NCBI RefSeq assembly: GCF_000420485.1 | Contig: NZ_ATVA01000013.1 | Coordinates: forward strand, 365,872-429,871 | DNA length: 64,000 nucleotides | DNA from: Paucidesulfovibrio longus DSM 6739 | GTDB lineage: Bacteria > Desulfobacterota > Desulfovibrionia > Desulfovibrionales > Desulfovibrionaceae | Reading direction: 5' to 3' | Part shown: piece after piece, positions 1 to 64,000 of the stretch | Position numbering within the stretch: position 1 is the first letter of the stretch | Layout of the letters: the number at the start of each line of letters is the position of its first letter | Notes under the pieces: generated by a model | Told to the model about the DNA's origin: nothing | What the model saw: only the letters and a program-made list of their open reading frames with translations | The model's database searches: none | Program-made: the position numbers and the translations under genes

Positions 1-687
1 GGGGCCGGAGGAGCGGTACACGTCCACGCGGATCTCTTCGGGCCGAAGCTCCACGTCCACTTCCTCGGCCTCGGGCATGATGGCCACGGTCACGGCGGAG
101 GTATGAATGCGGCCCTGGGATTCCGTGGCCGGAACGCGCTGCACCCGGTGCGTTCCGGATTCGTATTTCAGATGGCTGTAGACGCGGTCGCCCGCGATGC
201 TGGCGATGACTTCCTTGAAGCCGCCGGTGCCGGTCTCATGCTCATCGACCAGCTCGACCTTCCAGCGCTTTTCTTCGGCATAGCGGCAATACATCCGAAA
301 CAGGTCCGCGGCGAAAAGCGCGGCTTCGTCGCCGCCCGTTCCGGCGCGGATTTCGAGGATGATGTTCTTTTCATCCATGGGGTCGGTCGGAAGCAGCAGA
401 ATCTTGAGCTTTTCGGCAAGCTCTTCCACTCGTTCCTCTAATTCCGGAATCTCGGCATGGGCCATTTCCCGAATTTCAGGATCCTTGTCCCGGGCCAATT
501 CCTTGTTGTCCGCGAGATTCTGCGAAACCGCCTTGTACTCTCGATAGACGTTCACGATCTCGCCCAGTTCGCTGTGCGCCTTGGTGACCTTGCGATAGCG
601 TTCCTGGTCGTTGAAAATGGCGGGGTCGGCGAGCTGTTTTTCCAGCTCTTCGAATGCGACCTCGGTCTCATCCAATCTTGCGAACAT
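1..687 (-). CDS. prfA: Peptide chain release factor 1 (partial, N-terminal 229 codons)
   Basis: RF1 ends translation at UAA and UAG by promoting hydrolysis of peptidyl-tRNA. The reading frame opens with an ATG at 687-685 and stays open to the window edge. It holds the N-terminal helical domain, the acidic linker, and the conserved EIRAGTGGDEA and ESGTHRVQRVPATE segments of class-I release factors. It breaks off at VYRSSGP, just before the expected GGQ catalytic loop. The start abuts the TAA of the DUF1385 gene, so the two are surely co-transcribed. The order rpmE, DUF1385, prfA recurs in many bacteria. RF1 rather than RF2 is inferred from the linker and this synteny; the PxT recognition loop lies outside the window. 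Confidence 0.95.
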   Translation of the reverse strand, partial: MFARLDETEVAFEELEKQLADPAIFNDQERYRKVTKAHSELGEIVNVYREYKAVSQNLADNKELARDKDPEIREMAHAEIPELEERVEELAEKLKILLLPTDPMDEKNIILEIRAGTGGDEAALFAADLFRMYCRYAEEKRWKVELVDEHETGTGGFKEVIASIAGDRVYSHLKYESGTHRVQRVPATESQGRIHTSAVTVAIMPEAEEVDVELRPEEIRVDVYRSSGP

Positions 688-1650
688 TTAGGCGCCCTCC
701 TCGGATATGGCGCATTGCAGGGCCGCAATGGCTACCTCGATCTGTGCGTCGTCCGGCTCCTTGGTGGTCAGCCCCTGAAGCAGCAGGCCGGGCCAGCAGA
801 GCATGCGGCACATGAAATTCTTGTGGAACTTTCCGGAAAAACGAATCAATTCGTAGGAAAGGGAGCTGACGGGAATCATCAGCACCAGCTTGAGCCCCAC
901 GATGTAGAGATGCTTGAGCAGAAAGACCTGCGGCGACCAGATTCGCAGCAGCAAGGGAACGAGCACGGCAAAAAGGATGATGGACAGAGCCAGGACGAAG
1001 AGCAGGAAGGCCGTGCCGCAACGGGGATGCAGACGGCTGTAGCCGCGTGCGCTCTCCGGGGTCAATTCCGCGCCGCTCTCGAAGGTCCAGATGGTCTTGT
1101 GTTCCGCCCCATGATATTGAAATACGCGCCGGATATCGGGCATATAGGAGATCGCCAGGATGTAGCCGATGAACATGATCATCTTGAACAGGCCGTCCCA
1201 GGCATGGAACGAAAGCGCGTCCACATCTCCGCCGAGCCCCCACCATTCCATGACGATGGAGAAGAAGTGCGGCAGGACCACGAAAAGCCCCAGGGCGAAG
1301 GCCAGCGCAGCACCGAGGGTGAGCACGAGATGCCAGGTGGAAAGTCCGCTCGACTCCTCGCCCGTCTCCTCGTCTTCTTCCAGCAGGGCCTCGTTGGCCG
1401 ACCAGTTCAACGCCTTGATGCCGTTGACCATGGTTTCCAGCAGCACGGGAAAGCCGCGCACGAACGGCTTTTTCAACCAGGGATGGTCGGTCAGCGAGAA
1501 CCAGGGCCGCAGCTCGACCTTGATCTCTCCGTCGGGCCGCCGGACAGCGATGGCGAGACGGTCGCGGGCGCGCATCATGACGCCCTCGATTACGGCCTGT
1601 CCGCCCACCGAGATTTTCGGCGCAGCGCAGAGAAGACGAGTCAAATTCAC
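688..1650 (-). CDS. DUF1385 family membrane protein
   Basis: A 320-residue membrane protein of the DUF1385 (YqhQ-like) family, whose biochemical role is not settled. The family signature VGGQAVIEGVMMR lies at residues 16-28. There are two strongly hydrophobic segments in the middle (about 150-175 and 215-240), a conserved GAEHK motif and the HPRCGTAF motif. The ATG at 1650 is the natural start because VGGQ follows shortly after it. Its stop touches the prfA start and rpmE lies upstream on the same strand, matching the common rpmE-DUF1385-prfA cluster. That context suggests a housekeeping link to translation or envelope physiology, which is inference only. Confidence 0.9.
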   Translation of the reverse strand: MNLTRLLCAAPKISVGGQAVIEGVMMRARDRLAIAVRRPDGEIKVELRPWFSLTDHPWLKKPFVRGFPVLLETMVNGIKALNWSANEALLEEDEETGEESSGLSTWHLVLTLGAALAFALGLFVVLPHFFSIVMEWWGLGGDVDALSFHAWDGLFKMIMFIGYILAISYMPDIRRVFQYHGAEHKTIWTFESGAELTPESARGYSRLHPRCGTAFLLFVLALSIILFAVLVPLLLRIWSPQVFLLKHLYIVGLKLVLMIPVSSLSYELIRFSGKFHKNFMCRMLCWPGLLLQGLTTKEPDDAQIEVAIAALQCAISEEGA

Positions 1651-1756
1651 GGGAACCTCACTGTGGAAAGACGTTCAGCCACCCACCGAGGATAATGTCT
1701 GCCCCGGAAAAGTAAAGCGCGCCGCATGGGGCCTCCCCACTTTTCGGACAAACAAG

Positions 1757-1786
1757 AAAACCTCCATTGGGTAAGCCCAATAGAGG
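1757..1786 (-). terminator. Intrinsic terminator after rpmE
   Basis: An inverted repeat (CCTCxATTGGG and its complement, one mismatch, four-base loop) at 1761-1786 is followed on the minus strand by TTTT at 1760-1757. It lies 31 bases past the rpmE stop and 107 bases before DUF1385, so it may partly separate rpmE from the downstream pair. Confidence 0.75.
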
Positions 1787-1817
1787 CATTTCTTGCGGCC
1801 GAGGCCGAAGAAGAAGG

Positions 1818-2036
1818 CTAATTCTTTTCCTGCCCGAACTGCGCGTACTTCTTGCGGAAGCGGTCGATGCGGCCAGCGGTGTCCACAAAGCGCTGCTTTC
1901 CGGTGTAGAAGGGGTGGCACTGGGAGCAGATTTCAAGCTCAAGCTTCTCGCCCTTGGTGGTAAGAATCTCGGCTTCGTAACCGCAGTGGCAAGTGATCTT
2001 GGCCTTGTAAAGCTTGGGATGGATATCCTGTTTCAT
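1818..2036 (-). CDS. rpmE: 50S ribosomal protein L31, zinc-binding type
   Basis: A 72-residue large-subunit protein that bridges the ribosomal subunits. It begins [10 protein letters not shown], as L31 proteins do, and keeps the four cysteines of the zinc-dependent (C+) form: C16, C18, C37 and C40. The tail [11 protein letters not shown] is also typical. Length matches the family. An ATG start at 2036 follows the strong ribosome-binding site GGAGAC. It lies upstream of DUF1385 and prfA with an intrinsic terminator between. Because it is the C+ form, its synthesis or turnover may follow zinc supply, as in other bacteria; no Zur box was identified by eye. Confidence 0.95.
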
Positions 2037-2126
2037 GACGGTCTCCTGTCATTGATTGCGTGAAGCAGAGCTATATATCCGCATGTCGCCCGTTTGGCAA
2101 GGGACATTCGGCATGCTCCAACATTT

Positions 2127-3317
2127 TTATACCCTGAAAAACGTCTTGGCCAGGCCGCGCACCGTCAAGTGCAGCAGACAAGTGCCCAGAATCGTGATCA
2201 GGGTTGGACCGACCACGAGTCCGTAGGGCTTCAGCTGATAATACAGCGCGACGCCGAGCGCAAGGCTCAAGGTCGCGGCGGGATCCCAGTCGGAATCGCG
2301 CCGATCCGTGCGCAAGATGAAGTAATCCGTCAGCAGCACGGCGATAAGCGGTGCGAAAATCGAGCCGAGCAGGTAGAGAAACCATTCATATTCCGTGATG
2401 GGCACGAACATGGCCAAAACCGTTCCCACGGCGGCGAAGAACACGGAGGTCCAGCGGCGGTCCAGTTTCGGGAAGACGTTCAGGGTGGAAACCGCGGCGG
2501 AATAGACGTCAAGAAACGTGGTCGTGATCGTGGACAGGCCGATGACCGCCAGGGCGGCCAGACCGAGATTGGCCGCGAGCATCATCCGTGCGGGGTCGAA
2601 GCTGCCGGAATGCAGCGCGCCAAGAATGCCGATGCCGTACATCCAGCAACTGCCGAAGAGATATCCCAGAAGCGGCGCCAGCCAGGAAGCCGTGCGCGAC
2701 CGGGACATGGAAGTATAGTCGGCGATGAGCGGGAACCAGGACAGGGGCATGATGATGGCCATTTCAAAGCCGAAATGGAATTCGCCCGGCCCGGCCCCGC
2801 CCGACAGCGCTCCCGGACGGTTCAGGAGCACCCAGCTGAGAACGACCGTGAGCACCAGCAGCAGGCTCACCGCGACCATGTTCAGCCACTTGAAGCCGCG
2901 CACGCCGAGAAAGACCCAGAAGGCGATGCACGCCCCGACCACGGCGGAGAGCGCCGCCTGATGATCGAATCCCCACAGCTGCGTGGTCAGACTGTTCAAG
3001 GCGCCGCCGCCGAGCAGCACCATCCATGCGGTCCAGCCCAGAAGCTGGAGGACGTTGATGCCGGAAATGAGCCAGGATCCCTGGCGGCCGAACGAGATGC
3101 GCGTGGACATGATCGCGGGCAGGCGCTCGCGAAACCCGATCCAGCCCGCCAGCACGAGCAGCGAGGTTCCGGCGAGATGCCCCAGAACGTTGGCCCACAT
3201 GGCCCGCTCAAGGCCGAGGTCGGCCAGCAGCCCGCCCGTGAGGATTTCGGCCACGGACACGGCCGCGCCGAACCAGAGAAAGAAGAGATTGGCAAAGGAA
3301 AGCTGTTGTTTGGACAC
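2127..3317 (-). CDS. cytX: CytX-type hydroxymethylpyrimidine permease (NCS1 family)
   Basis: A 396-residue NCS1-family permease with about twelve hydrophobic segments, beginning VSKQQLSFANLFFLWFGAAV. It should import a pyrimidine; the thiamin precursor HMP is the likely substrate, because the gene sits behind a clear TPP riboswitch (3385-3470) and the N-terminal FANLFFLWFGAAVSVAEI resembles CytX proteins. The start is a GTG at 3317 preceded by AAAGGGG with an eight-base spacer; the frame continues upstream to 3389 but that part overlaps the riboswitch platform and is unlikely to be translated. The GGGG of the ribosome-binding site lies inside a hairpin, so expression should fall when TPP is plentiful. 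No other thiamin gene is adjacent. The exact substrate is inferred from the riboswitch. Confidence 0.85.
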   Translation of the reverse strand: MSKQQLSFANLFFLWFGAAVSVAEILTGGLLADLGLERAMWANVLGHLAGTSLLVLAGWIGFRERLPAIMSTRISFGRQGSWLISGINVLQLLGWTAWMVLLGGGALNSLTTQLWGFDHQAALSAVVGACIAFWVFLGVRGFKWLNMVAVSLLLVLTVVLSWVLLNRPGALSGGAGPGEFHFGFEMAIIMPLSWFPLIADYTSMSRSRTASWLAPLLGYLFGSCWMYGIGILGALHSGSFDPARMMLAANLGLAALAVIGLSTITTTFLDVYSAAVSTLNVFPKLDRRWTSVFFAAVGTVLAMFVPITEYEWFLYLLGSIFAPLIAVLLTDYFILRTDRRDSDWDPAATLSLALGVALYYQLKPYGLVVGPTLITILGTCLLHLTVRGLAKTFFRV

Positions 3318-3319
3318 GT

Positions 3320-3352
3320 AAAAAGCCCCTTTGGAGAAGGTATTCCAGGGGC
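3320..3352 (-). promoter_or_regulatory. Riboswitch expression platform: terminator and RBS-masking hairpin
   Basis: On the minus strand GCCCC (3352-3348) can pair with GGGGC (3329-3325), followed by TTTTT at 3324-3320. The 3' arm contains the ribosome-binding site of cytX, eight bases before its GTG. The hairpin could therefore stop transcription, hide the ribosome-binding site, or both. An alternative pairing of GGCGC (around 3386-3382) with GTGCC (3354-3350) would open it. Confidence 0.7.
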
Positions 3353-3384
3353 ACTGCGCGAAACGAGGTGCAAAGATTATCTGC

Positions 3385-3470
3385 GCCAAATTCCGTACGG
3401 CAGTGCGAACTGCTTCACGTTCGAAGGGTGTGATCTCAGCTTCGGTCCGACCGAAGCACCCCTATCGGCT
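3385..3470 (-). ncRNA. TPP riboswitch (THI element)
   Basis: Read on the minus strand this has the parts of a TPP aptamer in order. P1 is GCCGA pairing with TTTGGC. P2 is GGGTG pairing with CACCC. P3 is the stem CTTCGGTC/GACCGAAG, followed by the diagnostic CTGAGA. The second arm reads ACGTGAAGCAG, loop, CTGCCGTACGGA. The usual ACCTGA...CGTAGGGA core is changed at two positions that compensate each other (C to G and G to C), which supports a real fold. It lies directly upstream of the cytX permease and its 3' P1 strand overlaps a possible antiterminator. Confidence 0.9.
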
Positions 3471-3507
3471 GTTGTTTTGCCTAGCAGATCGCTCCTGCAT
3501 GAGCAAG

Positions 3508-3543
3508 CGGGCCGGACGCGCCGTTCGAGACGCGCCCGGCCCG
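3508..3543 (-). terminator. GC-rich hairpin after mscS
   Basis: A near-perfect inverted repeat, CGGGCCGG and CGCG arms around an eight-base loop, starts 19 bases past the mscS stop and just before the TPP riboswitch. It has no T-tract on the minus strand, so it may be a weak or Rho-assisted terminator that keeps mscS transcripts out of cytX. Confidence 0.4.
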
Positions 3544-3562
3544 GATTCGGCGCGGGGAAGCA

Positions 3563-4399
3563 CTACTTTTCGTTGAAAAGATGCACGTCCTGCTGCGGGA
3601 AGGGGATGGAAACGCCTTCTTCGTCGAACGTTTCCTTGATGGCCCTGATCAGGTCGAAACGCACGGCCCAGTAGTCGCCCGTGGCGACCCAGGGACGGAC
3701 CACGAAGTTCACGCTGCTGTCGGCCAGCTCCGAAACCGCCACAGTGGGCGCGGGAGTCTCCAGGATGCGGGAATCCGCGGCGACCAGTCGCTCCAGAATG
3801 CCCTGGGCCTGGGAGATCTTGTCGCCGTAACCGATGCCCACGACCAGGTCGATGCGCCGCGTGTCGTTGGCGGTGACGTTGACGATGACGCCGCCCGTGA
3901 TGCTGGAGTTGGGCACGTAGACCTTCTGGTTGTCCGGCGTGGCCAGTTCGGTGTTGAAGAGGTTCACGGCCTTCACCGTGCCGGACGTGCCGGCGACGGT
4001 GACATAGTCCCCGACGCGGAAAAAGCGGAAGAGGATCAGCATGACGCCGGAGGCGAAGTTGGACAGGGAATCCTTGAGCGCGAGGCCGACGGCCAGGCCT
4101 GCGGCGCCGAGTACGGCCAGGAAGGAGGTCACGTTGATGCCGAGTTGTCCGAGAGCGGCTATGCCGACCACGGTCAGAAGCATGTAGTGAATCATGTTGC
4201 GGGTGAAGCAGATCAACGTGTCGTCCACCTTGGCCTTCGACATGATCCGTCCGACCAGTGCGGCGACCTTGCGGGAAATCACGAGGCCGACATAGAAGAT
4301 GACCAGGGCCACGACCAGCCGAATCCCGTATTCCCCGATCCAAAGCGACAGCATATGCAGCATGCTCTGCACGGTGCCAGCAATATCAAAACCAGCCAT
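3563..4399 (-). CDS. mscS: Small-conductance mechanosensitive channel, MscS family
   Basis: A 278-residue inner-membrane channel that opens under membrane tension to release solutes on osmotic downshock. Three hydrophobic segments precede the pore helix, which carries the glycine/alanine-rich LGAAGLAVGLALKDSLSNFA pattern of MscS TM3. The following FRVGDYV, the beta domain and a C-terminal alpha/beta domain are in the usual order and length. The ATG at 4399 is preferred to one at 4426 because GGAGGATCGTTG sits directly before it. It stands between dsrC and cytX with a terminator on the dsrC side, so it is probably transcribed alone. Confidence 0.93.
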   Translation of the reverse strand: MAGFDIAGTVQSMLHMLSLWIGEYGIRLVVALVIFYVGLVISRKVAALVGRIMSKAKVDDTLICFTRNMIHYMLLTVVGIAALGQLGINVTSFLAVLGAAGLAVGLALKDSLSNFASGVMLILFRFFRVGDYVTVAGTSGTVKAVNLFNTELATPDNQKVYVPNSSITGGVIVNVTANDTRRIDLVVGIGYGDKISQAQGILERLVAADSRILETPAPTVAVSELADSSVNFVVRPWVATGDYWAVRFDLIRAIKETFDEEGVSIPFPQQDVHLFNEK

Positions 4400-4532
4400 C
4401 AACGATCCTCCATTTGGGTTGAACAATGCGCAACGACGGTACTACGGTCCAAACCACTCCCGAAGAGCAATGCGAGACGATTTTTTCTAGCACACATTAC
4501 GCGCACCGGGGAACAGGCAAATGCAACGGCGC

Positions 4533-4562
4533 AAAAAAAAGGCGGAAGCCGCAGCTTCCGCC
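4533..4562 (-). terminator. Strong intrinsic terminator after dsrC
   Basis: A nine-base-pair perfect stem (GGCGGAAGC with GCTTCCGCC, four-base loop) at 4541-4562 is followed by eight T residues on the minus strand. It closes the dsrC transcript 24 bases after the stop. Confidence 0.95.
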
Positions 4563-4585
4563 TTAGAATTTTCTGGTCGCGCGAA

Positions 4586-4903
4586 TTACACGCAGCCGGT
4601 GGGCTTGGGCAGGCCGGCCATCTTACAGGCTCCCTTGCCGGGGCCGGACGGGAACAGCTCGTAGATCTGCTTCAGCTTGAAGCCGGTGACCTTGGAGAGG
4701 ATGCGCACCATCGGGGCGATGCCGTTTTTCTTGTAGTAGTCCTGCAGGAACTCGATGACCTTCTGGTGGTCGGGAGAAATCTCGGCGATGCCTTCCTGCT
4801 CCTTGACGTACTCGACCCAATCCGGGTTCCAAGTATCGAAGCTCTGCAGGAAACCGTCCTCATCGACCTCAAAGGATTTGCCCTTGAATTCAACAGTAGC
4901 CAT
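4586..4903 (-). CDS. dsrC: DsrC, sulfur-carrier protein of dissimilatory sulfite reduction
   Basis: DsrC carries sulfur as a trisulfide formed with DsrAB and passes electrons from the DsrMKJOP membrane complex. The 105-residue protein starts MATVEFKGKSFEVDEDGF and ends with a flexible arm, GPGKGACKMAGLPKPTGCV, holding both redox cysteines, C93 and the penultimate C104. Having both separates true DsrC from the TusE branch. The ATG at 4903 follows AGGAGGAAAGAAT; the upstream in-frame part is not translated in family members. A sigma-70 promoter (5029-5057) and a strong terminator frame it as a single-gene transcript, as expected for an abundant protein. It marks the organism as a sulfite or sulfate reducer. 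The upstream neighbour is a YcaO-TPR protein. Confidence 0.97.
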   Translation of the reverse strand: MATVEFKGKSFEVDEDGFLQSFDTWNPDWVEYVKEQEGIAEISPDHQKVIEFLQDYYKKNGIAPMVRILSKVTGFKLKQIYELFPSGPGKGACKMAGLPKPTGCV

Positions 4904-5028
4904 ATTCTTTCCTCCTGGTTGGTTGAATGCCTTTCGGCGCCAACTCCGCACCCGGCAACGAAGTCCGGGGCTGTTCCATATCCGATCAGCGACGATCCGT
5001 CGCTTGTCGACCATACGGTTCAATCATT

Positions 5029-5057
5029 GGAATAAATGCCCAGGCTCAAGATGTCAA
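5029..5057 (-). promoter_or_regulatory. Sigma-70 promoter of dsrC
   Basis: On the minus strand a perfect TTGACA (5057-5052) is followed after 17 bases by TATTCC (5034-5029). Transcription would begin near 5022, leaving a leader of about 120 bases before the dsrC ATG. The promoter lies between the ycaO stop and dsrC. Confidence 0.75.
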
Positions 5058-5079
5058 TACTCCGAACGGCAAAGCTCGA

Positions 5080-6810
5080 CTACTCTCCGCCCAGCAGCTC
5101 TTCCAGATGCGGTTTGGCCCATTCCAGGGACGGGTCCATGCCCAGGGCGGTGCCGAGATAATCGACCGCTGCGGAGCTGTTGCCCATGAACTTGTGGCAG
5201 AGGCCCAGGTTGGCCAGATCCGCGGCCGAGCCGCTGTCGATGTCCAGGGCCGCGCTGAAATCCCTGGCGGCCTCTTCGTATCGACCGGCCTTGAAACGGG
5301 CCACGCCGCGCAGGTTGAAGACTTCCTTGATCTCCGCGTCCAGTTCGGCGGCCCGGTCCAGCGCGGGCTCCACTTCATCCCAGCGGTCCAGGCGGCTGAG
5401 AGCGTAGGCATGGTAAAACGCGGCCAGAGCCTGCTCCTCGGCGGCGGGCTGAAGCGTCTCCGCCATGGCGAAAAGCCGTGCGGCTTCTTCAGCGTCGTCC
5501 AGCCTCAGGGCCAGCAAGCCTTTGAAGAACGGCAGGAAATAAGCATCCGGGTAGATGTCCGAAAGAATTTCAAGGCCGATGGCGGCTTCGGGCATGGGCG
5601 CGTCCTCCGCGAGCATCCGCCCCACGAAAAGCCCCAGGCTGCGCCGCGCCGCACGCTCGCGAAAATCGAACCCCGGCACAAAGCTGTAGTTGGCGGCCGC
5701 TTCCAGTCCGGGAATGGCCGTGTCCACGCTGTAAAGCCGATATCCCTCGCGCTCCAGGCCGCGCGCCAGCGCCAGCAGCTCGTCCAGGATGTCGTCCCGC
5801 TCCACGCTGGGCAGCGCGTCCATCGGAACCGTCGGCCCCTGCCGCAACCAGTCCAGCTGGCTCAGGCTGGTGAACTTGGGCAGTCCGGAAGCCTCGTACA
5901 CGCGCCCCGTTTCGAAATCCCCGGCGAGCTGGGCCACTTCGGTCAGGGCGCGCACAGCGGCCTTGACCGGAGAGGAAGAGGTGCCCGCCGTGAACACGAT
6001 CTCGCTCATGCCGGGAAAGGACTTGGGATCCCAGGCCACCGCGGCCACGGTGGGCACGGGAAGGCCCATGCTGAAATCCTTGAGCAGCACGCGCACTCCG
6101 CAGTTGTCAAAGCAGCCGATCAGGCGTTGAAAAACCGGATCGTCGGAACTCGCGGGGTCGATGGTCGGCGTCTGACGCCGATCCTTGTCGATGACGGCGC
6201 AGACGTGCCGCTCCACCAGCTCGCAGGCTCCCTGGAGGATGGATTCCTCATAGGTGTTCCCGGCGGACGATCCGTTGAACTCATTGAGCTTCTTGAACCA
6301 GTCCAGAGGCACCATCACCGTTTTGCCCGCGGCGACATGCAAGGCTGGGTGAAAACGCCAGCGCACCAGATCGAGCACGCTGCGGGCGTCCTCCTCGCAG
6401 AGGCCGTCTTCCACGGAGCGGAGCACTTCGGACAAGGGCATGAGCATATCGCCCCAGCGTTCCTCGGCCTCGCTCCAGGTCAATTCCTCGAATCGGTCGG
6501 GAGTATTCCAAAAATTGAAGAAGCTGAACCGCTCCACCAGTTCCATGAGAGCCGAGGCTTCGGCCTGCTCCGGCGAAGCGCCTTTGCCCATCTGCTTGCG
6601 GGTGGGCATGATCGCCCTGGCGCGGGGACCGCAGCGGCTGACGAACACGGGAATACCGAGACGCCCCGTGTCCACCCGGTCGATTTCCTCCAGGACGCCC
6701 TGAAATTCCCGGTCCAGCCGGGCCTTGACGCGTTCGATCGTCTCCCGCGGGGAAACGGCCTTGTCCTGGTCCACCACGTAGGACTTGGGGCAGCTCTTCA
6801 GCACGAACAT
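5080..6810 (-). CDS. YcaO-domain protein with C-terminal TPR repeats
   Basis: A 576-residue fusion. Residues about 60-390 are a YcaO domain, an ATP-dependent enzyme that activates amide oxygens to make azolines, thioamides or amidines. The ATP and magnesium-binding elements are all visible: SALMELVER (86-94), ACELVER (195-201) and RALTEVAQ (287-294). Residues about 410-575 form TPR-like helical repeats. There is no N-terminal E1-like or docking domain and no PxPxP tail, so this is not a typical TOMM cyclodehydratase; it is closer to stand-alone YcaO proteins such as those acting with sulfur donors. Its ATG abuts the TAG of a methyltransferase gene and a Tim44-like gene lies further upstream. 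The next gene downstream is dsrC, a sulfur carrier. The substrate is unknown. Confidence 0.85.
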   Translation of the reverse strand: MFVLKSCPKSYVVDQDKAVSPRETIERVKARLDREFQGVLEEIDRVDTGRLGIPVFVSRCGPRARAIMPTRKQMGKGASPEQAEASALMELVERFSFFNFWNTPDRFEELTWSEAEERWGDMLMPLSEVLRSVEDGLCEEDARSVLDLVRWRFHPALHVAAGKTVMVPLDWFKKLNEFNGSSAGNTYEESILQGACELVERHVCAVIDKDRRQTPTIDPASSDDPVFQRLIGCFDNCGVRVLLKDFSMGLPVPTVAAVAWDPKSFPGMSEIVFTAGTSSSPVKAAVRALTEVAQLAGDFETGRVYEASGLPKFTSLSQLDWLRQGPTVPMDALPSVERDDILDELLALARGLEREGYRLYSVDTAIPGLEAAANYSFVPGFDFRERAARRSLGLFVGRMLAEDAPMPEAAIGLEILSDIYPDAYFLPFFKGLLALRLDDAEEAARLFAMAETLQPAAEEQALAAFYHAYALSRLDRWDEVEPALDRAAELDAEIKEVFNLRGVARFKAGRYEEAARDFSAALDIDSGSAADLANLGLCHKFMGNSSAAVDYLGTALGMDPSLEWAKPHLEELLGGE

Positions 6811-7533
6811 CTACTGCTTCCTCCGAAGCCGATAGAGGCAGGCTGTCTTCTGCTCGTCGCACTCCATGTCGGCATACTCCACGTCCTTGCGCATCATTGC
6901 ATATGTTTCGGCAGCCTTCTTGAAAAAATCCAAGCCCTGCCGAGCCCCGTCCGAGCCCAGCACGATCTCGGCCTCAGCACGGTCCGAAAGATGCTCGCCC
7001 AGGAACAGGCCCAGAGGCTCGAAAAAGGATTTCCGAAAGAGAATCTCGCAGCCGAGAATGACGTCGTAGCGTCTGCCGAGGCGGTCCTTGGTGAAGTCCG
7101 CGATGCGGATGTCCACCTTGTCGGCCAGCCCGTTGCGCAAGGCATTGATGCGGCTGAACAGGAGCGCGTCCGGCTCGATGTCCGTGATGGTCACGGCATA
7201 GCCGCGCCGGGCCAGAACAAGTCCGGCCAGCCCCACGCCCGCACCGATCTCCAGGAACTCGAAATCCTGCGGAAAGGGATATTTGCCGAGAAACATGGAG
7301 AGCACCACGTTGGTGGGCCAGACCTTGGCCCAGAGCGGCAGATCCACCTTTTTCCCGGCGCCCGCACGGGCCAGCAGCTTGTCGATGTAGGCGGGCATGT
7401 CCTTGACCTGGAGGATATCCAAGGGGGCTCCGCCGATTTCCACCTGGTCGAAAACCAGCTCGCCGAAGCGCGCCCGCGCCTTGGCCAGCAGCTCTTCCAA
7501 CGAGGCGTTGGGATCAAAGGGAGGTTTCGTCAA
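6811..7533 (-). CDS. Class I SAM-dependent methyltransferase
   Basis: A 240-residue methyltransferase. The SAM-binding motif I reads LEIGAGVGLAGLVLA (about residues 92-106), followed by an acidic strand end TITDIEPDAL. The preceding LPLWAKVWPTNVVLSMFL resembles the protein-lysine methyltransferase branch (METTL/EtfB-KMT type), which also carries a W-x-x-W-like entrance motif. The start at 7533 is the first in-frame ATG, 12 bases after the stop of the Tim44-like gene. The stop directly abuts the start of the YcaO-TPR gene, so the pair are translationally linked and may modify a common protein target. The target is not known. Confidence 0.8.
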   Translation of the reverse strand: MTKPPFDPNASLEELLAKARARFGELVFDQVEIGGAPLDILQVKDMPAYIDKLLARAGAGKKVDLPLWAKVWPTNVVLSMFLGKYPFPQDFEFLEIGAGVGLAGLVLARRGYAVTITDIEPDALLFSRINALRNGLADKVDIRIADFTKDRLGRRYDVILGCEILFRKSFFEPLGLFLGEHLSDRAEAEIVLGSDGARQGLDFFKKAAETYAMMRKDVEYADMECDEQKTACLYRLRRKQ

Positions 7534-7545
7534 GATTGCTCCTCG

Positions 7546-8379
7546 TCAGGAAACGGGGTCGCTGTAAGGCTCCATGCGCTCCAGCCGCCACATGGAGGAC
7601 GGGTCGCGCGGATCGCGCGAAAACCGCCAGACCTGCTTCAGCTGTTCGGGTTCGGCCGCATCCGGGCCGCGCCGCACCAGCGCATCGTAGAGCACGACCG
7701 CCTCTTCCGAATCTTCTTTTTTTGCATGTTCGAGAAGTTCCGCCTCGACAAGCACGATCTCCGTGCTGGCCGGACGCGCGCCCGAAGCGGTCCTGGCCCG
7801 CAGTCCTTCGAGAACGGCCTCGCCCGCAAAGGGCGCGGCGGCTTCCACATCCAGCTTGTCGAAGGCTTCCGTCAACCGGGAATAGACCAGCTTGGCCCCC
7901 CGCAAGAACTCCGCCTTGTCGAAGCCGCCCGGCTCGACGCCGGAAGGCTTTTCGACACTCTTCGGTCCGGCGGTCGGCTCGGAGGTCATCCACTCCCACT
8001 GGGCGCGGGCGCGGCGGTAGGCTTCCTGCAGATTCTGCGGATCCTCATCGCGCGTGTGGACATCCGGCCCGGACGGGGAATCCGGGCGCCCCTCTTCGTC
8101 CTGGTCGCGCCCCCTGCGGGCAATGCTCCGGAAGAAAAGCCACCCCAGGGGAATGATCAGGATCAAGGGGATGATCTGCATGCCGAACCCGCGGGACGAG
8201 TGCGTTTCCCGTTCCGGGGCGACCTGATTGTCAGGAAGGCCGCCGTCGCTTTGCTGCGCGGCGAAAGCGCCGCCCGAGCCGTGCTCGGGGGCCAGACTCC
8301 ACGCCGAGGAGGGCGCGGGCGCGCAAAGCCACAACAACGCGACCAGAGCGAAAATCGCCGGCAACCACGTCTTTCCCAT
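7546..8379 (-). CDS. Tim44-like domain membrane protein
   Basis: A 277-residue protein with an N-terminal signal or anchor (MGKTWLPAIFALVALLWLC, then APAPSSAWS), an acidic and polar linker, and a second hydrophobic span (GMQIIPLILIIPLGWLFF, about residues 67-84). The C-terminal 150 residues resemble bacterial Tim44-like domains: FLRGAKLVYSRLTEAFDKLD, then a mixed strand region ending in RDPSSMWRLERMEPY. Such proteins sit at the inner membrane and their function in bacteria is not established. The ATG at 8379 is chosen for the signal sequence and the GGGAGCTGACC before it. It heads the operon with the methyltransferase and YcaO-TPR genes. Confidence 0.75.
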   Translation of the reverse strand: MGKTWLPAIFALVALLWLCAPAPSSAWSLAPEHGSGGAFAAQQSDGGLPDNQVAPERETHSSRGFGMQIIPLILIIPLGWLFFRSIARRGRDQDEEGRPDSPSGPDVHTRDEDPQNLQEAYRRARAQWEWMTSEPTAGPKSVEKPSGVEPGGFDKAEFLRGAKLVYSRLTEAFDKLDVEAAAPFAGEAVLEGLRARTASGARPASTEIVLVEAELLEHAKKEDSEEAVVLYDALVRRGPDAAEPEQLKQVWRFSRDPRDPSSMWRLERMEPYSDPVS

Positions 8380-8524
8380 GGTCAGCTCCCAGGTTCGGGG
8401 GTTGATTGAACGGGACGGACGATACGGAATGACGGCCCGACTGTCCAGTTCCAGACGGTTTCGCCACTTGCCATGCGCCGCCGCGCACATTATGGGTGAA
8501 GGCTGCACACAGCAAGGAGCACCC

Positions 8525-8848
8525 ATGGATCTGACCCCATTGCACTTCCTTTCCCAGGCCAGCGCCGTTCCCAACGGTTGGGAATTCTGGCCCTTCTCCA
8601 GCGGATACGGGGAAAAATGGCTGCCCATGATCGCCCGCATCGGCTTCATGCTCGCCATCTTCGCTGTCATCGCCATTTTTCTGAGGATTCAGTTCGGACC
8701 GAACGGGTTTTTCCGCGACAAGGAATTGGACCGCGAGGCCGAAGAACTGCGCCGCCAGGAATTGGCGGAACTGGAAGCGGAATACCGCCGGGGCGAATGG
8801 TCCGAAAGACAATACCGCCGGAAAAAGCGACACATCGAAAACTCATGA
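8525..8848 (+). CDS. Small membrane protein with SHOCT-like tail
   Basis: A 107-residue protein with one strong transmembrane helix (MIARIGFMLAIFAVIAIFL, about residues 35-53) and a charged coiled C-terminus. The end, LAELEAEYRRGEWSERQYR, looks like a SHOCT motif: a short helix with a glycine turn, often found at protein termini. The ATG at 8525 follows AAGGAGCACCC. Its stop overlaps the start of the HD-domain gene (ATGA), so the two are coupled. Function is unknown; a membrane anchor or assembly partner is possible. Confidence 0.75.
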   Translation: MDLTPLHFLSQASAVPNGWEFWPFSSGYGEKWLPMIARIGFMLAIFAVIAIFLRIQFGPNGFFRDKELDREAEELRRQELAELEAEYRRGEWSERQYRRKKRHIENS

Positions 8849-9651
8849 ACGTTTCCCATGCGGATTTCGAGCAACGTTTCCGCGCGTATGTCGCAGACTT
8901 TTTCAACGGAGACGCGGACAACGATTTTCACATCGAGCTGAAGCTCCGGCACAGCCTGCGGGTCTATGAACTGGCCCGGCGCATCGTGAAGGAAGAGGCG
9001 ATTCCCGCGCCCGCTGCGGAAGCCGCGCTGACCTCGGCCTTGTTCCACGACACGGGCCGCTTCGTTCAGTATCAGCGCTACCGAAGCTTCCACGATCCCA
9101 GCACCGAAAACCACGCCCGCCTGGGCATACGCGCCCTGCTCTCGACGAACCTGCTCGAAGGGCTGCCCAACGACGCACGCCGCACCGTGCTGGGCGCCGT
9201 TTTCCTGCACAACGTCCGCACCCTGCCCCCGAACCTGCGCGAACCGCTGTCCACCGTGGTCAAGGTCGTGCGCGACAGCGACAAGCTGGACATCGTTCCC
9301 GTGGTGCTGGAACATCTCGACGCCAGTGCCGAAGGCAGCAGCGTCGTCACCCTCGGCATCAAGTCGCACCCCACGAACTACACCCGCTCGATCTACGAAC
9401 AGGTGCTGGCCGGGGAATCCGCAAAATATGAAGAAATGCGCTGGGCGCACGATTTCCGGCTGCTGGTTCTCGGCTGGCTCTACGACCTGAATTTTCCCAC
9501 AAGCATGCGGCTCTACGTCGAGCGCGGCTACCTCAAAACCCTGTTCGCGGCATTGCCGGACGACGAGTCCATGCGCACGCTGCGCCGGAAGATCCTCGGA
9601 GAGCTCGCCGTGAACGACGTTTCCCTCCGATGCGTCTCCGCCCTTGATTAA
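8845..9651 (+). CDS. HD-domain phosphohydrolase
   Basis: A 268-residue protein with the metal-binding HD signature. A first histidine lies in KLRHSLRVYELA (about 34-45) and the HD pair in SALFHDTGRF (about 64-73). Further histidines (FHDPSTENH, VFLHNV) and a conserved aspartate (DSDKLDI) complete the usual H...HD...D pattern. HD proteins hydrolyse nucleotides or other phosphate esters; the substrate cannot be told from the sequence. The ATG at 8845 overlaps the stop of the preceding small membrane gene, which supports this start and suggests joint expression. No GYP insert is seen, so it is not a cyclic-di-GMP HD-GYP enzyme. Confidence 0.85.
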   Translation: MNVSHADFEQRFRAYVADFFNGDADNDFHIELKLRHSLRVYELARRIVKEEAIPAPAAEAALTSALFHDTGRFVQYQRYRSFHDPSTENHARLGIRALLSTNLLEGLPNDARRTVLGAVFLHNVRTLPPNLREPLSTVVKVVRDSDKLDIVPVVLEHLDASAEGSSVVTLGIKSHPTNYTRSIYEQVLAGESAKYEEMRWAHDFRLLVLGWLYDLNFPTSMRLYVERGYLKTLFAALPDDESMRTLRRKILGELAVNDVSLRCVSALD

Positions 9652-9710
9652 CACGCGGCGCAAAGGTAGATTCCGGTCATGCTGTCAGATTTCAACCCTG
9701 GACCAGTGGC

Positions 9711-10808
9711 ATGGCGCTGAAAAGAGAAAGCCGCGTTTTCCGCTACTTCCAGCATGTCCTCATCCTCACGGATGTGGACGTGCACGCCCGCCGCGACCAG
9801 GAATCCATGTCCGCATTCGCTCCCCAGACCATGCGCATCCTGCGCTCCGGAGCCGAGGCCGTGGACTATGTCGGCACCCACCCCGTCGATCTGATTCTCT
9901 GCGACAACACCCTCACGGACATGCCCGGCGTGAAATTCGTGAACATACTGCGACGAAACATGCGCCTGAAGATGCTTCCCGTGGTCATGGTCACCCTTGA
10001 GAACCAGAAAAGCCATGTGCTCGACGCCATCGCTGCCGGCTGCATCGGCTACGTGCTGCGGCCCTACGCTCCGGAAACCCTCGAGCGCTACCTGGTCATG
10101 GCCAAGCAGCTCGTGCACTACCCAGAAATCGAGGACATGCAGCTCGACGAAGCCAAGGACATGGTCAGCGCGGGCAACTTCGACGAAGCCATCGAGACCT
10201 TCGAGGAAATCCTCTCCATCCAGGACGAGGCCCAGCACTACTACGACATGGGCTATCGCTTCCTGACCGAAGAACGCTACGGCAAGGCCATCGTGGCCTT
10301 CAAAAAGGCCCTGCGCATCAACGACCTTTTCGCGGAAGCCTACAAGGGGCTGGCAGAGGCCTACAAGGGCAAGGGGGACAAGGAAAACTACCGCCTCTAC
10401 ATGCAAAAGGCATCCGAGATCTACGCACAGTTCGACCGCCTGGAAGAAGCCAAGCAGACCTTCATCGAGGTTCTCAAGTACCAGAGCGATTCCCCGAACC
10501 CCTACAATACCCTCGGCGTGAACCTGCGCAAGCAGGGGGACTACGCAGGGGCCATTCACGCCTACAAGCAGGCCCTTCAGATCACGCCCAAGGACGAGAA
10601 CATCCATTTCAACCTCGGCAAGGCCCATTACTACATGGGCGAGATCGAGAGTTCCGGAAAATGGCTCGACTCGGCCCTGTCCCTGAACAGCGATTTTCCG
10701 GAGGCGGAAAAGCTCTACATGCGGCTCTTCAACCGCGCCTGGCGGCCCGAGGACGGCAAGCCGCGCAAGTCCAAAAGCGCGACCCCCAAAGCGCAGAAGG
10801 ACATCTGA
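9711..10808 (+). CDS. Response-regulator receiver domain with TPR repeats
   Basis: A 365-residue protein: an N-terminal receiver domain (about 14-130) followed by four to five TPR repeats (about 150-345) and a basic tail. In the receiver, the phospho-acceptor is D65 (LILCDNTL), the switch threonine is T95 (VVMVTLE), and the acidic pocket is near TDVDV (20-24). The invariant lysine is replaced by arginine (VLRPY, R117), which may alter activation. TPR units such as YYDMGYRFLTEERYGKAIVA are regular. It carries no DNA-binding or enzymatic output, so it probably acts by protein contact. No histidine kinase lies nearby. The stop is three bases before the TTG of the hydroxylase gene. Confidence 0.88.
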   Translation: MALKRESRVFRYFQHVLILTDVDVHARRDQESMSAFAPQTMRILRSGAEAVDYVGTHPVDLILCDNTLTDMPGVKFVNILRRNMRLKMLPVVMVTLENQKSHVLDAIAAGCIGYVLRPYAPETLERYLVMAKQLVHYPEIEDMQLDEAKDMVSAGNFDEAIETFEEILSIQDEAQHYYDMGYRFLTEERYGKAIVAFKKALRINDLFAEAYKGLAEAYKGKGDKENYRLYMQKASEIYAQFDRLEEAKQTFIEVLKYQSDSPNPYNTLGVNLRKQGDYAGAIHAYKQALQITPKDENIHFNLGKAHYYMGEIESSGKWLDSALSLNSDFPEAEKLYMRLFNRAWRPEDGKPRKSKSATPKAQKDI

Positions 10809-10811
10809 GCC

Positions 10812-11594
10812 TTGCAGAACGAAGTCTGGATCAGACTCGGAGCCTTTTTCGGCGTTTTCGTGCTCATGTCCGCACTGGAGGCGGCGTTTCCGCGCCGCCC
10901 GCGCAAGCTTCCCCGGCTCCGGCGCTGGCCCGGCAATCTCGGCATGGTCGCTTCGGCGGCCCTGCTGGCGCGCCTGCTTCTGCCCATGGCCCCTGTCGGG
11001 GCCGCGCTCTGGAGCGCCCAGCAGGGAGTCGGCCTGTTCCACGCGCTGCCGCTGCCCCCTCTTGTGGAGGGAGTCATGGCCGTCCTGTTCCTCGATGCGG
11101 CCATCTACTGGCAACACCGTGCCTTTCACCGCTTCCGGCCGCTCTGGCGCGTGCACCGCATGCACCACTCCGATCTGGACCTGGACGCCAGCTCCGGACT
11201 GCGCTTCCATCCCATCGAACTGCTGGCGTCGTTGATCTTCAAGATGCTGCTCGTGGTTCTTCTGGGGGCCTCCGCCGTCTCGGTGCTGGTCTTCGAGCTG
11301 CTGCTCAACGGCTGCGCCATGTTCAACCACGCCAATCTCGCGCTGCCCCCCCGCGCCGACAGGCTCCTGCGTCTGCTGCTGATCACCCCGGACATGCATC
11401 GCGTCCACCATTCCACGGACATGCGCGAATCGAACCGCAACTTCGGATTCAGCGTGCCCTGGTGGGACCGCATCTTCGCGACCTACAAGCCGCACCCGGA
11501 CAAGGGACAACTCGGAATGGAAATCGGGCTGAATATCTTTCGGTCCCCGTCGTTCTCCAGAATCGACCGGCTCCTGCTGCTCCCGTTCCTTTAA
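10812..11594 (+). CDS. Sterol desaturase / fatty acid hydroxylase superfamily protein
   Basis: A 260-residue integral membrane protein with four or more hydrophobic spans. It has the histidine boxes that bind the di-iron centre: HRAFH (about 108-112), HRMHH (about 118-122), HNANL and HRVHH (about 201-205). The family uses oxygen to hydroxylate or desaturate lipids, which is notable in a presumed anaerobe, although Desulfovibrio species tolerate and reduce oxygen. The start is a TTG three bases after the previous stop, with AAGGA upstream; the next in-frame ATG (10866) would remove part of the first helix. Lipid substrate unknown. Confidence 0.82.
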   Translation: MQNEVWIRLGAFFGVFVLMSALEAAFPRRPRKLPRLRRWPGNLGMVASAALLARLLLPMAPVGAALWSAQQGVGLFHALPLPPLVEGVMAVLFLDAAIYWQHRAFHRFRPLWRVHRMHHSDLDLDASSGLRFHPIELLASLIFKMLLVVLLGASAVSVLVFELLLNGCAMFNHANLALPPRADRLLRLLLITPDMHRVHHSTDMRESNRNFGFSVPWWDRIFATYKPHPDKGQLGMEIGLNIFRSPSFSRIDRLLLLPFL

Positions 11595-11684
11595 TTGCGG
11601 GCATGGAGCGCACGCTTGCTTTTTTCCCGCGCGGGCTTACAATGGGCAGCCGCCCGCTTCACCACAGCTTTTCCAGGAGCACCT

Positions 11685-12617
11685 ATGAATAAAATTTATG
11701 ACGTGATCATCCTCGGCTCCGGCCCCGCCGGAATCCAGGCGGCCATCCACGCCTCCCGCAAGAAAGCCGCAGTGCTCATGCTCGGCCGGATGCACAAGAG
11801 CAGCCTTTACTGGGCCCACGTGGAAAACTTCTGCTGCCAGTTCCGCGTCACGGGCGAGGAAATGCTGGAAACGGGAAAGATGCAGGCGGAGAATTTCGGC
11901 ACGGAAATCATTGAGGAAGACGTGCTTTCCATCGTTCCCGAAGGCAAGCACTTCGTGCTGACCATCGAGAGCGGAACGAGCTTCACCGCTCGATCTTTGA
12001 TCCTGGCCACCGGCACCACCCGCAACAAGCTCGGGGTTCCCGGGGAAAAGGAACTGCTCGGCAAAGGCGTCAGCTATTGCGTGGAGTGCGACGGCGGCTT
12101 CTTCCGGAACGAACCCGTGGCCGTTCTCGGCGGCCAGAGCGCCGCGGTCGGAGGCGCGGTGACGCTCTCCAAGCTCGCCTCCAAGGTCTGGCTGGTGAAC
12201 GAATCCTTCGAGGTCGCCCCGGCGCTCCTGGCCCAGGCAGCGGAGAGCGGCGTGACCCTGCTGGAAGGCACGAGCGTCAAATCCATTCTCGGAGAAACCG
12301 CCGTGACCGGCCTGGCCCTCAAGGACGGCAACACTCTGAACGTCACGGGCGTGTTCATCGAACTCGGTGCCAAGGGCGTGCTGGAACTGGCGGCCACCCT
12401 CGGCCTGGAGCTGGACGAAAGCATGAAGTACGTCCAGACGGACAAAAAACAGCGCACGAATATTCCGGGCGTGTTCGCCGCCGGAGACATCTGCGGCCCG
12501 CCGCTTCAGATCGCCAAGGCGGTGGGCGAGGGCTGCGTCGCGGGCATCGAGGCCGCGACATACGCCCGCAAGCTCACGACCGCGCAAACCGACGCGGAGC
12601 TGGAACCGGAGGCATAG
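11685..12617 (+). CDS. Thioredoxin-reductase-like flavoprotein lacking NADPH motifs
   Basis: A 310-residue flavoprotein with the fold of low-molecular-weight thioredoxin reductase. FAD is bound by LGSGPAG (10-16) and the C-terminal NIPGVFAAGDIC. The redox pair is C132-V-E-C135. In the NADPH domain the usual GGGDSA motif reads GGQSAA (149-154) and the HRRxxxR stretch that grips the 2'-phosphate is missing (VWLVNES instead, near 168-174). It may therefore use another donor such as NADH or ferredoxin, or oxidise a different partner. The ATG at 11685 follows CAGGAGCACCT. It stands alone between the hydroxylase gene and the rnf operon; no thioredoxin gene is adjacent. Confidence 0.82.
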   Translation: MNKIYDVIILGSGPAGIQAAIHASRKKAAVLMLGRMHKSSLYWAHVENFCCQFRVTGEEMLETGKMQAENFGTEIIEEDVLSIVPEGKHFVLTIESGTSFTARSLILATGTTRNKLGVPGEKELLGKGVSYCVECDGGFFRNEPVAVLGGQSAAVGGAVTLSKLASKVWLVNESFEVAPALLAQAAESGVTLLEGTSVKSILGETAVTGLALKDGNTLNVTGVFIELGAKGVLELAATLGLELDESMKYVQTDKKQRTNIPGVFAAGDICGPPLQIAKAVGEGCVAGIEAATYARKLTTAQTDAELEPEA

Positions 12618-12645
12618 GCAGAGTCCGGCGCCGCAGGCGCGGGTC

Positions 12646-12675
12646 TGGACGAGTTCATCCGAAAGTGGTTATACT
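12646..12675 (+). promoter_or_regulatory. Candidate sigma-70 promoter of the cytochrome-rnf operon
   Basis: TGGACG (12646-12651) and TATACT (12670-12675) with an 18-base spacer lie 30 bases before the TTG of the decahaem cytochrome gene. The -10 is good (five of six), the -35 moderate (four of six). Confidence 0.5.
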
Positions 12676-12705
12676 GCGCGCCGATCAGCAAATAGGTGCA
12701 CCATC

Positions 12706-13482
12706 TTGCAAAAACGCTACATCCCCATCACCGTTGTAGTCTGCCTGCTCGCCGCGGCGGCGCTTGCGGGTTACCTCACGCCGGTCAAGGCCCAGAAGCT
12801 GCCCGTGCGCATCTTGTTCCAGAACAACGGCGGCCGGGTCATCTTCTCGCACCTCCGGCACCACAAGAACTACCAGATCGCCTGCGCCACATGCCACCAT
12901 GAGGCGGACTCCGGGCATGGCCAGGGACAAGCGGCAACCTCCTCGGAACCCCTTCCTTGCGGCTCCTGCCATCCGGCCTCCTTCGACCAGGACTACGTGG
13001 CCGAACACGTCAATTCCTTCCCGGACAAGAGCTATTGCGTGAAGTGCCACCACGCGGAATTCGGAGTGCTTGCCTTCGACCACGAAGCCCACAAGGAATA
13101 CGCCTCGGAGGATTGCCAGGCCTGCCACCACGGGACGGACATCGAAGCGGAGCCGGGCCACTGCAACCAGTGCCACGACCTTGCCGGAAGCGAGACCATG
13201 CCCAGCCTGCGCGACGCCGCGCACAAACGCTGCGCGACCTGCCATGAAGACATGTTCGACAAGGGCATCAAGGGTTGCGCCCCTTGTCACAAGATGAAGG
13301 ACATGACCGGCTACACGGGATCGTACACGCCCTGCCAGCAGTGCCACCGCACTCCCAGCCCGGACAGGGAGCTTGTGCTCACGCGCACCAACGCCTTCCA
13401 CGACCAGTGCATGAACTGCCACAAGGAGCTGAAAAAAGGCCCTTACGGCGAAAACGAATGCGGCAAATGCCACATCAGGTGA
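12706..13482 (+). CDS. Periplasmic decahaem cytochrome c of the Rnf operon
   Basis: A 258-residue secreted protein with a signal peptide (about residues 1-29, cleavage near VKA-QKL). There are ten CXXCH haem-binding sites: CATCH, CGSCH, CVKCH, CQACH, CNQCH, CATCH, CAPCH, CQQCH, CMNCH and CGKCH. Numerous extra histidines (HLRHHK, FDHEAHK) can serve as the second axial ligands, as in class III cytochromes. It is the first gene of the rnf operon, five bases before rnfC. Known Desulfovibrio rnf operons also begin with a multihaem cytochrome, thought to connect the periplasmic cytochrome c3 pool to Rnf. The start is a TTG with TAGGTG upstream. Confidence 0.93.
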   Translation: MQKRYIPITVVVCLLAAAALAGYLTPVKAQKLPVRILFQNNGGRVIFSHLRHHKNYQIACATCHHEADSGHGQGQAATSSEPLPCGSCHPASFDQDYVAEHVNSFPDKSYCVKCHHAEFGVLAFDHEAHKEYASEDCQACHHGTDIEAEPGHCNQCHDLAGSETMPSLRDAAHKRCATCHEDMFDKGIKGCAPCHKMKDMTGYTGSYTPCQQCHRTPSPDRELVLTRTNAFHDQCMNCHKELKKGPYGENECGKCHIR

Positions 13483-13487
13483 CGGGC

Positions 13488-14681
13488 ATGGGCAGAAACG
13501 ATTTTACCTTGACGACGGAAACAGGCTCCGCATTCTTGATTCTCGCGCCGCCCGAGCTGGCCCGGATTCCCCTGCGGGGGCGCACCCCGGTGGTCGCCGC
13601 AGGAGACTCGCTTTCTGCGGGAGCGGCAGTGGGCGAGCCCTGCGCGCCGCTGGCCGCCTGGATCCACACGCCCATCGCAGGCGAAGTGCTGGAGGTGGAC
13701 GCCGACTTCGTCACGGTGCGGGCCGCGCGGACCCAGGAGGCGGCCGTCGCCCCCCTGGATTTTTCCACGCTCAGCGGCGAACCGCTTCTTGAAGCGCTCT
13801 CCCGCTGCGGCATAGACATCCCCGCGCTTCGCCCGACACGGCACATGATCGTCAACGCGGTTCCGCCCGAACCCGGCATCGGCGTGACCGGAAGGCTGCT
13901 CAAGGACTACCGCGACACTCTCGCGCGGGGCCTCAAGCTCGCCAAATCCATCGTCGGCCCCACCAAGGTCACGCTGGCCGGACCGGAAGTGGATGCCTCG
14001 GCCTTCGGCAACTGCGAGGTCGTCCGCGTGCGGGCCCGCTACCCGCAGGGACTCGCCCCCCTGATAATCAAGACCGTGACCGGAAAGGAATACGCTGACG
14101 ACGTTACCGTGGTCGATCTTTTCCAGCTTATGGCCCTGGGCAGGATCCATGAAACGGGGCGTCCCCGGACGGAAGTGTTCCTCACCGTGCAGGGCAAGAA
14201 CGTCCGCGCGCTCATCGGCACCCCCCTGCGCGACGTTCTGACCGCGGCCGGAGCAACGCCCTCGGACGGCGATCGCGCCGTCATCGGCGGGCCCATGCGC
14301 GGAACGGCCCTCTGCCGGCTCGACCTCGGCCTGCCGGAAAACGAATACGGCCTTTTCATGATTCCCGCGGACTCCTACCCGCCCGTGCGCGACGCGGCCT
14401 GCCTGAACTGCGGCCAATGCGCACGCAGCTGCCCGGCGCGTATTTTTCCGGGAGAACTGAGCATGTGCGCCGAGGCGAAGCTCTTCGAGCGCGCCAGGCT
14501 CGGCCATGTGGAGAGCTGTTTCGAATGCGGCATCTGCGGATACGTCTGCCCGGCCCGACGCCCGCTGCTGCAATACCTTCAGTTCGCCAAATCCGAACTT
14601 CGTCTGCTCGATGAAGCCCGAAGCAAGGCAAGCGGGCCCGTCTCCGCCGAACCGCCCAAAGACGCCGAGGGAGCCGAATAG
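13488..14681 (+). CDS. rnfC: Electron transport complex subunit RnfC
   Basis: RnfC is the peripheral NADH-side subunit of the Rnf complex, which couples electron flow between ferredoxin and NAD to sodium or proton movement. The 397-residue protein has the N-terminal barrel region, a middle Rossmann and SLBB-like region, and two [4Fe-4S] motifs, CLNCGQCARSCP (about 308-319) and CFECGICGYVCP (about 347-358). It lacks the long alanine/lysine-rich tail of enterobacterial RnfC and is shorter than that form. The expected N-terminal NADH-binding glycine-rich loop is not obvious by eye, an interesting point given that rnfB here carries its own nucleotide-binding module. The ATG at 13488 follows the cytochrome stop by five bases. 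Confidence 0.92.
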   Translation: MGRNDFTLTTETGSAFLILAPPELARIPLRGRTPVVAAGDSLSAGAAVGEPCAPLAAWIHTPIAGEVLEVDADFVTVRAARTQEAAVAPLDFSTLSGEPLLEALSRCGIDIPALRPTRHMIVNAVPPEPGIGVTGRLLKDYRDTLARGLKLAKSIVGPTKVTLAGPEVDASAFGNCEVVRVRARYPQGLAPLIIKTVTGKEYADDVTVVDLFQLMALGRIHETGRPRTEVFLTVQGKNVRALIGTPLRDVLTAAGATPSDGDRAVIGGPMRGTALCRLDLGLPENEYGLFMIPADSYPPVRDAACLNCGQCARSCPARIFPGELSMCAEAKLFERARLGHVESCFECGICGYVCPARRPLLQYLQFAKSELRLLDEARSKASGPVSAEPPKDAEGAE

Positions 14682-15641
14682 ATGCGACCGCCCACCCCGT
14701 TGCTGACCGTTTCCTGCGCACCCCACGTGCATAGCGGGCAAACCACGCGGACCATGATGCTCGAAATCATCATGGCCCTGACCCCCGCCGTGTTCATGGC
14801 CATGATCAATTACGGCCTGCCCGCACTGCGGGTCATGGCCCTGGCCGCTTCCTCCGCCGTGGTCTTCGAATATCTGACCACCCGGATCATGGAGCGGGAG
14901 AACGAGACCGACGACCTGCACGCCCTGCTCACGGGCCTGCTCCTGGCCTTTCTGCTGCCCGCCTCCGCCCCCTGGTGGCTGGTCATGGCCGGTGCAGCGA
15001 CAAGCATCGTGCTCGGCAAGGCCATCTTCGGCGGCTTGGGCGGCAGCCCCCTGTGCGCTCCGTGCATCGGCTGGGCAGTGCTGATGCTATCCTGGCCGGA
15101 ACTCATGGATACGGAGCTGAACCTGCTCGGCTTCAACTTCATGGCTCCTTTGCACCAGCTCAAGCATTTCGGCTACCTGGCCGTGGAGGACTTCCCCCTG
15201 ACGGAAGCGTTGGCAGGCCAGCAGATCGGAGGGCTCGGCGCGACCCAGGTTCTGCCGCTTCTGCTCGGCGGTTTCTGGCTGCTGCTGCGCGGCAGGATCA
15301 AACCGCTCATTCCCGTCGGCTTTATCATTGGCGTCCTGCTTACGGCGGCCTGTTTCCACTTTCCGTATCCGGAAGAGTACGCTCCGCCGCTCTTCCACCT
15401 TTTCGCCGGTTCCACGGTCTTCGCCGCCTTCTTCCTGGCCACGGACAACTCCTCCTCGCCCGCCTATCCGATTCCCTCAGCCCTTTTCGGGCTTTTCGCG
15501 GGCAGTCTGCTGGTGATCATCCGGGTCTGGGGCGTCTATCCCGACGGAGCGGCTTTTGCCGTGCTTCTCGCCAACCTGGTGGCCCCTCTGCTCGACCGCA
15601 TCCGGCCCAAACCGTTCGGGTACGGCAAGGAGGCGATCTGA
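14682..15641 (+). CDS. rnfD: Electron transport complex subunit RnfD
   Basis: A 319-residue integral membrane subunit of Rnf with about nine or ten hydrophobic spans. RnfD carries a covalently bound FMN on a threonine; the likely site is in GGLGATQVLPLLLG (T near residue 188), close to the S/T-G-A-T type motif. The start ATG directly follows the TAG of rnfC and the stop shares a base with the rnfG start (TGATG), so translation is coupled through the operon. Attachment of FMN needs the flavin transferase ApbE, whose gene is not in this window. Confidence 0.92.
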   Translation: MRPPTPLLTVSCAPHVHSGQTTRTMMLEIIMALTPAVFMAMINYGLPALRVMALAASSAVVFEYLTTRIMERENETDDLHALLTGLLLAFLLPASAPWWLVMAGAATSIVLGKAIFGGLGGSPLCAPCIGWAVLMLSWPELMDTELNLLGFNFMAPLHQLKHFGYLAVEDFPLTEALAGQQIGGLGATQVLPLLLGGFWLLLRGRIKPLIPVGFIIGVLLTAACFHFPYPEEYAPPLFHLFAGSTVFAAFFLATDNSSSPAYPIPSALFGLFAGSLLVIIRVWGVYPDGAAFAVLLANLVAPLLDRIRPKPFGYGKEAI

Positions 15642-16234
15642 TGCGCGAAATCATGAAAATGGTGGTCGTCCTCTCCTTGATCTGCGGCCTGTCCGGGCTT
15701 TCGCTGGCGAGCATCAAGCAGTTCACCGCGCCCCTGATCGAAGAACAGGTGCTCACCTTTGTGCAAGGCCCGTCCATAAAAGCCGTCTTCACCGACTTCG
15801 ACAACGACCCGGTCAAGGAACGCAAGCAGTTCGACGTGCCAGGTTCGGACAAGAAGGTCACGGTCTTCCCCGCACGCAAGGACGGCAAGCTGATCGGCGT
15901 CGCCTTCGAATCCACGGGGCAAGGCTACGGAGGAGATCTCGGAGTGATGATCGGCTTCACCTTCGAGCCGGGATCCGTGGCCGGCATCAGCATGACCACG
16001 CTCAAGGAGACGCCGGGCATCGGCGCGCGCGTGGCCAAGCACGGCTTCACCGGCCAATTCCGGGGCCACGGCCTGGAAAATCTGGCCCTGCGCTCCCAGG
16101 GCGGCGACATCGACGCTGTTTCCGGAGCCACCATATCCTCCACTGCGGCCATGTTCGCCGTGGATCAGGCCTTGAACGTCTACACGGCCCTGAAGGACCA
16201 GTTCATCACGGCCTTCACGACCGGCGCGCAATAA
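15641..16234 (+). CDS. rnfG: Electron transport complex subunit RnfG
   Basis: A 197-residue Rnf subunit with one N-terminal membrane helix (MKMVVVLSLICGLSGLSLA) and a periplasmic FMN-binding domain. The flavin is attached to the threonine of DAVSGATISST (about residues 159-169), the canonical S-G-A-T-x-S/T site. The domain also has the usual KETPGIGARV segment. The ATG at 15641 overlaps the rnfD stop by one base and is preceded by AAGGAGG, which fixes the start. RnfG passes electrons between RnfD and the outside face; here the decahaem cytochrome is the probable periplasmic partner. Confidence 0.93.
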   Translation: MREIMKMVVVLSLICGLSGLSLASIKQFTAPLIEEQVLTFVQGPSIKAVFTDFDNDPVKERKQFDVPGSDKKVTVFPARKDGKLIGVAFESTGQGYGGDLGVMIGFTFEPGSVAGISMTTLKETPGIGARVAKHGFTGQFRGHGLENLALRSQGGDIDAVSGATISSTAAMFAVDQALNVYTALKDQFITAFTTGAQ

Positions 16235-16244
16235 CGGGGGCAGC

Positions 16245-16919
16245 ATGATCAGACTCTGGAAGGAATTCGCCAAGGGACTTTGGAAGGAACTGCCGCCCTT
16301 CCGGCTGGTACTCGGCCTCTGCCCGACCCTGGCCGTCACCAAGACCGCGGACGGCGGCCTGGGCATGGGACTGGCAGTGGTCTTCGTGCTGGCGCTGTCC
16401 AACCTGCTCGTCTCCCTGCTGCGCAAGATCATTCCCCCCAAGGTGCGCATCGCCTGCTACATCGTCATCGCGGCCTCGCTGGTGGTGGCCGTGGAGCTGT
16501 TCATGCAGGCCTTCGCCTACCCGCTCTACCAGCAGCTCGGCATCTTCGTTTCCCTCATCGTGGTCAACTGCATCATCCTGGGCCGTGCAGAGGCGTTCGC
16601 CTCCAAGAACCCGCCCCACCTCTCCGTGGCCGACGGCCTGGGCATGGGAATCGGATTCACCATGTCCCTGACCTTCCTGGGTTCGCTGCGGGAGGTATTC
16701 GGATACGGAACGATCTTCGGGCACGCGGTCATGCCCGCGGGCTACAAGCCCTTCAGCTTCATGATCGAAGCTCCGGGCGCCTTCGTCTGCCTCGGACTGC
16801 TCCTGGGGGCGATGAACTACTTCAGCAACCTGCAACGCCGCCGCCAGGGGCTCGCTCCCAAGAGCAACCCCGTGCACGAATGCGGCTCCTGCGGGCTCTG
16901 CAAAGGATCGGGGAACTAA
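16245..16919 (+). CDS. rnfE: Electron transport complex subunit RnfE
   Basis: A 224-residue integral membrane subunit of the RnfA/RnfE/NqrD/NqrE family. Six hydrophobic spans are visible, with the conserved LGLCPTLAVT near the N-terminus and NCIILGRAEAFA in the middle. These subunits form the inverted-repeat core of the complex and hold an iron centre between RnfA and RnfE through the conserved cysteines, one in GLCPTLA and one in VVNCIIL. The C-terminus has an unusual cysteine cluster, HECGSCGLCKGSGN. The start ATG has GGGGGCAGC before it. Confidence 0.92.
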   Translation: MIRLWKEFAKGLWKELPPFRLVLGLCPTLAVTKTADGGLGMGLAVVFVLALSNLLVSLLRKIIPPKVRIACYIVIAASLVVAVELFMQAFAYPLYQQLGIFVSLIVVNCIILGRAEAFASKNPPHLSVADGLGMGIGFTMSLTFLGSLREVFGYGTIFGHAVMPAGYKPFSFMIEAPGAFVCLGLLLGAMNYFSNLQRRRQGLAPKSNPVHECGSCGLCKGSGN

Positions 16920-16922
16920 GCC

Positions 16923-17501
16923 ATGCAGGAATACGTCCTCCTGGTTCTCGCGGCCATCTTCGTCAACAACATCGTCCTGGCGCAATACCTGGGCAACTGC
17001 CCATTCATCGGCACGTCCAAGAGCATCGGCGTTGCGTCCGGCATGGGCGCGGCGGTCGTGTTCGTGGGCACGCTCTCCACGGCCATCACCTGGGCGGTGC
17101 AGGAATACCTGCTCGTTCCCACGGGACTCGAATACCTCCAGACCATCGCCTTCATCCTGGTCATCGCCTCCCTCGTGCAGTTCGTGGAGATGTTCCTGAA
17201 AAAAGCGCTGCCCCCGCTCTATCGCTCTCTGGGCATCTTCCTGCCGCTGATCACCACCAACTGCGCCGTGCTCGGCATCGCCCTCATCGTCCAGCGCAAC
17301 GAATTCGGTTTCGCCAAGTCAGTGATCTTCGCCTTCGCCTCCGGCGTGGGCTTCGCCCTGGCGCTGGTGCTGCTTTCCGGCATCCGAGAGCGGCTCGACC
17401 TGGTCCGCGTGCCCCGCGCGCTCAAAGGCACGCCCATCGCGCTGATTCTGGCCGGACTGATGTCCCTGGCCTTCTTCGCCTTCAAGGGCATGATCTCCTA
17501 A
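16923..17501 (+). CDS. rnfA: Electron transport complex subunit RnfA
   Basis: A 192-residue integral membrane protein, paralogous to RnfE. It has six hydrophobic spans, the N-terminal FVNNIVLAQYLGNCPFIG segment with its conserved cysteine, and the second conserved cysteine in ITTNCAVLGIAL. With RnfE it forms the pseudo-symmetric membrane core through which electrons cross. It begins three bases after the rnfE stop and ends ten bases before rnfB, which has its own AAGGAG site. Length matches the family closely. Confidence 0.94.
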   Translation: MQEYVLLVLAAIFVNNIVLAQYLGNCPFIGTSKSIGVASGMGAAVVFVGTLSTAITWAVQEYLLVPTGLEYLQTIAFILVIASLVQFVEMFLKKALPPLYRSLGIFLPLITTNCAVLGIALIVQRNEFGFAKSVIFAFASGVGFALALVLLSGIRERLDLVRVPRALKGTPIALILAGLMSLAFFAFKGMIS

Positions 17502-17511
17502 AGGAGAGCAC

Positions 17512-19623
17512 ATGATTCTCGCTTCTTTTCTCGCCCTCCTGGGCATCGGATTCACCGCCGCAGTCATCCTGGGCGTGGCCTCCCGCCTGCTCTACGTCAA
17601 AGAAGACCCGCGCCTGGCCCTCGTGGAGGACGCCCTGGCCGGAGCCAACTGCGGCGGCTGCGGCTATCCCGGCTGCGCCGGTGCGGCTGCCGCCGTGGTG
17701 GCGGGCAAGGAGGGCGCGGGCGTCTGCGTCATCGGCGGCGAGGAAGTCGCCCGCAACGTGGCCCGGATCATGGGACTGGAAGTGGTCGCCCTGGAACCGA
17801 GGCTGGCCCGCGTCGACTGCACGGGCGGAAAGCGCGCCGAGGACATCTACCGCTACGAGGGAGTCCTTGACTGCCGCGCGCAGCACCTTCTGCACGGCGG
17901 TTCCAAGATGTGCCCGGAAGGCTGCCTGGGCCTGGGAAGCTGCGTGCGCGCCTGCCCGTTCGACGCCATCTTCATGGGCAAAAACGGCTATCCCGTGGTG
18001 GATCCGGTGGCCTGCCGCGCCTGCGGAAAATGCGAGGAAGCCTGTCCGCGCGGCGTCATGGCCGTCTACGGCAATACGGACGGCCTGCTGCATCTCAACG
18101 AAACTTCAGATTGCCTCGCGCCATGCAGGCAGCGCTGTCCCGGCGAAATCAACATTCCCAAGTACATCAACTGCGTAAAGAACGGCGACTACGCAAGCGC
18201 GGTTTTGACCATCAAGGAACGCAACCCGCTTCTGCTGGTCTGCGGCCGGGTCTGCCCGCGCCCCTGCGAAAACGTCTGCCGCCGGGGCCATGTGGACGAA
18301 CCCGTGGGCATCAACATGCTCAAGCGTTTCGTGGCCGACTGGGAAATGAACTCCGGCACCCGGCTGCCCATTCCCTGCGCCCCGTCAACGGGCAAGCGCG
18401 TCGCCATCATCGGCGGCGGCCCGGCGGGACTCTCCTGCGCCTTTTTCCTGCGCCGTTTCGGACACAGCCCGACCATTTTCGAATCCATGCCCATGCTCGG
18501 CGGCCAGCTGCGGTACGGCATCCCGGAATACCGCTTGCCCAAGGCCGTCCTCGACTGGGAAATCCAGGGCATCCTCGACCTCGGCGTGGATGTGCGCACC
18601 AACACGCAATTCGGCAAGGATCTGAGCCTGAACGACATCGGGAAACACGGTTTCGACGCGGTATTCCTCTCCATCGGCGCCTGGGCCAACTCCACGCTGC
18701 GCATTCCCGGCGAAAACGCTCCCGGCGTCATGAGCGGAACGGAAATGCTCACCAAGGTGGGACTGGGCGTGGGCACGGGCATCGGCAAGCGCGTCATCGT
18801 GGTCGGCGGCGGCAATACCGCCATCGACTCGGCGCGCACCAGCGTGCGGCTCGGCGCGGAGGTGACCATGATGTACCGCCGCTCGCGCAACGAAATGCCC
18901 GCAAACCCGGAAGAAATCGAGGGAGCCGAAGAGGAAGGCGTGAAATTCCAATTCCTTTCCCAGCCGATCGAGGTCATCCTCGACGAAAACGGACATGCGA
19001 AGGGACTCAAGTATGTGCGCATGGAACTGGGAGAGCCGGACGCTTCGGGACGCCGACGCCCGGAACCCGTTCCCGGCTCGGAAACCGTGCTCGAAGCCGA
19101 CACGATCCTGGCTGCCATCGGCCAGAAACCCGCCCTGGACTGCCTCTACGAGGACGGCCAATCCTGCCCCCTGGAGGCGACGCGCTGGCGCACCCTGGCC
19201 GCGGACCCGGACACGCTCCAGACCGCCATTCCCAACGTCTTCACCGGCGGCGACATGTTCACCGGACCGAATCTCGTCATCTCCGCCATCGGAGGCGGGC
19301 GCAAGGCGGCACGCTCCATCCACCATTATCTCGCTTCCCGGCATGTGCCCGTTCCGGAAAAGCTGCTGCACGGGCTCCTGGAATACACGCTCTTCAAGGA
19401 CGTGGAGAACGTGGACCCCAAGCGCCGGACCAGCATGCCCCACAGTTGCAGCCTGGACGAGCGCACCCGCTGCTTCGACGAGGTCGAAGGCAACATCACC
19501 GAAGCCGAAGCCCTCTACGAAGCGGGGCGCTGCCTGCGTTGCGGCCTGACCTGCTACGACCGGGACCAGCCGTCTTCCGACTCTGTGGCCTCGGACGCGG
19601 GCAGCGACAAGACCGCCGCCTGA
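17512..19623 (+). CDS. rnfB: RnfB fused to a GltD-type NAD(P)H oxidoreductase
   Basis: A 703-residue fusion. Residues 1-190 are RnfB: a membrane anchor (about 5-25), the [4Fe-4S] motif with C47, C50, C55 and C72 (NCGGCGYPGC), then two ferredoxin clusters, CPEGCLGLGSCVRACPF and CRACGKCEEACPR. Residues about 195-690 are a glutamate-synthase small-subunit-like flavoprotein: cluster cysteines in CLAPCRQRCPGEINIPKYI and CGRVCPRPCENVC, FAD site GGGPAG (301-306), NAD(P) site VGGGNTAIDS (431-440), and GGDMFTGPNLV near the end. A further C-x2-C-x3-C (RCLRCGLTC) closes the protein. The frame is continuous with no stop or shift between the parts. The fusion would let RnfB exchange electrons between ferredoxin and NAD(P)H directly. 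It is the last gene of the operon; apbE does not follow. Confidence 0.9.
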   Translation: MILASFLALLGIGFTAAVILGVASRLLYVKEDPRLALVEDALAGANCGGCGYPGCAGAAAAVVAGKEGAGVCVIGGEEVARNVARIMGLEVVALEPRLARVDCTGGKRAEDIYRYEGVLDCRAQHLLHGGSKMCPEGCLGLGSCVRACPFDAIFMGKNGYPVVDPVACRACGKCEEACPRGVMAVYGNTDGLLHLNETSDCLAPCRQRCPGEINIPKYINCVKNGDYASAVLTIKERNPLLLVCGRVCPRPCENVCRRGHVDEPVGINMLKRFVADWEMNSGTRLPIPCAPSTGKRVAIIGGGPAGLSCAFFLRRFGHSPTIFESMPMLGGQLRYGIPEYRLPKAVLDWEIQGILDLGVDVRTNTQFGKDLSLNDIGKHGFDAVFLSIGAWANSTLRIPGENAPGVMSGTEMLTKVGLGVGTGIGKRVIVVGGGNTAIDSARTSVRLGAEVTMMYRRSRNEMPANPEEIEGAEEEGVKFQFLSQPIEVILDENGHAKGLKYVRMELGEPDASGRRRPEPVPGSETVLEADTILAAIGQKPALDCLYEDGQSCPLEATRWRTLAADPDTLQTAIPNVFTGGDMFTGPNLVISAIGGGRKAARSIHHYLASRHVPVPEKLLHGLLEYTLFKDVENVDPKRRTSMPHSCSLDERTRCFDEVEGNITEAEALYEAGRCLRCGLTCYDRDQPSSDSVASDAGSDKTAA

Positions 19624-19652
19624 AAAAAAATGAGTGAAATGAAAAAAAGCGC

Positions 19653-19680
19653 TTGCCAAACGGCAGACTCTTTAGGTAAT
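19653..19680 (+). promoter_or_regulatory. Promoter of tRNA-Val
   Basis: TTGCCA (19653-19658) and GGTAAT (19675-19680), 16 bases apart, lie 14 bases before the first base of the tRNA. An AT-rich stretch with runs of A precedes it, as is common for stable-RNA promoters. Confidence 0.55.
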
Positions 19681-19694
19681 CAATCTCTCCCCAA

Positions 19695-19770
<76 letters not shown>

Positions 19771-19781
19771 CCGAATTCATG

Positions 19782-19818
19782 AAAAGGCAGGTTGCATCAA
19801 ACCTGCCTTTTCTTTTTC
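19782..19818 (+). terminator. Intrinsic terminator after tRNA-Val
   Basis: AAAAGGCAGGTT pairs with AACCTGCCTTTT around a short loop and is followed by CTTTTT. The A-tract on the 5' side makes it potentially active in both directions. Confidence 0.9.
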
Positions 19819-19856
19819 CGGTCCGCATGATCTACTGAGAACGAGAAGTACATCCC

Positions 19857-20309
19857 ATGCACATGGCCCTTTACCAGCCTGAAATCCCTCCCAATACCGG
19901 CAACGTCGCGCGCCTCTGCGCGGCCACGGACGTTCCCCTGCACCTGATCCGTCCCCTGGGCTTTTCCCTGGACGACCGCTACCTGAAGCGGGCCGGACTG
20001 GACTACTGGCCCAAGGTGCGCCTGACCGTTCACGACGACTGGAAAGCCTTCTTCGCCGCCCGGCCCGGACGGATCGTGGCCAGCAGCGCCCGCGCAGGGG
20101 CCTGCTATCACGATTTCGAATACCGCCCCGGAGACTGCCTGCTGCTCGGCCCGGAATCCGTGGGACTGCCCATCGAAGTGCTCAACCTTGCCGACGCCTG
20201 CGTCCGCATTCCCACCACGGACAACGTGCGCAGCCTGAATCTCTCCACTTCGGCGGGAATCCTGCTGTACGAGGCCCTGCGCCGCACTGGCGGGCTGCCC
20301 GGCGTTTGA
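19857..20309 (+). CDS. trmL: tRNA (cytidine/uridine-34-2'-O)-methyltransferase TrmL
   Basis: A 150-residue SPOUT-class methyltransferase that methylates the ribose of the wobble base in leucine tRNAs. The start ALYQPEIPPNTGNVARLCAA is highly characteristic of TrmL (YibK), as are the knot motifs LLLGPESVGLP (about 95-105) and VRIPTTDNVRSLNLS (about 115-129). Its length fits the minimal TrmL, which has no extra RNA-binding domain. ATG at 19857 is taken as start; an ATG at 19863 is also possible. It lies after tRNA-Val, which is a fitting but probably accidental neighbour. Confidence 0.94.
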   Translation: MHMALYQPEIPPNTGNVARLCAATDVPLHLIRPLGFSLDDRYLKRAGLDYWPKVRLTVHDDWKAFFAARPGRIVASSARAGACYHDFEYRPGDCLLLGPESVGLPIEVLNLADACVRIPTTDNVRSLNLSTSAGILLYEALRRTGGLPGV

Positions 20310-20380
20310 GCCGCCTTGCCTTCAAGAGAGCGGGCACGTATAGTCATCCGAATGCGGATCGACTCCAAAAAGGATACGAT

Positions 20381-21412
20381 ATGAGGCTGTTGGTTACTGG
20401 CGGCTGCGGTTTCATCGGCACCAATTTCATCCTGATGATGCGCGAAGCCCATCCGGACTGGAACATCGTCAACCTGGACCTGCTGACCTACGCAGGAAAC
20501 CGACTCAACCTCCTGCCGCTGGAAGCGTCTTCCCGAACCGCTTCGGGCGGCGACTACTCCTTCGCCCACGGAGACATCCGCGACCCTGAATTCGTCTCCG
20601 CGCTGCTCGAAGAACATCGCATCGAAGCCGTGGTCAACTTTGCGGCGGAGTCGCATGTGGACCGCTCCATCAACGACCCGGCGCCCTTTGTCAGCACCAA
20701 CGTGCAGGGAGCGCAGAACCTTCTGGAGCGCGCGCGACGCCACGGCGTCGAACGCTTCGTGCAGGTCTCCACGGACGAGGTCTACGGAACCCTCGGCCCC
20801 GAAGGCCGCTTCAGCGAAAGCACTCCCCTCGCGCCCAACAGCCCTTATTCCGCAAGCAAGGCCGGGGCGGACCTCATGGTCCGCGCCTATGTCGAAACCT
20901 ATGGCCTGGACGCGGTCATCACCCGCTGCTCCAACAATTACGGCCCCTATCAGTTTCCTGAAAAGCTCATTCCCCTGATGTTTCTCAAGGCGTTGCGGGA
21001 CGAGCCGCTTCCGGTCTACGGCGACGGGAGAAACGTGCGCGACTGGATATTCGTGGACGATCACTGCCGGGGAGTGGAACTGGCGCTGCTCAAGGGCCGG
21101 GCCGGACAGGCCTACAACTTCGGCGGCAACGCCGAATTGCCGAACATCGAACTGGTCAAGACCCTGCTCGACCTCCTGGACAAGCCCCATTCGCTGATCA
21201 CGTTCGTCAAGGATCGTCCGGGGCATGATCGGCGCTATGCCATGGATTACGGTCTTGCATCCCGTGAACTCGGCTTCGAACCGCGAGTTTCCTTTTCCCA
21301 GGGGCTGACGCAGACCATCGAATGGTACCGCGACAACGCCGCGTGGCTGGATCAGGTTCAAAGCGGCGCCTACCGCGACTTCATGGACCAATGGTACGGA
21401 GAACGAAAATGA
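20381..21412 (+). CDS. rfbB: dTDP-glucose 4,6-dehydratase
   Basis: A 343-residue short-chain dehydrogenase that converts dTDP-glucose to dTDP-4-keto-6-deoxyglucose with tightly bound NAD. The nucleotide site GGCGFIG (7-13), NFAAESHVDRSI, the catalytic STDEVYG with its TDE triad and the YSASKAGAD tyrosine-lysine pair are all present. Ending NNYGPYQFPEKLIPL is typical of RfbB. The ATG at 20381 follows AAAAAGGATACGAT. The stop overlaps the rfbD start (ATGA). With rfbD and the distant rfbA (60775) it belongs to the dTDP-rhamnose route; rfbC is not seen here. Confidence 0.95.
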   Translation: MRLLVTGGCGFIGTNFILMMREAHPDWNIVNLDLLTYAGNRLNLLPLEASSRTASGGDYSFAHGDIRDPEFVSALLEEHRIEAVVNFAAESHVDRSINDPAPFVSTNVQGAQNLLERARRHGVERFVQVSTDEVYGTLGPEGRFSESTPLAPNSPYSASKAGADLMVRAYVETYGLDAVITRCSNNYGPYQFPEKLIPLMFLKALRDEPLPVYGDGRNVRDWIFVDDHCRGVELALLKGRAGQAYNFGGNAELPNIELVKTLLDLLDKPHSLITFVKDRPGHDRRYAMDYGLASRELGFEPRVSFSQGLTQTIEWYRDNAAWLDQVQSGAYRDFMDQWYGERK

Positions 21413-22296
21413 ACTTTTTCGAGGGCAAAAAGGCGATCGTTCTGGGCGGCAAAACCGGCCTGCTCGGCCAGGCCCTGGTCAGGGCGCTCCATGAGGCCGG
21501 AGCCGAGGTCACGGCCACTGCCCGCTCGGGCCTGAATCCGCTGAACAGCGAAGCCCTGAACGGCTTCATCGACCGGGAGGAACCCGCCCTGCTCTTCAAT
21601 GCCGTGGCGCACACCCAGGTCGACATGGCCGAGGACGAACCGGAGGAGGCCAAAGCCTTGAACGCCTCGCTGCCGGAAAAGCTGGGGCAGCTTTCGCAAA
21701 AAATGGGATTCCGGCTCGTGCACTTCAGCACGGACTTCGTCTTTGACGGGCGCAAGGAAACCGCCTACGTCGAGGACGATCCCACGGCCCCCCTGTCGGT
21801 CTATGGAAAAACCAAGCTTCAAGGGGAACAGAAACTGCTCGCCTTGGGGCTTGACGATCTGCTGATCGTCCGCTCCGCGTGGCTTTTCGGTCCAGGCCGC
21901 GACAATTTCGTATCCAAGATCCTTCGGCTGGCAAAAACCCGCGAAACCCTTTCCGTCGTGCACGACCAGATCGGTTCCCCGACATACACGCCGGACCTGG
22001 CCCGGCACACCCTCGCCCTGGTGGATGCCGGAGCCAAAGGGATATTCCACGTGGTCAACAGCGGACGGGCCAGTTGGTGCGAGCTGGCTGCGGAAGCGAT
22101 CAAGATCGCCGGGCTGAATTGCCGCATCGAAGCGATTCCTTCCAGCGCCTACCCCGCCAAGGCCGTTCGCCCGGCGTTTTCTCAACTGGACACCGGCAAA
22201 CTCGCCGAGGCAACCGGGAAAACGCCCCGAACCTGGGCGCAGGCCCTGCGGGATTACGTCTACACCGACCTCGCGGACCAATTCACCGAGGAATAA
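21409..22296 (+). CDS. rfbD: dTDP-4-dehydrorhamnose reductase
   Basis: A 295-residue NAD(P)H-dependent reductase that makes dTDP-L-rhamnose, the last step of the pathway. The nucleotide-binding GGKTGLLGQALV (13-24), the conserved VAHTQVDMAEDEP segment, HFSTDFVFDG and the catalytic YGKTKLQGE (Y and K four residues apart) define the family. The first G of the usual GxxGxxG is shifted, as in other members. The ATG overlaps the rfbB stop by four bases, proving coupling. The product would feed lipopolysaccharide or glycoprotein synthesis. Confidence 0.93.
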   Translation: MNFFEGKKAIVLGGKTGLLGQALVRALHEAGAEVTATARSGLNPLNSEALNGFIDREEPALLFNAVAHTQVDMAEDEPEEAKALNASLPEKLGQLSQKMGFRLVHFSTDFVFDGRKETAYVEDDPTAPLSVYGKTKLQGEQKLLALGLDDLLIVRSAWLFGPGRDNFVSKILRLAKTRETLSVVHDQIGSPTYTPDLARHTLALVDAGAKGIFHVVNSGRASWCELAAEAIKIAGLNCRIEAIPSSAYPAKAVRPAFSQLDTGKLAEATGKTPRTWAQALRDYVYTDLADQFTEE

Positions 22297-22314
22297 ACTC
22301 CTCCGGCCACAGCC

Positions 22315-25020
22315 TCAACGCATCAAGTCGCGAACCATCACGTTCGCGTCCGCCACGCGGCGCGCCAGCAACGTGACCAGGAATCGATCCAGGGAAGTCG
22401 CCAGTTGCGGCAGCTTTTGCTTGAGCACGGCCAACCGCTTCTTGGACAAACGATGCACCACGCTCTGCTCGTTGGCCCGCACGGAAGCGCTGCGCTCCGA
22501 GTGGGTATAGATGCCCATTTCACCGAAGATGGATCCCGGTCCGAGCTTCTTGAGCCGGACGGTCTTGCCTCCGGGAATCTCCAACTCGACGGTCAGCATT
22601 CCCGACTCGACGAAAAACATGGAATCCGAGGCGTCGCCCTGCCGGAACACGTACTCCCCGCTCCGCACCTCCATCCTCTGGAGAATACGCAACAGGCGAG
22701 GCAGATCGTTCCTGTCCGGGAAGACCGGAGCGAGCAGATCCACCAGCGAACTTTCCTCGGCCTCAAGCAGCCCGGCCTGCTCAAGCAGCTTGTCCTCGCA
22801 CCACTCCAGGGCGAAATCCAGATTTCGGAAAAGCACGAATGCCTTTTGATCCTCCCCTGCAAGCCCTGCTTTTTCCAGGCGCTCCTCAAGCACGAAAGGC
22901 ACGTTGGTCAAGATCGTGCGCACTTCCTGATCCCGCCCAAGCTGCGCCATGCCGCCCAGAACGCGGGTCAGGCCGGAGCCGAATCCCTTGATCTGGGTGA
23001 AATCGAGAACCACGAAACGAAGCGGCCTGTGGCCGGGTTCTTCCAACCGCTCCCAAACGGCGCGCAGGGCCGCGCTCAGAGAACCTCCGGAAAGGAAGCC
23101 CTGCATTCGCAGGATGAAGATGCTTTGTCCAAGTTCGCGCAGGGCGTCTGCCTGCCCCGGAGCCCGGTCGACATTGCTGTGCAGAGTGTCTCCGGACATG
23201 ATCGACTTGATGGCCGAAGTGGAGGAATGGCGAGCCAGGCCGAGCATGAGCGCAAGGAACACTCCCACCACCACGCCCGGCGCGAACCCGGCCCCCACGG
23301 TCACCGCGAAGCTGAGCAGAAGGCAGGCGAATTCCTCGGAACGCAAGTCCTCGGCAACGGCATCCACAAGCCAGCGCTTGATCAGATTCAATCCCATGAA
23401 GCAAAGCAGACCGGCCGGAATAAACGGCGGGATGGCGGAAAGAAGGCCTCCCCCCCAGACCAGGGCCGCGGCGCACACCAGAGAAGCCACCAGGGAGCCC
23501 AGGCGGCCTACGCCGCCGGCCCGCAAGGTGCCGAGGCTGCGCCCCAGGGACATGGACACGGGAAATCCCACGGCCAGCCCGGAAAGGAGATTCGCAACTC
23601 CGAGAGCGCGCAACTCCGGACCGGGCGAAACCTCTCTCCCCAGGTGTTCCTCAAGGACAAAAGCCTTTGAAGAGGCATTGACCGCCAGGAGCAGAGCAAG
23701 CGCAAAAACCAGGTACGACAATGCGAGCAACGCCGACCAATCCGCCCCGGCCAGGAACGCCGGGGAATGCAGGAGACGAAGCCCCTCCAGACTCATGGGC
23801 GCGGCGCTCCCGCAGGACAATTCCTGAACGAGTTCCGGCCCCAGCGCAGCGGACAGCCCCTGTGCGCCGAGATAGGGAACGGCAAGGCACCACGCCACGC
23901 CCAGCAGCAATGGCACTGCCAGCCACCAGACGGCCCGAATGCGGTGATAGGCCAAGGAGAGCAGGAGCCCGAAACACAAGGACGGCAGCCACTGCACCAG
24001 GCTGTTGCCGGAAAAGCCGTCGGAGCCGTGCAGGAAGCCGAGCAGCAGGTCCAGGTCCGGATGCAGGCCCGTTCGCGCCCGGAACGAGACCTGGAGAAGC
24101 AGCACTCCCACCCCGGCGAGCACTCCGCCGATGACGGGAAAAGGCACGAAGCGCATCCAGCCGCCTTCCTGGAACTGCGAAAAGAAAATGCAGAGCAGGC
24201 CCGACACCAGCGCTGTCGCCAGCACGGCCCCGACCAGCGTGGGCAGGAGCGCCTCCGGAGAGAGGGACAAGCCCGCCACAGCCTGGGCGAGCAAGAAGAG
24301 TCCCGCGCCGGTCACCCCTTCGGCCCCGGCCGAGGCAAACGGAATCCGGCTCAGCAGCGCATAGGCAAGGCCGCCGAGCACGGACGCGGCGAGCGCCATC
24401 TGCAGCATGGAGGCATAGAACGCCTGGTCGCCGGCCCCCACTGCCGGGGCAAGCGCAAGGCCCAGACTGAAGAATATCGCAACGAGCCCCAGCCAAAAGC
24501 CGTTGAAGATGCGACGCGGAATTCTCCCTCTCGCCTCCTGGAGCGCTCCCCTTGCCGCTTGCTTGTCAATCACGGAAACATCAAGGTCTGCGTCCTCTTC
24601 GCCTCCGTGCGCGGCATGGGTCCGCAATCTCTCGATCTCGGCGTCCATGGCCAGATTCTCGGCAAAATCCTCGGCAAGATCGTCCAAATCGACATCGCTC
24701 TCGCTGGGCGGGGCAAGCGGCAGCGAAGCCGGGGAAACCGATCCCACTTCACCACAGTTCGGACAACGCGCCTTGCGCCCTGCAAAACGTTCCGGAACCT
24801 CGGCCACATGTCCGCACGCGGCGCACTGAAAAGGAACCCGGCCGACAGGTCCGGACCGCTCGCCCTTCGGCGTCTGTTCCATGCCGCCGCGGGTCGGCTC
24901 CTGCCCGTCATCCCGGACGGCGACGTCGCGGCCGCAGCCAGGACAGCGCACCCTGCGGCCCACATACGCGTCGGGCACCTGCTTGCTGACGTCGCAATCG
25001 GCACAATGAAATCGAGCCAT
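22315..25020 (-). CDS. SulP-type transporter with zinc ribbons, STAS and cyclic-nucleotide-binding domains
   Basis: A 901-residue multidomain membrane protein. Two zinc-ribbon units open it, with cysteines 6, 9, 26, 29 and 66, 69, 86, 89. A charged linker leads to about eleven membrane spans (about 174-575) of the SulP anion-transporter type, with the conserved MRFVPFPVIGGVLAGVG. A STAS domain follows (FILRMQGFLSGGS, FVVLDFTQIKGFGSGL). The C-terminus (about 766-890) is a cyclic-nucleotide-binding domain with the phosphate-binding cassette FGEM (832-835) and R843-S-A. SulP-STAS-cNMP fusions are known, but the tandem ribbons are an uncommon addition. Substrate may be bicarbonate, sulfate or another anion. 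It converges with rfbD and follows a glycosyltransferase gene by 44 bases. Confidence 0.85.
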   Translation of the reverse strand: MARFHCADCDVSKQVPDAYVGRRVRCPGCGRDVAVRDDGQEPTRGGMEQTPKGERSGPVGRVPFQCAACGHVAEVPERFAGRKARCPNCGEVGSVSPASLPLAPPSESDVDLDDLAEDFAENLAMDAEIERLRTHAAHGGEEDADLDVSVIDKQAARGALQEARGRIPRRIFNGFWLGLVAIFFSLGLALAPAVGAGDQAFYASMLQMALAASVLGGLAYALLSRIPFASAGAEGVTGAGLFLLAQAVAGLSLSPEALLPTLVGAVLATALVSGLLCIFFSQFQEGGWMRFVPFPVIGGVLAGVGVLLLQVSFRARTGLHPDLDLLLGFLHGSDGFSGNSLVQWLPSLCFGLLLSLAYHRIRAVWWLAVPLLLGVAWCLAVPYLGAQGLSAALGPELVQELSCGSAAPMSLEGLRLLHSPAFLAGADWSALLALSYLVFALALLLAVNASSKAFVLEEHLGREVSPGPELRALGVANLLSGLAVGFPVSMSLGRSLGTLRAGGVGRLGSLVASLVCAAALVWGGGLLSAIPPFIPAGLLCFMGLNLIKRWLVDAVAEDLRSEEFACLLLSFAVTVGAGFAPGVVVGVFLALMLGLARHSSTSAIKSIMSGDTLHSNVDRAPGQADALRELGQSIFILRMQGFLSGGSLSAALRAVWERLEEPGHRPLRFVVLDFTQIKGFGSGLTRVLGGMAQLGRDQEVRTILTNVPFVLEERLEKAGLAGEDQKAFVLFRNLDFALEWCEDKLLEQAGLLEAEESSLVDLLAPVFPDRNDLPRLLRILQRMEVRSGEYVFRQGDASDSMFFVESGMLTVELEIPGGKTVRLKKLGPGSIFGEMGIYTHSERSASVRANEQSVVHRLSKKRLAVLKQKLPQLATSLDRFLVTLLARRVADANVMVRDLMR

Positions 25021-25064
25021 GCATCTTTCTCCGCCGCCTTGATCTCACAGCGGCATTGGTTTTA

Positions 25065-26786
25065 TCATAGTATATTGCAGATATTTCCAGCGCCCACAAC
25101 CCGCGCGTCATAAGCGGCGCGCATGGAGGCCAGCAAGGATCCAAGGCGATGCTCATACGTATGCTGCGCCAGGACGCGCCGCCTCGCCCGCCGGGCAACA
25201 GCCAGCCGCTCATCCGGGGAAGCCAGCCAGCGCCGGACCAGTTCAGGAACGTCCTCGACCCGGCCATAGCAGGCCGCCTCCCTGCCGGGGTCGAAAAGCA
25301 GCGCCAGTTGCTCGCGCTCGTCCGTGAGCAGGAACCCTCCGCAGGCCGGAACGTCGAAAACACGTTGGTTCACAGCGCCTTTCATCTGGGCGCTGGTGCA
25401 GTTGAAATTCACGTCCGCGGCGGCGTAGAATCCGGGCAGTTCCGAATAATAATTCATCCGGGGCAAAAAACGGAAGTTCGGTTCGCGCAGCAAGGCGGGC
25501 CAGGCATCATCGCCCGCCACCAAGGTCGGGGACGGAGCCAAGGCACGCAGGCAGGACACCCGGTAATGATGTGCCGCTGAAAACGTCACCAAGGATTCGG
25601 CTGCGAGTTGCCCTTCGGGCGAAAGAGCAGCGACCTCGGCTGCCAGCTCTGGCCTGCTTTCCCGAAGATAGGCCGCGCTTGATCGCGTCTCGGCTTCGGC
25701 AAAATGCCTGCCCGCCTCCAAAAGCCGTTTTCCCAGACCATCGGCTCCCAAGGATTCGGCCAGTCCGCGCACGCGCTCGGCAATGCTTTCGCCCACGAAA
25801 GACACCGGGCTTTTCCATTCCGGACGTTGGGGCGCTCCGGGCGCGAAACGATTCGGATCGGTCCCCAGGGGAAGATACTCGGCATGGCTGAAGCCCTGCT
25901 CATGCAGATAGCCCAGGCTGTCGGCGTCGAAACTGAACACGGCGATATTGGATCGCGACTGTCCCGGCCAGCCGTGAAGGATCAGCTCGGGACTGTCCAC
26001 GAACCACGAAGCCAACGGGAGCTGCGCCTTTTCCAGCAGCGCCGCGATCTTCCCTTCCCGGTCCAATCCGAAATGGTTCACGGTGAGCAGGAAATCGGGC
26101 TGGAAGCGCGCGATGCCGAGGAGCAACGCCTCCATGAAATCCGGACGCACCGTTTCCGTCTCGCCCACGTCGATGGACGCGTTGGGCACCTGGAGACGGT
26201 CCAAGGCCTCCTGAATTTCGGCATAGAGAAAGTAATTCCTGCGCAGAAGAAGCACCCGAGGCCGGACGCCGCGAAATTTCGGGTAGCGCGCCCAGAGGGG
26301 CGGGCCGGAAGATTCGTCGCCTGCGCCGCCGGGCGCGTCGCGCAGCGCGTCGGCCAAGGCTCGGTAATGGGAAGGGGCGAGACGAAGATAGAGCGGCATG
26401 CGCAAGGTATGCAGCGGCTTGTCCATCAGGCGGCTCCAGGCGAGGAGCCGGTCCAGGGAGTCCTTGAAATCCCCGTCCAGCCAAAGGACGTTCCGATCGC
26501 CGCCGAAGCGCTTCCGCACCCCGGTGGCCGCCTGGATCGGAGTTTCTCGGTCGACGACGGCCACAGGCCCGTTGCGGGAAAGCAGCTCCAGGCAGGCGCC
26601 CAGTCCGGAGCCGATCAGCACGGGCAGGGCGCCCGCAGGCAGGGAACCCGCAAGCTGGCGCTCCCTGTCCAGCCCTCCCCTGCCCCAGCAGCGCATTTCG
26701 CGGCTCTCGCCGGGAACCCGGACCAGGATGTCCGAAGCCTCGCCCATGCTCCCTTCTATGCGGACATCGTACTTCAATTCATCCAT
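25065..26786 (-). CDS. CgeB-family (DUF3880-type) glycosyltransferase
   Basis: A 573-residue cytoplasmic protein. The C-terminal half resembles GT-B glycosyltransferases of the CgeB type: it has VSFVGES, a long helical part, then MNYYSELPGFYAAADVNFN and the nucleotide-sugar region QRVFDVPACGGFLLTD, in which the conserved F-D-x-x-A-x-G-G-F/L pattern is clear. The N-terminal half has a Rossmann-like VLIGSGLGACLELL. In related bacteria such proteins are found near flagellin genes and act in glycosylation; here the neighbouring divergent gene has a sigma-28 promoter, which supports that link. The ATG at 26786 has only a weak ribosome-binding site. Confidence 0.8.
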   Translation of the reverse strand: MDELKYDVRIEGSMGEASDILVRVPGESREMRCWGRGGLDRERQLAGSLPAGALPVLIGSGLGACLELLSRNGPVAVVDRETPIQAATGVRKRFGGDRNVLWLDGDFKDSLDRLLAWSRLMDKPLHTLRMPLYLRLAPSHYRALADALRDAPGGAGDESSGPPLWARYPKFRGVRPRVLLLRRNYFLYAEIQEALDRLQVPNASIDVGETETVRPDFMEALLLGIARFQPDFLLTVNHFGLDREGKIAALLEKAQLPLASWFVDSPELILHGWPGQSRSNIAVFSFDADSLGYLHEQGFSHAEYLPLGTDPNRFAPGAPQRPEWKSPVSFVGESIAERVRGLAESLGADGLGKRLLEAGRHFAEAETRSSAAYLRESRPELAAEVAALSPEGQLAAESLVTFSAAHHYRVSCLRALAPSPTLVAGDDAWPALLREPNFRFLPRMNYYSELPGFYAAADVNFNCTSAQMKGAVNQRVFDVPACGGFLLTDEREQLALLFDPGREAACYGRVEDVPELVRRWLASPDERLAVARRARRRVLAQHTYEHRLGSLLASMRAAYDARVVGAGNICNIL

Positions 26787-26847
26787 GTCTACTTGTATTG
26801 CATGGCGGTCCGCTTCGCAACTGCCTCGAAAACTTATCGCTTCAGCC

Positions 26848-26874
26848 TAAAGATTTTATATTTCCTGCCGATGA
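26848..26874 (+). promoter_or_regulatory. Sigma-28 (FliA) promoter of the GT2-like gene
   Basis: TAAAGATT (26848-26855), an 11-base spacer and GCCGATGA (26867-26874) match the flagellar sigma-28 consensus TAAAGTTT-N11-GCCGATAA at seven of eight bases in each half. It lies in an unusually AT-rich patch, 90 bases before the ATG at 26964, on the correct strand. Confidence 0.8.
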
Positions 26875-26963
26875 GGCACGAGTAAGGAATGTTTCGCCCA
26901 AGGACGGGCAGAACTCCTTCAGAACGACACACGCGCCTTCAAGGTTTCCCAAGGAAGGGTTCC

Positions 26964-27848
26964 ATGAACAGCATCGCTGCTTTTTCATTCATTCTTCACG
27001 ACCGCCACGGCACGGACAGGTTCGCGCGATTCTTCCGCACCCTGGCAGATCAGGACATCCCGTCCTGCCGCCTCGAAGTCTGTCTCGTGGATACGAATGC
27101 CGACTCTGCCCTGCCCCGAATGGCGAAGCGCTACAGGGCGCGGGCGGGAGAGTATCTGTTGCGCGTGATTTCCGCACCAGGCGCGAGCCCGGCCAAGGCC
27201 TGGAACCTGGGGCTGAAGGAATGCACGGGACTTCTCGCCGCCTGCGTGCAGCCCGGACTGCGCCTGGACCGAGGCTTCGCCTCCGCCCATCTGTCGGCGC
27301 TGCACCAACATCCGGAAGCGGACGTGCTTTTCTCCGGTTTCCTGAGCAGCGGCCCCCTGGGCGCGGGCTTTATCCGCCCTCAAGGCAGCCCCCAGGAGCA
27401 GCTCCGCTCGCTCGATGCGATCGGCCCTCTTCCGGTCCTCACCTCTCGAGCCCGCCGCGCTCTGCATTTCCGCGAGGCTTCCCCTTTCCCTTCGTGGGAG
27501 CTGGGCATCCAGGCGGCGCAGCGCGGCTTGCGATTTCTGCGGCTGCCCCGCCTGCTCTACTCCGTGCCCTCCTACGACTGGAAAGCCAACGGCCCGGCTG
27601 AGGAAATGGCACGGCTCGTGACCCGGCAAGCCGGTTTCTTCCATGTGGACCAGTTGCGCTGGGCGCTCGGCGTGCTTCGCCGCAGAGCCTGGGCCATGCT
27701 TCCGGAGTGCCGCGGGTTGCCGTCGCCGCGCGAAATTCGAGAACTGATGCACGAGCAGATCAGAATGGAACGGCTGAGCCGCACCGGACAACACCCCGTG
27801 GAAACCTTTCCGGGCCCGCAATGCTCCCTCGGAGCCCTCGGAGCCTGA
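26964..27848 (+). CDS. Glycosyltransferase-family-2-like protein with degenerate active site
   Basis: A 294-residue protein with the layout of a GT-A (family 2) glycosyltransferase: an N-terminal SFILHDRHGTDRFARFFRTL strand-helix unit, a VCLVDTNAD turn, and PGASPAKAWNLGLKECTG, which is the usual sugar-nucleotide region. The DXD metal site expected after the fourth strand reads VQPGLRLDRG, without the acidic pair, so catalysis is doubtful. The C-terminal half is helical and basic. The ATG at 26964 follows GGAAGGGTTCC and is 90 bases behind a sigma-28 promoter; an upstream start at 26889 would lack a ribosome site. A role in flagellin or flagellar glycosylation, perhaps non-catalytic, is inferred. 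Confidence 0.75.
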   Translation: MNSIAAFSFILHDRHGTDRFARFFRTLADQDIPSCRLEVCLVDTNADSALPRMAKRYRARAGEYLLRVISAPGASPAKAWNLGLKECTGLLAACVQPGLRLDRGFASAHLSALHQHPEADVLFSGFLSSGPLGAGFIRPQGSPQEQLRSLDAIGPLPVLTSRARRALHFREASPFPSWELGIQAAQRGLRFLRLPRLLYSVPSYDWKANGPAEEMARLVTRQAGFFHVDQLRWALGVLRRRAWAMLPECRGLPSPREIRELMHEQIRMERLSRTGQHPVETFPGPQCSLGALGA

Positions 27849-27871
27849 ATTTCCATCAGGACATGCGCACG

Positions 27872-27900
27872 AAAAAGGCCGCCCAAAGGCGGCCTTTCTT
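27872..27900. terminator. Bidirectional terminator between convergent genes
   Basis: AAAGGCCGCC and GGCGGCCTTT form a perfect ten-base-pair stem with a CAAA loop, with an A-tract on the left and CTT on the right. It serves the GT2-like gene from the left and the aminotransferase operon from the right. Confidence 0.9.
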
Positions 27901-27922
27901 ATGCGGCATTGTCCGGATTCCG

Positions 27923-28864
27923 TCAGAACGGCAGTCCGTTTTCCGCCAGATCCTTTCGGAGCAATTCGCGTATGCGCCTGCTCACGGGACCGGGCTTGAC
28001 GTTATGGATGGGCTTGCCCTCGTAGCGAACCACGGAAAGAGCGTCCGTGGTCGTGCCCACGATGATGACTTCCTTGGCCGCGCGGACTTCGGACTCGGTG
28101 ATGGCCCGGAAAATGATCTCGTATTCGTTCTTGATCAGATCCACCGCGCGCATCAGTGTCGTCCCGGCCAGGGAATTCGTGAACTCCGGGATGTGCAGCT
28201 TGCCGTCCTGGTCCACGATGCAGACGTTCTCCGTGGCCCCTTCGGCCAAGAAGCCCCGCTCGTCGAAACAGAACGGGAAGTCGTAGCCCTTCTCCGCCGC
28301 CTCGTGCTTCATGAGCACGTTGGGGAGATAGTCTATGCTCTTGATCGTGGCCAGATAGGACTGCTTGGCAGGAATGGAGGTCTTGAAGGCTGTTACGCCT
28401 TTCTCATAGACCGCCTCCGGCTTGGAATGGATCTCATAGGCGACGACGTAGAGGCTGGCGCGGGGACACTCGTCCGGCGAAATGCCGAAACCGCCCGGTC
28501 CGCGGCCGAGCAGCACGCGGACCAGCCCGGTATCCCGCTCGCCCGCGCGAGCCACTTCGACGATAAGGTCGCGCACCTCGTCCCAGGAGCAGGGAGCGTT
28601 GAGATGAATGGCCTTGGACGAACGCTGAAGCCGGGCCAGATGCGGCTCCACCTGGTAGATGCGTCTGCCGATGAACTTCATGGTCTCGAAAACGCCGTCC
28701 CCGCGATGCACGAGGTGGTCGTCCCAAGGCATGAGCATCATGCGCGGATCGCGGCAGATCGCTCCGACCCGGTGATCGTAGAAGGCGTACACTTGGCCCA
28801 TGCCCGGTCTGGGGGCATTGAGCAGGGCGCTCAGGTACGCTTCGGAGCCCAGCACTTCAGCCAC
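27923..28864 (-). CDS. Class IV aminotransferase (branched-chain / D-amino-acid / ADC-lyase type)
   Basis: A 313-residue PLP enzyme of fold type IV. The catalytic lysine lies in ATIKSIDYLPNVLMKHEA (about 173-190), the phosphate-binding glycines in TNSLAGTTLMRA, and the cofactor-contact glutamate in GFLAEGATENVC. The substrate could be branched-chain amino acids, a D-amino acid or aminodeoxychorismate; the sequence alone does not decide, and IlvE function is only plausible. The start is a GTG at 28864 with AGGAGG seven bases before, overlapping the end region of asd. It is the last gene of a metF-asd-aminotransferase group. Confidence 0.88.
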   Translation of the reverse strand: MAEVLGSEAYLSALLNAPRPGMGQVYAFYDHRVGAICRDPRMMLMPWDDHLVHRGDGVFETMKFIGRRIYQVEPHLARLQRSSKAIHLNAPCSWDEVRDLIVEVARAGERDTGLVRVLLGRGPGGFGISPDECPRASLYVVAYEIHSKPEAVYEKGVTAFKTSIPAKQSYLATIKSIDYLPNVLMKHEAAEKGYDFPFCFDERGFLAEGATENVCIVDQDGKLHIPEFTNSLAGTTLMRAVDLIKNEYEIIFRAITESEVRAAKEVIIVGTTTDALSVVRYEGKPIHNVKPGPVSRRIRELLRKDLAENGLPF

Positions 28865-28873
28865 GAGGCCCTC

Positions 28874-29902
<1,029 letters not shown>

Positions 29903-29910
29903 GCTCCCCC

Positions 29911-30783
29911 CTACATCTTGAGTTTGCTGCCGATCTCCAGGCAGGCCTCGGCCTTGTTCAGCGTGTACAGATGCACGCCCGGAGCTCCCTTATCAATCAA
30001 TTCCTGAGACTGACGCACGGCATAGGCCAGCCCCACTTCCCGGACGGCCTCGTCCCCGCCGTCCTCGTACGCGGATTCCAGTGCGGCAAGAAACTTGCCG
30101 GGAATCGACGCGCCGCAAAGCGAAAGAATGAATTTCGCCGACTTGATGCTCAAAATGGGCAGCACGCCGGGCACGACAGGCACATGGACGCCCATGCCGC
30201 CGAGCCGCTCCACGAAATCGAAATAAAGACGGTTGTCGAAGAAAAGCTGCGTGACGATGAAATCGCCGCCCGACTCGACCTTGACCTTGGTCCAGTGCAG
30301 ATCCTCTTTGATGGACGCAGATTCGTTGTGCGGCTCCGGATATCCCGTCACGCCGACGGACATTCCGGGGAAGGTCCGCTTGATGAATGCCGCCAGATCC
30401 GAACCGTGGCCGAACTCGCCCGCGCTGAAGTCGAAATCGGGATTGTTCTTGGGCGGGTCGCCGCGCAGGGCAAGGACGTTCTGCACGTCCGCATCGCGGA
30501 GCGCGGAAACGAACTCCTCGATTCGGGACGCGGAAGCGCCCACGCAGGTCAGGTGGGCCAGGGGTTCCAGGCCCATGTCGCGTTTGAGGCGGCGCACGAT
30601 CTCCAGGCTGTTGTCCTGGGTGCCGCCGCCCGCTCCGTAGGTCACGGAGGCGAACAGGGGATCGAGGGCCTTGAGCCGCTCCACGACCTCGAAAAACTTG
30701 GGCCAGGCCTCGCGCTCCTTGGGCGGGAAAAATTCCAGCGAGAGGAACGGGGACCGACGGTCGATCAGTTCAGGTATGCGCAA
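29911..30783 (-). CDS. metF: 5,10-methylenetetrahydrofolate reductase
   Basis: A 290-residue FAD enzyme of the MetF family, which makes 5-methyltetrahydrofolate for methionine synthesis and, in anaerobes, the Wood-Ljungdahl branch. The N-terminal SLEFFPPKE holds the catalytic glutamate, VTYGAGGGTQD the flavin contact, and ALRGDPP plus VTGYPEPHNES the folate region. The protein is of normal length and in order. The start is a TTG at 30783 with AGGAGA eight bases before. It is the first of a three-gene group with asd and the class IV aminotransferase. Confidence 0.94.
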   Translation of the reverse strand: MRIPELIDRRSPFLSLEFFPPKEREAWPKFFEVVERLKALDPLFASVTYGAGGGTQDNSLEIVRRLKRDMGLEPLAHLTCVGASASRIEEFVSALRDADVQNVLALRGDPPKNNPDFDFSAGEFGHGSDLAAFIKRTFPGMSVGVTGYPEPHNESASIKEDLHWTKVKVESGGDFIVTQLFFDNRLYFDFVERLGGMGVHVPVVPGVLPILSIKSAKFILSLCGASIPGKFLAALESAYEDGGDEAVREVGLAYAVRQSQELIDKGAPGVHLYTLNKAEACLEIGSKLKM

Positions 30784-30867
30784 AACTCTTGTCTCCTGTG
30801 ACGCTGCCTCGGAGCCGGTCCGGACAAGTCATGCTTCTTACTCCCTTCCCCCGGAAGGTTCAATAGA

Positions 30868-31272
30868 TCAGCTGCGGGGCGGGCCGGACCGTTTGAGATC
30901 CTGGACGATTTCCACATCCGCGGGCAAAAAGACCCGCGAACCGGGATTCCCCGGCTCAAGCCAGGTCATGACCTGGCCTTCCTGAGGCACGAGCAGCCCG
31001 GAATATTCGAAAACATGAAAGAAATAGAGGTTGACGTCCATGCGCCGATAGCTGTGCCGCTTCCCGCGCCAGAATTCGAAACGCACGGGCGTGATGTTCA
31101 GTTCCTCTTTCAGCTCGCGGGCCAGGGCGGCCTCGCGGGCCTCGCCCGGCTCGATCTTTCCCCCGGGGAACTCCCACCAACCCGCCCAGGGGCCGTGATC
31201 GGGGCGTTCCACGGCCAGATATCTGCCGTCCTGCCAGATCACGGCGGCAACGACGTGGATTTCTCCGCGCAC
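30868..31272 (-). CDS. MutT-type Nudix hydrolase
   Basis: A 134-residue single-domain Nudix protein that would hydrolyse nucleoside diphosphate derivatives, perhaps oxidised dGTP as MutT does. The Nudix box is complete: GGKIEPGE at about 40-47, then REAALARELKEELNI with the metal-binding REL-x-EE. The strand GPWAGWWEFPGG before it matches the MutT/8-oxo-dGTPase type. A GTG start at 31272 lies five bases past the ABC-F stop, whose final codons contain the GGAG used as ribosome-binding site, so the genes are coupled. Substrate unproven. Confidence 0.88.
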   Translation of the reverse strand: MRGEIHVVAAVIWQDGRYLAVERPDHGPWAGWWEFPGGKIEPGEAREAALARELKEELNITPVRFEFWRGKRHSYRRMDVNLYFFHVFEYSGLLVPQEGQVMTWLEPGNPGSRVFLPADVEIVQDLKRSGPPRS

Positions 31273-31277
31273 CCGGC

Positions 31278-33305
31278 CTACTCCAGCCCCAGCTCGACGC
31301 GCTTGACGTTGATCGCTTCCATCTTCGTCTCCAACTCGTGCATGCGTTCCATGAGCCGCTCGGACCAGTCCTCGACCTCGCGATAGGCCTTGTTGATCCG
31401 AAGCGCTTCTTCCGGCTTCTCATACGTGGCGGGATCGTTCATGCGCTCTTCCAGCCCGGCCATCTCGGCCAGCACCTTTTCCAGCTCGGCCTCCTTGGAG
31501 GAATATTCCTCCTTGAGCGGCTTGAGCTCACGGTACAGACGGTTGCGCGCTTCCGCAAGGCGACGCTTGTCCTCCTTGGAGAGGCGCGGAGCGGACGCGG
31601 CCTCCGCGCTTTCCTCGGGGGCTTCGTCCCCTTCCTGGCCTGCGTCCTGCGTCGGGTTCTTGGCCGCGCCCTGCGTGCCTGCCCCGGAGAGCTGCTGCCG
31701 CCGCCAGGCGTCCCAGGCCTCGAAGCCCGTATGCTGCTCGATGCCCTCCCTGCTCAGGGACCAGACCTCCTCGGCCACTTCGCTGAGCAGGTAGCGGTCG
31801 TGGGCCACGAAAAAGAGCGTGCCCTCGTAGTCCTTGAGCGCCGACACGAGGCCCATGCGGCTTTCCAGATCCAGGTGGTTGGTGGGCTCGTCGAGAATGA
31901 GCAGATTGGCCCGGGCCAGAAAAAGCGTCGCCAGGATCAGCCGGTTCTTCTCGCCGCCGGAGAGCGCCTCCACGCGGCGCTCGAAATAGGATTCGCCGAG
32001 CAGGAACAGCCCCAGCACGGACATGAGCTGTTCTTCGGTCAGGTTCGGGTCGGAAAGGCGGCGAATCTCGCCGATGACCGTATTGCCCGTGTTCAGGATC
32101 TCGCTTTGATGCTGGCTGAAATAGCCCACGGACGTGTTCTGTCCGATCTTGACGTGGCCCGCTTCCGGCTTCAGCGTTCCGGTGATGATCTTGAGCAGCG
32201 TGGTCTTGCCCGCTCCATTGGGCGCGGCCAGGGCCACCTTCTTGCCCCGGAAGAGCTGGAAGCCGAGCCCGTCCCAGACGCTCTCCCCGCCGGGATAGGA
32301 AAAGCGCAGATCCACGGCGTTGATGGCCACCTTGTCGCCGCGCTTGGGTTCGGGCAGCCGGAAACTGAGGGACTTGCCGGGACGCGCGGAAGACTGCTCG
32401 CCCTGAAGCCGGGCCAGCTCGGTCTGGAGCTTCTCCACCTTCTTGAGCTTGCTCTGGGCCTGGGCCGCCTTGCGCGCCTTGACCCGGAACCGCCGGATGT
32501 AGCTCATTTCCGATTCGATGCGGTTGCTCAGCTTGGCCGCTTCGCGATTCAGCTGCTCGCGGTTCTCCTGTTCCCATTCCAGAAACTGGGAAAACGTGCC
32601 CTTGCGCAGAAGCGCCCGCCCGCCGGCGACGAAAAGCACATGGGTGCCGACCTTTTCCAGAAAAATCCGGTCGTGGGCCACGAAAGCCAGGGTGCCGCGA
32701 AAGCCGAGCAGATACTGCTCCAGCCACTCCACGGCTTCCAGGTCGAGATGGTTGGTGGGCTCGTCGAGCAGGAGCACGTCCGCGCCCTGGAGCAGCACGC
32801 GGCTGAGCTTGGCGCGCTCGCGCCAGCCGCCCGACAATTCGCCCAGGGTCTTGAGCAGATCCGATTCGGAAAAGCCCAGGCCCGAAAGAATGGTGCGGGC
32901 CTGATGGTCCGGGTTGTAGCCGTATTGCTGTTCGAACTCGGCCTGCTGGTGCGAAAGACGCTCCAGCTTGGACTCGTCCTTGGCCTGCACCGCCGCTTCC
33001 CATTCATCCCAGAAATCATGCCAGGAGGGAAGCGCCGAAAGCACCCAGGAAAGCAGCCGCTCCGAGAGATCCGCCTCGTCCAGCTCCTGGCGCACGTACC
33101 CGACGCGGGCTCCCTTGGCCATGCTGACCTGCCCCGCGTCCGCAGAGGACTCCCCGGCGAGAATGCGCATCAGCGTGGTCTTGCCGCAGCCGTTGGGTCC
33201 GGCGATGGCCAGGCGCATGCCTGGGGCGAGCTCGAAGGACAAGCCGCCGAAAAGATCGCGGCCGCCGTAGGATTTCTCAAGGGACTGCACCGTCACGCGG
33301 GACAT
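31278..33305 (-). CDS. ABC-F family ATPase (Uup/EttA type)
   Basis: A 675-residue soluble protein with two ABC ATPase domains and no membrane part. The first has Walker A GPNGCGKTT, signature LSGGWRERAKLSR and Walker B VLLLDEPTNHLD; the second has APNGAGKTT, LSGGEKNRLIL and LLILDEPTNHLD. The linker between them holds the paired helices typical of ABC-F translation factors. A C-terminal coiled coil (about 590-675, rich in E, K and L) resembles the Uup C-terminal domain. ABC-F proteins act on the ribosome; which member this is cannot be fixed, though the C-terminal coil favours Uup. The ATG at 33305 is used because MSRVTVQSLEKSYGG begins the first domain; the frame runs further upstream. Confidence 0.9.
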   Translation of the reverse strand: MSRVTVQSLEKSYGGRDLFGGLSFELAPGMRLAIAGPNGCGKTTLMRILAGESSADAGQVSMAKGARVGYVRQELDEADLSERLLSWVLSALPSWHDFWDEWEAAVQAKDESKLERLSHQQAEFEQQYGYNPDHQARTILSGLGFSESDLLKTLGELSGGWRERAKLSRVLLQGADVLLLDEPTNHLDLEAVEWLEQYLLGFRGTLAFVAHDRIFLEKVGTHVLFVAGGRALLRKGTFSQFLEWEQENREQLNREAAKLSNRIESEMSYIRRFRVKARKAAQAQSKLKKVEKLQTELARLQGEQSSARPGKSLSFRLPEPKRGDKVAINAVDLRFSYPGGESVWDGLGFQLFRGKKVALAAPNGAGKTTLLKIITGTLKPEAGHVKIGQNTSVGYFSQHQSEILNTGNTVIGEIRRLSDPNLTEEQLMSVLGLFLLGESYFERRVEALSGGEKNRLILATLFLARANLLILDEPTNHLDLESRMGLVSALKDYEGTLFFVAHDRYLLSEVAEEVWSLSREGIEQHTGFEAWDAWRRQQLSGAGTQGAAKNPTQDAGQEGDEAPEESAEAASAPRLSKEDKRRLAEARNRLYRELKPLKEEYSSKEAELEKVLAEMAGLEERMNDPATYEKPEEALRINKAYREVEDWSERLMERMHELETKMEAINVKRVELGLE

Positions 33306-33319
33306 GAAGACACTCGTTT

Positions 33320-33346
33320 CGCGCAACCGGGGTTGCGGTTTGGTTG
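33320..33346 (+). repeat. Short hairpin repeat, copy 1
   Basis: CGCAACCGGGGTTGCGGTTT followed by G-GTTGG. GCAACC pairs with GGTTGC. A near-identical copy occurs at 33477-33505 in the same orientation, so the divergent region between the ABC-F and GIY-YIG genes is framed by two copies. Confidence 0.6.
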
Positions 33347-33476
33347 GGGTTCGTGGAAACTCGGACTTGCGTGCGCGAGGCGAACGCCGCGCGTGCATGG
33401 GAATATACCGGGACGCCAGGAATGGCAAGGGCGGGACGTCTTGAAGCCTGGTTCGGCCCACTTGGACCGCAAGCAT

Positions 33477-33505
33477 CCGCAACCCCCTGGTTGCGGTTTC
33501 GTTGG
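33477..33505 (+). repeat. Short hairpin repeat, copy 2
   Basis: CGCAACC, then CCCTGGTTGCGGTTT and C-GTTGG. The arms GCAACC and GGTTGC match copy 1 at 33320 and the following GCGGTTT-n-GTTGG is also shared. It ends ten bases before the ATG of the GIY-YIG gene and overlaps its ribosome-binding site. Confidence 0.6.
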
Positions 33506-33514
33506 AGCATGGAA

Positions 33515-33796
33515 ATGACCGATTCGCCCTGGTTCGTCTATCTGCTGGAATGCGCGGACGGCACGTATTACTGCGGCGTGACCACGGATCTGGACCGCCG
33601 CCTGACCGCTCACAATGCGGGCGCGGGAGCGAAATACACCCGTTCCCGAACCCCTGTGCGCGCGGTGGCCTGCTGCCCCTGCGCGGACAAGGGAGCCGCG
33701 CTGCGTCTGGAAATGGCCATCAAGAAACTGCCCAGAAACAAAAAACCGGCGGCCTTGAAGCTCGCTGCCGAGGAGGAAGCGACGTGCCGTTCGTGA
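33515..33796 (+). CDS. GIY-YIG nuclease superfamily protein (YhbQ/UPF0213 type)
   Basis: A 93-residue protein made of the GIY-YIG fold alone. The motif appears as [25 protein letters not shown] at the first strand, then Y-C-G in place of Y-I-G and the catalytic arginine after TTDL. A conserved KYTRSRTPV and the later [13 protein letters not shown] follow. Small proteins of this type bind or cut DNA; their cell role is unclear. The ATG at 33515 has GGAG seven bases before it; an ATG at 33509 is in the same frame. The end overlaps the tautomerase start by 13 bases. Confidence 0.88.
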
Positions 33797-33987
33797 ACAT
33801 CAAGATCACCAAAGAGGGGGCCACGGCCGAACAAAAGGCCGCACTGATCGAAGGCGTGACCGGGCTGCTGCGCGACGTGCTCGGCAAGAACCCGGCCACC
33901 ACCGTGGTGATCATCGAAGAAGTGGACACGGACAACTGGGGCATCGGCGGGGAAAGCGTGACCAGGCGGAGGGCGCGGGAAAGCTGA
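33784..33987 (+). CDS. 4-oxalocrotonate tautomerase family protein
   Basis: A 67-residue enzyme of the tautomerase family. After removal of the initiator it begins [11 protein letters not shown], giving the catalytic N-terminal proline; the helical and strand pattern with [18 protein letters not shown] matches short 4-OT-like proteins. The substrate is not known. The start is a GTG at 33784 that lies inside the end of the GIY-YIG gene, so translation is probably coupled. The active-site arginine equivalents of classical 4-OT (positions 11 and 39) are not evident, so it may belong to a different activity in the family. Confidence 0.85.
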
Positions 33988-34015
33988 GCCGCAGCCTTCC
34001 TCCCATTTTTTAAGC

Positions 34016-34948
34016 TCAGCCCGCCTCGTTCGCCGCGGGGTTCGCCAGAACCTCTTCCATGCCCTTTTGCGTGGAAACGCCGCGCTGCGCGAGCCAGACT
34101 CCGAGCAGCGTGGCGCAGGCCGCGATGCCCTGGGTCAGGTTCAGGGACTCCCCAAGCCAGACCCAGGCCAGCGTCACCGAAACCACGGGCACGAGGTTGA
34201 TGGCCGAGGCGGCCTTGCCTGCGGCCATATGCGTGAGGCCGTAATTATAGAGCCCGAACGCGCCGATGCTCACGAAAGCGCCGAGATAGGCGGCGGCGAG
34301 CAGCGCGCTGGTCTGCGAAAGGGTCTGCGAGCCCAGTTCCAACGCTCCGGGCGAGAAGAATATCAGCCCTGCGGCGGTCTGGAGCGCGGTCAGGGTCAGG
34401 GCCGAGTAGCGGTCGCCCAGCCTGCGCGCCAGGAGCATGTATACCGCCGCCATGAGCATGGCTCCGAGTTCCAGCAGGTTGCCGAGCACGGGATTCGGCG
34501 CGCTCGCCTTCGGGCTGCCGCTCAGCGTCAACCAGAGCACTCCGCCCAAAGCCAGAGCCAATCCCAGAAGCGAGCCGCGTTCCAGGGGTTCGCGCAGGAA
34601 AAGCCAGCCGCCCACGGCCACCACCAACGGCAGGATGGCCGAGACCACTCCCGCCTGGGAAGAGGTGGTCAGCGTCAGGGCGTTGGACTCCAGCAGGAAA
34701 TACAGGCAGGGCATGCACAGGGCCATGCCGGCCAGGGGCAGCCAATCGCCCCTGCGGTAGCCGGCGAAGCTCATGCGGCCGCAAAAAGGCAGAAGCACCA
34801 GCGCGCCCACGGCCATGCGCAGCCACATGATGGTCCAGGGACCGAAGACCGCCAGAACCGCCTTCATCATCGGAAAAGAACTGCCCCAGAGCACCACTGC
34901 GCCGAGCACGGCGGCCACGGGCCAGATATTGCGTTCCATTTTTCGCAT
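34016..34948 (-). CDS. EamA/DMT-family transporter
   Basis: A 310-residue membrane protein with ten predicted spans in two EamA repeats, for example WPVAAVLGAVVLWGSSFPMM at the start and SALLAAAYLGAFVSIGAFGL in the second half. The family (RhaT/YdcZ-like drug/metabolite transporters) exports amino acids or other metabolites. Two AraC regulators follow upstream on the same strand, which suggests it may be their target. The ATG at 34948 is favoured: GGAGG lies five bases before it; the reading frame extends further upstream to 35047 without a ribosome site. Substrate unknown. Confidence 0.88.
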   Translation of the reverse strand: MRKMERNIWPVAAVLGAVVLWGSSFPMMKAVLAVFGPWTIMWLRMAVGALVLLPFCGRMSFAGYRRGDWLPLAGMALCMPCLYFLLESNALTLTTSSQAGVVSAILPLVVAVGGWLFLREPLERGSLLGLALALGGVLWLTLSGSPKASAPNPVLGNLLELGAMLMAAVYMLLARRLGDRYSALTLTALQTAAGLIFFSPGALELGSQTLSQTSALLAAAYLGAFVSIGAFGLYNYGLTHMAAGKAASAINLVPVVSVTLAWVWLGESLNLTQGIAACATLLGVWLAQRGVSTQKGMEEVLANPAANEAG

Positions 34949-35043
34949 CGCATCCTCCGTTTCATGCATGGGCGTTTCTACCCCCAGGCACGAAATCCAT
35001 CTTGTAGAAAATTGCTGATCCGAAAGGAATTCCGGAAAGGCGC

Positions 35044-35874
35044 TCAATCCGCGCAGCGTCGATATTGATTCGGCGTTGCCCCGACGATCTGCCTGAAGAC
35101 CTTGCTGAAGTGGCTCTGATCCGCAAAGCCCGTGGCCAGGGCGGTTTCCGCGATGGGCTCGCCCGAGGCCAGCAGACGCTGGGCCTGCTGCACGCGCTGC
35201 TGAACCTGCCAGGCGTGCGGCGGCAGCCCCAGGCTGCGCTTGAACTGCCGGAGCAGATGATAGCGGCTCAGCCCCGTCACCGCCGCCAGTTCGTCCAGGC
35301 TGACCTTGCGGGCATAGTTGTCCGCGAGATATTCCCGCGCCAGTTGCACGGCGCGCGGCTCCATGGGCGCATCCAGCCCCCGGCCGCGAACCTCGCCGTA
35401 CCGCGCGAGCAGCCAGGAAAAGGCCACCACGGAAGCGGACTGCTTGGCCAGGCTCCCGCCCTGCCCGCTCTTCGCGGTCAGGTCCACGATGAAACGCAGC
35501 GCGCTTCGCAGAGCCGGGTCGCGGAGCACGTTGTCGCGAAAACGCGGCAGTTCGTCCCCGCCCCCGATCTCGCGGCTCAAGTCGCGCAGCCAGGCCGCCT
35601 CGACATAAAGCATCTGGTAGGCGATCTCCCTCCCGTTCAGAGGTACGCCGGAATGGACACGTCCGGGCGGAATGACCGCGATTTCTCCGGCCAGGACACG
35701 GGGCTCTCCGGGACCGTGTTCGAGGAGCCGGGTTCCTCCCGTGTGCATGAGCCCCACGGAATAGGTGTCGTGGGTGTGCGGAGCAAAGGCGAACCGCTCG
35801 TATCGCGAGACGCGGAATTCCACGCCAGCGATATCCGGATCTCGCCAGAAGCGCACTTCGTCCTTCCGCTGCAT
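35044..35874 (-). CDS. AraC-family transcriptional regulator (paralogue 1)
   Basis: A 276-residue regulator. The N-terminal cupin-like sensor has HTHDTYSVGLMHTGGTRLLE and PPGRVHSGVP; the C-terminal 100 residues form two helix-turn-helix units, with VSLDELAAVTGLSRYHLLRQ and IAETALATGFADQSHFSKVF (the second AraC signature). It shares this layout with its neighbour at 35940, so the pair probably arose by duplication. ATG at 35874 is used; it follows GGAGCGAGCA and matches the start of the paralogue (both MxxxxDVRFWRDP-like). It lies 95 bases upstream of the EamA gene. Confidence 0.9.
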   Translation of the reverse strand: MQRKDEVRFWRDPDIAGVEFRVSRYERFAFAPHTHDTYSVGLMHTGGTRLLEHGPGEPRVLAGEIAVIPPGRVHSGVPLNGREIAYQMLYVEAAWLRDLSREIGGGDELPRFRDNVLRDPALRSALRFIVDLTAKSGQGGSLAKQSASVVAFSWLLARYGEVRGRGLDAPMEPRAVQLAREYLADNYARKVSLDELAAVTGLSRYHLLRQFKRSLGLPPHAWQVQQRVQQAQRLLASGEPIAETALATGFADQSHFSKVFRQIVGATPNQYRRCAD

Positions 35875-35939
35875 TGCTCGCTCCGATGATACCGTGTCAG
35901 GATGACGGCAGGCTGCCATGCTCCCGGAGCAACGTCTTG

Positions 35940-36785
35940 TCAAAAATTGCTCTGCGCGGAAGCCTCCCGCAGATAGCCGCCGGGCGTCACTCCGACATAC
36001 TGCTTGAAGGCTTTGCTGAAATGGCTTTGGTCCGCGAACCCGGTCTCCTGGGCAGCCCGCGCCAGGGGAACCCCCTGCGCGAGCAGGTCGCGCGCGTGGC
36101 TGATGCGCCGCTGCGTGCGCCAGGCGTGCGGAGTGAGCCCCGTGCTTTCCCGGAAGACCCGCAAGAGATGGTAGGGACTCAGGGCCGCCTCGCGGGCCAG
36201 ATCTTCGAGGGTCAGCTTGTCTGCGAAATTTTCGGACAGGATTTCGCGTACCCGGCTCACGGCCCGGCGCTCGCCTGCAACGTCGCCGCCGGTCCGGCCC
36301 ACTTCGCCGTGCCGCGCGAGAAGCAGTCCGAAAGCCTCCACGGCCCGCCCCTGCCGCTCCAGAAGCTCGGCCTGCTCCGTCACGGACACCGCCAATCGCT
36401 GCAAGGCGTCCACCAGCTCGGCGTCGCGAACCACCGTCCGCGGAAACCGGACCGACGCTTCTCCGGCAGCCGATGCCCCGGCCATGTCCCTGGCGAGCGC
36501 CTCCAGCCAATCCGGGCGGACGTGAAACATGTAATAGGCCCAATCAGGATCTTCGGGATTGCAGGAGTGCACCTCGCCCGGCGCGAAAAGCACAAGGCAG
36601 CCTTCGGCGACTCGCTGCTCCCGGCCGCGCGCCCAGAGACGGGTTCCGCCGGAAAGCACGGCACCTATCGAATAGGTTTCGTGGGCATGCTTCGGAAAGG
36701 AAACGCTGCGATAGCGGGAGAAACGGATTTCCAGGTCTTGCAGTTCCGGGTCGCGCCAAAAGCGCACGTCGTGCGGCGAGGTCAT
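35940..36785 (-). CDS. AraC-family transcriptional regulator (paralogue 2)
   Basis: A 281-residue regulator built like its neighbour. The sensor domain reads HAHETYSIGAVLSGGTRLWA and FAPGEVHSCNP; the two DNA-binding helix-turn-helix units are LTLEDLAREAALSPYHLLRV and LARAAQETGFADQSHFSKAF. The shared FWRDPExxDxExRFSRYxxxxF start with paralogue 1 is clear. The ATG at 36785 follows CCGGAGGGGGC. It ends 65 bases before paralogue 1. A short gap of 14 bases separates it from the hemerythrin stop, so hemerythrin and both regulators may share a transcript. Confidence 0.9.
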   Translation of the reverse strand: MTSPHDVRFWRDPELQDLEIRFSRYRSVSFPKHAHETYSIGAVLSGGTRLWARGREQRVAEGCLVLFAPGEVHSCNPEDPDWAYYMFHVRPDWLEALARDMAGASAAGEASVRFPRTVVRDAELVDALQRLAVSVTEQAELLERQGRAVEAFGLLLARHGEVGRTGGDVAGERRAVSRVREILSENFADKLTLEDLAREAALSPYHLLRVFRESTGLTPHAWRTQRRISHARDLLAQGVPLARAAQETGFADQSHFSKAFKQYVGVTPGGYLREASAQSNF

Positions 36786-36799
36786 GCCCCCTCCGGCGG

Positions 36800-37198
36800 T
36801 CAGCCGCCAAGCCCCATGGTCCGGGCGATGTCGCCGTCCGCCTTCTGGATATGCGCGACCAGCCATTTCTTGAGATAATCGGCCACATCGACTGCGGAGA
36901 TTTCCCCAAGAATGAGCGCTTCCCGGAAGTTCTCAACCTGTTCGGCGAATCCCAGATGCAACAGTCGGTGCTGGGCGAGTCCGGGATAGCCCAGGCTTTC
37001 CATGTAGGCTTCCTCGGTGGAAAAATGCGTCAGGGCGTAGCGCTCCATGTCCACCATGCAGCGTACGACAGCCCGTTCCTCGTCGTCCTGGCCGATGGCG
37101 TCCACGAGGCGGTTAATAATGAAGAACAGCCATTTGTGCTGGCCGTCGATTTCTTCGTCCCCGACGGACAAGCCCTCGTTCCATTCAGCGAACACCAC
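36800..37198 (-). CDS. Bacteriohemerythrin
   Basis: A 132-residue four-helix-bundle protein with a diiron oxygen-binding site. The ligands can be read: H in GDEEIDGQHKWLF, H and E in ALTHFSTEEAYMES, two H in HRLLHLGF, and H with D in AHIQKADGD, the standard H-HxxxE-HxxxH-HxxxxD order. Such proteins sense, store or carry oxygen and suit an oxygen-tolerant anaerobe. The likely start is a GTG at 37198 (GGAGG five bases before) or the adjacent GTG at 37195. The ribosome-binding site adjoins a long palindrome (37207-37240), which may control it. It lies downstream of leuB on the same strand. Confidence 0.88.
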   Translation of the reverse strand: MVFAEWNEGLSVGDEEIDGQHKWLFFIINRLVDAIGQDDEERAVVRCMVDMERYALTHFSTEEAYMESLGYPGLAQHRLLHLGFAEQVENFREALILGEISAVDVADYLKKWLVAHIQKADGDIARTMGLGG

Positions 37199-37206
37199 AT
37201 GAACCT

Positions 37207-37240
37207 CCAAAAGCTCCGCCGCTTGCGGCGGAGCTTTTGG
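37207..37240 (-). terminator. Palindromic terminator overlapping the hemerythrin ribosome-binding site
   Basis: CCAAAAGCTCCGCCGC and its exact complement (16-base arms, two-base centre) form a strong stem-loop 18 bases after the leuB stop. On the minus strand the 3' arm ends in TTTTGG, and the last two G residues are the first of the GGAGG used for hemerythrin. It probably ends the leu transcript, yet in any read-through RNA it would also occlude the ribosome-binding site. Confidence 0.8.
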
Positions 37241-37257
37241 AATCGATACCAACAGGA

Positions 37258-38328
37258 TCAGATATTCGCAAGAACGGCATCGGCCATCTCCTTGCAACCG
37301 ACGGGAATGGCTCCCGGCTGCATGATGTCGCCCGTGCGGTAGTCCTGGGCCAGGGTCTTTTCCACGGCGGCGTCAACGGCGTCCGCCTCCTCGGCCATGC
37401 CCAGGGAGTGGCGCAGCATCATGGAAATGGACAGAATCGTGGCCAGGGGGTTGGCCTTGTTCTGCCCGGCGATGTCCGGCGCGGAACCGTGGATGGGTTC
37501 GTACAGCCCCGGACCGCCGCTCCCCAGGGAAGCCGAGGGAAGCATGCCGATGGACCCGGTGATGGCGGCGGCCTCGTCGGAAAGGATGTCGCCGAAGAGG
37601 TTGCCCGTGACCATGACGTCGAACTGGGAGGGGTCGCGCACGAGCTGCATGGCCGCGTTGTCCACGTACATCTCGCTGAACTCCACGTCCGGGTACTGGG
37701 CCGCCACCTCGCGCATGACCGCCCGCCAGACGCGGGAAACGTCGAGCACGTTGGCCTTGTCCACGGAACAGACCTTTTTGCCCCGCTTGCGGGCCGCCTC
37801 GAAAGCGACCACGCCGATGCGCCGGACCTCGTCCTCGTGGTAGATCATGGTGTTCCAGCCCACGCGCTTGCCCTCGCGCAGCTCCTCGCCGCGCGGTTCG
37901 CCGAAGTATATGCCGCCGGTAAGCTCCCGCACCACCATCACGTCGAGCCCCTTGGCCGTGATGTCGGGCCGCAGGTAGCAGGCGTCGCGCAGTTCCGAAA
38001 AAAGCTTGGCCGGACGCAGGTTGGCGAACAGCACCAGCTCCTTGCGAATGCCGAGCAGCCCCTTTTCGGGACGGATGGCGGGATCCAGGTCGTCCCACTT
38101 GGGGCCGCCCACGGCGCCGAGCAGCACGGCGTCCGAAGCGCGGCACTTGTCCACGGTTTCCTGGGGCAGCGGCCCGCCCGTGGCATCGATGGCGCATCCG
38201 CCGATCAGCGCGTTTTCGATTTCAAAACTCCGCCCGAAACGCTCGCCGACCTTCGCCAGCACACGCAGGGCCTGGGCCACGATTTCCGGCCCGATGCCGT
38301 CTCCGGCCAATACGCAAATCTTGGTCAT
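37258..38328 (-). CDS. leuB: 3-isopropylmalate dehydrogenase
   Basis: A 356-residue NAD-dependent enzyme that oxidises and decarboxylates 3-isopropylmalate in leucine synthesis. GDGIGPEI (near the start), [11 protein letters not shown], the substrate-binding RxxxxxxxNxR-like ANLRPAKLF and the metal-binding DNAAMQLV and [18 protein letters not shown] segments are all typical. The ATG at 38328 is used; a TTG three codons upstream is possible. It is the last gene of the leuA-leuC-leuD-leuB operon, 45 bases after leuD, and is followed by a strong palindromic terminator. Confidence 0.95.
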
Positions 38329-38373
38329 GGCAATCAACTCTCTTCTATTTCAAACAGTTGCAGCTGACACGAA

Positions 38374-38868
38374 TCAGGCGGCCAAACGTTTCTTCACATA
38401 CGGAACCAGTCCCCCCGCATCCAGGATCTCCTGCATGAACGGCGGCACCGGTGCGCACTGCACCTGCTCGCCCGTGGTCAGGTTGCGGATCACGCCGGTA
38501 GCCGTGTCCACTTCCAGTTCGTCGCCGTCGCGCAGCTTGTCGATCTCATCGCCCACTTCCAAAAGCACCAGCCCCATGTTGAAGCCGTTGCGATAGAAGA
38601 TGCGCGCGAAGCTCTTGGCCACGACCACGGGGATTCCCGCGCCGAGGATGGAGATGGGCGCGTGTTCCCGCGAAGAGCCGCAGCCGAAGTTCTCCCCGGC
38701 CACCATGATGTCGTTGGCGCTGACCCGCTTGATCCAGCCCGCTTCCAGGCCTTCCATGCAGTTCGCGCCGAGCTGCGCCGGGTCCGTGGTCACCAGAAAC
38801 CGCGCCGGAATGATGGCGTCCGTGTCGATGTGGTCGCCGACCACGTGCGCCTTGCCCTGTACTTTCAT
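38374..38868 (-). CDS. leuD: 3-isopropylmalate dehydratase, small subunit
   Basis: A 164-residue subunit that closes the active site of the isopropylmalate isomerase made with LeuC. It has [13 protein letters not shown], the substrate-gripping [10 protein letters not shown] loop and the [11 protein letters not shown] segment typical of LeuD. The short length and the absence of an N-terminal extension match the archaeal/anaerobe type that pairs with the shorter LeuC. The ATG at 38868 follows AAAGGAGAAATAGCTC. It is separated from leuC by a 231-base structured spacer. Confidence 0.95.
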
Positions 38869-38887
38869 GAGCTATTTCTCCTTTGGA

Positions 38888-39064
38888 GAAGTCCCGGGGG
38901 TGACCTTTTTGCAAAAGGCCCTCCTCCCGGACCCCCCTCCCAAAATCTTTACTCTGCGGTCCGCCTGCTGCGACCCGCGAAGTTGCGTCAATTCTTTCCG
39001 AAACCCACCCCGCCTTGCGCAGCAAGGCGGTAAACGGGGTTCCAAGGGGCTGCTGGCCCCTTGG
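38888..39064. repeat. Structured intergenic element between leuC and leuD
   Basis: The 231-base gap between leuC and leuD is unusually structured. In order it has an imperfect long stem near 38891-38932 (GTCCCGGG paired with a complementary CCCGGAC), a perfect nine-base stem CCGCCTTGC with GCAAGGCGG at 39010-39030, and CCAAGGGG with CCCCTTGG at 39042-39064. The region reads like a dispersed intergenic repeat of the kind I associate with Desulfovibrio genomes, but only one copy lies here, so repeat status is inference. Confidence 0.5.
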
Positions 39065-39099
39065 CCGCCGGAGGCGTGCCTTTTCCTCCCCGCGCAGTT

Positions 39100-40356
39100 C
39101 TAGACGTGCGCGGGGTGGGCGATTTCTCCGGCGATTGCCGAGGCCGCGGCCACGGCGGGACCGGACAGGTACACTTCGCTTTCCAGGCTGCCCATGCGGC
39201 CCTTGAAGTTGCGGTTGGTGGTGGCGATGGCGCGCTCGCCGCCCGCCAGAATGCCCATGTGCCCTCCCAGGCAGGGGCCGCAGGTGGCCGGACCGACGAT
39301 GCAGCCCGCTTCCATGAAGATTTCGAGCAGCCCCTCGCGCAGGGCCTGGGTCCAGATCCTGGGGGTGGCGGGCAGCACGATGCAGCGCACATGCTTCGCG
39401 ACCTTCCTGCCGCGCAGCACTGCGGCGGCCTCGCGCAGGTCTTCGATGCGGCCGTTGGTGCAGGAGCCGATCACGGACTGGTCCACCCGCAGCCCAGCGA
39501 CCTCGTCCACGGGGCGGACGTTGTCCGGCAGATGGGGGCAGGCGATCTGCGGGGACATGTCGTCCACGTTGATCTCCACGAGCCGCTCGTACTCGGCGTC
39601 CTTGTCCGGGAAGAGCACAACGTCGCCCTTGCGCCCGGCTTGTCCGGCATACTCCAGGGTCTTGCCGTCCACGGCGAAGAGTCCGACCTTGCCGCCCGCT
39701 TCGATGGCCATGTTGGCCATGGTCATGCGTCCCTCGACGGTGAGTCCTTCCACGATGGGACCGCAGAATTCAAGCGCCTTGTAGAGCGCACCGGCCACGC
39801 CGATCTCCCCGATCAGCTTCAGCATGTAGTCCTTGGCGCCCACGAACGGTTCGGGCTTGCCCTTGATCTCCACCTTGATGCTCGGCGGCACCTTGAACCA
39901 GGTTTCCCCAAGGGCCATGGCTCCGGCGATGTCCGTGGAGCCCATGCCCGTGGCGAACGCGCCCAGGCCGCCGTAGGTGCAGGTATGGCTGTCCGCGCCG
40001 ACCACCACGTCGCCGGGACCGACAAGCCCCAGCTCCGGCAGCAGGGCATGCTCCACTCCCACATTGCCGCCTTCGTAATAATGGGTCACGTCCATCTGCC
40101 GGGCGAAATCCCGCACGACCTTGACCTGTTCGGCGGAATCGATGTCCTTGTTGGGCGTGAAATGGTCGCAGACCAGCGCCACGCGGTCTTTGTCGAAGAC
40201 CTTTTCCGCGCCCATGGCCTTGAAGGACTTGATGGCGAGGGGAGCGGTAATGTCGTTGGCCAGGACCATGTCCACCCGGCAGCGGACGATCCGGCCGGAA
40301 GCGGCCTCCTCGTCGGTATGCCGCTGCAAAATCTTTTCAGCTAACGTCTGGGGCAT
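39100..40356 (-). CDS. leuC: 3-isopropylmalate dehydratase, large subunit
   Basis: A 418-residue aconitase-family subunit carrying a [4Fe-4S] cluster. Cysteine ligands appear in VIGSCTNGR (about 297-305) and in CIVGPATCGPCLGGH (about 354-368). DHFTPNKD and DSHTCTYGGLGAFATG near the N-terminus are further family marks. Its length (rather than about 470) marks the HacA/LeuC2 type, which works with a separate small LeuD. Three bases separate its ATG from the leuA stop and GAGGAG precedes it. The cluster makes the enzyme oxygen-sensitive. Confidence 0.95.
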   Translation of the reverse strand: MPQTLAEKILQRHTDEEAASGRIVRCRVDMVLANDITAPLAIKSFKAMGAEKVFDKDRVALVCDHFTPNKDIDSAEQVKVVRDFARQMDVTHYYEGGNVGVEHALLPELGLVGPGDVVVGADSHTCTYGGLGAFATGMGSTDIAGAMALGETWFKVPPSIKVEIKGKPEPFVGAKDYMLKLIGEIGVAGALYKALEFCGPIVEGLTVEGRMTMANMAIEAGGKVGLFAVDGKTLEYAGQAGRKGDVVLFPDKDAEYERLVEINVDDMSPQIACPHLPDNVRPVDEVAGLRVDQSVIGSCTNGRIEDLREAAAVLRGRKVAKHVRCIVLPATPRIWTQALREGLLEIFMEAGCIVGPATCGPCLGGHMGILAGGERAIATTNRNFKGRMGSLESEVYLSGPAVAAASAIAGEIAHPAHV

Positions 40357-40359
40357 CTG

Positions 40360-41898
40360 TCAGTTCTCCTCTTTGATCTTCATCAGCCGGTTCAAGGCGT
40401 TGACGAGCGCCATGGCCGATGCGCGGATGACGTCGGAATCGGCGGCGCGGCCCACGGCCCGAATGCCGTTCTCCTCAATGCGGATGCTGACCTGGCCCAG
40501 GGCGTCGGTCCCGGCGGTCACGGCATTGACGGAATAGCGCTCCAGCTTGGGGTGCACGTTCACCACGTCGCAGATGCAGCGGAACACGGCGTCCACGCAT
40601 CCCTTGCCGAAGACGACGTTCGTCTTTTCCTCCACCAGCTCGCCGTCGCGGAGGAACTCCATGACCACGGCGGCCTGGGGAGGCACGCTGCCGGAACTGG
40701 AAGAAACGCTCATGTCCTTGATGCGGAAAAGGTCGCGCTTGCGGAAGACCTTTTCCATGATCATGGCCTGCACGTCTTCGTCGTAAATCTTTTCCTTCTT
40801 GTCCGCCAGATCCTTGACGGCCTGGAAAACCACGGCCAGCTGGGCGTCGTCCAGATCGTAGCCCAGCTCCTTGACCTTGGCCTTGATTGCATGGGAGCCG
40901 GAATGCTTGCCGATGACCATTTCCGTGCCGGAGCGGCCGATGGCCTCCGGAGTCATGATCTCGTAGGTCATGCGGTTCTTGAGCATGCCGTCCTGATGCA
41001 CGCCGGATTCGTGGGCAAAGGCGTTGGGTCCGACCACGGCCTTGTACGGCGGAATGGGCTGGCCGATGATCTGGGCCAGGCGTCGGCAGGAGGGGAAGAG
41101 CTGGGTGGTGTCCACTCCGGTTTCCACCTCGTAGGCTTCCTTGCGGGTGTTCAAGGCCATGATGACCTCTTCCAGGGCCGCGTTGCCCGCGCGCTCGCCG
41201 ATGCCGGAAATGGTGCACTCCACCTGCCGGGCTCCGGCGCGGATGGCCGCCAGGGTGTTGGCCACGGCCAGGCCGAGATCGTTGTGGCAGTGCACCGAGA
41301 AGACGGCCTTGTGGCTGTTGGGCACCTTCTCGATCAGATATTTGATCAGATCGTGGTATTCGAAAGGCTGGATGTAGCCCACGGTGTCGGGAATGTTCAC
41401 CGTGGTTGCGCCGCAGTCGATGACCAGCTCGCAGACCTTGGCCAGAAAGCCCCAGTCCGAGCGGGAGGCGTCCTCGGCGGAAAACTCCACGTTGGGGGTC
41501 AGGGACACGGCATGGCGAACGGCCGCTTCGGCCATTTCAAGCACCTGCTCCGGCGTGCGCTGAAGCTTGTACTTCATGTGAATGTCGCTGGTGGCGAGGA
41601 AGGTGTGAATGCGCGGATTCTTGGCAACCTTGACGGCCTCCCAGGCGCGGTCGATGTCTTTCAGCACGGAGCGGCAGAGCCCGGCCACCTGCACGCCGTC
41701 CCCCACGGAACGGGCGATTTCGCGCACGGCCTCGAAGTCGCCCTGGCTGGCGATGGGAAAACCCGCCTCGATGATGTCCACGCCCAGCGTCTCGAGCTGC
41801 CGGGCCATGCTGATCTTCTCGTGCAGGTTCATGGTCGCGCCGGGCGACTGCTCGCCGTCGCGGAGGGTGGTGTCGAATACGTATACGCGGTCAGCCAT
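40360..41898 (-). CDS. leuA: 2-isopropylmalate synthase
   Basis: A 512-residue enzyme condensing 2-oxoisovalerate with acetyl-CoA, the first committed step of leucine synthesis. [15 protein letters not shown] near the start is the DRE-TIM metallolyase signature, with [19 protein letters not shown] and GIGERAGNA in the middle. The C-terminal region from about residue 385 is the regulatory domain that binds leucine. The ATG at 41898 follows GGAGGCTGTC. It is preceded by a leucine-rich leader peptide and candidate attenuator (42022-42122) and its own sigma-70 promoter, so leucine should control it both by feedback and by attenuation. Confidence 0.96.
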
Positions 41899-42021
41899 GA
41901 CAGCCTCCATCGGTTTGTGGAAGGTAAACGTTCAGCGCCATGCCCGCAACAGGATACACCGGCGCCAGGGACAATACCGGCTCTCCGGGGGCAAGGGAGA
42001 GAAAATCTATGATTTGAAGCA

Positions 42022-42068
42022 ACGCGCGGTTCGCGCGTGATTGCGCCCCCCTATAGGGATAGGGGGCG
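42022..42068 (-). promoter_or_regulatory. Candidate leu attenuator stem-loops
   Basis: Two stem-loops on the minus strand follow the leucine codons. The first (42068-42044) pairs CGCCCCC-TAT with ATA-GGGGGCG and covers the last codons and stop of the leader peptide. The second (42038-42022) is a perfect ACGCGCG/CGCGCGT stem followed by TTGCTTC. Only one can be kept open by a stalled ribosome. The second lacks a long T-tract, so whether termination or another control results is not clear. Confidence 0.5.
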
Positions 42069-42122
42069 TAGAGAGAGGGAGAGAAGAAGAGCCGCATGGG
42101 CTCGGGAGAAAGAAGAGATCAT
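42051..42122 (-). CDS. leuL: Leucine-operon leader peptide
   Basis: A 23-codon reading frame, start ATG at 42122, stop TAG at 42053-42051. After MISSFSRAHAA the last twelve codons contain seven leucines (CTT, CTT, CTC, CTC, CTA, CTA, CTA), including three of the CTA type, in the pattern LLLSLSLRPLSL. Such a peptide senses charged leucine tRNA: low leucine stalls the ribosome and spares leuA transcription. It lies 152 bases before leuA and directly behind a TTGACA promoter. The expected transcript starts only two or three bases before its ATG, so it may be read as a nearly leaderless message; GAGG lies just before it. Stem-loops follow the leucine run. Confidence 0.75.
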   Translation of the reverse strand: MISSFSRAHAALLLSLSLRPLSL

Positions 42123-42130
42123 TTGCCTCG

Positions 42131-42160
42131 AAGGTAGTCGCGGGACTCGCGTGCTGTCAA
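42131..42160 (-). promoter_or_regulatory. Sigma-70 promoter of the leu operon
   Basis: TTGACA (42160-42155) with TACCTT (42136-42131) and an 18-base spacer, on the minus strand. Transcription would start near 42124, almost at the leader-peptide ATG. A preceding terminator (42223-42262) insulates it from pssA. Confidence 0.75.
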
Positions 42161-42222
42161 CCACAAATCGCACGATTCCGAAACAGGGACGAGAAACCGT
42201 TGCCGCTCCGGATTCCCCCCGG

Positions 42223-42262
42223 AAAAACAAACGGGCCGAACGGGCAAACGCCGCTCGGCCCG
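42223..42262 (-). terminator. Intrinsic terminator of psd-pssA
   Basis: CGGGCCGA and TCGGCCCG arms at 42232-42239 and 42255-42262 with an inner GGGC/GCCG part, followed on the minus strand by TTTGTTTTT. It ends the phospholipid transcript about 40 bases after pssA. Confidence 0.85.
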
Positions 42263-42300
42263 CAATGCGCTTTGCCCGAGAGTGCGCGGCTTCGTCTCCG

Positions 42301-43092
42301 CTAGCGCCCGCCCTCTTTTTCGCCATGTTCCGCATCCTCGTGCGGCGGCTGCGAGAGCTTGGCCCCGCGCCGCGAAAGCACGAACAGCGTATAGCCGAGG
42401 CCCGAAGCGATGTAGGCCAGAAAGATCAGGAAGCCAAGGACACGGGGCTTGGTGGCCACGAGCACGAAAAGCAGGATGGCCACGACCATGGTGCTGAAGG
42501 AATGGGCGCGCAGAAAGCCGAGCTCCTTGAAGGAGGCGAAGCGCACCGTGCTGACCATCAGGAAGGAAAGCAGGTAGACCAGCACAAGCAGGGCCGGAGC
42601 CAGGGACGTCTCCGCGATGTGCGGCGGGACGAAAGGCATGAAGAGCACAAGCGTGGCCAGGGTGCAGGCCGCGGCGGGAATGGGCAGGCCGGTGAAGAAG
42701 CGCTTGTCCGTGACCTTGACCTGGACGTTGAAACGAGCCAGACGCAACGCCCCGCAGGCCACAAGCAGGAACGAGGCCATCAGGCCCAGGCGGCCGAACT
42801 GCGAAAGCTGCCACATGTAGACCAGGATCGCGGGGGAAACGCCGAAAGCCACGAGATCGGCCAGGGAATCGTACTGGACCCCGAATTCGCTGGTGGTGTT
42901 GGTCATGCGCGCCACCCTGCCGTCCAGGGCGTCGAAGACGGCGCTGCCCAGGATGGCCAGCGCGCAGGACTCGAAATCGCCGCGCACGGACCAAACCATG
43001 CCCATGAACCCCAGAAAGAGGCTGGCGGTGGTAAACAGGTTGGGCAGGATGTAGACGGCCTTGCTGCGCGGCAGCCGCTTGCGAACAGCCAT
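42301..43092 (-). CDS. pssA: CDP-diacylglycerol-serine O-phosphatidyltransferase
   Basis: A 263-residue membrane enzyme making phosphatidylserine. It has the CDP-alcohol phosphotransferase signature, read as DALDGRVAR then G...D...D: the three parts DGRVAR, FGVQYD and SLAD are in register. Eight or so hydrophobic segments follow. This is the short, integral-membrane (type II) Pss, not the soluble enterobacterial form. The stop is close to a terminator and the ATG at 43092 is 12 bases after psd, so psd and pssA form a two-gene transcript that makes phosphatidylethanolamine. Confidence 0.94.
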   Translation of the reverse strand: MAVRKRLPRSKAVYILPNLFTTASLFLGFMGMVWSVRGDFESCALAILGSAVFDALDGRVARMTNTTSEFGVQYDSLADLVAFGVSPAILVYMWQLSQFGRLGLMASFLLVACGALRLARFNVQVKVTDKRFFTGLPIPAAACTLATLVLFMPFVPPHIAETSLAPALLVLVYLLSFLMVSTVRFASFKELGFLRAHSFSTMVVAILLFVLVATKPRVLGFLIFLAYIASGLGYTLFVLSRRGAKLSQPPHEDAEHGEKEGGR

Positions 43093-43104
43093 ACGTGAAA
43101 GCTC

Positions 43105-43752
43105 CTAGGATGCCTTGCGCTTGGCAAGGGCGGTTTCTCCGGCAAAGACGCGGTCGCCCACCGAGACTTCCAGCTCGAAGCCGTCGGGCAGGTAGAGGTC
43201 CACGCGGGAGCCGAAGCGGATCATGCCGAACCGGTCCCCACGCTTGAGCTTGTCGCCCTTTTCGGACCAGCAGACGATGCGTCGGGCAATGAGGCCCGCG
43301 ATCTGGACCACGGTGAAGCGCTGGTTGCCCTTGCCCACGATCTCCAGAATGTTGCGTTCGTTGTCCGTGCTGGCCTTGTCCAGGGAGGCGTTGAAGAACT
43401 TGCCGGGAATATACCGGATTGTCTCAATCTTACCGGAAACGGGCATGCGGTTCACGTGCACGTCGAAGACGTTCATGAACACGCATACCGCCTGCTTTTC
43501 CTCGCCGGAGATGGGATCCTTTTCGCGAGCGATCTTGACGATGCGCCCGTCCGCAGGCGAAACCACGGCCTCCGCGTCCTCCGGCGGCACGCGCTCCGGG
43601 TCGCGAAAGAAATGGCCCACAAAGGCCGTCAGGGCGAAGCTCAGCAAGGTGAAGCCCCACCAGCCGAGAACGGCGAATATCACTGTGGCGAACGCCGCCA
43701 GAATCAGAAAGGGATAGCCTTCAGGACATACGCCGACGGACCTCTGCTGCAT
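43105..43752 (-). CDS. psd: Phosphatidylserine decarboxylase (archaeal/short type)
   Basis: A 215-residue enzyme converting phosphatidylserine to phosphatidylethanolamine. The N-terminus has two hydrophobic segments (about 14-45) and the catalytic part has VSPADGRIV, FMNVFDVHVNRMPVSG and the self-cleavage site FGSRVD, in which the G-S bond is cut to give a pyruvoyl group. The short length and FGSRVD in place of LGST mark the PSD-A (archaeal-type) subgroup. It is transcribed ahead of pssA; the ATG at 43752 follows GGAGGTGAACG. Confidence 0.93.
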   Translation of the reverse strand: MQQRSVGVCPEGYPFLILAAFATVIFAVLGWWGFTLLSFALTAFVGHFFRDPERVPPEDAEAVVSPADGRIVKIAREKDPISGEEKQAVCVFMNVFDVHVNRMPVSGKIETIRYIPGKFFNASLDKASTDNERNILEIVGKGNQRFTVVQIAGLIARRIVCWSEKGDKLKRGDRFGMIRFGSRVDLYLPDGFELEVSVGDRVFAGETALAKRKAS

Positions 43753-43879
43753 CGTTCACCTCCGCTTCCGGGCAAAACGGTAACATTGATATAAAAGCGT
43801 AGGCTACCCGGCCTCGGTTCCCAGGTCAACCTTGCTCACGCCTCTTGTGCGTCCCGGTTCCTTCCAGTATGAAAACCGC

Positions 43880-44881
43880 ATGGATCCCGTAACCCATCTT
43901 TCCGCCGGAGCCGTCATCTTTCAGGCCGTACGCGACCGCCTTCCCCGGGCGCGTCTGCTTCTGGCGCTCTGCCTGCTCCTCGCGGTTCTGCCTGACGTGG
44001 ACATTCTCTTCTTTCCCTCGGACCCGTCCTTTTATCTGCTGCACCACCGGGGGCTCACCCATTCCGTATTCTTCGTGGCCCTGGCCTCGCCGCTTTTCGC
44101 ATGGCTGTATGCGCGTCCCGCAGGACGGCCAGGCTTCGGCATCCTGGCCGGGCTCTGCGCAGCCCTGCTCTCGACGCACATCTATCAGGATCTGGCCACC
44201 AGCTACGGCACGCAGATTTTCGCTCCCCTTTCCCACGCCCGGCTTTCCTTTGACGCCATATTCATCATCGACCCCATCTACACCGGCCTGACCATCGCCG
44301 CGATTCTCATCGCCGCATTCTGGAAAAGCCGCAGGCGAACCATCGCCCTGGTCGCCTTGGCCTGGATATTCATCTATCCACTGGCCTGCGCCGGGCTGCG
44401 CGTCGTGGCCGAAACCCGCTACGTGGACGCCCTGGCCAAAAGCGACGCTCCGTACGAATGCCTCAGCGTCACAACGGACGTGCTTTCCCCGCTCTACTGG
44501 AAGGCGATTCTCGTCAGCGACGGACGATACGCCCTGGAAAGCATCGACATGCTCTCCGACGCCAACGCCGATCCGGATTTCGCCTACCTGCGCCCCACCC
44601 GCGAACTGATCGAACGGCTGCGCAAGGCGGACCCCTTCCTCGACACCTATTTCTGGTTTACCGCCTTCCCATATTATATAGAGGAACCCGGCGAGCACGG
44701 AGAGCGCAATCTCGTTTTCGGCGACCTGCGCTTCCAGTCGCCCGGACCGCTGATGCGCAAGCTCTTCGAAAACGGACGCACTCCCTTCGCCCTGACCGTC
44801 CGGCTGGACTCTTCCGGCCAGATCAAGGAATTCGTCTTCCACAGAGGCGGCAAGACGTTCGCGCGTTCCTTCATGGAATAG
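43880..44881 (+). CDS. YdjM-like inner-membrane metal-dependent hydrolase
   Basis: A 333-residue protein with several membrane spans. MDPVTHLSAGAVIFQA at the start, LPDVDILF and HHRGLTHSVFF are the histidine and aspartate motifs of the YdjM/PF04307 membrane-bound metal-dependent hydrolases; a third HIYQDLATSYGTQIF segment also fits. The catalytic role of the family is poorly defined. The C-terminal third is soluble and has no clear match by eye. The ATG at 43880 is taken because family members begin with this segment; no strong ribosome-binding site is seen, and a TTG at 43832 would add 16 residues. Confidence 0.82.
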   Translation: MDPVTHLSAGAVIFQAVRDRLPRARLLLALCLLLAVLPDVDILFFPSDPSFYLLHHRGLTHSVFFVALASPLFAWLYARPAGRPGFGILAGLCAALLSTHIYQDLATSYGTQIFAPLSHARLSFDAIFIIDPIYTGLTIAAILIAAFWKSRRRTIALVALAWIFIYPLACAGLRVVAETRYVDALAKSDAPYECLSVTTDVLSPLYWKAILVSDGRYALESIDMLSDANADPDFAYLRPTRELIERLRKADPFLDTYFWFTAFPYYIEEPGEHGERNLVFGDLRFQSPGPLMRKLFENGRTPFALTVRLDSSGQIKEFVFHRGGKTFARSFME

Positions 44882-44921
44882 CCGCGCTGGTCCTGCGGGA
44901 TTTACAGGCGACTTCGAGAGG

Positions 44922-45857
44922 CTAGTTCTTGCCGAAGCCCGATCCGCGGGACAGCCTGTGCAAAGGCAGGATTTCGCCGCTCACGATCCAGGCCTGGGGA
45001 TGCAGGGCCGCGCCCTCGAATTCCGCAGGACGCTGAAAGCCGTTCTCCCGGCTGAGTATGAGGGAAGCGTTCGTTTCCCGGCTGTAGACGATCAATCCTT
45101 CCGGAAAGAATTCCGCACGGCCCAAGGCCGGACCGCAGGCTTCGAACAGAGCGGCGTAGGCACCGAAAAACCGTTCGTCGCAAAGAGCGGCGCAGGTGCC
45201 CGTGGTGTCTGCTGCGCTGACGAGAGCGATGTTCCGCCCCCCTGCCAAGGCATAGGAGGAAGCCGTCGCGGGGCTGGCGTGCACGACGTTGCCCGCCCCC
45301 AGGGATCGCAGCAGCGCCCCTGCACGGTCCGCGACCTCCGCGTCCTCCTCCATGCCCCAGACCTCGATGGATTCGACGCCGGCGCGGCGGGCCAGAAGAT
45401 ATTGCCCAAGGACCAGCAGGCCCGCACCGGAATAGAGATCCAGCCCCAGAAAACGCCCGGTTTCGGCCACGCGCTGACCGAACAGCGCGCGCAACATGCG
45501 GGCCGCTGTTTCGGGCTCCCCGGCCAGGGACAAAGCCGGCGCGAACCGCCGCAGCATGTTCATGATTTCAATGTCGTCGTCCGGCTCGTTCAGGCTGCGG
45601 CAGCGCGCAAACATGCCGAGCAGCGCCCCGATTGCCGAGGGCGGAACCGGATTGGACTGCGCGCCGGGATGGACAAAGGCGAAAAAATACTTTGCCGCGA
45701 CGTTCATCAGAGACTGTGCGGAAAGAGGAACCATGGGATCGCCGAGGATCCGAAGGTCGTCCACCAAAGGGGCCTGGTCCAGCCAGCGCGGAGCCGGACC
45801 GATCAAGCCGGCAGCCTCTTCGTTGTTGAGATGACAAGGAGCAGCGACCTTGCTCAT
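44922..45857 (-). CDS. Uncharacterised protein with methyltransferase-like Rossmann core
   Basis: A 311-residue protein that I do not recognise as a named family. Codon use is like its neighbours and the ATG at 45857 follows CTGGAGGAATCGCC, so the gene looks real. The N-terminal 120 residues are helical. In the middle, LGLDLYSGAGLLVLGQYLL then VEVWGMEEDAEVADRAG reads like SAM-binding motif I and an acidic strand end, suggesting a methyltransferase fold, though the usual D/E-x-G-x-G-x-G pattern is loose. The C-terminal region is mixed. Neighbours are the YdjM-like gene (convergent) and the nitroreductase (divergent), which offer no clue. Confidence 0.65.
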   Translation of the reverse strand: MSKVAAPCHLNNEEAAGLIGPAPRWLDQAPLVDDLRILGDPMVPLSAQSLMNVAAKYFFAFVHPGAQSNPVPPSAIGALLGMFARCRSLNEPDDDIEIMNMLRRFAPALSLAGEPETAARMLRALFGQRVAETGRFLGLDLYSGAGLLVLGQYLLARRAGVESIEVWGMEEDAEVADRAGALLRSLGAGNVVHASPATASSYALAGGRNIALVSAADTTGTCAALCDERFFGAYAALFEACGPALGRAEFFPEGLIVYSRETNASLILSRENGFQRPAEFEGAALHPQAWIVSGEILPLHRLSRGSGFGKN

Positions 45858-46089
45858 GGCGATTCCTCCAGTGGCCGCGAAGCGCGGCGGGCATTTTTTG
45901 CAGTCCCCCGATCCAGTGCAGGGGTTGTGCCGGGATGTCCGCCTGCCTCCTTCAAAATTCATTTTTTAATCACATCCCAATCAAATCAGAGCATTGCGCT
46001 GCGTCAGTCATGTCCGGGCAGGCCGAAACCTTTTCGTGGACGCTCGGAAGTGGCCTTGATACAAGCTTGCCTGAAGCAAGGAGAAGAAA

Positions 46090-46902
46090 ATGGCAAAAAA
46101 CGCCGAAGACCTGATCCTGATCGATCGGGATAAATGCAATCGCGACTGCATCTGCGAGCTGGAATGTCCCTTCGACTTGATCTACTACGGGGACGATGGC
46201 TACCCGCGTCTGCGCCGCGCCGCCAAAAAGCACTGCATCGCCTGCGGCCACTGCGTCTCGGTCTGCCCTTCCCAGGCCCTCGACCTGAAGATGCTCCGGC
46301 TTGAGAACTGCATCCCCTTCGACAAGGAGCTCCAGCCCGGTCCGGAACAGGTAGCCCAGTTCCTCAAGTCGCGCCGCTCCGTCCGCACCTTCAAGAAGAA
46401 ACCGGTCTCCCGCGAGGATCTCGAATGGATGCTCGACGTGGCCCGCTATGCCCCCTCGGCCCATAATGCCCAGCCGGTTCGGTGGGTCATCGTCAACGAC
46501 CGCAAAACCATCGACCAGCTCACGGAATGCGTGGTCGAATGGATGGAAAAAATGAAGCTCTTCCCGGGCGTCATCCGGGCCTGGCGCGACCATCAGGACG
46601 ACAAGGTGCTGCGGCACGCGCCGCACATGGCCGTGGCCCACGCGCCCGTGGACGGGGAAAGCCCCGCCGCGGACTGCTCCATCGCCTGCACCTATCTGGA
46701 ACTGGCGGGCCATTCCAAGGGCGTGGGGGCCTGCTGGGCCGGATTTCTGATGAACGCCGTGGAATACACGGACCAGATCGACAAGCTGCTGAACATTCCC
46801 CAGGGCAACCGCATCTACGGCGCGCTCATGCTCGGCTACACGAAATTCCGATATTATATGATCCCGGACCGCAATCCCGTCCAGGTGGACTGGATCGACT
46901 GA
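46090..46902 (+). CDS. Nitroreductase fused to an N-terminal ferredoxin domain
   Basis: A 270-residue protein. The first 75 residues hold two [4Fe-4S] motifs, in CNRDCICELECPF and in HCIACGHCVSVCPSQ; the first is spaced unusually (C-x3-C-x-C-x3-C). The rest is an FMN nitroreductase domain, with SRRSVRTFKKKPVSREDLE, the flavin-binding RYAPSAHNAQPVRW, and GACWAGFL near the end. Such ferredoxin-linked nitroreductases transfer electrons from ferredoxin to a flavin substrate. The ATG at 46090 follows AAGGAGAAGAAA. No partner genes are adjacent. Confidence 0.9.
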   Translation: MAKNAEDLILIDRDKCNRDCICELECPFDLIYYGDDGYPRLRRAAKKHCIACGHCVSVCPSQALDLKMLRLENCIPFDKELQPGPEQVAQFLKSRRSVRTFKKKPVSREDLEWMLDVARYAPSAHNAQPVRWVIVNDRKTIDQLTECVVEWMEKMKLFPGVIRAWRDHQDDKVLRHAPHMAVAHAPVDGESPAADCSIACTYLELAGHSKGVGACWAGFLMNAVEYTDQIDKLLNIPQGNRIYGALMLGYTKFRYYMIPDRNPVQVDWID

Positions 46903-46910
46903 TTCGAACG

Positions 46911-46936
46911 ACAAAGGCCCCGCGAAAGCGGGGCCT
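46911..46936. terminator. Hairpin after the nitroreductase gene
   Basis: AGGCCCCGC and GCGGGGCCT form a perfect nine-base-pair stem with a GAAA tetraloop. It has TTTGT on the minus-strand side and no T-tract on the plus side, so it may act mainly against minus-strand transcripts such as read-through from tRNA-Gly. Confidence 0.6.
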
Positions 46937-47012
46937 CGTGCTTGCGGCGGACCGCCGACGCCGCAGGGCACACATGGCTCGACATCAAAGCCAGGCGCAC
47001 GCCGGACGCAGG

Positions 47013-47044
47013 GCAAAAGAAAAGGCCGACTCGAAAGCCGGCCT
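47013..47044 (-). terminator. Terminator after tRNA-Gly
   Basis: On the minus strand AGGCCGGC and a matching GTCGGCCT (one mismatch pair) around TTTCGA are followed by TTTCTTTT. It lies seven bases beyond the CCA end of tRNA-Gly. Confidence 0.8.
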
Positions 47045-47050
47045 GAAACA

Positions 47051-47125
<75 letters not shown>

Positions 47126-47142
47126 TCAATCAAGGGACACTC

Positions 47143-47171
47143 TGTTTACTCGTGCCGCCCTCACCTGTCAA
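47143..47171 (-). promoter_or_regulatory. Promoter of tRNA-Gly
   Basis: On the minus strand TTGACA (47171-47166) and TAAACA (47148-47143) with a 17-base spacer end 18 bases before the first base of the tRNA. Confidence 0.6.
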
Positions 47172-47217
47172 CCCTTCGATTTAACTTTTTCTCAGAGTAA
47201 AACTTCCTGGTTTCATT

Positions 47218-47235
47218 AAGCATATTCATATGCTT
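47218..47235. promoter_or_regulatory. AT-rich palindrome upstream of dksA
   Basis: AAGCATA and TATGCTT form a perfect inverted repeat with a TTCA centre, 97 bases before the dksA ATG, in an unusually AT-rich stretch (47160-47280) between the divergent tRNA-Gly and dksA. It could be an operator; the protein that binds it is unknown. Confidence 0.4.
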
Positions 47236-47331
47236 TACTTTTGGCACTTTTCTGATATATCCACACACTTCATTCGAGCGCGGCAACCCGAAACAATCGG
47301 GCAGCCGACATCCCCGCAGGAGTATTTTCAC

Positions 47332-47694
47332 ATGGAAGCTAACGATATCAAGTATTTCCGCGAAGTGCTCGAAGGCCTGCTCGACGACATCATGCAGAAG
47401 AGCCAGGAAACCATCGAGGACATGACGGAGTCCGGCGAAATCTACGCCGACCCTGCGGACCGCGCCACCGCTGAATCGGATCGCGCCTTCACTCTGCGCA
47501 TCCGCGACCGCGAGCGCAAACTCGTCCGCAAAATCCAGCAGGCCCTGCAGCGCATCGAGGACGGCGATTTCGGCATCTGCTCCGAATGCGGAGACGAGAT
47601 CGGCACCCCCAGGCTCAAGGCCCGCCCCATGACCACGCTGTGCATCCAGTGCAAAAGCAAACAGGAAGAGGACGAACAGGTCCGGGGCGACTAG
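47332..47694 (+). CDS. dksA: RNA polymerase-binding factor DksA
   Basis: A 120-residue protein that enters the RNA polymerase secondary channel and, with ppGpp, adjusts transcription of stable RNA and biosynthetic genes. The long coiled coil carries at its tip the D-P-A-D-R-A motif (YADPADRATAES, about residues 39-50), needed for function. The zinc ribbon is CSECGDEIGTPRL and CIQCKSKQ, giving a four-cysteine site. Length and order match short DksA. The ATG at 47332 follows AGGAGTATTTTCAC. It is 21 bases ahead of the NFACT gene and probably co-transcribed. Confidence 0.93.
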   Translation: MEANDIKYFREVLEGLLDDIMQKSQETIEDMTESGEIYADPADRATAESDRAFTLRIRDRERKLVRKIQQALQRIEDGDFGICSECGDEIGTPRLKARPMTTLCIQCKSKQEEDEQVRGD

Positions 47695-47715
47695 CCCCGG
47701 TTCGAGACAGCCGCA

Positions 47716-49266
47716 ATGGAGGCGAACTTCTTCCGCCATCTGGCCGCCGAGGCCGGAATCCTGCTTGCGGGGCGGCGCATCGAAAAAATATACGCCCCCG
47801 CCGACAACGTCTGGACGCTTCGCCTGGACGGAAAGGATGCGGCTCGATATCTGCTTTTCCGGCCCGCGAAAATCGCGGGCCTTCTCTTTTTCTCGGCGCA
47901 GAAGCCGGCCAATCCCTTTACCGCGCCCGCACGCGTCATGTGGCTTCGCAAGCGCCTCGGCGGACGCCGGATCATCGGCTGCCGCGCGGACTGGCCCTCG
48001 CTGCGTCTCGCGCTGGAACTGGCCCCGACCACGCGGGAAAACCCGGGGCGATGCCTGATCCTCGATCTGCGCGAAGGGCTGCGGGTCTGCGACGAGCCGG
48101 ACACGGACTTCGGCGCGGAACCGGAATGGCCCGGACCGGACGAAGTCATGGCGAACAAGGACATTTGGCGGGAGTATCCCCAGATTTCGCCGCCGCTGCG
48201 CAAGCGGCTCGCCAGCCTTGACCCCGACGACGCCCGCGACCTCTATCTCCAGGTGATCCGCGGCGACCGCCCTTCCCGCTTCCATGCGCCGGAAGAGGAG
48301 GAAGGGCCGGGCATGCCCTTGGTCTGGCCGTCCCCTGGCCGCAACCTTTCCTTCGACACCGCCCTGGAAGCCGCCGAAGCCTGGGGGGCGCGCACCCTCT
48401 TTCCCGACCTCGAAGACCAGGCCGAACGCCCGGAATTCGTTCGGCTGAAACGCCAACGCAAAAAAATCGCCAAGGCTCTGGAAAGACTCGACCAGGAAAA
48501 AGCCCGGCTCGACGGGCTGATCGCCCTGCGCGAGCAAGGCGAAGCCCTCAAGGCCAACCTCTATACGCTGACCGGATATGACGGAGAGCAAAACCGGATT
48601 CCGGAACGCATCACCTTGGAACACCCGGTACTCGGCCCTCTGGAAATCGAGCTTGACCCGCAAATTTCCCCTGCGGCAAACATGGAACGACTCTTCCGCC
48701 TCGCGGACAAGGGCAGACGAGGGTATGTCCATCTCGCCCGCCGCCGCAACGAACTCGGCAAGGAGCTGGCCCGGCTGGACGCAGGCGGCGCTCCGGCTCC
48801 CGGCCAGGCTCCAAGGCGGCACGGCGGCACGGAAGGGGCAGACGCGCCCGCCCCGCTTCCCAAACGCTGGCAGGGGCTCGCCGTGAGCCTCTTCACGACC
48901 GAGGACGGATTCGCCGTTGCACGCGGCAAGAACAAGAAGGCCAACCACGAGATGCTCTCGCGGGCGGCGAGTCCCTTCGACTACTGGTTCCATGCCCAGG
49001 ACGGCCCCAGCTCGCATGTGATTCTCAAACGCGACCACCCGGCCCAGGAAGTCCCGGAACGCTCCCTGCTCCAAGCCGCGGAACTCTGCGCTCTGAAGAG
49101 TTCGTTCAAAGGCGACGGGAGAGTGGAAGTCATGTACGCGCTCGTCAAGGACATCCGCAAGATCAAGGGACTGGACCACGGTTCCGTGGCCGTGGATCAG
49201 GTCCAGGGCACGCTGGCGGTGCGGCCCGACCCGGAACTGGAGCAGAAGCTCGCCCGCAAAGCCTGA
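47716..49266 (+). CDS. NFACT-family protein (RqcH/Tae2-like)
   Basis: A 516-residue protein. The N-terminal NFACT-N-like segment (MEANFFRHLAAEAGILLAG, RRIEKIYAP) is followed by a charged coiled coil (about 240-280) and a C-terminal NFACT-R RNA-binding domain, with FAVARGKNKKANHEMLSRAA then FDYWFHAQDGPSSHVIL (about 395-440). Such proteins bind stalled 50S-peptidyl-tRNA and RqcH adds alanine tails; some members only bind RNA. The helix-hairpin-helix region looks shorter than in RqcH. The ATG at 47716 lies 21 bases after the dksA stop. A strong palindromic terminator follows. Confidence 0.85.
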   Translation: MEANFFRHLAAEAGILLAGRRIEKIYAPADNVWTLRLDGKDAARYLLFRPAKIAGLLFFSAQKPANPFTAPARVMWLRKRLGGRRIIGCRADWPSLRLALELAPTTRENPGRCLILDLREGLRVCDEPDTDFGAEPEWPGPDEVMANKDIWREYPQISPPLRKRLASLDPDDARDLYLQVIRGDRPSRFHAPEEEEGPGMPLVWPSPGRNLSFDTALEAAEAWGARTLFPDLEDQAERPEFVRLKRQRKKIAKALERLDQEKARLDGLIALREQGEALKANLYTLTGYDGEQNRIPERITLEHPVLGPLEIELDPQISPAANMERLFRLADKGRRGYVHLARRRNELGKELARLDAGGAPAPGQAPRRHGGTEGADAPAPLPKRWQGLAVSLFTTEDGFAVARGKNKKANHEMLSRAASPFDYWFHAQDGPSSHVILKRDHPAQEVPERSLLQAAELCALKSSFKGDGRVEVMYALVKDIRKIKGLDHGSVAVDQVQGTLAVRPDPELEQKLARKA

Positions 49267-49281
49267 CCCGCCTGCGCCCGA

Positions 49282-49327
49282 ACGTCAAAACGCCGTCCCG
49301 CAGTTATGCGGGACGGCGTTTTGACGT
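49282..49327. terminator. Bidirectional terminator with 21-base perfect arms
   Basis: ACGTCAAAACGCCGTCCCGCA and its exact complement flank a GTTA loop. The AAAA and TTTT inside the arms let it act on transcripts from both sides: the NFACT gene on the left and the muramidase-like gene on the right. Confidence 0.9.
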
Positions 49328-49352
49328 CTCGGCGACCTTGGACCTTGGATTC

Positions 49353-50309
49353 TCAGGCCAGCATGTTCACGCTTCCGGTGTCGAGCATGGCCAGAGCCAT
49401 GCGCTTTTCATGATCCATGCGGCTCTGCACGCTCGCGCGCACCCGACGGCTTGAAGAGCCGAACTGGGTCTTGCGGTTGTCGTAGACCTCGTCGATGAGC
49501 TTGTGCACGAACTCGCCGCTATCCGGCTTGGCGTGCAGCCCGGCAATGGCCTGCCCGAAGATTTCCGCAGCTCCCGTGGCGCCGTGCTGCACGGCCGTGC
49601 TCCAGAGCACCTCGCGCGCCGCCAGCGGCAGCTTGTCCACATCGATTCCGGTCTGGGCGATGATCTTTTCCCGCGCAGGCTGGTAATGATCCTCCCGAAT
49701 GAACTCGCGCTGCAACAGCTCGAATCGTTCCGGCGACTCCTCGGCGATCTTCTTCCATTCGCGGGGCATTCCCCCGCGCGTGCCTCCGGTGTTGGCAGGC
49801 CCTGCGGCGCGCAGCCGCTTGGACCATTCCGGCGCCCGCTCGTCGAGGAACTTCAGGAAGTCATGCATGGATCCCGTGCGCGAGGCTATCTGGAACTTAC
49901 CGTAGGACGTTCCGCCCACACGGTCGAAACCGATGGCCTCCACGCCCTTGTCCCCGGATTCGAACATGGCTGAAAGCGCTCCGGCCACCAAAGCGTTCTT
50001 TTGCGGTTCGGGCACCTTGGCGCGCACCACGTTCATGGGCTGGCTGCGCTCCAGCGGGTTTTCCCCGATCAAACGGGATATGGTCGAAAGCGCGTCCATC
50101 ATCAACGCGTCGTTCATCAACGAGCCGCCCATCAAATGCGACTGTCCGGCCTGACTTTCCTTTCCATCGCTGAAAAGGTTCAAGGCCATCTGCATCTGGG
50201 TGTGAAACGCCAGATCCCCGGCCTGCTTCGCGCTCATAGGCCGCTGGACGGCTGCGGCGGGTCTCGTTCCGAGAACCTGCATCAGTTGGGAATAGTCCAT
50301 TTCCGCCAT
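49353..50309 (-). CDS. Lysozyme-like (muramidase-type) protein, probable flagellar or cell-wall role
   Basis: A 318-residue protein. Residues 1-100 are polar and helical with no signal peptide. From about residue 105 a lysozyme-like domain can be read: MFESGDKGVEAIGF has the candidate catalytic glutamate (E117), followed by VGGTSYGKFQIASRTGSMH, a pattern of the peptidoglycan-cleaving family, and later REVLWSTAVQHGATGAAEIF. The ATG at 50309 follows GGGGGAGCCGAC and sits 54 bases behind a sigma-54 promoter. Export could be through a flagellar or other specialised route, because no signal is visible. A flagellar rod hydrolase is plausible, unproven. Confidence 0.7.
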   Translation of the reverse strand: MAEMDYSQLMQVLGTRPAAAVQRPMSAKQAGDLAFHTQMQMALNLFSDGKESQAGQSHLMGGSLMNDALMMDALSTISRLIGENPLERSQPMNVVRAKVPEPQKNALVAGALSAMFESGDKGVEAIGFDRVGGTSYGKFQIASRTGSMHDFLKFLDERAPEWSKRLRAAGPANTGGTRGGMPREWKKIAEESPERFELLQREFIREDHYQPAREKIIAQTGIDVDKLPLAAREVLWSTAVQHGATGAAEIFGQAIAGLHAKPDSGEFVHKLIDEVYDNRKTQFGSSSRRVRASVQSRMDHEKRMALAMLDTGSVNMLA

Positions 50310-50362
50310 GTCGGCTCCCCCTGTCAAAATCCGGACACAAAAGGCTGTGCCCACCAGGATTG

Positions 50363-50378
50363 AGCAGAATCCGTGCCA
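50363..50378 (-). promoter_or_regulatory. Sigma-54 promoter of the muramidase-like gene
   Basis: On the minus strand TGGCACG (50378-50372) then CTGCT (50367-50363), with GG and GC exactly ten bases apart, fits the -24/-12 consensus TGGCACG-N4-TTGCW except for one base. It points to NtrC-type activation, as used for many flagellar genes. Confidence 0.7.
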
Positions 50379-50410
50379 TGCGCGGGAATGGCTATATAAT
50401 ATCAATTAAA

Positions 50411-51532
50411 TCAAGAAGAAAGAAGACCAAAAAAGACGGGATCAGCGCTCAACATTCGTATGAATTTACGATGGCCCGCAGGGAAGGCGAAGTCCTGAAG
50501 CCGTTCGGGAAGCACGTACATCCCCTCCACGGCCTCGTGGCAGGCGGGAGTCTTGGCGCGTCCGGCATGGCGAAGATAAAAGCAATGCAGGGTCACCCGG
50601 AACTTGGTGTAGCTGTATCTGACCACTCCGGACGAATGCACGGGAACCACCTCCAGATCCGTTTCCTCGGCATATTCGCGCACGACCGCCTCTTCCGGAG
50701 TCTCGCCGCTCTCGATGCCCCCGCCGGGAAACTCCCAGAGTCCCGGCCAAACGTCGTCCGGCTTTCGTTTCTGAATGTAGACGCGGCCCTTGTGAACCAA
50801 GGCTCCGGTGGCCACCGTGACGTGCACGGTTTCCTGGCGCCTGCCCGGCACGGGCCGCTCGGATTCAAGCCCCAGGGCGCGGCTTCGGCAATGTTCCAGC
50901 ACCGGGCATTCCGGGCATTTCGGCCCCTTGGGCGTGCAGATCAGCGCCCCCAGTTCCATGAGCGCCTGATTGAAGACGCGCGCTTTTCCCTCCGGGATCA
51001 AGGCCTGAGCCCTGTCCTCGATAAAGGCCTGGTTGGCGGAAAGCTTCACGGGTTTGTCCAGGTCGTAGATCCGGGCGAATACGCGCTCCACATTGGCGTC
51101 GACAGCGGGGTAAGGTGCGTTGAAGGCCACGCTCATGATCGCGCCCGCCGTGTAGGGCCCGACACCGGGCAGGGACAGCACCCGCTCGTGCGAAGAGGGA
51201 AAGCCGCCCTCCTTGAGCATGTGCTGCGCGGCCTTGCGGAGATTGCGCGCCCTGCTGTAATACCCCAGCCCTTCCCAGAGCCTCAGCACCTCGTCTTCGC
51301 CCGCGGCTGCAAGACTTTCCACGTCGGGAAACCGCTTCATCCAACGCTGGAAATATTCCACCACGCGGCCCATCTGGGTCTGCTGCGCCATGATCTCGGA
51401 AATCCAGACCTCGTAGGGGGCATAGCTGCGACGCCAGGGCAGATCCCGGCCGCGTTGCTCGAACCAGGCGCAAAGCTGCTCGGCAAAAAGCCGTCCGTCC
51501 ATTTCCGGAAAAGAGAATTCGTTGCAGGACAT
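50411..51532 (-). CDS. mutY: Adenine DNA glycosylase MutY with an intact Nudix domain
   Basis: A 373-residue enzyme that removes adenine mispaired with 8-oxoguanine. The catalytic part has E46 (SEIMAQQTQ), the HhH LPGVGPYTAGAI, D145 (YPAVDANVER) and an iron-sulfur loop C199-x6-C206-x2-C209-x5-C215. The C-terminal Nudix-fold domain differs from most MutY proteins because the hydrolase residues are all kept: G271, E277, then R285-E286 and E289-E290. It may thus combine MutY repair with MutT-like nucleotide cleansing. The ATG at 51532 is used; one at codon 11 is possible. It precedes no other gene closely; gpmA lies 63 bases upstream. Confidence 0.93.
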   Translation of the reverse strand: MSCNEFSFPEMDGRLFAEQLCAWFEQRGRDLPWRRSYAPYEVWISEIMAQQTQMGRVVEYFQRWMKRFPDVESLAAAGEDEVLRLWEGLGYYSRARNLRKAAQHMLKEGGFPSSHERVLSLPGVGPYTAGAIMSVAFNAPYPAVDANVERVFARIYDLDKPVKLSANQAFIEDRAQALIPEGKARVFNQALMELGALICTPKGPKCPECPVLEHCRSRALGLESERPVPGRRQETVHVTVATGALVHKGRVYIQKRKPDDVWPGLWEFPGGGIESGETPEEAVVREYAEETDLEVVPVHSSGVVRYSYTKFRVTLHCFYLRHAGRAKTPACHEAVEGMYVLPERLQDFAFPAGHRKFIRMLSADPVFFGLLSS

Positions 51533-51595
51533 GGCGTCGGTGTACGCCCTGAGCGGTCCGGGAGCAAGACCGCTCCGCCGCCGCGCGCCGCCGCC

Positions 51596-52345
51596 CTATG
51601 TCCGGGCCTTTCCCTGGGCCGCCACGGAAGCCTGCGCCGCAGCCACCTCGTCCGGATCGCCCAGGTAGCGACGGGAAACCGCGCGCAATTCGTCGTCCAG
51701 CTCATAGAGCAGCGGAACGCCCGTCGGGATGTTCACCTTGGTGATGGCCGCATTGTCCAGGCCGTCGAGATATTTGACGAGCCCGCGAAGCGAATTGCCG
51801 TGCGCGACCACGAGAACCCGTTTCCCGGCGCGGATGTCCGGCACGATCTCCTCGAACCAATAGGGCATGGTCCGGGCGATGGTCATCTCCAGGCTTTCGC
51901 CCAGGGGCAACTCGTTGCGGGGAATGTCGGCATAGCGGGGATCGTTTCCGGGCCAGCGGTCGTCCGAAGCGTCCAGGGCCGGCGGCGGCACGTCGAAACT
52001 GCGCCGCCAGGTGAAGACCTGATCGTCCCCGTACTTGGCTGCGGTTTCCGCCTTGTTCAAGCCCTGGAGCGCACCGTAGTGCCGCTCGTTCAGTCGCCAG
52101 GTCTTGCGCACGGGGAGCCAGAGCCTGTCCATTTCCTCCTGGACGATCCAAAGGGTCCGGATGGCCCGTTTCAGCACCGAGGTATGGCAGATGTCGAAAT
52201 CAAGGCCTTCGTCCCGAAGGTTGAGCGCTCCGGAACGCGCCTCGCTTCGTCCCTGCTCCGTGAGGTCGACGTCGGTCCAGCCCGTGAAGCGGTTTTCGAG
52301 ATTCCAGGCGCTCTGGCCATGACGGATCAATACGAGACTGTGCAT
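51596..52345 (-). CDS. gpmA: 2,3-bisphosphoglycerate-dependent phosphoglycerate mutase
   Basis: A 249-residue glycolytic enzyme interconverting 3- and 2-phosphoglycerate through a phosphohistidine. [10 protein letters not shown] near the start holds the catalytic histidine, and [29 protein letters not shown] and [17 protein letters not shown] (second histidine) are all in place. The length and the C-terminal end match the dPGM type. ATG at 52345 follows AGGGGGATATTC. It lies 35 bases after the 902-residue zinc-knuckle gene on the same strand, so it may be on that transcript. Confidence 0.96.
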
Positions 52346-52380
52346 GAATATCCCCCTGCGCGGGAGGATGAACCGTCCCG

Positions 52381-55089
52381 CTATTTTTGAACTTGCCGTT
52401 TCGCCTTGGGCGAAGCGGCGTTCTTCGCCTTCCGCGAGCCGGACCTGCCCTTGCGGCTCTTTGCGTCCTCTTCCTCAGGGCGCTCGAAAAGCTCCTTTTT
52501 CCTGCGCTCGAAGCCGATGGCGGTCTTGAGCAAGGATACCACAAGCGCGAGCACACTCAAGATCAGAATCAGGCCTTTCTGGAATTCCCACTGCTGATCG
52601 CGGATGACGTCCACGATCCAGACGTGCTGGACGGTTCTCGTGAAGTAGATCGCGAGAGGCAGGCCGATCAGTCCCAGGCCCAGGCCGATGACCTCGAACC
52701 AGACGAAACTGCGGCCGAGCATGAGGATGAACAGCGTGGAGTCGCGGATGATCCGCAAGGTCACGAGGCGGCTTTGCAGATTGGTCAGGCGTTCTTCCAC
52801 CTCGGAAAGATATTTCGCGGCCTGCCGGAAGTTGTCCGCCGCCTTGATATGCTGATGGTTGACCCAGTTGATTTTTTCCACGCAGTAGTTGAAATCGCGG
52901 TTGAACTCCCGCAGAAGCTTCGGAAACGGAAACCAGGATGCTTCCTGCTGCACGTCCTTGAGCCGCTCCACCAGGTATTCGACCTTGGACTGCATCCGCT
53001 TGATGTCCTGCTCCACCTGGCGCGAAAGCTTGGCGTCGAACAATGCCAGCTCATTGATCAATTCGAGGAAGGCTACGAAGTTGTTCAGCTTCGCAAGGGC
53101 CTTCATGTTCTCCAGCGTCTTCTTGGCCGGTTCGTAGAACTCGTGGTCCTCGCTGAAGCGCTGCTCGATCTCCGCATCCAGCTTCTCCACCCGCTCCCGC
53201 TCCGACTCCACCTGGCTCTCGGCGGCGGCCCAGCGGTCCCACATGGCGGAAAGCACGTGCGCGCGGCCCCGGTCCAGCTCCGGGTCGATGAGGGCCTGGT
53301 TGAAGAAATGCGGATTCTGCTGCCAAAGGTCGTTGAACATGTCGATGGCCTGCCCGGTGAAGCCGAGCTTGACCATGCAGACGCCGCCCCGGTAGAGCGT
53401 GTCCAGCCATTTCGGGGAAGCCATGTAGGCGCGCCTGTAGAGGGTCGCGGCTTCCTTGTACTCCCCTTCCACCTCCAGGCTCCGGGCCTGGAGAAAGAGA
53501 AAATACCCCTGCTGCAACGGCGTGTAGCTCAGGCGCTCCGCCTCCTGCCAGTAGAATCTGGCCTGGTGCTGGTCGCCTTCCTCCATGGCTAAAAATCCCT
53601 GAAGCGACGAGGGAATGTAGCTTCGCACGTATTTCATGCGCAACTGCTTGAGCAGGCCGGCAGTGCGCTCGTAATCCCGCGCTTTGAAGGCTTCCATGGC
53701 CTCGTTGACGAACTGGCCCTCCTCGGGCACGAGCTGCTTGAGTCCTGAGGGCCACTCCTTGCCTCGGCTGCGCCAGATCCGTTCCAGAATGCGGAACTGC
53801 GCGGCGCTGTTGATCTCGAACATGGCCGCGGCCATGAGATTTTCGATCTTCTTTTCCGAGCCGAGCAGCTCCGTGAGGCTTCCCAGGGTGTCCTTCTCGT
53901 CCAGGGCTTCGTCCAGCTTGCGCATGCCCTTGGGAAATTCCTTGATGTCGATGCGGGCCAGGGCGTTCCAGACGCCGGGCTTGGACTCCGTCAACCAGCG
54001 GGAAGGGCACTCGCCGGACTGATGGCTGCGCAGGCCGCAATAGAAGCACTCCGAATCGTGTCGGGAAATCATCAGCTTGCGCGGCAGGATGATCTCCGCG
54101 GCGCTCTTGGAACGCTCTCCGGCGTCGGCCGCAAGACTGACGTTGCACCAGGATTCCAGGGATTCGTCGCCCCCGTAGCGGGCTTCGTTGACCTTGAAGC
54201 CCTCTCCGAGCATGAAGGCGTCGCGGTAGCTCAGGTGCGGCAGATCAGGAGTCAGCTTGTTCCAGTCGAGATTGAACTTATGCGTGATTTCCTCGGTGAA
54301 CTGCTTGCCCTTTTGGCCGACGGCCGCCATGACGCAGGGCCAATACGAACGCTCCGGCTGGTTCTTGGTTTCGGCGATGAGCTTGAGCAGCTCGGCGATG
54401 AAGGTCCGCATGGAGCGCAGACCCTTGAGCGAAAAAATCAATACTTCCTCGCGGGTTCCCACGAGATACTTGATGCTCAGCCTGCCGAAGAGCTTCTTGA
54501 CCTCGTCGGCCCAGGCCCGCCAGCCCATGATGCTGTCCTTTTCGCCCATGCGGCCCACAGGCTTGATGACGAAGAACCAGTTCAGGAAAGTTTCGTAATC
54601 CAGCCCCTCGTCCGCATCGAAGAGACGCCATTCCACGTTGGCCAGACCGGCCATGGCGCCTTTCTGCTGCATGCTCAGGCCGGAGATGTGCTGCAGGGCT
54701 TCGCCCAGCTTGGGGTGCACCCAGACTTCGAACTCCTTGGGCGGGTCGACGACCTGCTTGCCCAGCTCGGACGGCAAGGCCATGGAGAGCGTCAGGTCGT
54801 AGCCGACCAGGACGGTGATCGGGACCACCTGGCAAAACAGGGGCATGGGGTTGAGGCGGGCCCAAATCTGAAGGCGGGCCAGGGCACGGAAGATTTCAGG
54901 AGTGGGAGCCAACCAGAGCGCCTGGCTGTCCGTTTGGACCATCGGTATCGCGCCGTAATCCTTGAGGGTGTGCGGAACAGCCGTATTCAGCGTCCCCCCC
55001 CAGACGAGCCAGACGCCATAGCCCGAACCGATCATCCTCGACTGGGAGACCTTTGGAAGGGCTTGCAAAAGAGAAGAAATGCTGCTCAT
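52381..55089 (-). CDS. Uncharacterised large membrane protein with CCHC zinc knuckle and TPR-like repeats
   Basis: A 902-residue protein that I cannot place in a family. Residues 1-300 form a long globular region without clear motif. At 348-361 it has C348-x2-C351-x4-H356-x4-C361 (in [14 protein letters not shown]), the exact spacing of a retroviral-type zinc knuckle, rare in bacteria. Residues about 470-640 are TPR-like helices (for example [20 protein letters not shown]). A coiled coil follows (about 660-780). Two membrane helices lie near 790-818 and 838-858 before a lysine-rich cytoplasmic tail. The single ATG at 55089 is only 30 bases from the divergent moaE start. It is probably anchored at the inner membrane with the repeat region in the cytoplasm. 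The function is unknown. Confidence 0.8.
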
Positions 55090-55119
55090 CTGGACACCTC
55101 AACAAACAAGGAGAAGACC

Positions 55120-55482
55120 ATGAACCTGACCGAAGCCCTTGCCGAGCTGAAAAAAGAGCCCGGATTCACTGAAAACGTCGGCATGATCCTTATCCATAAC
55201 GGAGTCGTGCGCGGTTGGTCCAGGAAAGACAAGAACACGGTCACAGCCGTGGAGGTCCACCCGGATCATGTAAAAATCAAGGCCCTTTGCGCCGAGTTCG
55301 AAAAGCGGCCGGGAATCTGGCGCGCCACAGCCAAGGCCAGCGAGGGCCGGCTCGTCCCCGGCGACGACCTGCTCTTCATCATCGTTGCCGGCGACGTGCG
55401 AGAAAACGTGAAACCCGCCCTGGCCGACCTTTTGGACCGAATCAAGTCCGAGGCCGTCCGCAAGCAGGAAATCTTCGCCTAG
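55120..55482 (+). CDS. moaE: Molybdopterin synthase catalytic subunit-like protein (MoaE family)
   Basis: A 120-residue protein of the MoaE family, which converts precursor Z to molybdopterin using sulfur from MoaD. VGMILIHNGVVRGWSRK near residue 20 is the family core, with the shortened C-terminal VPGDDLLFIIVAGDVRENV segment. It is shorter than enterobacterial MoaE and some active-site lysines are hard to align, so the call is moderate. ATG at 55120 follows AAGGAGAAGACC. MogA lies at 58617 in the same window, but other molybdopterin genes do not. Confidence 0.75.
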   Translation: MNLTEALAELKKEPGFTENVGMILIHNGVVRGWSRKDKNTVTAVEVHPDHVKIKALCAEFEKRPGIWRATAKASEGRLVPGDDLLFIIVAGDVRENVKPALADLLDRIKSEAVRKQEIFA

Positions 55483-55530
55483 ACCGGGGAATTCTTTTCC
55501 CTTCGGGACTTCGTGCAAGAGAAGGTCCAA

Positions 55531-55557
55531 AACGGCGCCCGGAACGCGGGCGCCGTT
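55531..55557. terminator. Hairpin after moaE
   Basis: AACGGCGCCC and GGGCGCCGTT form a ten-base-pair stem around GGAACGC. The plus-strand side lacks a T-tract; the minus side has TTTT. It lies 48 bases after the moaE stop and 71 before the GT4 gene. Confidence 0.45.
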
Positions 55558-55628
55558 CCCGCGCCCCTTGCCAAGCTCCCTTGGCGCTGCCATAGTGCTG
55601 CGGCCCGCTCAACGCCGGAACAACATAC

Positions 55629-56750
55629 ATGAACATCATTCAGGTCGCCAACGTCCGCTGGTTCAACGCCACCGCCTGGTACGCCCTCTATCTCAGCAAA
55701 CTGCTGCAGGACGACGGACACCGGGTGCTCGTGCTCACGCAACAAGACACGCCCACCCACGCGAAGGCCCTGGAAATGGGCCTGACAGCGGTTCCCGTGG
55801 ACCTGAACACCAACAACCCCTTCCGTCTCGCCGGGAGCTGCGTGGACCTCGTGCGGCTCGTGCGCTCCTTCAAGCCGGACATCGTCAATTGTCACCGGGG
55901 CGAAGGATTCTTCCTTTGGGGGCTATTGCTCAAGCTGGGCATGCCCTTCAAGCTCGTGCGCACGCGCGGCGACCAGCGCCTGCCCCGCAGCGACTTTTTC
56001 AACCGTTGGCTGCACCGCGGCGTGGCCTCTTCCGTGGTTGTGACCAACAAGCGCATGGCCACGCACTTCCTGGAAACGATGCGCACGCCGGAGGCCCAGG
56101 TCTGGTGCATTCACGGCGGCGTGGACACGGACGTGTTCCGCTTCGACCCGGAAGGCAGGGAGCGCGTCCGGCGCGAGTTCGGCTTCGGTCCGGATGATTT
56201 CGTCATCGGCCTTCTGGGCCGGTTCGACGAAGTCAAGGGACAACGGGAGCTGGCACGCTGCGTTGCCCGCCTGCGGCGCGAGCACGGCCACAGGCATGTG
56301 CGCCTGTTCTTCATCGGTTTTGAAACCTCGACCCGCCTGACCGAAATCCGGCAATGGATCGCGCAGGAGGGAATCGAGGAAATCACCGCCATCAGCGGGA
56401 AGCGGGAAGATGTGGCGGCATGCATATCCGCCCTCGACCTCGGCGTGGTGGCTTCGCTCTGGTCCGAGGCCATCGCCCGCGCAGCGCTGGAAATCATGGC
56501 CTGCAACAGACCGCTGGTGTCCTCGGACGTCAACGTCATGCCCGACCTCGTTCCGAAGCAGGGTCTCTTTCCCGCCGGAGACGAAGCGGCCATGACCGGC
56601 GTGCTGGCCCGCGCCGTCGAAGCCCCCGCCTTCCGGGAAGAATTGGTCCTCGCCCAGAGCAAGACCATGTCCCAACTCACAGGCCGCGATTTCCTCAACC
56701 GGACCCTGAACCTGTACGCCGGTCTGCTGGACTCCCCCTCGAAGACCTGA
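55629..56750 (+). CDS. GT4-family glycosyltransferase
   Basis: A 373-residue glycosyltransferase of the GT-B fold. The N-terminal half begins MNIIQVANVRWFNATAWYAL and has FKPDIVNCHRGEGFF; the C-terminal half has the glycine-rich VIGLLGRFDEVKG and the E-x7-E motif in SLWSEAIARAALEIMACNRPL, which binds the nucleotide sugar. It should add a sugar to a surface glycan. ATG at 55629 follows CGGAACAACATAC, a weak site. It stands between moaE and the convergent zinc-ribbon gene; no neighbouring glycan genes are seen, although rfbA is about 4 kb away. Confidence 0.9.
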   Translation: MNIIQVANVRWFNATAWYALYLSKLLQDDGHRVLVLTQQDTPTHAKALEMGLTAVPVDLNTNNPFRLAGSCVDLVRLVRSFKPDIVNCHRGEGFFLWGLLLKLGMPFKLVRTRGDQRLPRSDFFNRWLHRGVASSVVVTNKRMATHFLETMRTPEAQVWCIHGGVDTDVFRFDPEGRERVRREFGFGPDDFVIGLLGRFDEVKGQRELARCVARLRREHGHRHVRLFFIGFETSTRLTEIRQWIAQEGIEEITAISGKREDVAACISALDLGVVASLWSEAIARAALEIMACNRPLVSSDVNVMPDLVPKQGLFPAGDEAAMTGVLARAVEAPAFREELVLAQSKTMSQLTGRDFLNRTLNLYAGLLDSPSKT

Positions 56751-56864
56751 TCCCCGGGCATGTCGCCGCCCCTGCCCGGAATTGAACCGCTCCTCTCCCG
56801 CGAGCGTTTTTCTCTGCCCTCCCCTTTTCGCCAGCGCCTGCAAGCCCCCGCCAGCCTGGCCACG

Positions 56865-56899
56865 AAAAAGGCCCGGAACCGACGAGACGATTCCGGGCC
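56865..56899 (-). terminator. Terminator after the tolC operon
   Basis: GGCCCGGAA and TTCCGGGCC arms with a 12-base loop are followed on the minus strand by TTTTTCGT. It ends the tolC-dual-CXXC transcript 25 bases after the small gene. Confidence 0.88.
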
Positions 56900-56923
56900 A
56901 TTCAAGGCTTGCGTTCCCCCGGC

Positions 56924-57136
56924 TCAGAGCCGGTCCATGGGCACCCAGCCCAAATCCTCTTCAAAGGGATCGTCGATCTGATCGGCGATCTCGCGCAGCT
57001 CCAGCGTGGCCCCGCAGGACCGACAGCGCATGACCACCCAGGGACATCGACGCGCGGCGTAAAGATCCCCGCCGCACTTGTCGCAGGTCTTGGGCTCGCC
57101 CGCAGGCGCCTCTCCCTTGAGCCGATCGAACGACAT
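56924..57136 (-). CDS. Small dual-CXXC zinc-ribbon protein
   Basis: A 70-residue protein with two C-x2-C pairs: TCDKCGGDLY (C18, C21) and MRCRSCGATL (C38, C41). The acidic tail DDPFEEDLGWVPMDRL follows. It should fold as a single zinc ribbon; I recall annotations of small dual-CXXC (seleno)proteins in Desulfovibrio, but no selenocysteine codon is seen here. Its ATG overlaps the last base of the tolC stop (TAATG), so they are coupled. It is probably cytoplasmic because no signal is present. Function unknown. Confidence 0.75.
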   Translation of the reverse strand: MSFDRLKGEAPAGEPKTCDKCGGDLYAARRCPWVVMRCRSCGATLELREIADQIDDPFEEDLGWVPMDRL

Positions 57137-58497
57137 TACTCGGTCTCCAGTCCGGGGTTCTTCTCGCCCATGGCGATGTAGAGAGTGGACAGCGAGCTTT
57201 GGTAGTCGGCCAAAGCCTGAATCAGTTCGGCCTCGCTGGAGGACACGTTGGCCTGGGCGTCGAGCACGTCGGTGTTGGTGCCGACCTGGGCCTGGTAGCG
57301 CGCCAGGGCCATGCGGTACGCTTCCGTGGCCGCGGCCACGGACTTATGGGCGACCACGATGCGGTCCCGGGCGTTGGCGATGTTCAGCAGCGCTTCCTTG
57401 ACCTCATACCCGGCGTCGAGCTTGGTCTTTTCCAGCTCGGCCATGATCTGGGAAACATTTTGGTCCGCCTTGAGGGTGTCGAGCACCTGGGTCGAACCGA
57501 GCGCGCCCAGCGAGTAGCTCATGCTCACGCCGGCGGTCCAGTATTCCTGGGCCGAGCGGGACCATTGCGCGCTGTCGTTGGAAAGGTCCGCGCCGTTGCC
57601 CTTCTTGTAGTAGTCCAAATCCGCGTTGACCGAGGGCAGCAGATCGCTGGCCGTGATGTTGAAGTCCTTGCGGGCGATGGCAACGCTCTTCTCGCCGATG
57701 CGGATGTCCGGACGGTTGGCGTAGGCCTTGGCCAGCGCCTGCTTGAGGTCGAGGTCGAAGGTCCGCTCGTCCAGCTGGCCGACGTATTCCACGTCGGCCT
57801 CCAGGGGCAGGTTCAGGAGCGTGTTCAGCTTTGCCGTCTGGGTGTCCACGGCGTTGCGCGCGGTCAGCAGCTCCTGCTCGGCCGTGGCCAGGTCGGTCTC
57901 CGCCTGGAGCACGTCGAGCCGGGGCTTGAGCCCCACCTCGTAATACGCGGTGGTGACCTGCAACTGGGACTTGAGGCGTTCCAGCGAGTCCTCGGCGCTC
58001 TTGACGTTCATGCGTCCCTTGAGCAGCCCCAGGAACGTGGTCTGAATCTCTCCGATGAGCGTCAGTTCCGCGTTCTGAAGCTGCGCATCGGCCTGTTCCT
58101 CTTCAAGCATGCCCTTCTGGAAGGCGTTCAGCAGGGACACGCCGGGAAACAACGGCTGGGTGACGTTGAGGTGCAGGCCCCAGACATCGCGCCGCCCCGA
58201 AGAGGTCGTGGAAGACTCCCGGTCCGAGTGGGTATAGCCGTAATTCACGGTGGAGGAAGGCAGCATGTCCGTGAAGGTCGAATACGTTTCGTATTCCGCT
58301 CCGGAAAGCTGGGCACGGGCCGCCAGAATGGCCGGGTTCGCAGCCAGGCCGCGCTCCACGCAGGCTTTCATGTCAAAGACCTTGCCTACGCCGACAGGAG
58401 CCTCCGGTGCGGTTTCCTGGGCGGGCTCCTGAGCAAGGGCGACGCTGCTGAAAAGAAGCAACACCGCTATGCTGGACAACAACTTCCTTATCTGCAT
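57136..58497 (-). CDS. TolC-family outer-membrane efflux protein
   Basis: A 453-residue outer-membrane channel. The signal peptide is MQIRKLLSSIAVLLLFSSVALA, cleaved before QEPA. Two repeats of long amphipathic helices with OEP-type motifs follow: GLAANPAILAARAQLSGAEY, then VGLKPRLDVLQAETDLATAE and the second-half VGTNTDVLDAQANVSSSEAE, matching the NxLDxL-like turns of TolC. Such channels join inner-membrane pumps, but no membrane-fusion protein or pump gene is adjacent. ATG at 58497 is chosen from the signal sequence and GGAGTTGCC. Confidence 0.9.
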   Translation of the reverse strand: MQIRKLLSSIAVLLLFSSVALAQEPAQETAPEAPVGVGKVFDMKACVERGLAANPAILAARAQLSGAEYETYSTFTDMLPSSTVNYGYTHSDRESSTTSSGRRDVWGLHLNVTQPLFPGVSLLNAFQKGMLEEEQADAQLQNAELTLIGEIQTTFLGLLKGRMNVKSAEDSLERLKSQLQVTTAYYEVGLKPRLDVLQAETDLATAEQELLTARNAVDTQTAKLNTLLNLPLEADVEYVGQLDERTFDLDLKQALAKAYANRPDIRIGEKSVAIARKDFNITASDLLPSVNADLDYYKKGNGADLSNDSAQWSRSAQEYWTAGVSMSYSLGALGSTQVLDTLKADQNVSQIMAELEKTKLDAGYEVKEALLNIANARDRIVVAHKSVAAATEAYRMALARYQAQVGTNTDVLDAQANVSSSEAELIQALADYQSSLSTLYIAMGEKNPGLETE

Positions 58498-58616
58498 GGC
58501 AACTCCGTGGTTACGCTTACTCACAATCGAGGAAAAACTCGCTCGCTGCAAAATTGAAACAGGCGTTTAACATTGCCCGGACAGGCTTGCAAGCCTTGTG
58601 AAAGCATCCGTCCGCC

Positions 58617-59369
58617 TCAGACCGAACCGCAATCCGACGGATCCCCCTGAAGTTTTTCCAGGGCATGCTCCACTGCGGGCAGCACGGCACCGAGACATTC
58701 CCGCACGGCCTTGGGGCTGCCGGGCAGGTTCAGAATCATGGACTGCCCCAGCGTCCCGGCCACGGCGCGGGAAATCACGGCGCGCGGAGTCTTGGAAAGA
58801 CTCTCCAGGGTCATGGCCCTCTCGAATCCCGGCAGCCGCTTTTCAATGACCTTCAATGTCGCGTCCGGGGCCACGTCACGCGGGGCAAGTCCCGTGCCGC
58901 CGGTCGTCACGATCAGGTCGAATCCCTGCACCAGGGCGAGGTCGGCCAGCAGCGCCCGCAACGGTCCTTCATCATCCGGCAGAAGATACCCGCTGCTCAA
59001 GGAAAGCGAAAGCTCCTTCCCGACCATCTCGGCCACAAGAGGCCCGGCAAGATCTTCGCGTTCGCCGCGGGAGCCTTTGTCGCTGAGCGTTACCCAGGCC
59101 AGCGACCAGCCCTTTCGTTGCCAACGCAGCCCGTCCAGAGTTCCGGCGGACAAATCGCGCACCGCTTCGAAACAGCGCACCGGCCTCGCCGGGAGCGCAT
59201 CGGTTCCGGGACGCCAATAGCGCGACAGCGCCCGCAGGGCAGGTCCGTCGCCATCGCACAGCAAAGCGCCTGCACGGCTTTCGGGCCGATGGGTCCAGTC
59301 GAATTCCAAACGCTCGCCCACTGCCGACGGATGATCCACTATTAATGATATCGTTTCGCAATCAACCAT
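58617..59369 (-). CDS. mogA: Molybdopterin adenylyltransferase-like (MogA/MoaB) protein with N-terminal extension
   Basis: A 250-residue protein. The C-terminal 150 residues are the MogA/MoaB domain: SLAWVTLSDKGSRGEREDLAG, LIVTTGGTGLAPRDVAPDA (the molybdopterin-binding TTGGTG) and SMILNLPGSPKAVREC. MogA adenylates molybdopterin before metal insertion. The N-terminal 100 residues resemble no certain domain; they may be a short MOSC-like part. ATG at 59369 has AGGAG eight bases before; a GTG at 59378 is possible. Its start overlaps the DUF523 stop by eight bases. Confidence 0.85.
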   Translation of the reverse strand: MVDCETISLIVDHPSAVGERLEFDWTHRPESRAGALLCDGDGPALRALSRYWRPGTDALPARPVRCFEAVRDLSAGTLDGLRWQRKGWSLAWVTLSDKGSRGEREDLAGPLVAEMVGKELSLSLSSGYLLPDDEGPLRALLADLALVQGFDLIVTTGGTGLAPRDVAPDATLKVIEKRLPGFERAMTLESLSKTPRAVISRAVAGTLGQSMILNLPGSPKAVRECLGAVLPAVEHALEKLQGDPSDCGSV

Positions 59370-59895
59370 GCAAGACACTCCTGTTCCTGGCCTGACAGGC
59401 GCGAACGCGCCTCATGAATTCCTCGCGGCGCACGGGGTCCGCGAGAACGATTTCATCGGCCATGGGAATCCAAGGAAACTGCTCCTGAAACGCCCGCGCA
59501 AAAAGGCCGAGGCTGCGCCCGGCCGTGCCCCCGCCCGCCTTGAACACGCGCTTCGGCACGACAGCCGCGCAGCTGGGGGAATTGCTCTTGAGCACCATCC
59601 CCTGCACGGGTTCCTGCGCAAAACGTACCAGTCGAGGCCAGATCCAGCTCATCAGCTGAAAGGTGAGATCGCGCCCCGAGTCCAGGCAATGGAAGGTCGG
59701 ACGGAGCGGGGTTCCCCCGACTTCGGCAGGCTCGCGAGGCACGGTCATGCCGCTTTCCACCTCGGGACAGATCGGCACCAGTTCGGCCACGCTCCGAAGG
59801 GCCGCCACGACCAGGGGGGCGGGGCGGGCGCCGCCGTCGTAACGGACCCGCTCTCCAAGCAGGCAGCGGCTGATTCCTATGCGGCAGCGTTCCAT
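59362..59895 (-). CDS. DUF523 domain protein
   Basis: A 177-residue protein of the DUF523 family, function unsettled. The N-terminal ISRCLLGERVRYDGG and the cysteine in VPICPEVESGM are family signatures, with LKSNSPSCA further on. The conserved cysteines suggest iron-sulfur binding. The ATG at 59895 follows AAGGACAGGGT. It overlaps mogA by eight bases and lies 17 bases after the DUF1614-like gene, so the three form an operon, possibly linked to molybdenum or metal cofactors; inference only. Confidence 0.85.
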   Translation of the reverse strand: MERCRIGISRCLLGERVRYDGGARPAPLVVAALRSVAELVPICPEVESGMTVPREPAEVGGTPLRPTFHCLDSGRDLTFQLMSWIWPRLVRFAQEPVQGMVLKSNSPSCAAVVPKRVFKAGGGTAGRSLGLFARAFQEQFPWIPMADEIVLADPVRREEFMRRVRACQARNRSVLHG

Positions 59896-59912
59896 ACCCT
59901 GTCCTTTTCTGC

Positions 59913-60647
59913 CTAGGCCACAAGCCCGGCCACGATGCAGCCGAAAAACACGCCCCAGAAAAATCCCTCGCCGCCAAGCACGACCCGCGGCGCATCCACC
60001 CGCGCACGCAGGCGCGGCACAAGCAGCGGCGCGACTCCGCTGCCCAGGACAGGGCCGAGAACCGCGGCCGCGAACGCGGCCGATGCGGTGAATCCCTGCG
60101 AAGGCAGCATGAACGCGGTCAGCGCCGCGCACACGGGCGGCATGAACACGGGCAGCTTCGGCGCCATTCCAGGCCGATATGTGGTGGCGGCGAAGCAGAC
60201 CACGGCGGCCAGGGCCACGGCCGCGCCGGTCCAGGCCAGCGCGCCGGGCAACGCCGCCACGCGCCCCAGAAACACGAGGCTCATGCCCAAGGGCAGGAGC
60301 AGACCGCCGACTCCGACGGCAAAGGTCTGCGGCACGAGTTCGTCGCCGAACATCTCTTCTTCGGGAGGAGCCATGCCCTGCATGCGCATAAAGGCGGACA
60401 GCGGCATGTCCGGTCGGACCACGTCGCGCACGAGACGCTCGCTGCGATACAACGTGAATTCGACGCCTCTGCTCAGGACCATCGCCACCAAGAGCAAAAT
60501 GCCCTGCACCGGGGTCAGGCCCAGGCCTTCGGCCGCGTGGGCCGCTATGTTCGCAGGCAGGACAACAAAGAAAAGCAGCAAAAGCGCCAGAAAAACTATC
60601 ATGGCGAGAAGGGAGCCGGGGCCCCCGGATTGGTAAATGAATCGCAT
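59913..60647 (-). CDS. DUF1614-like membrane protein
   Basis: A 244-residue integral membrane protein with about seven spans, such as LLAMIVFLALLLLFFVVLP and VPQTFAVGVGGLLLPLGMSL. It resembles DUF1614 proteins in size, composition and the MALSRGVEFTLYRSER-like early segment (MVLSRGVEFTLY here). No catalytic motif is evident. The ATG at 60647 follows GGAGGAACC and is the first of the operon with DUF523 and mogA. A transport role is possible but unsupported. Confidence 0.75.
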   Translation of the reverse strand: MRFIYQSGGPGSLLAMIVFLALLLLFFVVLPANIAAHAAEGLGLTPVQGILLLVAMVLSRGVEFTLYRSERLVRDVVRPDMPLSAFMRMQGMAPPEEEMFGDELVPQTFAVGVGGLLLPLGMSLVFLGRVAALPGALAWTGAAVALAAVVCFAATTYRPGMAPKLPVFMPPVCAALTAFMLPSQGFTASAAFAAAVLGPVLGSGVAPLLVPRLRARVDAPRVVLGGEGFFWGVFFGCIVAGLVA

Positions 60648-60774
60648 CAGGCAGGTTCCTCCGGGCTGGCGGTATCGTGGTTGCTGTTCTGCGACAGCTG
60701 CGGAATAGTTGCCGCCGGTGGGCAAGGGTGTTATCTCAACCTGCCGTTCAAGTAAATGAAAAGCGAGGTCGGCC

Positions 60775-61668
60775 ATGAAAGGCATCATCCTGGCGGGCGG
60801 ATCGGGAACCCGTCTCTACCCGCTCACGCGGGCCATGAGCAAGCAGCTCCTTCCGGTTCACGACAAGCCGATGATCTACTATCCGCTCTCAACGCTGATG
60901 CTCGCCGGAATCCGCGACATCCTGATCATCTCCACGCCCGCGGACCTGCCCCGCTTCCGGGAACTGTTCGGCGACGGATCCCAGCTCGGCCTCAGCTTCT
61001 CCTATGCGGAGCAGCCCAGCCCGGACGGGCTTGCCCAGGCCTTCCTGCTGGGCGAGGAATTCATCGGCGACGACACGGTCTGTCTCGTGCTCGGCGACAA
61101 CGTCTTCTACGGCCAGGGACTGCCCACCATCCTGGAGCAATGCTCCCGGCTGGACCAGGGCGGCATCGTCTTCGCCTACCCGGTCAAGGATCCCGAGCGC
61201 TACGGCGTGGTCGCCTTCGACGAACACAAATGCGCCATGAGCATCGAGGAAAAGCCCGCAAAGCCCAAATCCCGCTACGCCGTGACCGGACTCTACTTCT
61301 ACGACAACGACGTGGTCGAGATCGCCCGCGGCCTGAAGCCTTCCCCGCGCGGAGAGCTGGAGATCACGGACGTGAACAACGTCTACCTGGAGCGGGGCAA
61401 GCTCACCGTGGAAGTGCTGGGACGGGGGTTCGCCTGGCTCGACATGGGCACCCACGAATCCCTGCTCCAGGCCGCCAACTATGTGGACGTCATCCAGAAA
61501 CGGCAGGGCCTGATCATCTCCTGCGTCGAAGAAATCGCCTACCGCAAGGGATACATCGACGAAAAGGCGCTGCGCGAGCTGGCCGCCCCCATGCTCAAGA
61601 ACAATTACGGCCAATATCTTCTGGAAGTGATCCGCGACGTCGAGGAAGGCCTGGCAAGGCGCTATTGA
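60775..61668 (+). CDS. rfbA: Glucose-1-phosphate thymidylyltransferase
   Basis: A 297-residue nucleotidyltransferase that makes dTDP-glucose, the first step to dTDP-rhamnose. [16 protein letters not shown] is the nucleotide-binding start, with [18 protein letters not shown] and [23 protein letters not shown], and the sugar-binding [20 protein letters not shown]. Length is normal. The ATG at 60775 follows GCGAGGTCGGCC. It stands alone, 38 kb from rfbB and rfbD, and is closed by a strong terminator. rfbC is not in the window. Confidence 0.96.
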
Positions 61669-61694
61669 CCGGAACGGCCCACAGACGCAAAACG

Positions 61695-61735
61695 ACGAAG
61701 CCCCCAACGCAGATGCGTCGGGGGCTTCGTTTTCG
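61695..61735 (+). terminator. Intrinsic terminator after rfbA
   Basis: ACGAAGCCCCC and GGGGGCTTCGT form an 11-base-pair stem with an inner ACGC/GCGT part, followed by TTTTC. It lies 27 bases after the rfbA stop. Confidence 0.88.
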
Positions 61736-61843
61736 GGAATTCTTCAGAAGCTCAGGCTTTCGGATTTCTCCAGGGAGAAACCCGAAATCGACCGAAAACG
61801 GACCCGCCGGGACAAAAGCCCGCCGCGTCCGCAACGGCGAGGC

Positions 61844-61987
61844 TCAGTGGTGGTCTTCCTGCTTGGTTTCCTTGATGCGGATCATAGCGATGCTGATGAT
61901 CCAGGCAAGGTAGACGAAGATAAGAGAGACGCCGATGAAGCCCTGCGTGGTGCTCTGTGCCATTCCGTGAAGAAGATCGCCAATCAT
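61844..61987 (-). CDS. 47-residue single-pass membrane protein
   Basis: A 48-codon frame (with stop) on the minus strand, beginning MIGDLLHGMAQSTTQG and then FIGVSLIFVYLAWIISIAMI, one clear membrane helix, and a charged tail RIKETKQEDHH. GGAGGAAGGACT lies directly before the ATG, a very strong ribosome-binding site, and the composition is not that of random GC-rich DNA, so it should be made. The upstream 21-bp palindrome (62028-62048) suggests regulation. It may be an accessory subunit of a transporter or a small regulator; I do not recognise a family. Confidence 0.7.
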   Translation of the reverse strand: MIGDLLHGMAQSTTQGFIGVSLIFVYLAWIISIAMIRIKETKQEDHH

Positions 61988-62027
61988 AGTCCTTCCTCCC
62001 AGTTTCCTACGAAAATTCTTTGATCTC

Positions 62028-62054
62028 TTTTGCCGGAATCCGGCAAAAAGTCAA
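62028..62054 (-). promoter_or_regulatory. Palindromic operator beside a -35 element
   Basis: TTTTGCCGGA-a-TCCGGCAAAA is a perfect 21-base palindrome at 62028-62048. On the minus strand it directly follows TTGACT (62054-62049), so it fills the promoter spacer, the usual place for a repressor. The -10 at the expected spacing is poor. It lies about 40 bases before the 47-residue gene. Confidence 0.5.
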
Positions 62055-62110
62055 GGCCAAAACAGGATTGGGGAGAGTCATCCGAGGATCGCCTCATCGC
62101 GCTCACCACC

Positions 62111-62139
62111 TTGCCATTTATCCCGGCCGCGTATATCCT
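62111..62139 (+). promoter_or_regulatory. Sigma-70 promoter of the PilZ gene
   Basis: TTGCCA (62111-62116) and TATCCT (62134-62139) with a 17-base spacer, 31 bases before the PilZ ATG. Confidence 0.6.
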
Positions 62140-62169
62140 TAAAGGAATATAACACAAAAGCAGGGCGTT

Positions 62170-62724
62170 ATGGGCATCCTCAAGTTCCTCTCCTCTCTCT
62201 TTCGCGGCAAACCCAAGCCGGGCAAGGCTTCGCGGAACGGAACCGACGCATCCGTCCCCCCGCAGCTGGACATCAAGATCAAGCCGGGAAGCAAGACCCC
62301 TTCCAAGCCCCCCCGGCCCAAACCGGCCATCCCCAAGGAGGAGGCGCTCGGCTTCAAGGTGGCGGGAGGCCGCCCGGACGGAAAGGCCGAACGGCGCCGC
62401 AGCTATCGCGTCAGCTACGAAGGGCTTGTCTGCCGCGTCAAGGAGCTGAACAAGGTTGTCCGCGTGCGGGACATCAGCGCCACGGGAATCGCCCTGTTCT
62501 TCAAGGGGCCGCGCATCAAGGCCGGAACCCGGCTGCACCTTGTGCTCGGCGCGGACGGAAAAGCCCTCGCCAAGGGGCTGGTCATGCGCGTGGTGCGCCA
62601 CGACGAGGGCGTAGTCGGAGGAGAATTCGAGGAACTGGACCGTCCCCACGAGGACCAAATCAACATGCTTGTTCTGCAAGCGCAGAAGCAGCGGGCCGAA
62701 CGAAAGCACAAGCCCGCCACCTGA
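62170..62724 (+). CDS. PilZ-domain protein
   Basis: A 184-residue protein. The first 75 residues are polar, proline- and lysine-rich with no recognised fold. From about residue 74 a PilZ domain follows, with the cyclic-di-GMP-binding RRRSYRV (R-x3-R) and VRDISATGIAL (D-x-S-x2-G). PilZ proteins bind cyclic-di-GMP to adjust motility or surface polymers. A CheY-like receiver gene lies downstream on the other strand, but no direct link is shown. ATG at 62170 follows AGGGCGTT. A bidirectional terminator closes it. Confidence 0.88.
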   Translation: MGILKFLSSLFRGKPKPGKASRNGTDASVPPQLDIKIKPGSKTPSKPPRPKPAIPKEEALGFKVAGGRPDGKAERRRSYRVSYEGLVCRVKELNKVVRVRDISATGIALFFKGPRIKAGTRLHLVLGADGKALAKGLVMRVVRHDEGVVGGEFEELDRPHEDQINMLVLQAQKQRAERKHKPAT

Positions 62725-62753
62725 GGCCGCTCCGCACCCCGCCCGGACGGAGA

Positions 62754-62790
62754 TAAAAAAACGCCCGCCGATTCGTCGACGGGCGTTTTC
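62754..62790. terminator. Bidirectional terminator between the PilZ and CheY-like genes
   Basis: ACGCCCG and CGGGCGT arms with an inner CGA/TCG pairing, an A7-tract on the left and TTTTC on the right. It ends both convergent transcripts. Confidence 0.88.
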
Positions 62791-62811
62791 GCGTCCATAT
62801 GTTCAAGAGCA

Positions 62812-63213
62812 TCAGGCGCTGACCACGGACTGGATGGCCTCCAGAAGCCTTGCCTTGGGCACGGGCTTGGTGATGTAGGCATCTCCGCCGCAATCCAGAA
62901 CCCGTCGGCGGATTTCCTCGGAGGCATGCGCGGTCACGGCGATGATGGGCGTGCGGCCCAGTCCGCGCTCCGCTTCCATGGCCCGGATGCGCTCCGTGGC
63001 CTCATACCCGTCCATGCCCGGCATCTGGATGTCCATGAGCACCAGATCGTACTCGTTTTCACCGAAGAAGCGCACGGCCTCCTCGCCGTTCTCCGCCACA
63101 TCGATGACATAGGGATAATTCTTCAGGTACAGCCGGATGATGAGCACGTTGTCGCCGCTGTCCTCGGCGAGCAAAATCCGAAGCTGTCTTCCGTCGTTCA
63201 TGGTTTTCTGCAA
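62812..63213 (-). CDS. Single-domain CheY-like response regulator
   Basis: A 133-residue receiver. All key residues are present: the acidic pair in LLAEDSGDN, the phospho-acceptor in LVLMDIQMPGMDG, T in IIAVTAH and K in YITKPV. There is no output domain, so it acts on a protein partner such as a kinase or motor. The start is a TTG at 63213 with GGAG seven bases before; the ATG at 63201 is the alternative. It lies 39 bases after the unknown gene at 63253 and may be on the same transcript. Confidence 0.9.
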   Translation of the reverse strand: MQKTMNDGRQLRILLAEDSGDNVLIIRLYLKNYPYVIDVAENGEEAVRFFGENEYDLVLMDIQMPGMDGYEATERIRAMEAERGLGRTPIIAVTAHASEEIRRRVLDCGGDAYITKPVPKARLLEAIQSVVSA

Positions 63214-63252
63214 AGCTCGGCTCCTTGTTCGAGAAAACGTTCCGGAACCGCG

Positions 63253-63636
63253 CTATTCGCCGGCCGAGGCGACGCGCACCGAAAGAATGAAATTTTCCAG
63301 ATCGTTGTTGTCCCCTGCCACGTAATCTTCCGGATACAGCAGGGCGGACATGAAGAAAACGCTGCCCACATCAAGAGCCATGGCCGCGCTGGAGGAAAAA
63401 CGCTCCAGCCGCGCCAGGACGCGCTCGACCTCGGCGCCGCCTGCGCCTTCCAGGCGCTCGGCCGCTTCCTCGCCCAGCCCGGCCAGCAGGAGGGCCTTTT
63501 CCCGCATGAGGGCCTCGTAGCCCTTTTGGTCGCCCTGTTCCTCGATGACGATGCGGGCCTGCGATTCCAGCTCGCGAATCTTCGCTGCGACCTCTTCCAA
63601 CCAGCGGGCAAGCAGCCCCAAACGCTCAGCGGCCAT
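63253..63636 (-). CDS. Conserved-looking coiled-coil protein of unknown function
   Basis: A 127-residue protein. The first 80 residues are mostly helical and heptad-like (LGLLARWLEEVAAKIRELES); the last third (VGSVFFMSALLYPEDYVAG) is less charged. The ATG at 63636 follows AGGAGTGAAG at good distance, so it is very probably a gene. It resembles no family that I recognise. It ends 39 bases before the CheY-like gene and could be its partner. The IS element lies just upstream of its start, where it may have disturbed the promoter. Confidence 0.65.
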   Translation of the reverse strand: MAAERLGLLARWLEEVAAKIRELESQARIVIEEQGDQKGYEALMREKALLLAGLGEEAAERLEGAGGAEVERVLARLERFSSSAAMALDVGSVFFMSALLYPEDYVAGDNNDLENFILSVRVASAGE

Positions 63637-63671
63637 CTTCACTCCTTCATCTTATGCAAAAAGTCAAATTA

Positions 63672-64000
63672 TGCGCTTTCCCCCGAAATTCGGACCACCG
63701 GTTAAGGTGGAATCAGCGTCCTTAAACCGATAAGGAAGGGCGTATGACAAAGAGCAACAAAAGACGGAAGCATTCGGACAAGTTCAAGGCCAAGGTCGCG
63801 CTTGAGGCGATACGTGGCGTGAAGACGCTGGCGCAATTGGCTGCTGAGTACAAAGTGCACCCAAACCAGATTTCTACGTGGAAAAGACAGCTCCTTGAAA
63901 ATGCCGAAGGCATTTTCTCCGGCGACAAGAAAGCCAAGAGCCAGGAAGAGGTCACCGCTCCGCTGTTTGAAGAGATCGGGCGGCTCAAGATGGATATCAA
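63672..64000 (+). mobile_element. IS3-family insertion sequence, left part
   Basis: The OrfA gene and the preceding region form the left end of an IS3-type element whose right end is outside. The terminal inverted repeat is probably in 63672-63715, a region containing CCCCCGAAATTCGGACCACC, but the exact edge cannot be placed without the right end. The target-site duplication is not seen. Confidence 0.6.
63744..64000 (+). CDS. IS3-family transposase OrfA (partial)
   Basis: The frame begins at ATG 63744 behind AAGGAAGGGCGT and runs off the window after 85 codons. It encodes the helix-turn-helix OrfA of an IS3-type element: RRKHSDKFKAKVALEAIRG, LAQLAAEYKVHPNQISTWKR (the recognition helix), then a lysine- and glutamate-rich coil with the leucine-zipper-like EEIGRLKMDI. 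The partner OrfB with the DDE core lies beyond the edge. Confidence 0.9.
   Translation, partial: MTKSNKRRKHSDKFKAKVALEAIRGVKTLAQLAAEYKVHPNQISTWKRQLLENAEGIFSGDKKAKSQEEVTAPLFEEIGRLKMDI

Follow-up and report, generated by a model that had tools for sequence, protein, structure and literature searches.

The stretch of DNA analysed, hereafter called the window, comprises 64,000 nucleotides of the genome of Paucidesulfovibrio longus DSM 6739. On its minus strand it carries, in this order, psd (match to PF02666), pssA, a strong intrinsic terminator, a promoter-like TTGACA/TACCTT sequence, a short leader frame and, 152 nt beyond the stop codon of that frame, leuA (ATG at 41898), followed by leuC (Table 1). 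The leader frame ends with TAG (42053-42051), and its last 12 codons (LLLSLSLRPLSL) include seven for leucine, of which three are CTA (42071-42069, 42062-42060 and 42056-42054), making up three of the final six codons. The promoter-like stretch has an 18-nt spacer between TTGACA and TACCTT, and 8 nt between TACCTT and the ATG. The -10 sequence is weak, matching TATAAT at three of six positions, and a generic sigma-70 scan of the window reported no promoter at the leader.

Table 1 Features at the leuA locus of the window
Feature	Position	Strand	Remarks
-35 element TTGACA	42155..42160	-	Direct reading; invariant in three genus members
Predicted -10 element TACCTT	42131..42136	-	TAGCGT and TAGCTT in relatives; weak match
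Leader peptide ORF, 23 codons and TAG, MISSFSRAHAALLLSLSLRPLSL	42051..42122	-	Read from the sequence; L086 and L087 also have a frame of 23 codons here
Control region CTA CGC CCC CTA TCC CTA	42054..42071	-	CTA positions invariant in three species
Hairpin H1 (1:2), CGCCCCCT/GGGGGGCG, over the stop codon	42044..42068	-	Fold z; invariance in three species
CTCTCCCTTGCCCCCGGAGAG: local hairpin CTCTCC/GGAGAG and candidate arm 3	41981..42001	-	Contains invariant GCCCCCGGAGAGCCGG
Intrinsic terminator of pssA	42231..42263	-	13 pairs, then TTGTTTTTCC; separates pssA from the leader
pssA, CDP-diacylglycerol-serine O-phosphatidyltransferase	42301..43092	-	TIGR00473 above cut-off
leuA, 2-isopropylmalate synthase	40360..41898	-	TIGR00973 and NF002086 above cut-off
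leuC, 3-isopropylmalate dehydratase large subunit	39100..40356	-	TIGR02083 above cut-off; downstream of leuA

A sequence-only reading of this DNA had described a 23-codon frame behind TTGACA with seven leucine codons in its last 12, three of them CTA, and leuA 152 nt further on. Direct reading confirmed this description, and among the 469 ATG-started frames of 15-45 codons in the window (nested starts counted) the leader was the only one with at least seven leucine codons, or at least three CTA, in its last 12 codons. CTA made up 35 of the 1994 leucine codons (1.8 %) in 44 mechanically chosen ORFs of the window, a rate at which three or more CTA among seven leucine codons have a binomial probability of 1.8e-4. 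The pssA gene of the window has no CTA at its end (0 of 41 leucine codons).

The leader region had no match in Rfam, the enterobacterial Leu leader included, at the gathering score, and at E ≤ 10 only three matches to microRNA families, far below gathering, were obtained. No match to the T-box (RF00230) was found in the window. Elsewhere in the window, a TPP riboswitch (3374-3473, minus strand) scored above the Rfam gathering score.

The leader in sister species

Three genomes of the genus were compared, the window's own and those with the loci L086 and L087, and the element was present in all three. They have in common the TTGACA-18-TAnnnT-8-ATG spacing, the 23 codons, the three CTA, the sequence CTACGCCCCCTATnCCTATAGGGGGGC and, farther downstream, GCCCCCGGAGAGCCGG. 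The N-terminal half of the leader peptide varies among them. Alignment with relatives had been proposed earlier as a check for conserved leucine runs; the three CTA are indeed invariant in all three species, but the run itself is not fixed, with seven, six and four leucine codons, respectively. The region of hairpin H1 (42071-42045) is invariant in the three species apart from one loop base, with the outermost pair lost, and its fold z value was -2.7 in the window and -1.8 and -1.0 in the two relatives.

If transcription starts as far from the -10 box as is usual, the predicted transcript would begin 1-3 nt before the ATG, rendering the message nearly leaderless in all three genus members. That the leader is leaderless or nearly so had been suggested from the window alone, and the promoter-to-ATG geometry kept in all three species agrees with this. 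The locus L088, from a neighbouring genus, likewise has 32 nt between TTGACA and ATG.

Leucine codons and base pairing at the end of pssA

In the family to which the genus belongs, pssA precedes leuA in 78 of the 105 primary loci read, and is not found there in the other 27. CTA occurs in the last 30 codons of pssA in 67 of these 78 loci (absent in 11), corresponding to 22 of the 26 genera of the family. It accounts for 155 of 394 leucine codons in the last 30 codons and for 11 of 2554 before them (Fisher p 2e-133, which is not a true probability since the loci are related). CTA at the end of pssA was also found in every one of the 17 genomes from five other families, f2 to f6 (f3 and f6 represented by one genome each), and, outside the genus of the window, in all 15 named loci that could be read, including Pseudodesulfovibrio, Desulfomicrobium, Desulfonatronospira and Desulfonatronovibrio. 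The named loci derive partly from the same genomes as the family and order counts (L010/L224 and L016/L226, while L006 is apparently the same genome as L086), so that these counts overlap; L011, in which the pssA frame enters masked bases (its readable end has CTA), and L021, with no pssA in range, were left out.

Altogether, pssA precedes leuA in 112 loci, and in 99 of them CTA occurs among its last 30 codons, the anatomy expected if the end of the upstream gene serves as the leader. The distance from the pssA stop codon to leuA was 30-478 nt over all loci, mostly 90-320 nt. Along the gene, the CTA profile of 103 loci drops sharply 20 codons from the stop: 244 of 440 leucine codons are CTA in the last 20 codons, as opposed to 11 of 3358 in the body. 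The nine loci outside this profile, whose pssA tails have no control codons, are the three of g1, L088, L090, L097, L100, L144 and L158. Locus counts are not independent, as the loci are related and 23 of 67 forks of the pssA tree are open.

The idea that rare codons generally increase towards the ends of genes was rejected, as 205 other genes in the loci of the relatives had no such rise (CTA 12 of 560 in the tail, 90 of 6073 in the body). CTA as a property of pssA itself was rejected as well. Among the 27 family genomes without pssA before leuA, 22 have it elsewhere, and the 21 copies that could be read to the stop codon (L244 runs off its contig) contained CTA in 0 of 38 leucine codons in the last 20 codons, 0 of 70 in the last 30 and 7 of 675 in the body. 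A single tail CTA was present in 3 of 13 outgroup loci with pssA near leuA. Since other genes, detached pssA copies and outgroups do not match the pattern, tail CTA is tied, in this order of bacteria, to a pssA that precedes leuA. Of ten other codons compared between pssA tail and body, CGA, which lies inside H1 (45 of 326 vs 24 of 852), and TCA (33 of 282 vs 72 of 1539) were raised, and ACA slightly.

The commonest hairpin at the end of pssA has the form CTA CGR GAG ... CTC TCG TAA; here the stop codon pairs with the TA of the leucine codon. The hairpin set comprised 56 distinct stretches of 36 nt with CTA, or with CTG before CG, 37 of which start with CT[AG]CG, and 34 distinct stretches entered the covariation test. 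In these, 83.3 % of the cells were paired, compared with 75.5 ± 1.2 % after shuffling, and 22 cells were altered on both sides, compared with 8.3 ± 3.0; neither value was reached in 500 shuffles. Two further covariation measures were weaker, being reached by 40 and 36 of 500 shuffles. When the partner was slid along, at most 48 % of the cells were paired, a comparison that favours the named helix because it had been picked by eye on these same sequences. In one clade GAG...CTC TCG has become GAA...TTC CCG, which replaces Leu-Ser by Phe-Pro and keeps the pairs. In codons 13-20 from the pssA stop, outside the usual hairpin, 87 of 180 leucine codons are CTA, so that base pairing alone does not explain the codon.

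In the genera g8 and g29 (e.g. L105, L108, L098 and L097), base pairing is possible between the hairpin loop, which is of the GTCCTCCAAAG or GTCCCAGAAGG type, and TTTTGGAGGAC or CCTTTTGGGAC farther downstream. The z values of this pairing lay between -1.6 and -4.4 in the majority of these loci and at -0.3 in L107, and it is perhaps a clade-specific switch.

Loci with free-standing leaders

Tail CTA is missing in 13 of the 112 loci with pssA before leuA. In eight of these (the three of g1, L088, L090, L097, L100 and L144) a frame with CTA stands by itself, its stop codon 103-152 nt before leuA. The window belongs here and not with the upstream-gene-end leaders, having its own promoter-like sequence, a terminator behind pssA and no tail CTA. 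Neither tail CTA nor an identified CTA leader was found in the remaining five, L158, L161 and L171, which were inspected, and L231 and L232, which lay outside the leader search; L161 and L171 have pssA tails with CTG, plus strong terminators.

The two forms occur side by side in the genus g29. In two species pssA ends with ...LLRESQKEPS or ...LLRESRKEQIS, and in three others this end of pssA has been lost and the leader carries ...LFLRESQRVSS, LILRESQRDSL or LILRESQKDSL. Tail form and leader form share the same CTACGMGAGTCCC. In a tree of pssA from which the tail was excluded, the free leaders correspond to four changes, at least three of them forced by well-supported branches, and are nested inside the tail-CTA state; the tree is a quick one of 70 chosen rows, in which 23 of 67 inner branches are weak.

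Genera without pssA before leuA also have leucine-rich leaders, several with strong terminators (g42, g35 and some of g19), and in the 27 family loci of this kind the leaders are clear only in part. A generic leucine-density test of 35 loci (nine with pssA but no tail control codons and 26 without pssA, one further locus being too short) gave p ≤ 0.05 in 13. The test misses L086 narrowly (p 0.055), as well as L087 (p 0.86) and the g29 leaders.

Two further observations were made on these loci. The long pssA-leuA gap of g21 (L111, L113, L114, L116 and L117) holds an extra small frame besides the pssA tail, MAHAVV...LSFVRQFANLRL in two loci and ...YRPxGPLLxxLxAN in three, which may be a second leader or may represent an intermediate stage. 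The genome G100 has two pssA-leuA loci, L159 and L178; on the tree, from which L178 is absent, L159 groups with another genus and may be a contamination of the G100 assembly.

From the leader to leuA

No canonical intrinsic terminator was found between the leader and leuA in the window, where the terminator scan gave a weak five-pair site inside the leader frame (42103-42089), and the two sister species have only weak terminator candidates before leuA. Clear terminators (dG of -14 or lower and at least five T, within 100 nt of leuA; hand-picked from the list) precede leuA in about eight genera, and g6 just passes in addition. No single terminator common to all genera was found.

Arms 1 (CGCCCCCT) and 2 (GGGGGGCG) and a candidate arm 3 (GCCCCC, 41992-41987) can be named in the window. 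Arm 3, about 50 nt below, can pair with the GGGGGGC arm of H1 in a 2:3 duplex of -15.7 kcal/mol; the arm is conserved in the three species, yet the pairing is no better than in shuffled sequences (z 0.0). Over 84 loci, neither hairpin arm had an excess of long-range pairing with the downstream leader over shuffles (mean z -0.15 for both arms), apart from individual loci of g8, g29 and g39. In g39 (L175) arms 1 (CTACTACGCCGACTT), 2 (AAGTCAGGCGAC) and 3 (GTCGCCTGTCAAAAC) and a fourth, the complement of 3 followed by T7, are readable, the arms having been picked by eye.

The predicted openness of the leuA ribosome site did not differ overall between a stalled and a finished ribosome (0.40 and 0.41 over 95 loci, 13 of which differ by more than 0.2), and a general translational output was rejected on this ground. 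In g38 the site is predicted to be more open with a stalled ribosome in five of five loci. A C-rich, ACCCCCTC-like stretch was seen by eye 5-20 nt after the pssA stop codon in several families (e.g. L010, L139, L217 and L219) and is a possible Rho-binding site.

Discussion

The leader of the window is real and conserved, and we read it as a form of leucine attenuation in which the end of pssA acts, or once acted, as the leader. Judged from the sequences, the leader probably controls leuA by ribosome-mediated attenuation in response to leucine, with a control region that was ancestrally the 3' end of pssA. The sensing half of this prediction is well supported; the output half we infer. Attenuation as read from the window alone is strengthened by the conserved CTA, the hairpin over the stop codon, the near-leaderless geometry and the control codons before leuA in most relatives examined, and weakened by the canonical terminator that was not found in the window. 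Long-range pairing no better than in shuffled sequences, the five loci with neither tail CTA nor an identified CTA leader, the 27 loci without pssA whose leaders are clear only in part, and the Streptomyces result given below also count against it. The picture of an isolated leader of the enteric kind proved incomplete: the leader is probably the detached descendant of an element present across the order, which mostly has its control codons at the 3' end of pssA.

In the proposed mechanism, a shortage of leucyl-tRNA would make the ribosome stall, most likely at the CTA codons. With leucine present the ribosome would pass these codons and leave, hairpin 1:2 would form and few polymerases would reach leuA. 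With leucine absent the ribosome stalled on CTA would cover arm 1 and free arm 2 (GGGGGGC) for pairing with the downstream GCCCCC, and transcription would go on. In the ancestor of the order the control region would have been the pssA 3' end itself, pssA and leuA being read together; in the window's genus it would have split off as a leader gene that is nearly leaderless and has its own promoter, pssA now being closed by a terminator. For the Desulfovibrionales as a whole it is likely that the last 20 codons of pssA are dual-coded as a leucine sensor for leuA, in which codons and even amino acids are selected for stalling and the hairpin over the enzyme. Leader genes such as that of the window would have been cut loose from this tail with a promoter of their own at least three times, suggesting that leader peptides can be born from ordinary gene ends.

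The strongest alternative keeps the leucine sensing and is compatible with attenuation as proposed here, differing in that the stalled ribosome would control leuA translation or Rho-dependent termination. It is possible, if somewhat doubtful: many genera besides the window have no canonical terminator that was found, C-rich stretches follow the stop codon in several families and the ribosome site in g38 points the same way, but the strong hairpin with a U-run before leuA in about eight genera and the equal openness over 95 loci speak against it. Much less probable is that the hairpin alone is kept, serving RNA processing or partial termination behind pssA, and that CTA is common merely by pairing with the stop codon TAG or TAA. 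The TA of CTA does pair with the TA of the stop in many loci and the hairpin covaries, but CTA is frequent outside the hairpin core as well, pssA copies without leuA next to them have none, and free-standing leucine-rich leaders, five of them without CTA, precede leuA where the pssA tail does not. Coincidence, in which the leucine codons come about by chance in a pyrimidine-rich stretch, would fit the variable N-terminal half, the relative with only four leucine codons and the generic density test (13 of 35 loci, with two of the three genus members failing), but is extremely improbable in view of the single frame among 469, the preservation in three species of the three CTA, the hairpin, the length of the frame and the promoter spacing, and the order-wide counterpart in pssA only where leuA follows, a comparison that already contradicts it.

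Leucine attenuation with a leader derived from pssA resembles the enterobacterial leu attenuator (leuL) in its leucine control codons, the rare codon CUA, the position of the leader before leuA and the predicted alternative hairpins. The window differs from leuL in that its control codons reach the stop inside hairpin 1:2, the message is predicted to be nearly leaderless and no canonical terminator was found, and most of the relatives examined here differ in having the control codons in the end of pssA. According to PMC1183508, the Salmonella leu leader has three CUA codons, their replacement by CUG lowers sensitivity, and theory singles out CUA. That the same codon is used here agrees with selective tRNA charging theory.

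The actinobacterial LEU element, as PMC1262725 describes it, has a leader ORF with leucine codons before leuA, as here, and a conserved pseudoknot of its own; mutations of the leucine codons in the Streptomyces leuA leader did not have the effects expected of classical attenuation. A survey whose table lists 10 for Desulfovibrionales, apparently genomes, states that attenuators of amino-acid operons may have arisen in gamma-proteobacteria and been transferred very rarely (PMC3766115). A terminator survey covered intergenic stretches and short frames (PMC2965389), so that control codons inside pssA would escape it. Surveys limited to intergenic regions would in general miss the pssA-tail form. 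Among the matches listed in our literature search, no report of a leucine attenuator in Desulfovibrionales or of control codons in pssA was recognised; subscription papers were mostly outside that search, so that such a report may nevertheless exist.

As a rule, the leader peptides of amino-acid operons are viewed as tiny, dedicated genes whose origin is unclear. The order-wide series, with control codons either in the end of an enzyme gene or in a separate leader, makes the origin of leader peptides testable. The rph-pyrE attenuator of E. coli is similar to the pssA-tail form in that the 3' end of an upstream, full-length gene acts as the leader, its translation governing transcription of the next gene; it senses UTP via polymerase pausing and is not known to have amino-acid control codons.

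If the proposed control is true, a membrane-lipid gene and leucine synthesis are tied together on one transcript, at a junction that carries a T-box in another bacterial group. T-boxes read uncharged tRNA directly, and the Geobacter-type element, at the same pssA-leuA junction, is unlike the leaders described here in having no leader peptide. It was found in the pssA-leuA gap of 8 of the 10 Geobacter-type outgroup loci searched (L063, L073, L074, L076, L077, L078, L082 and L085).
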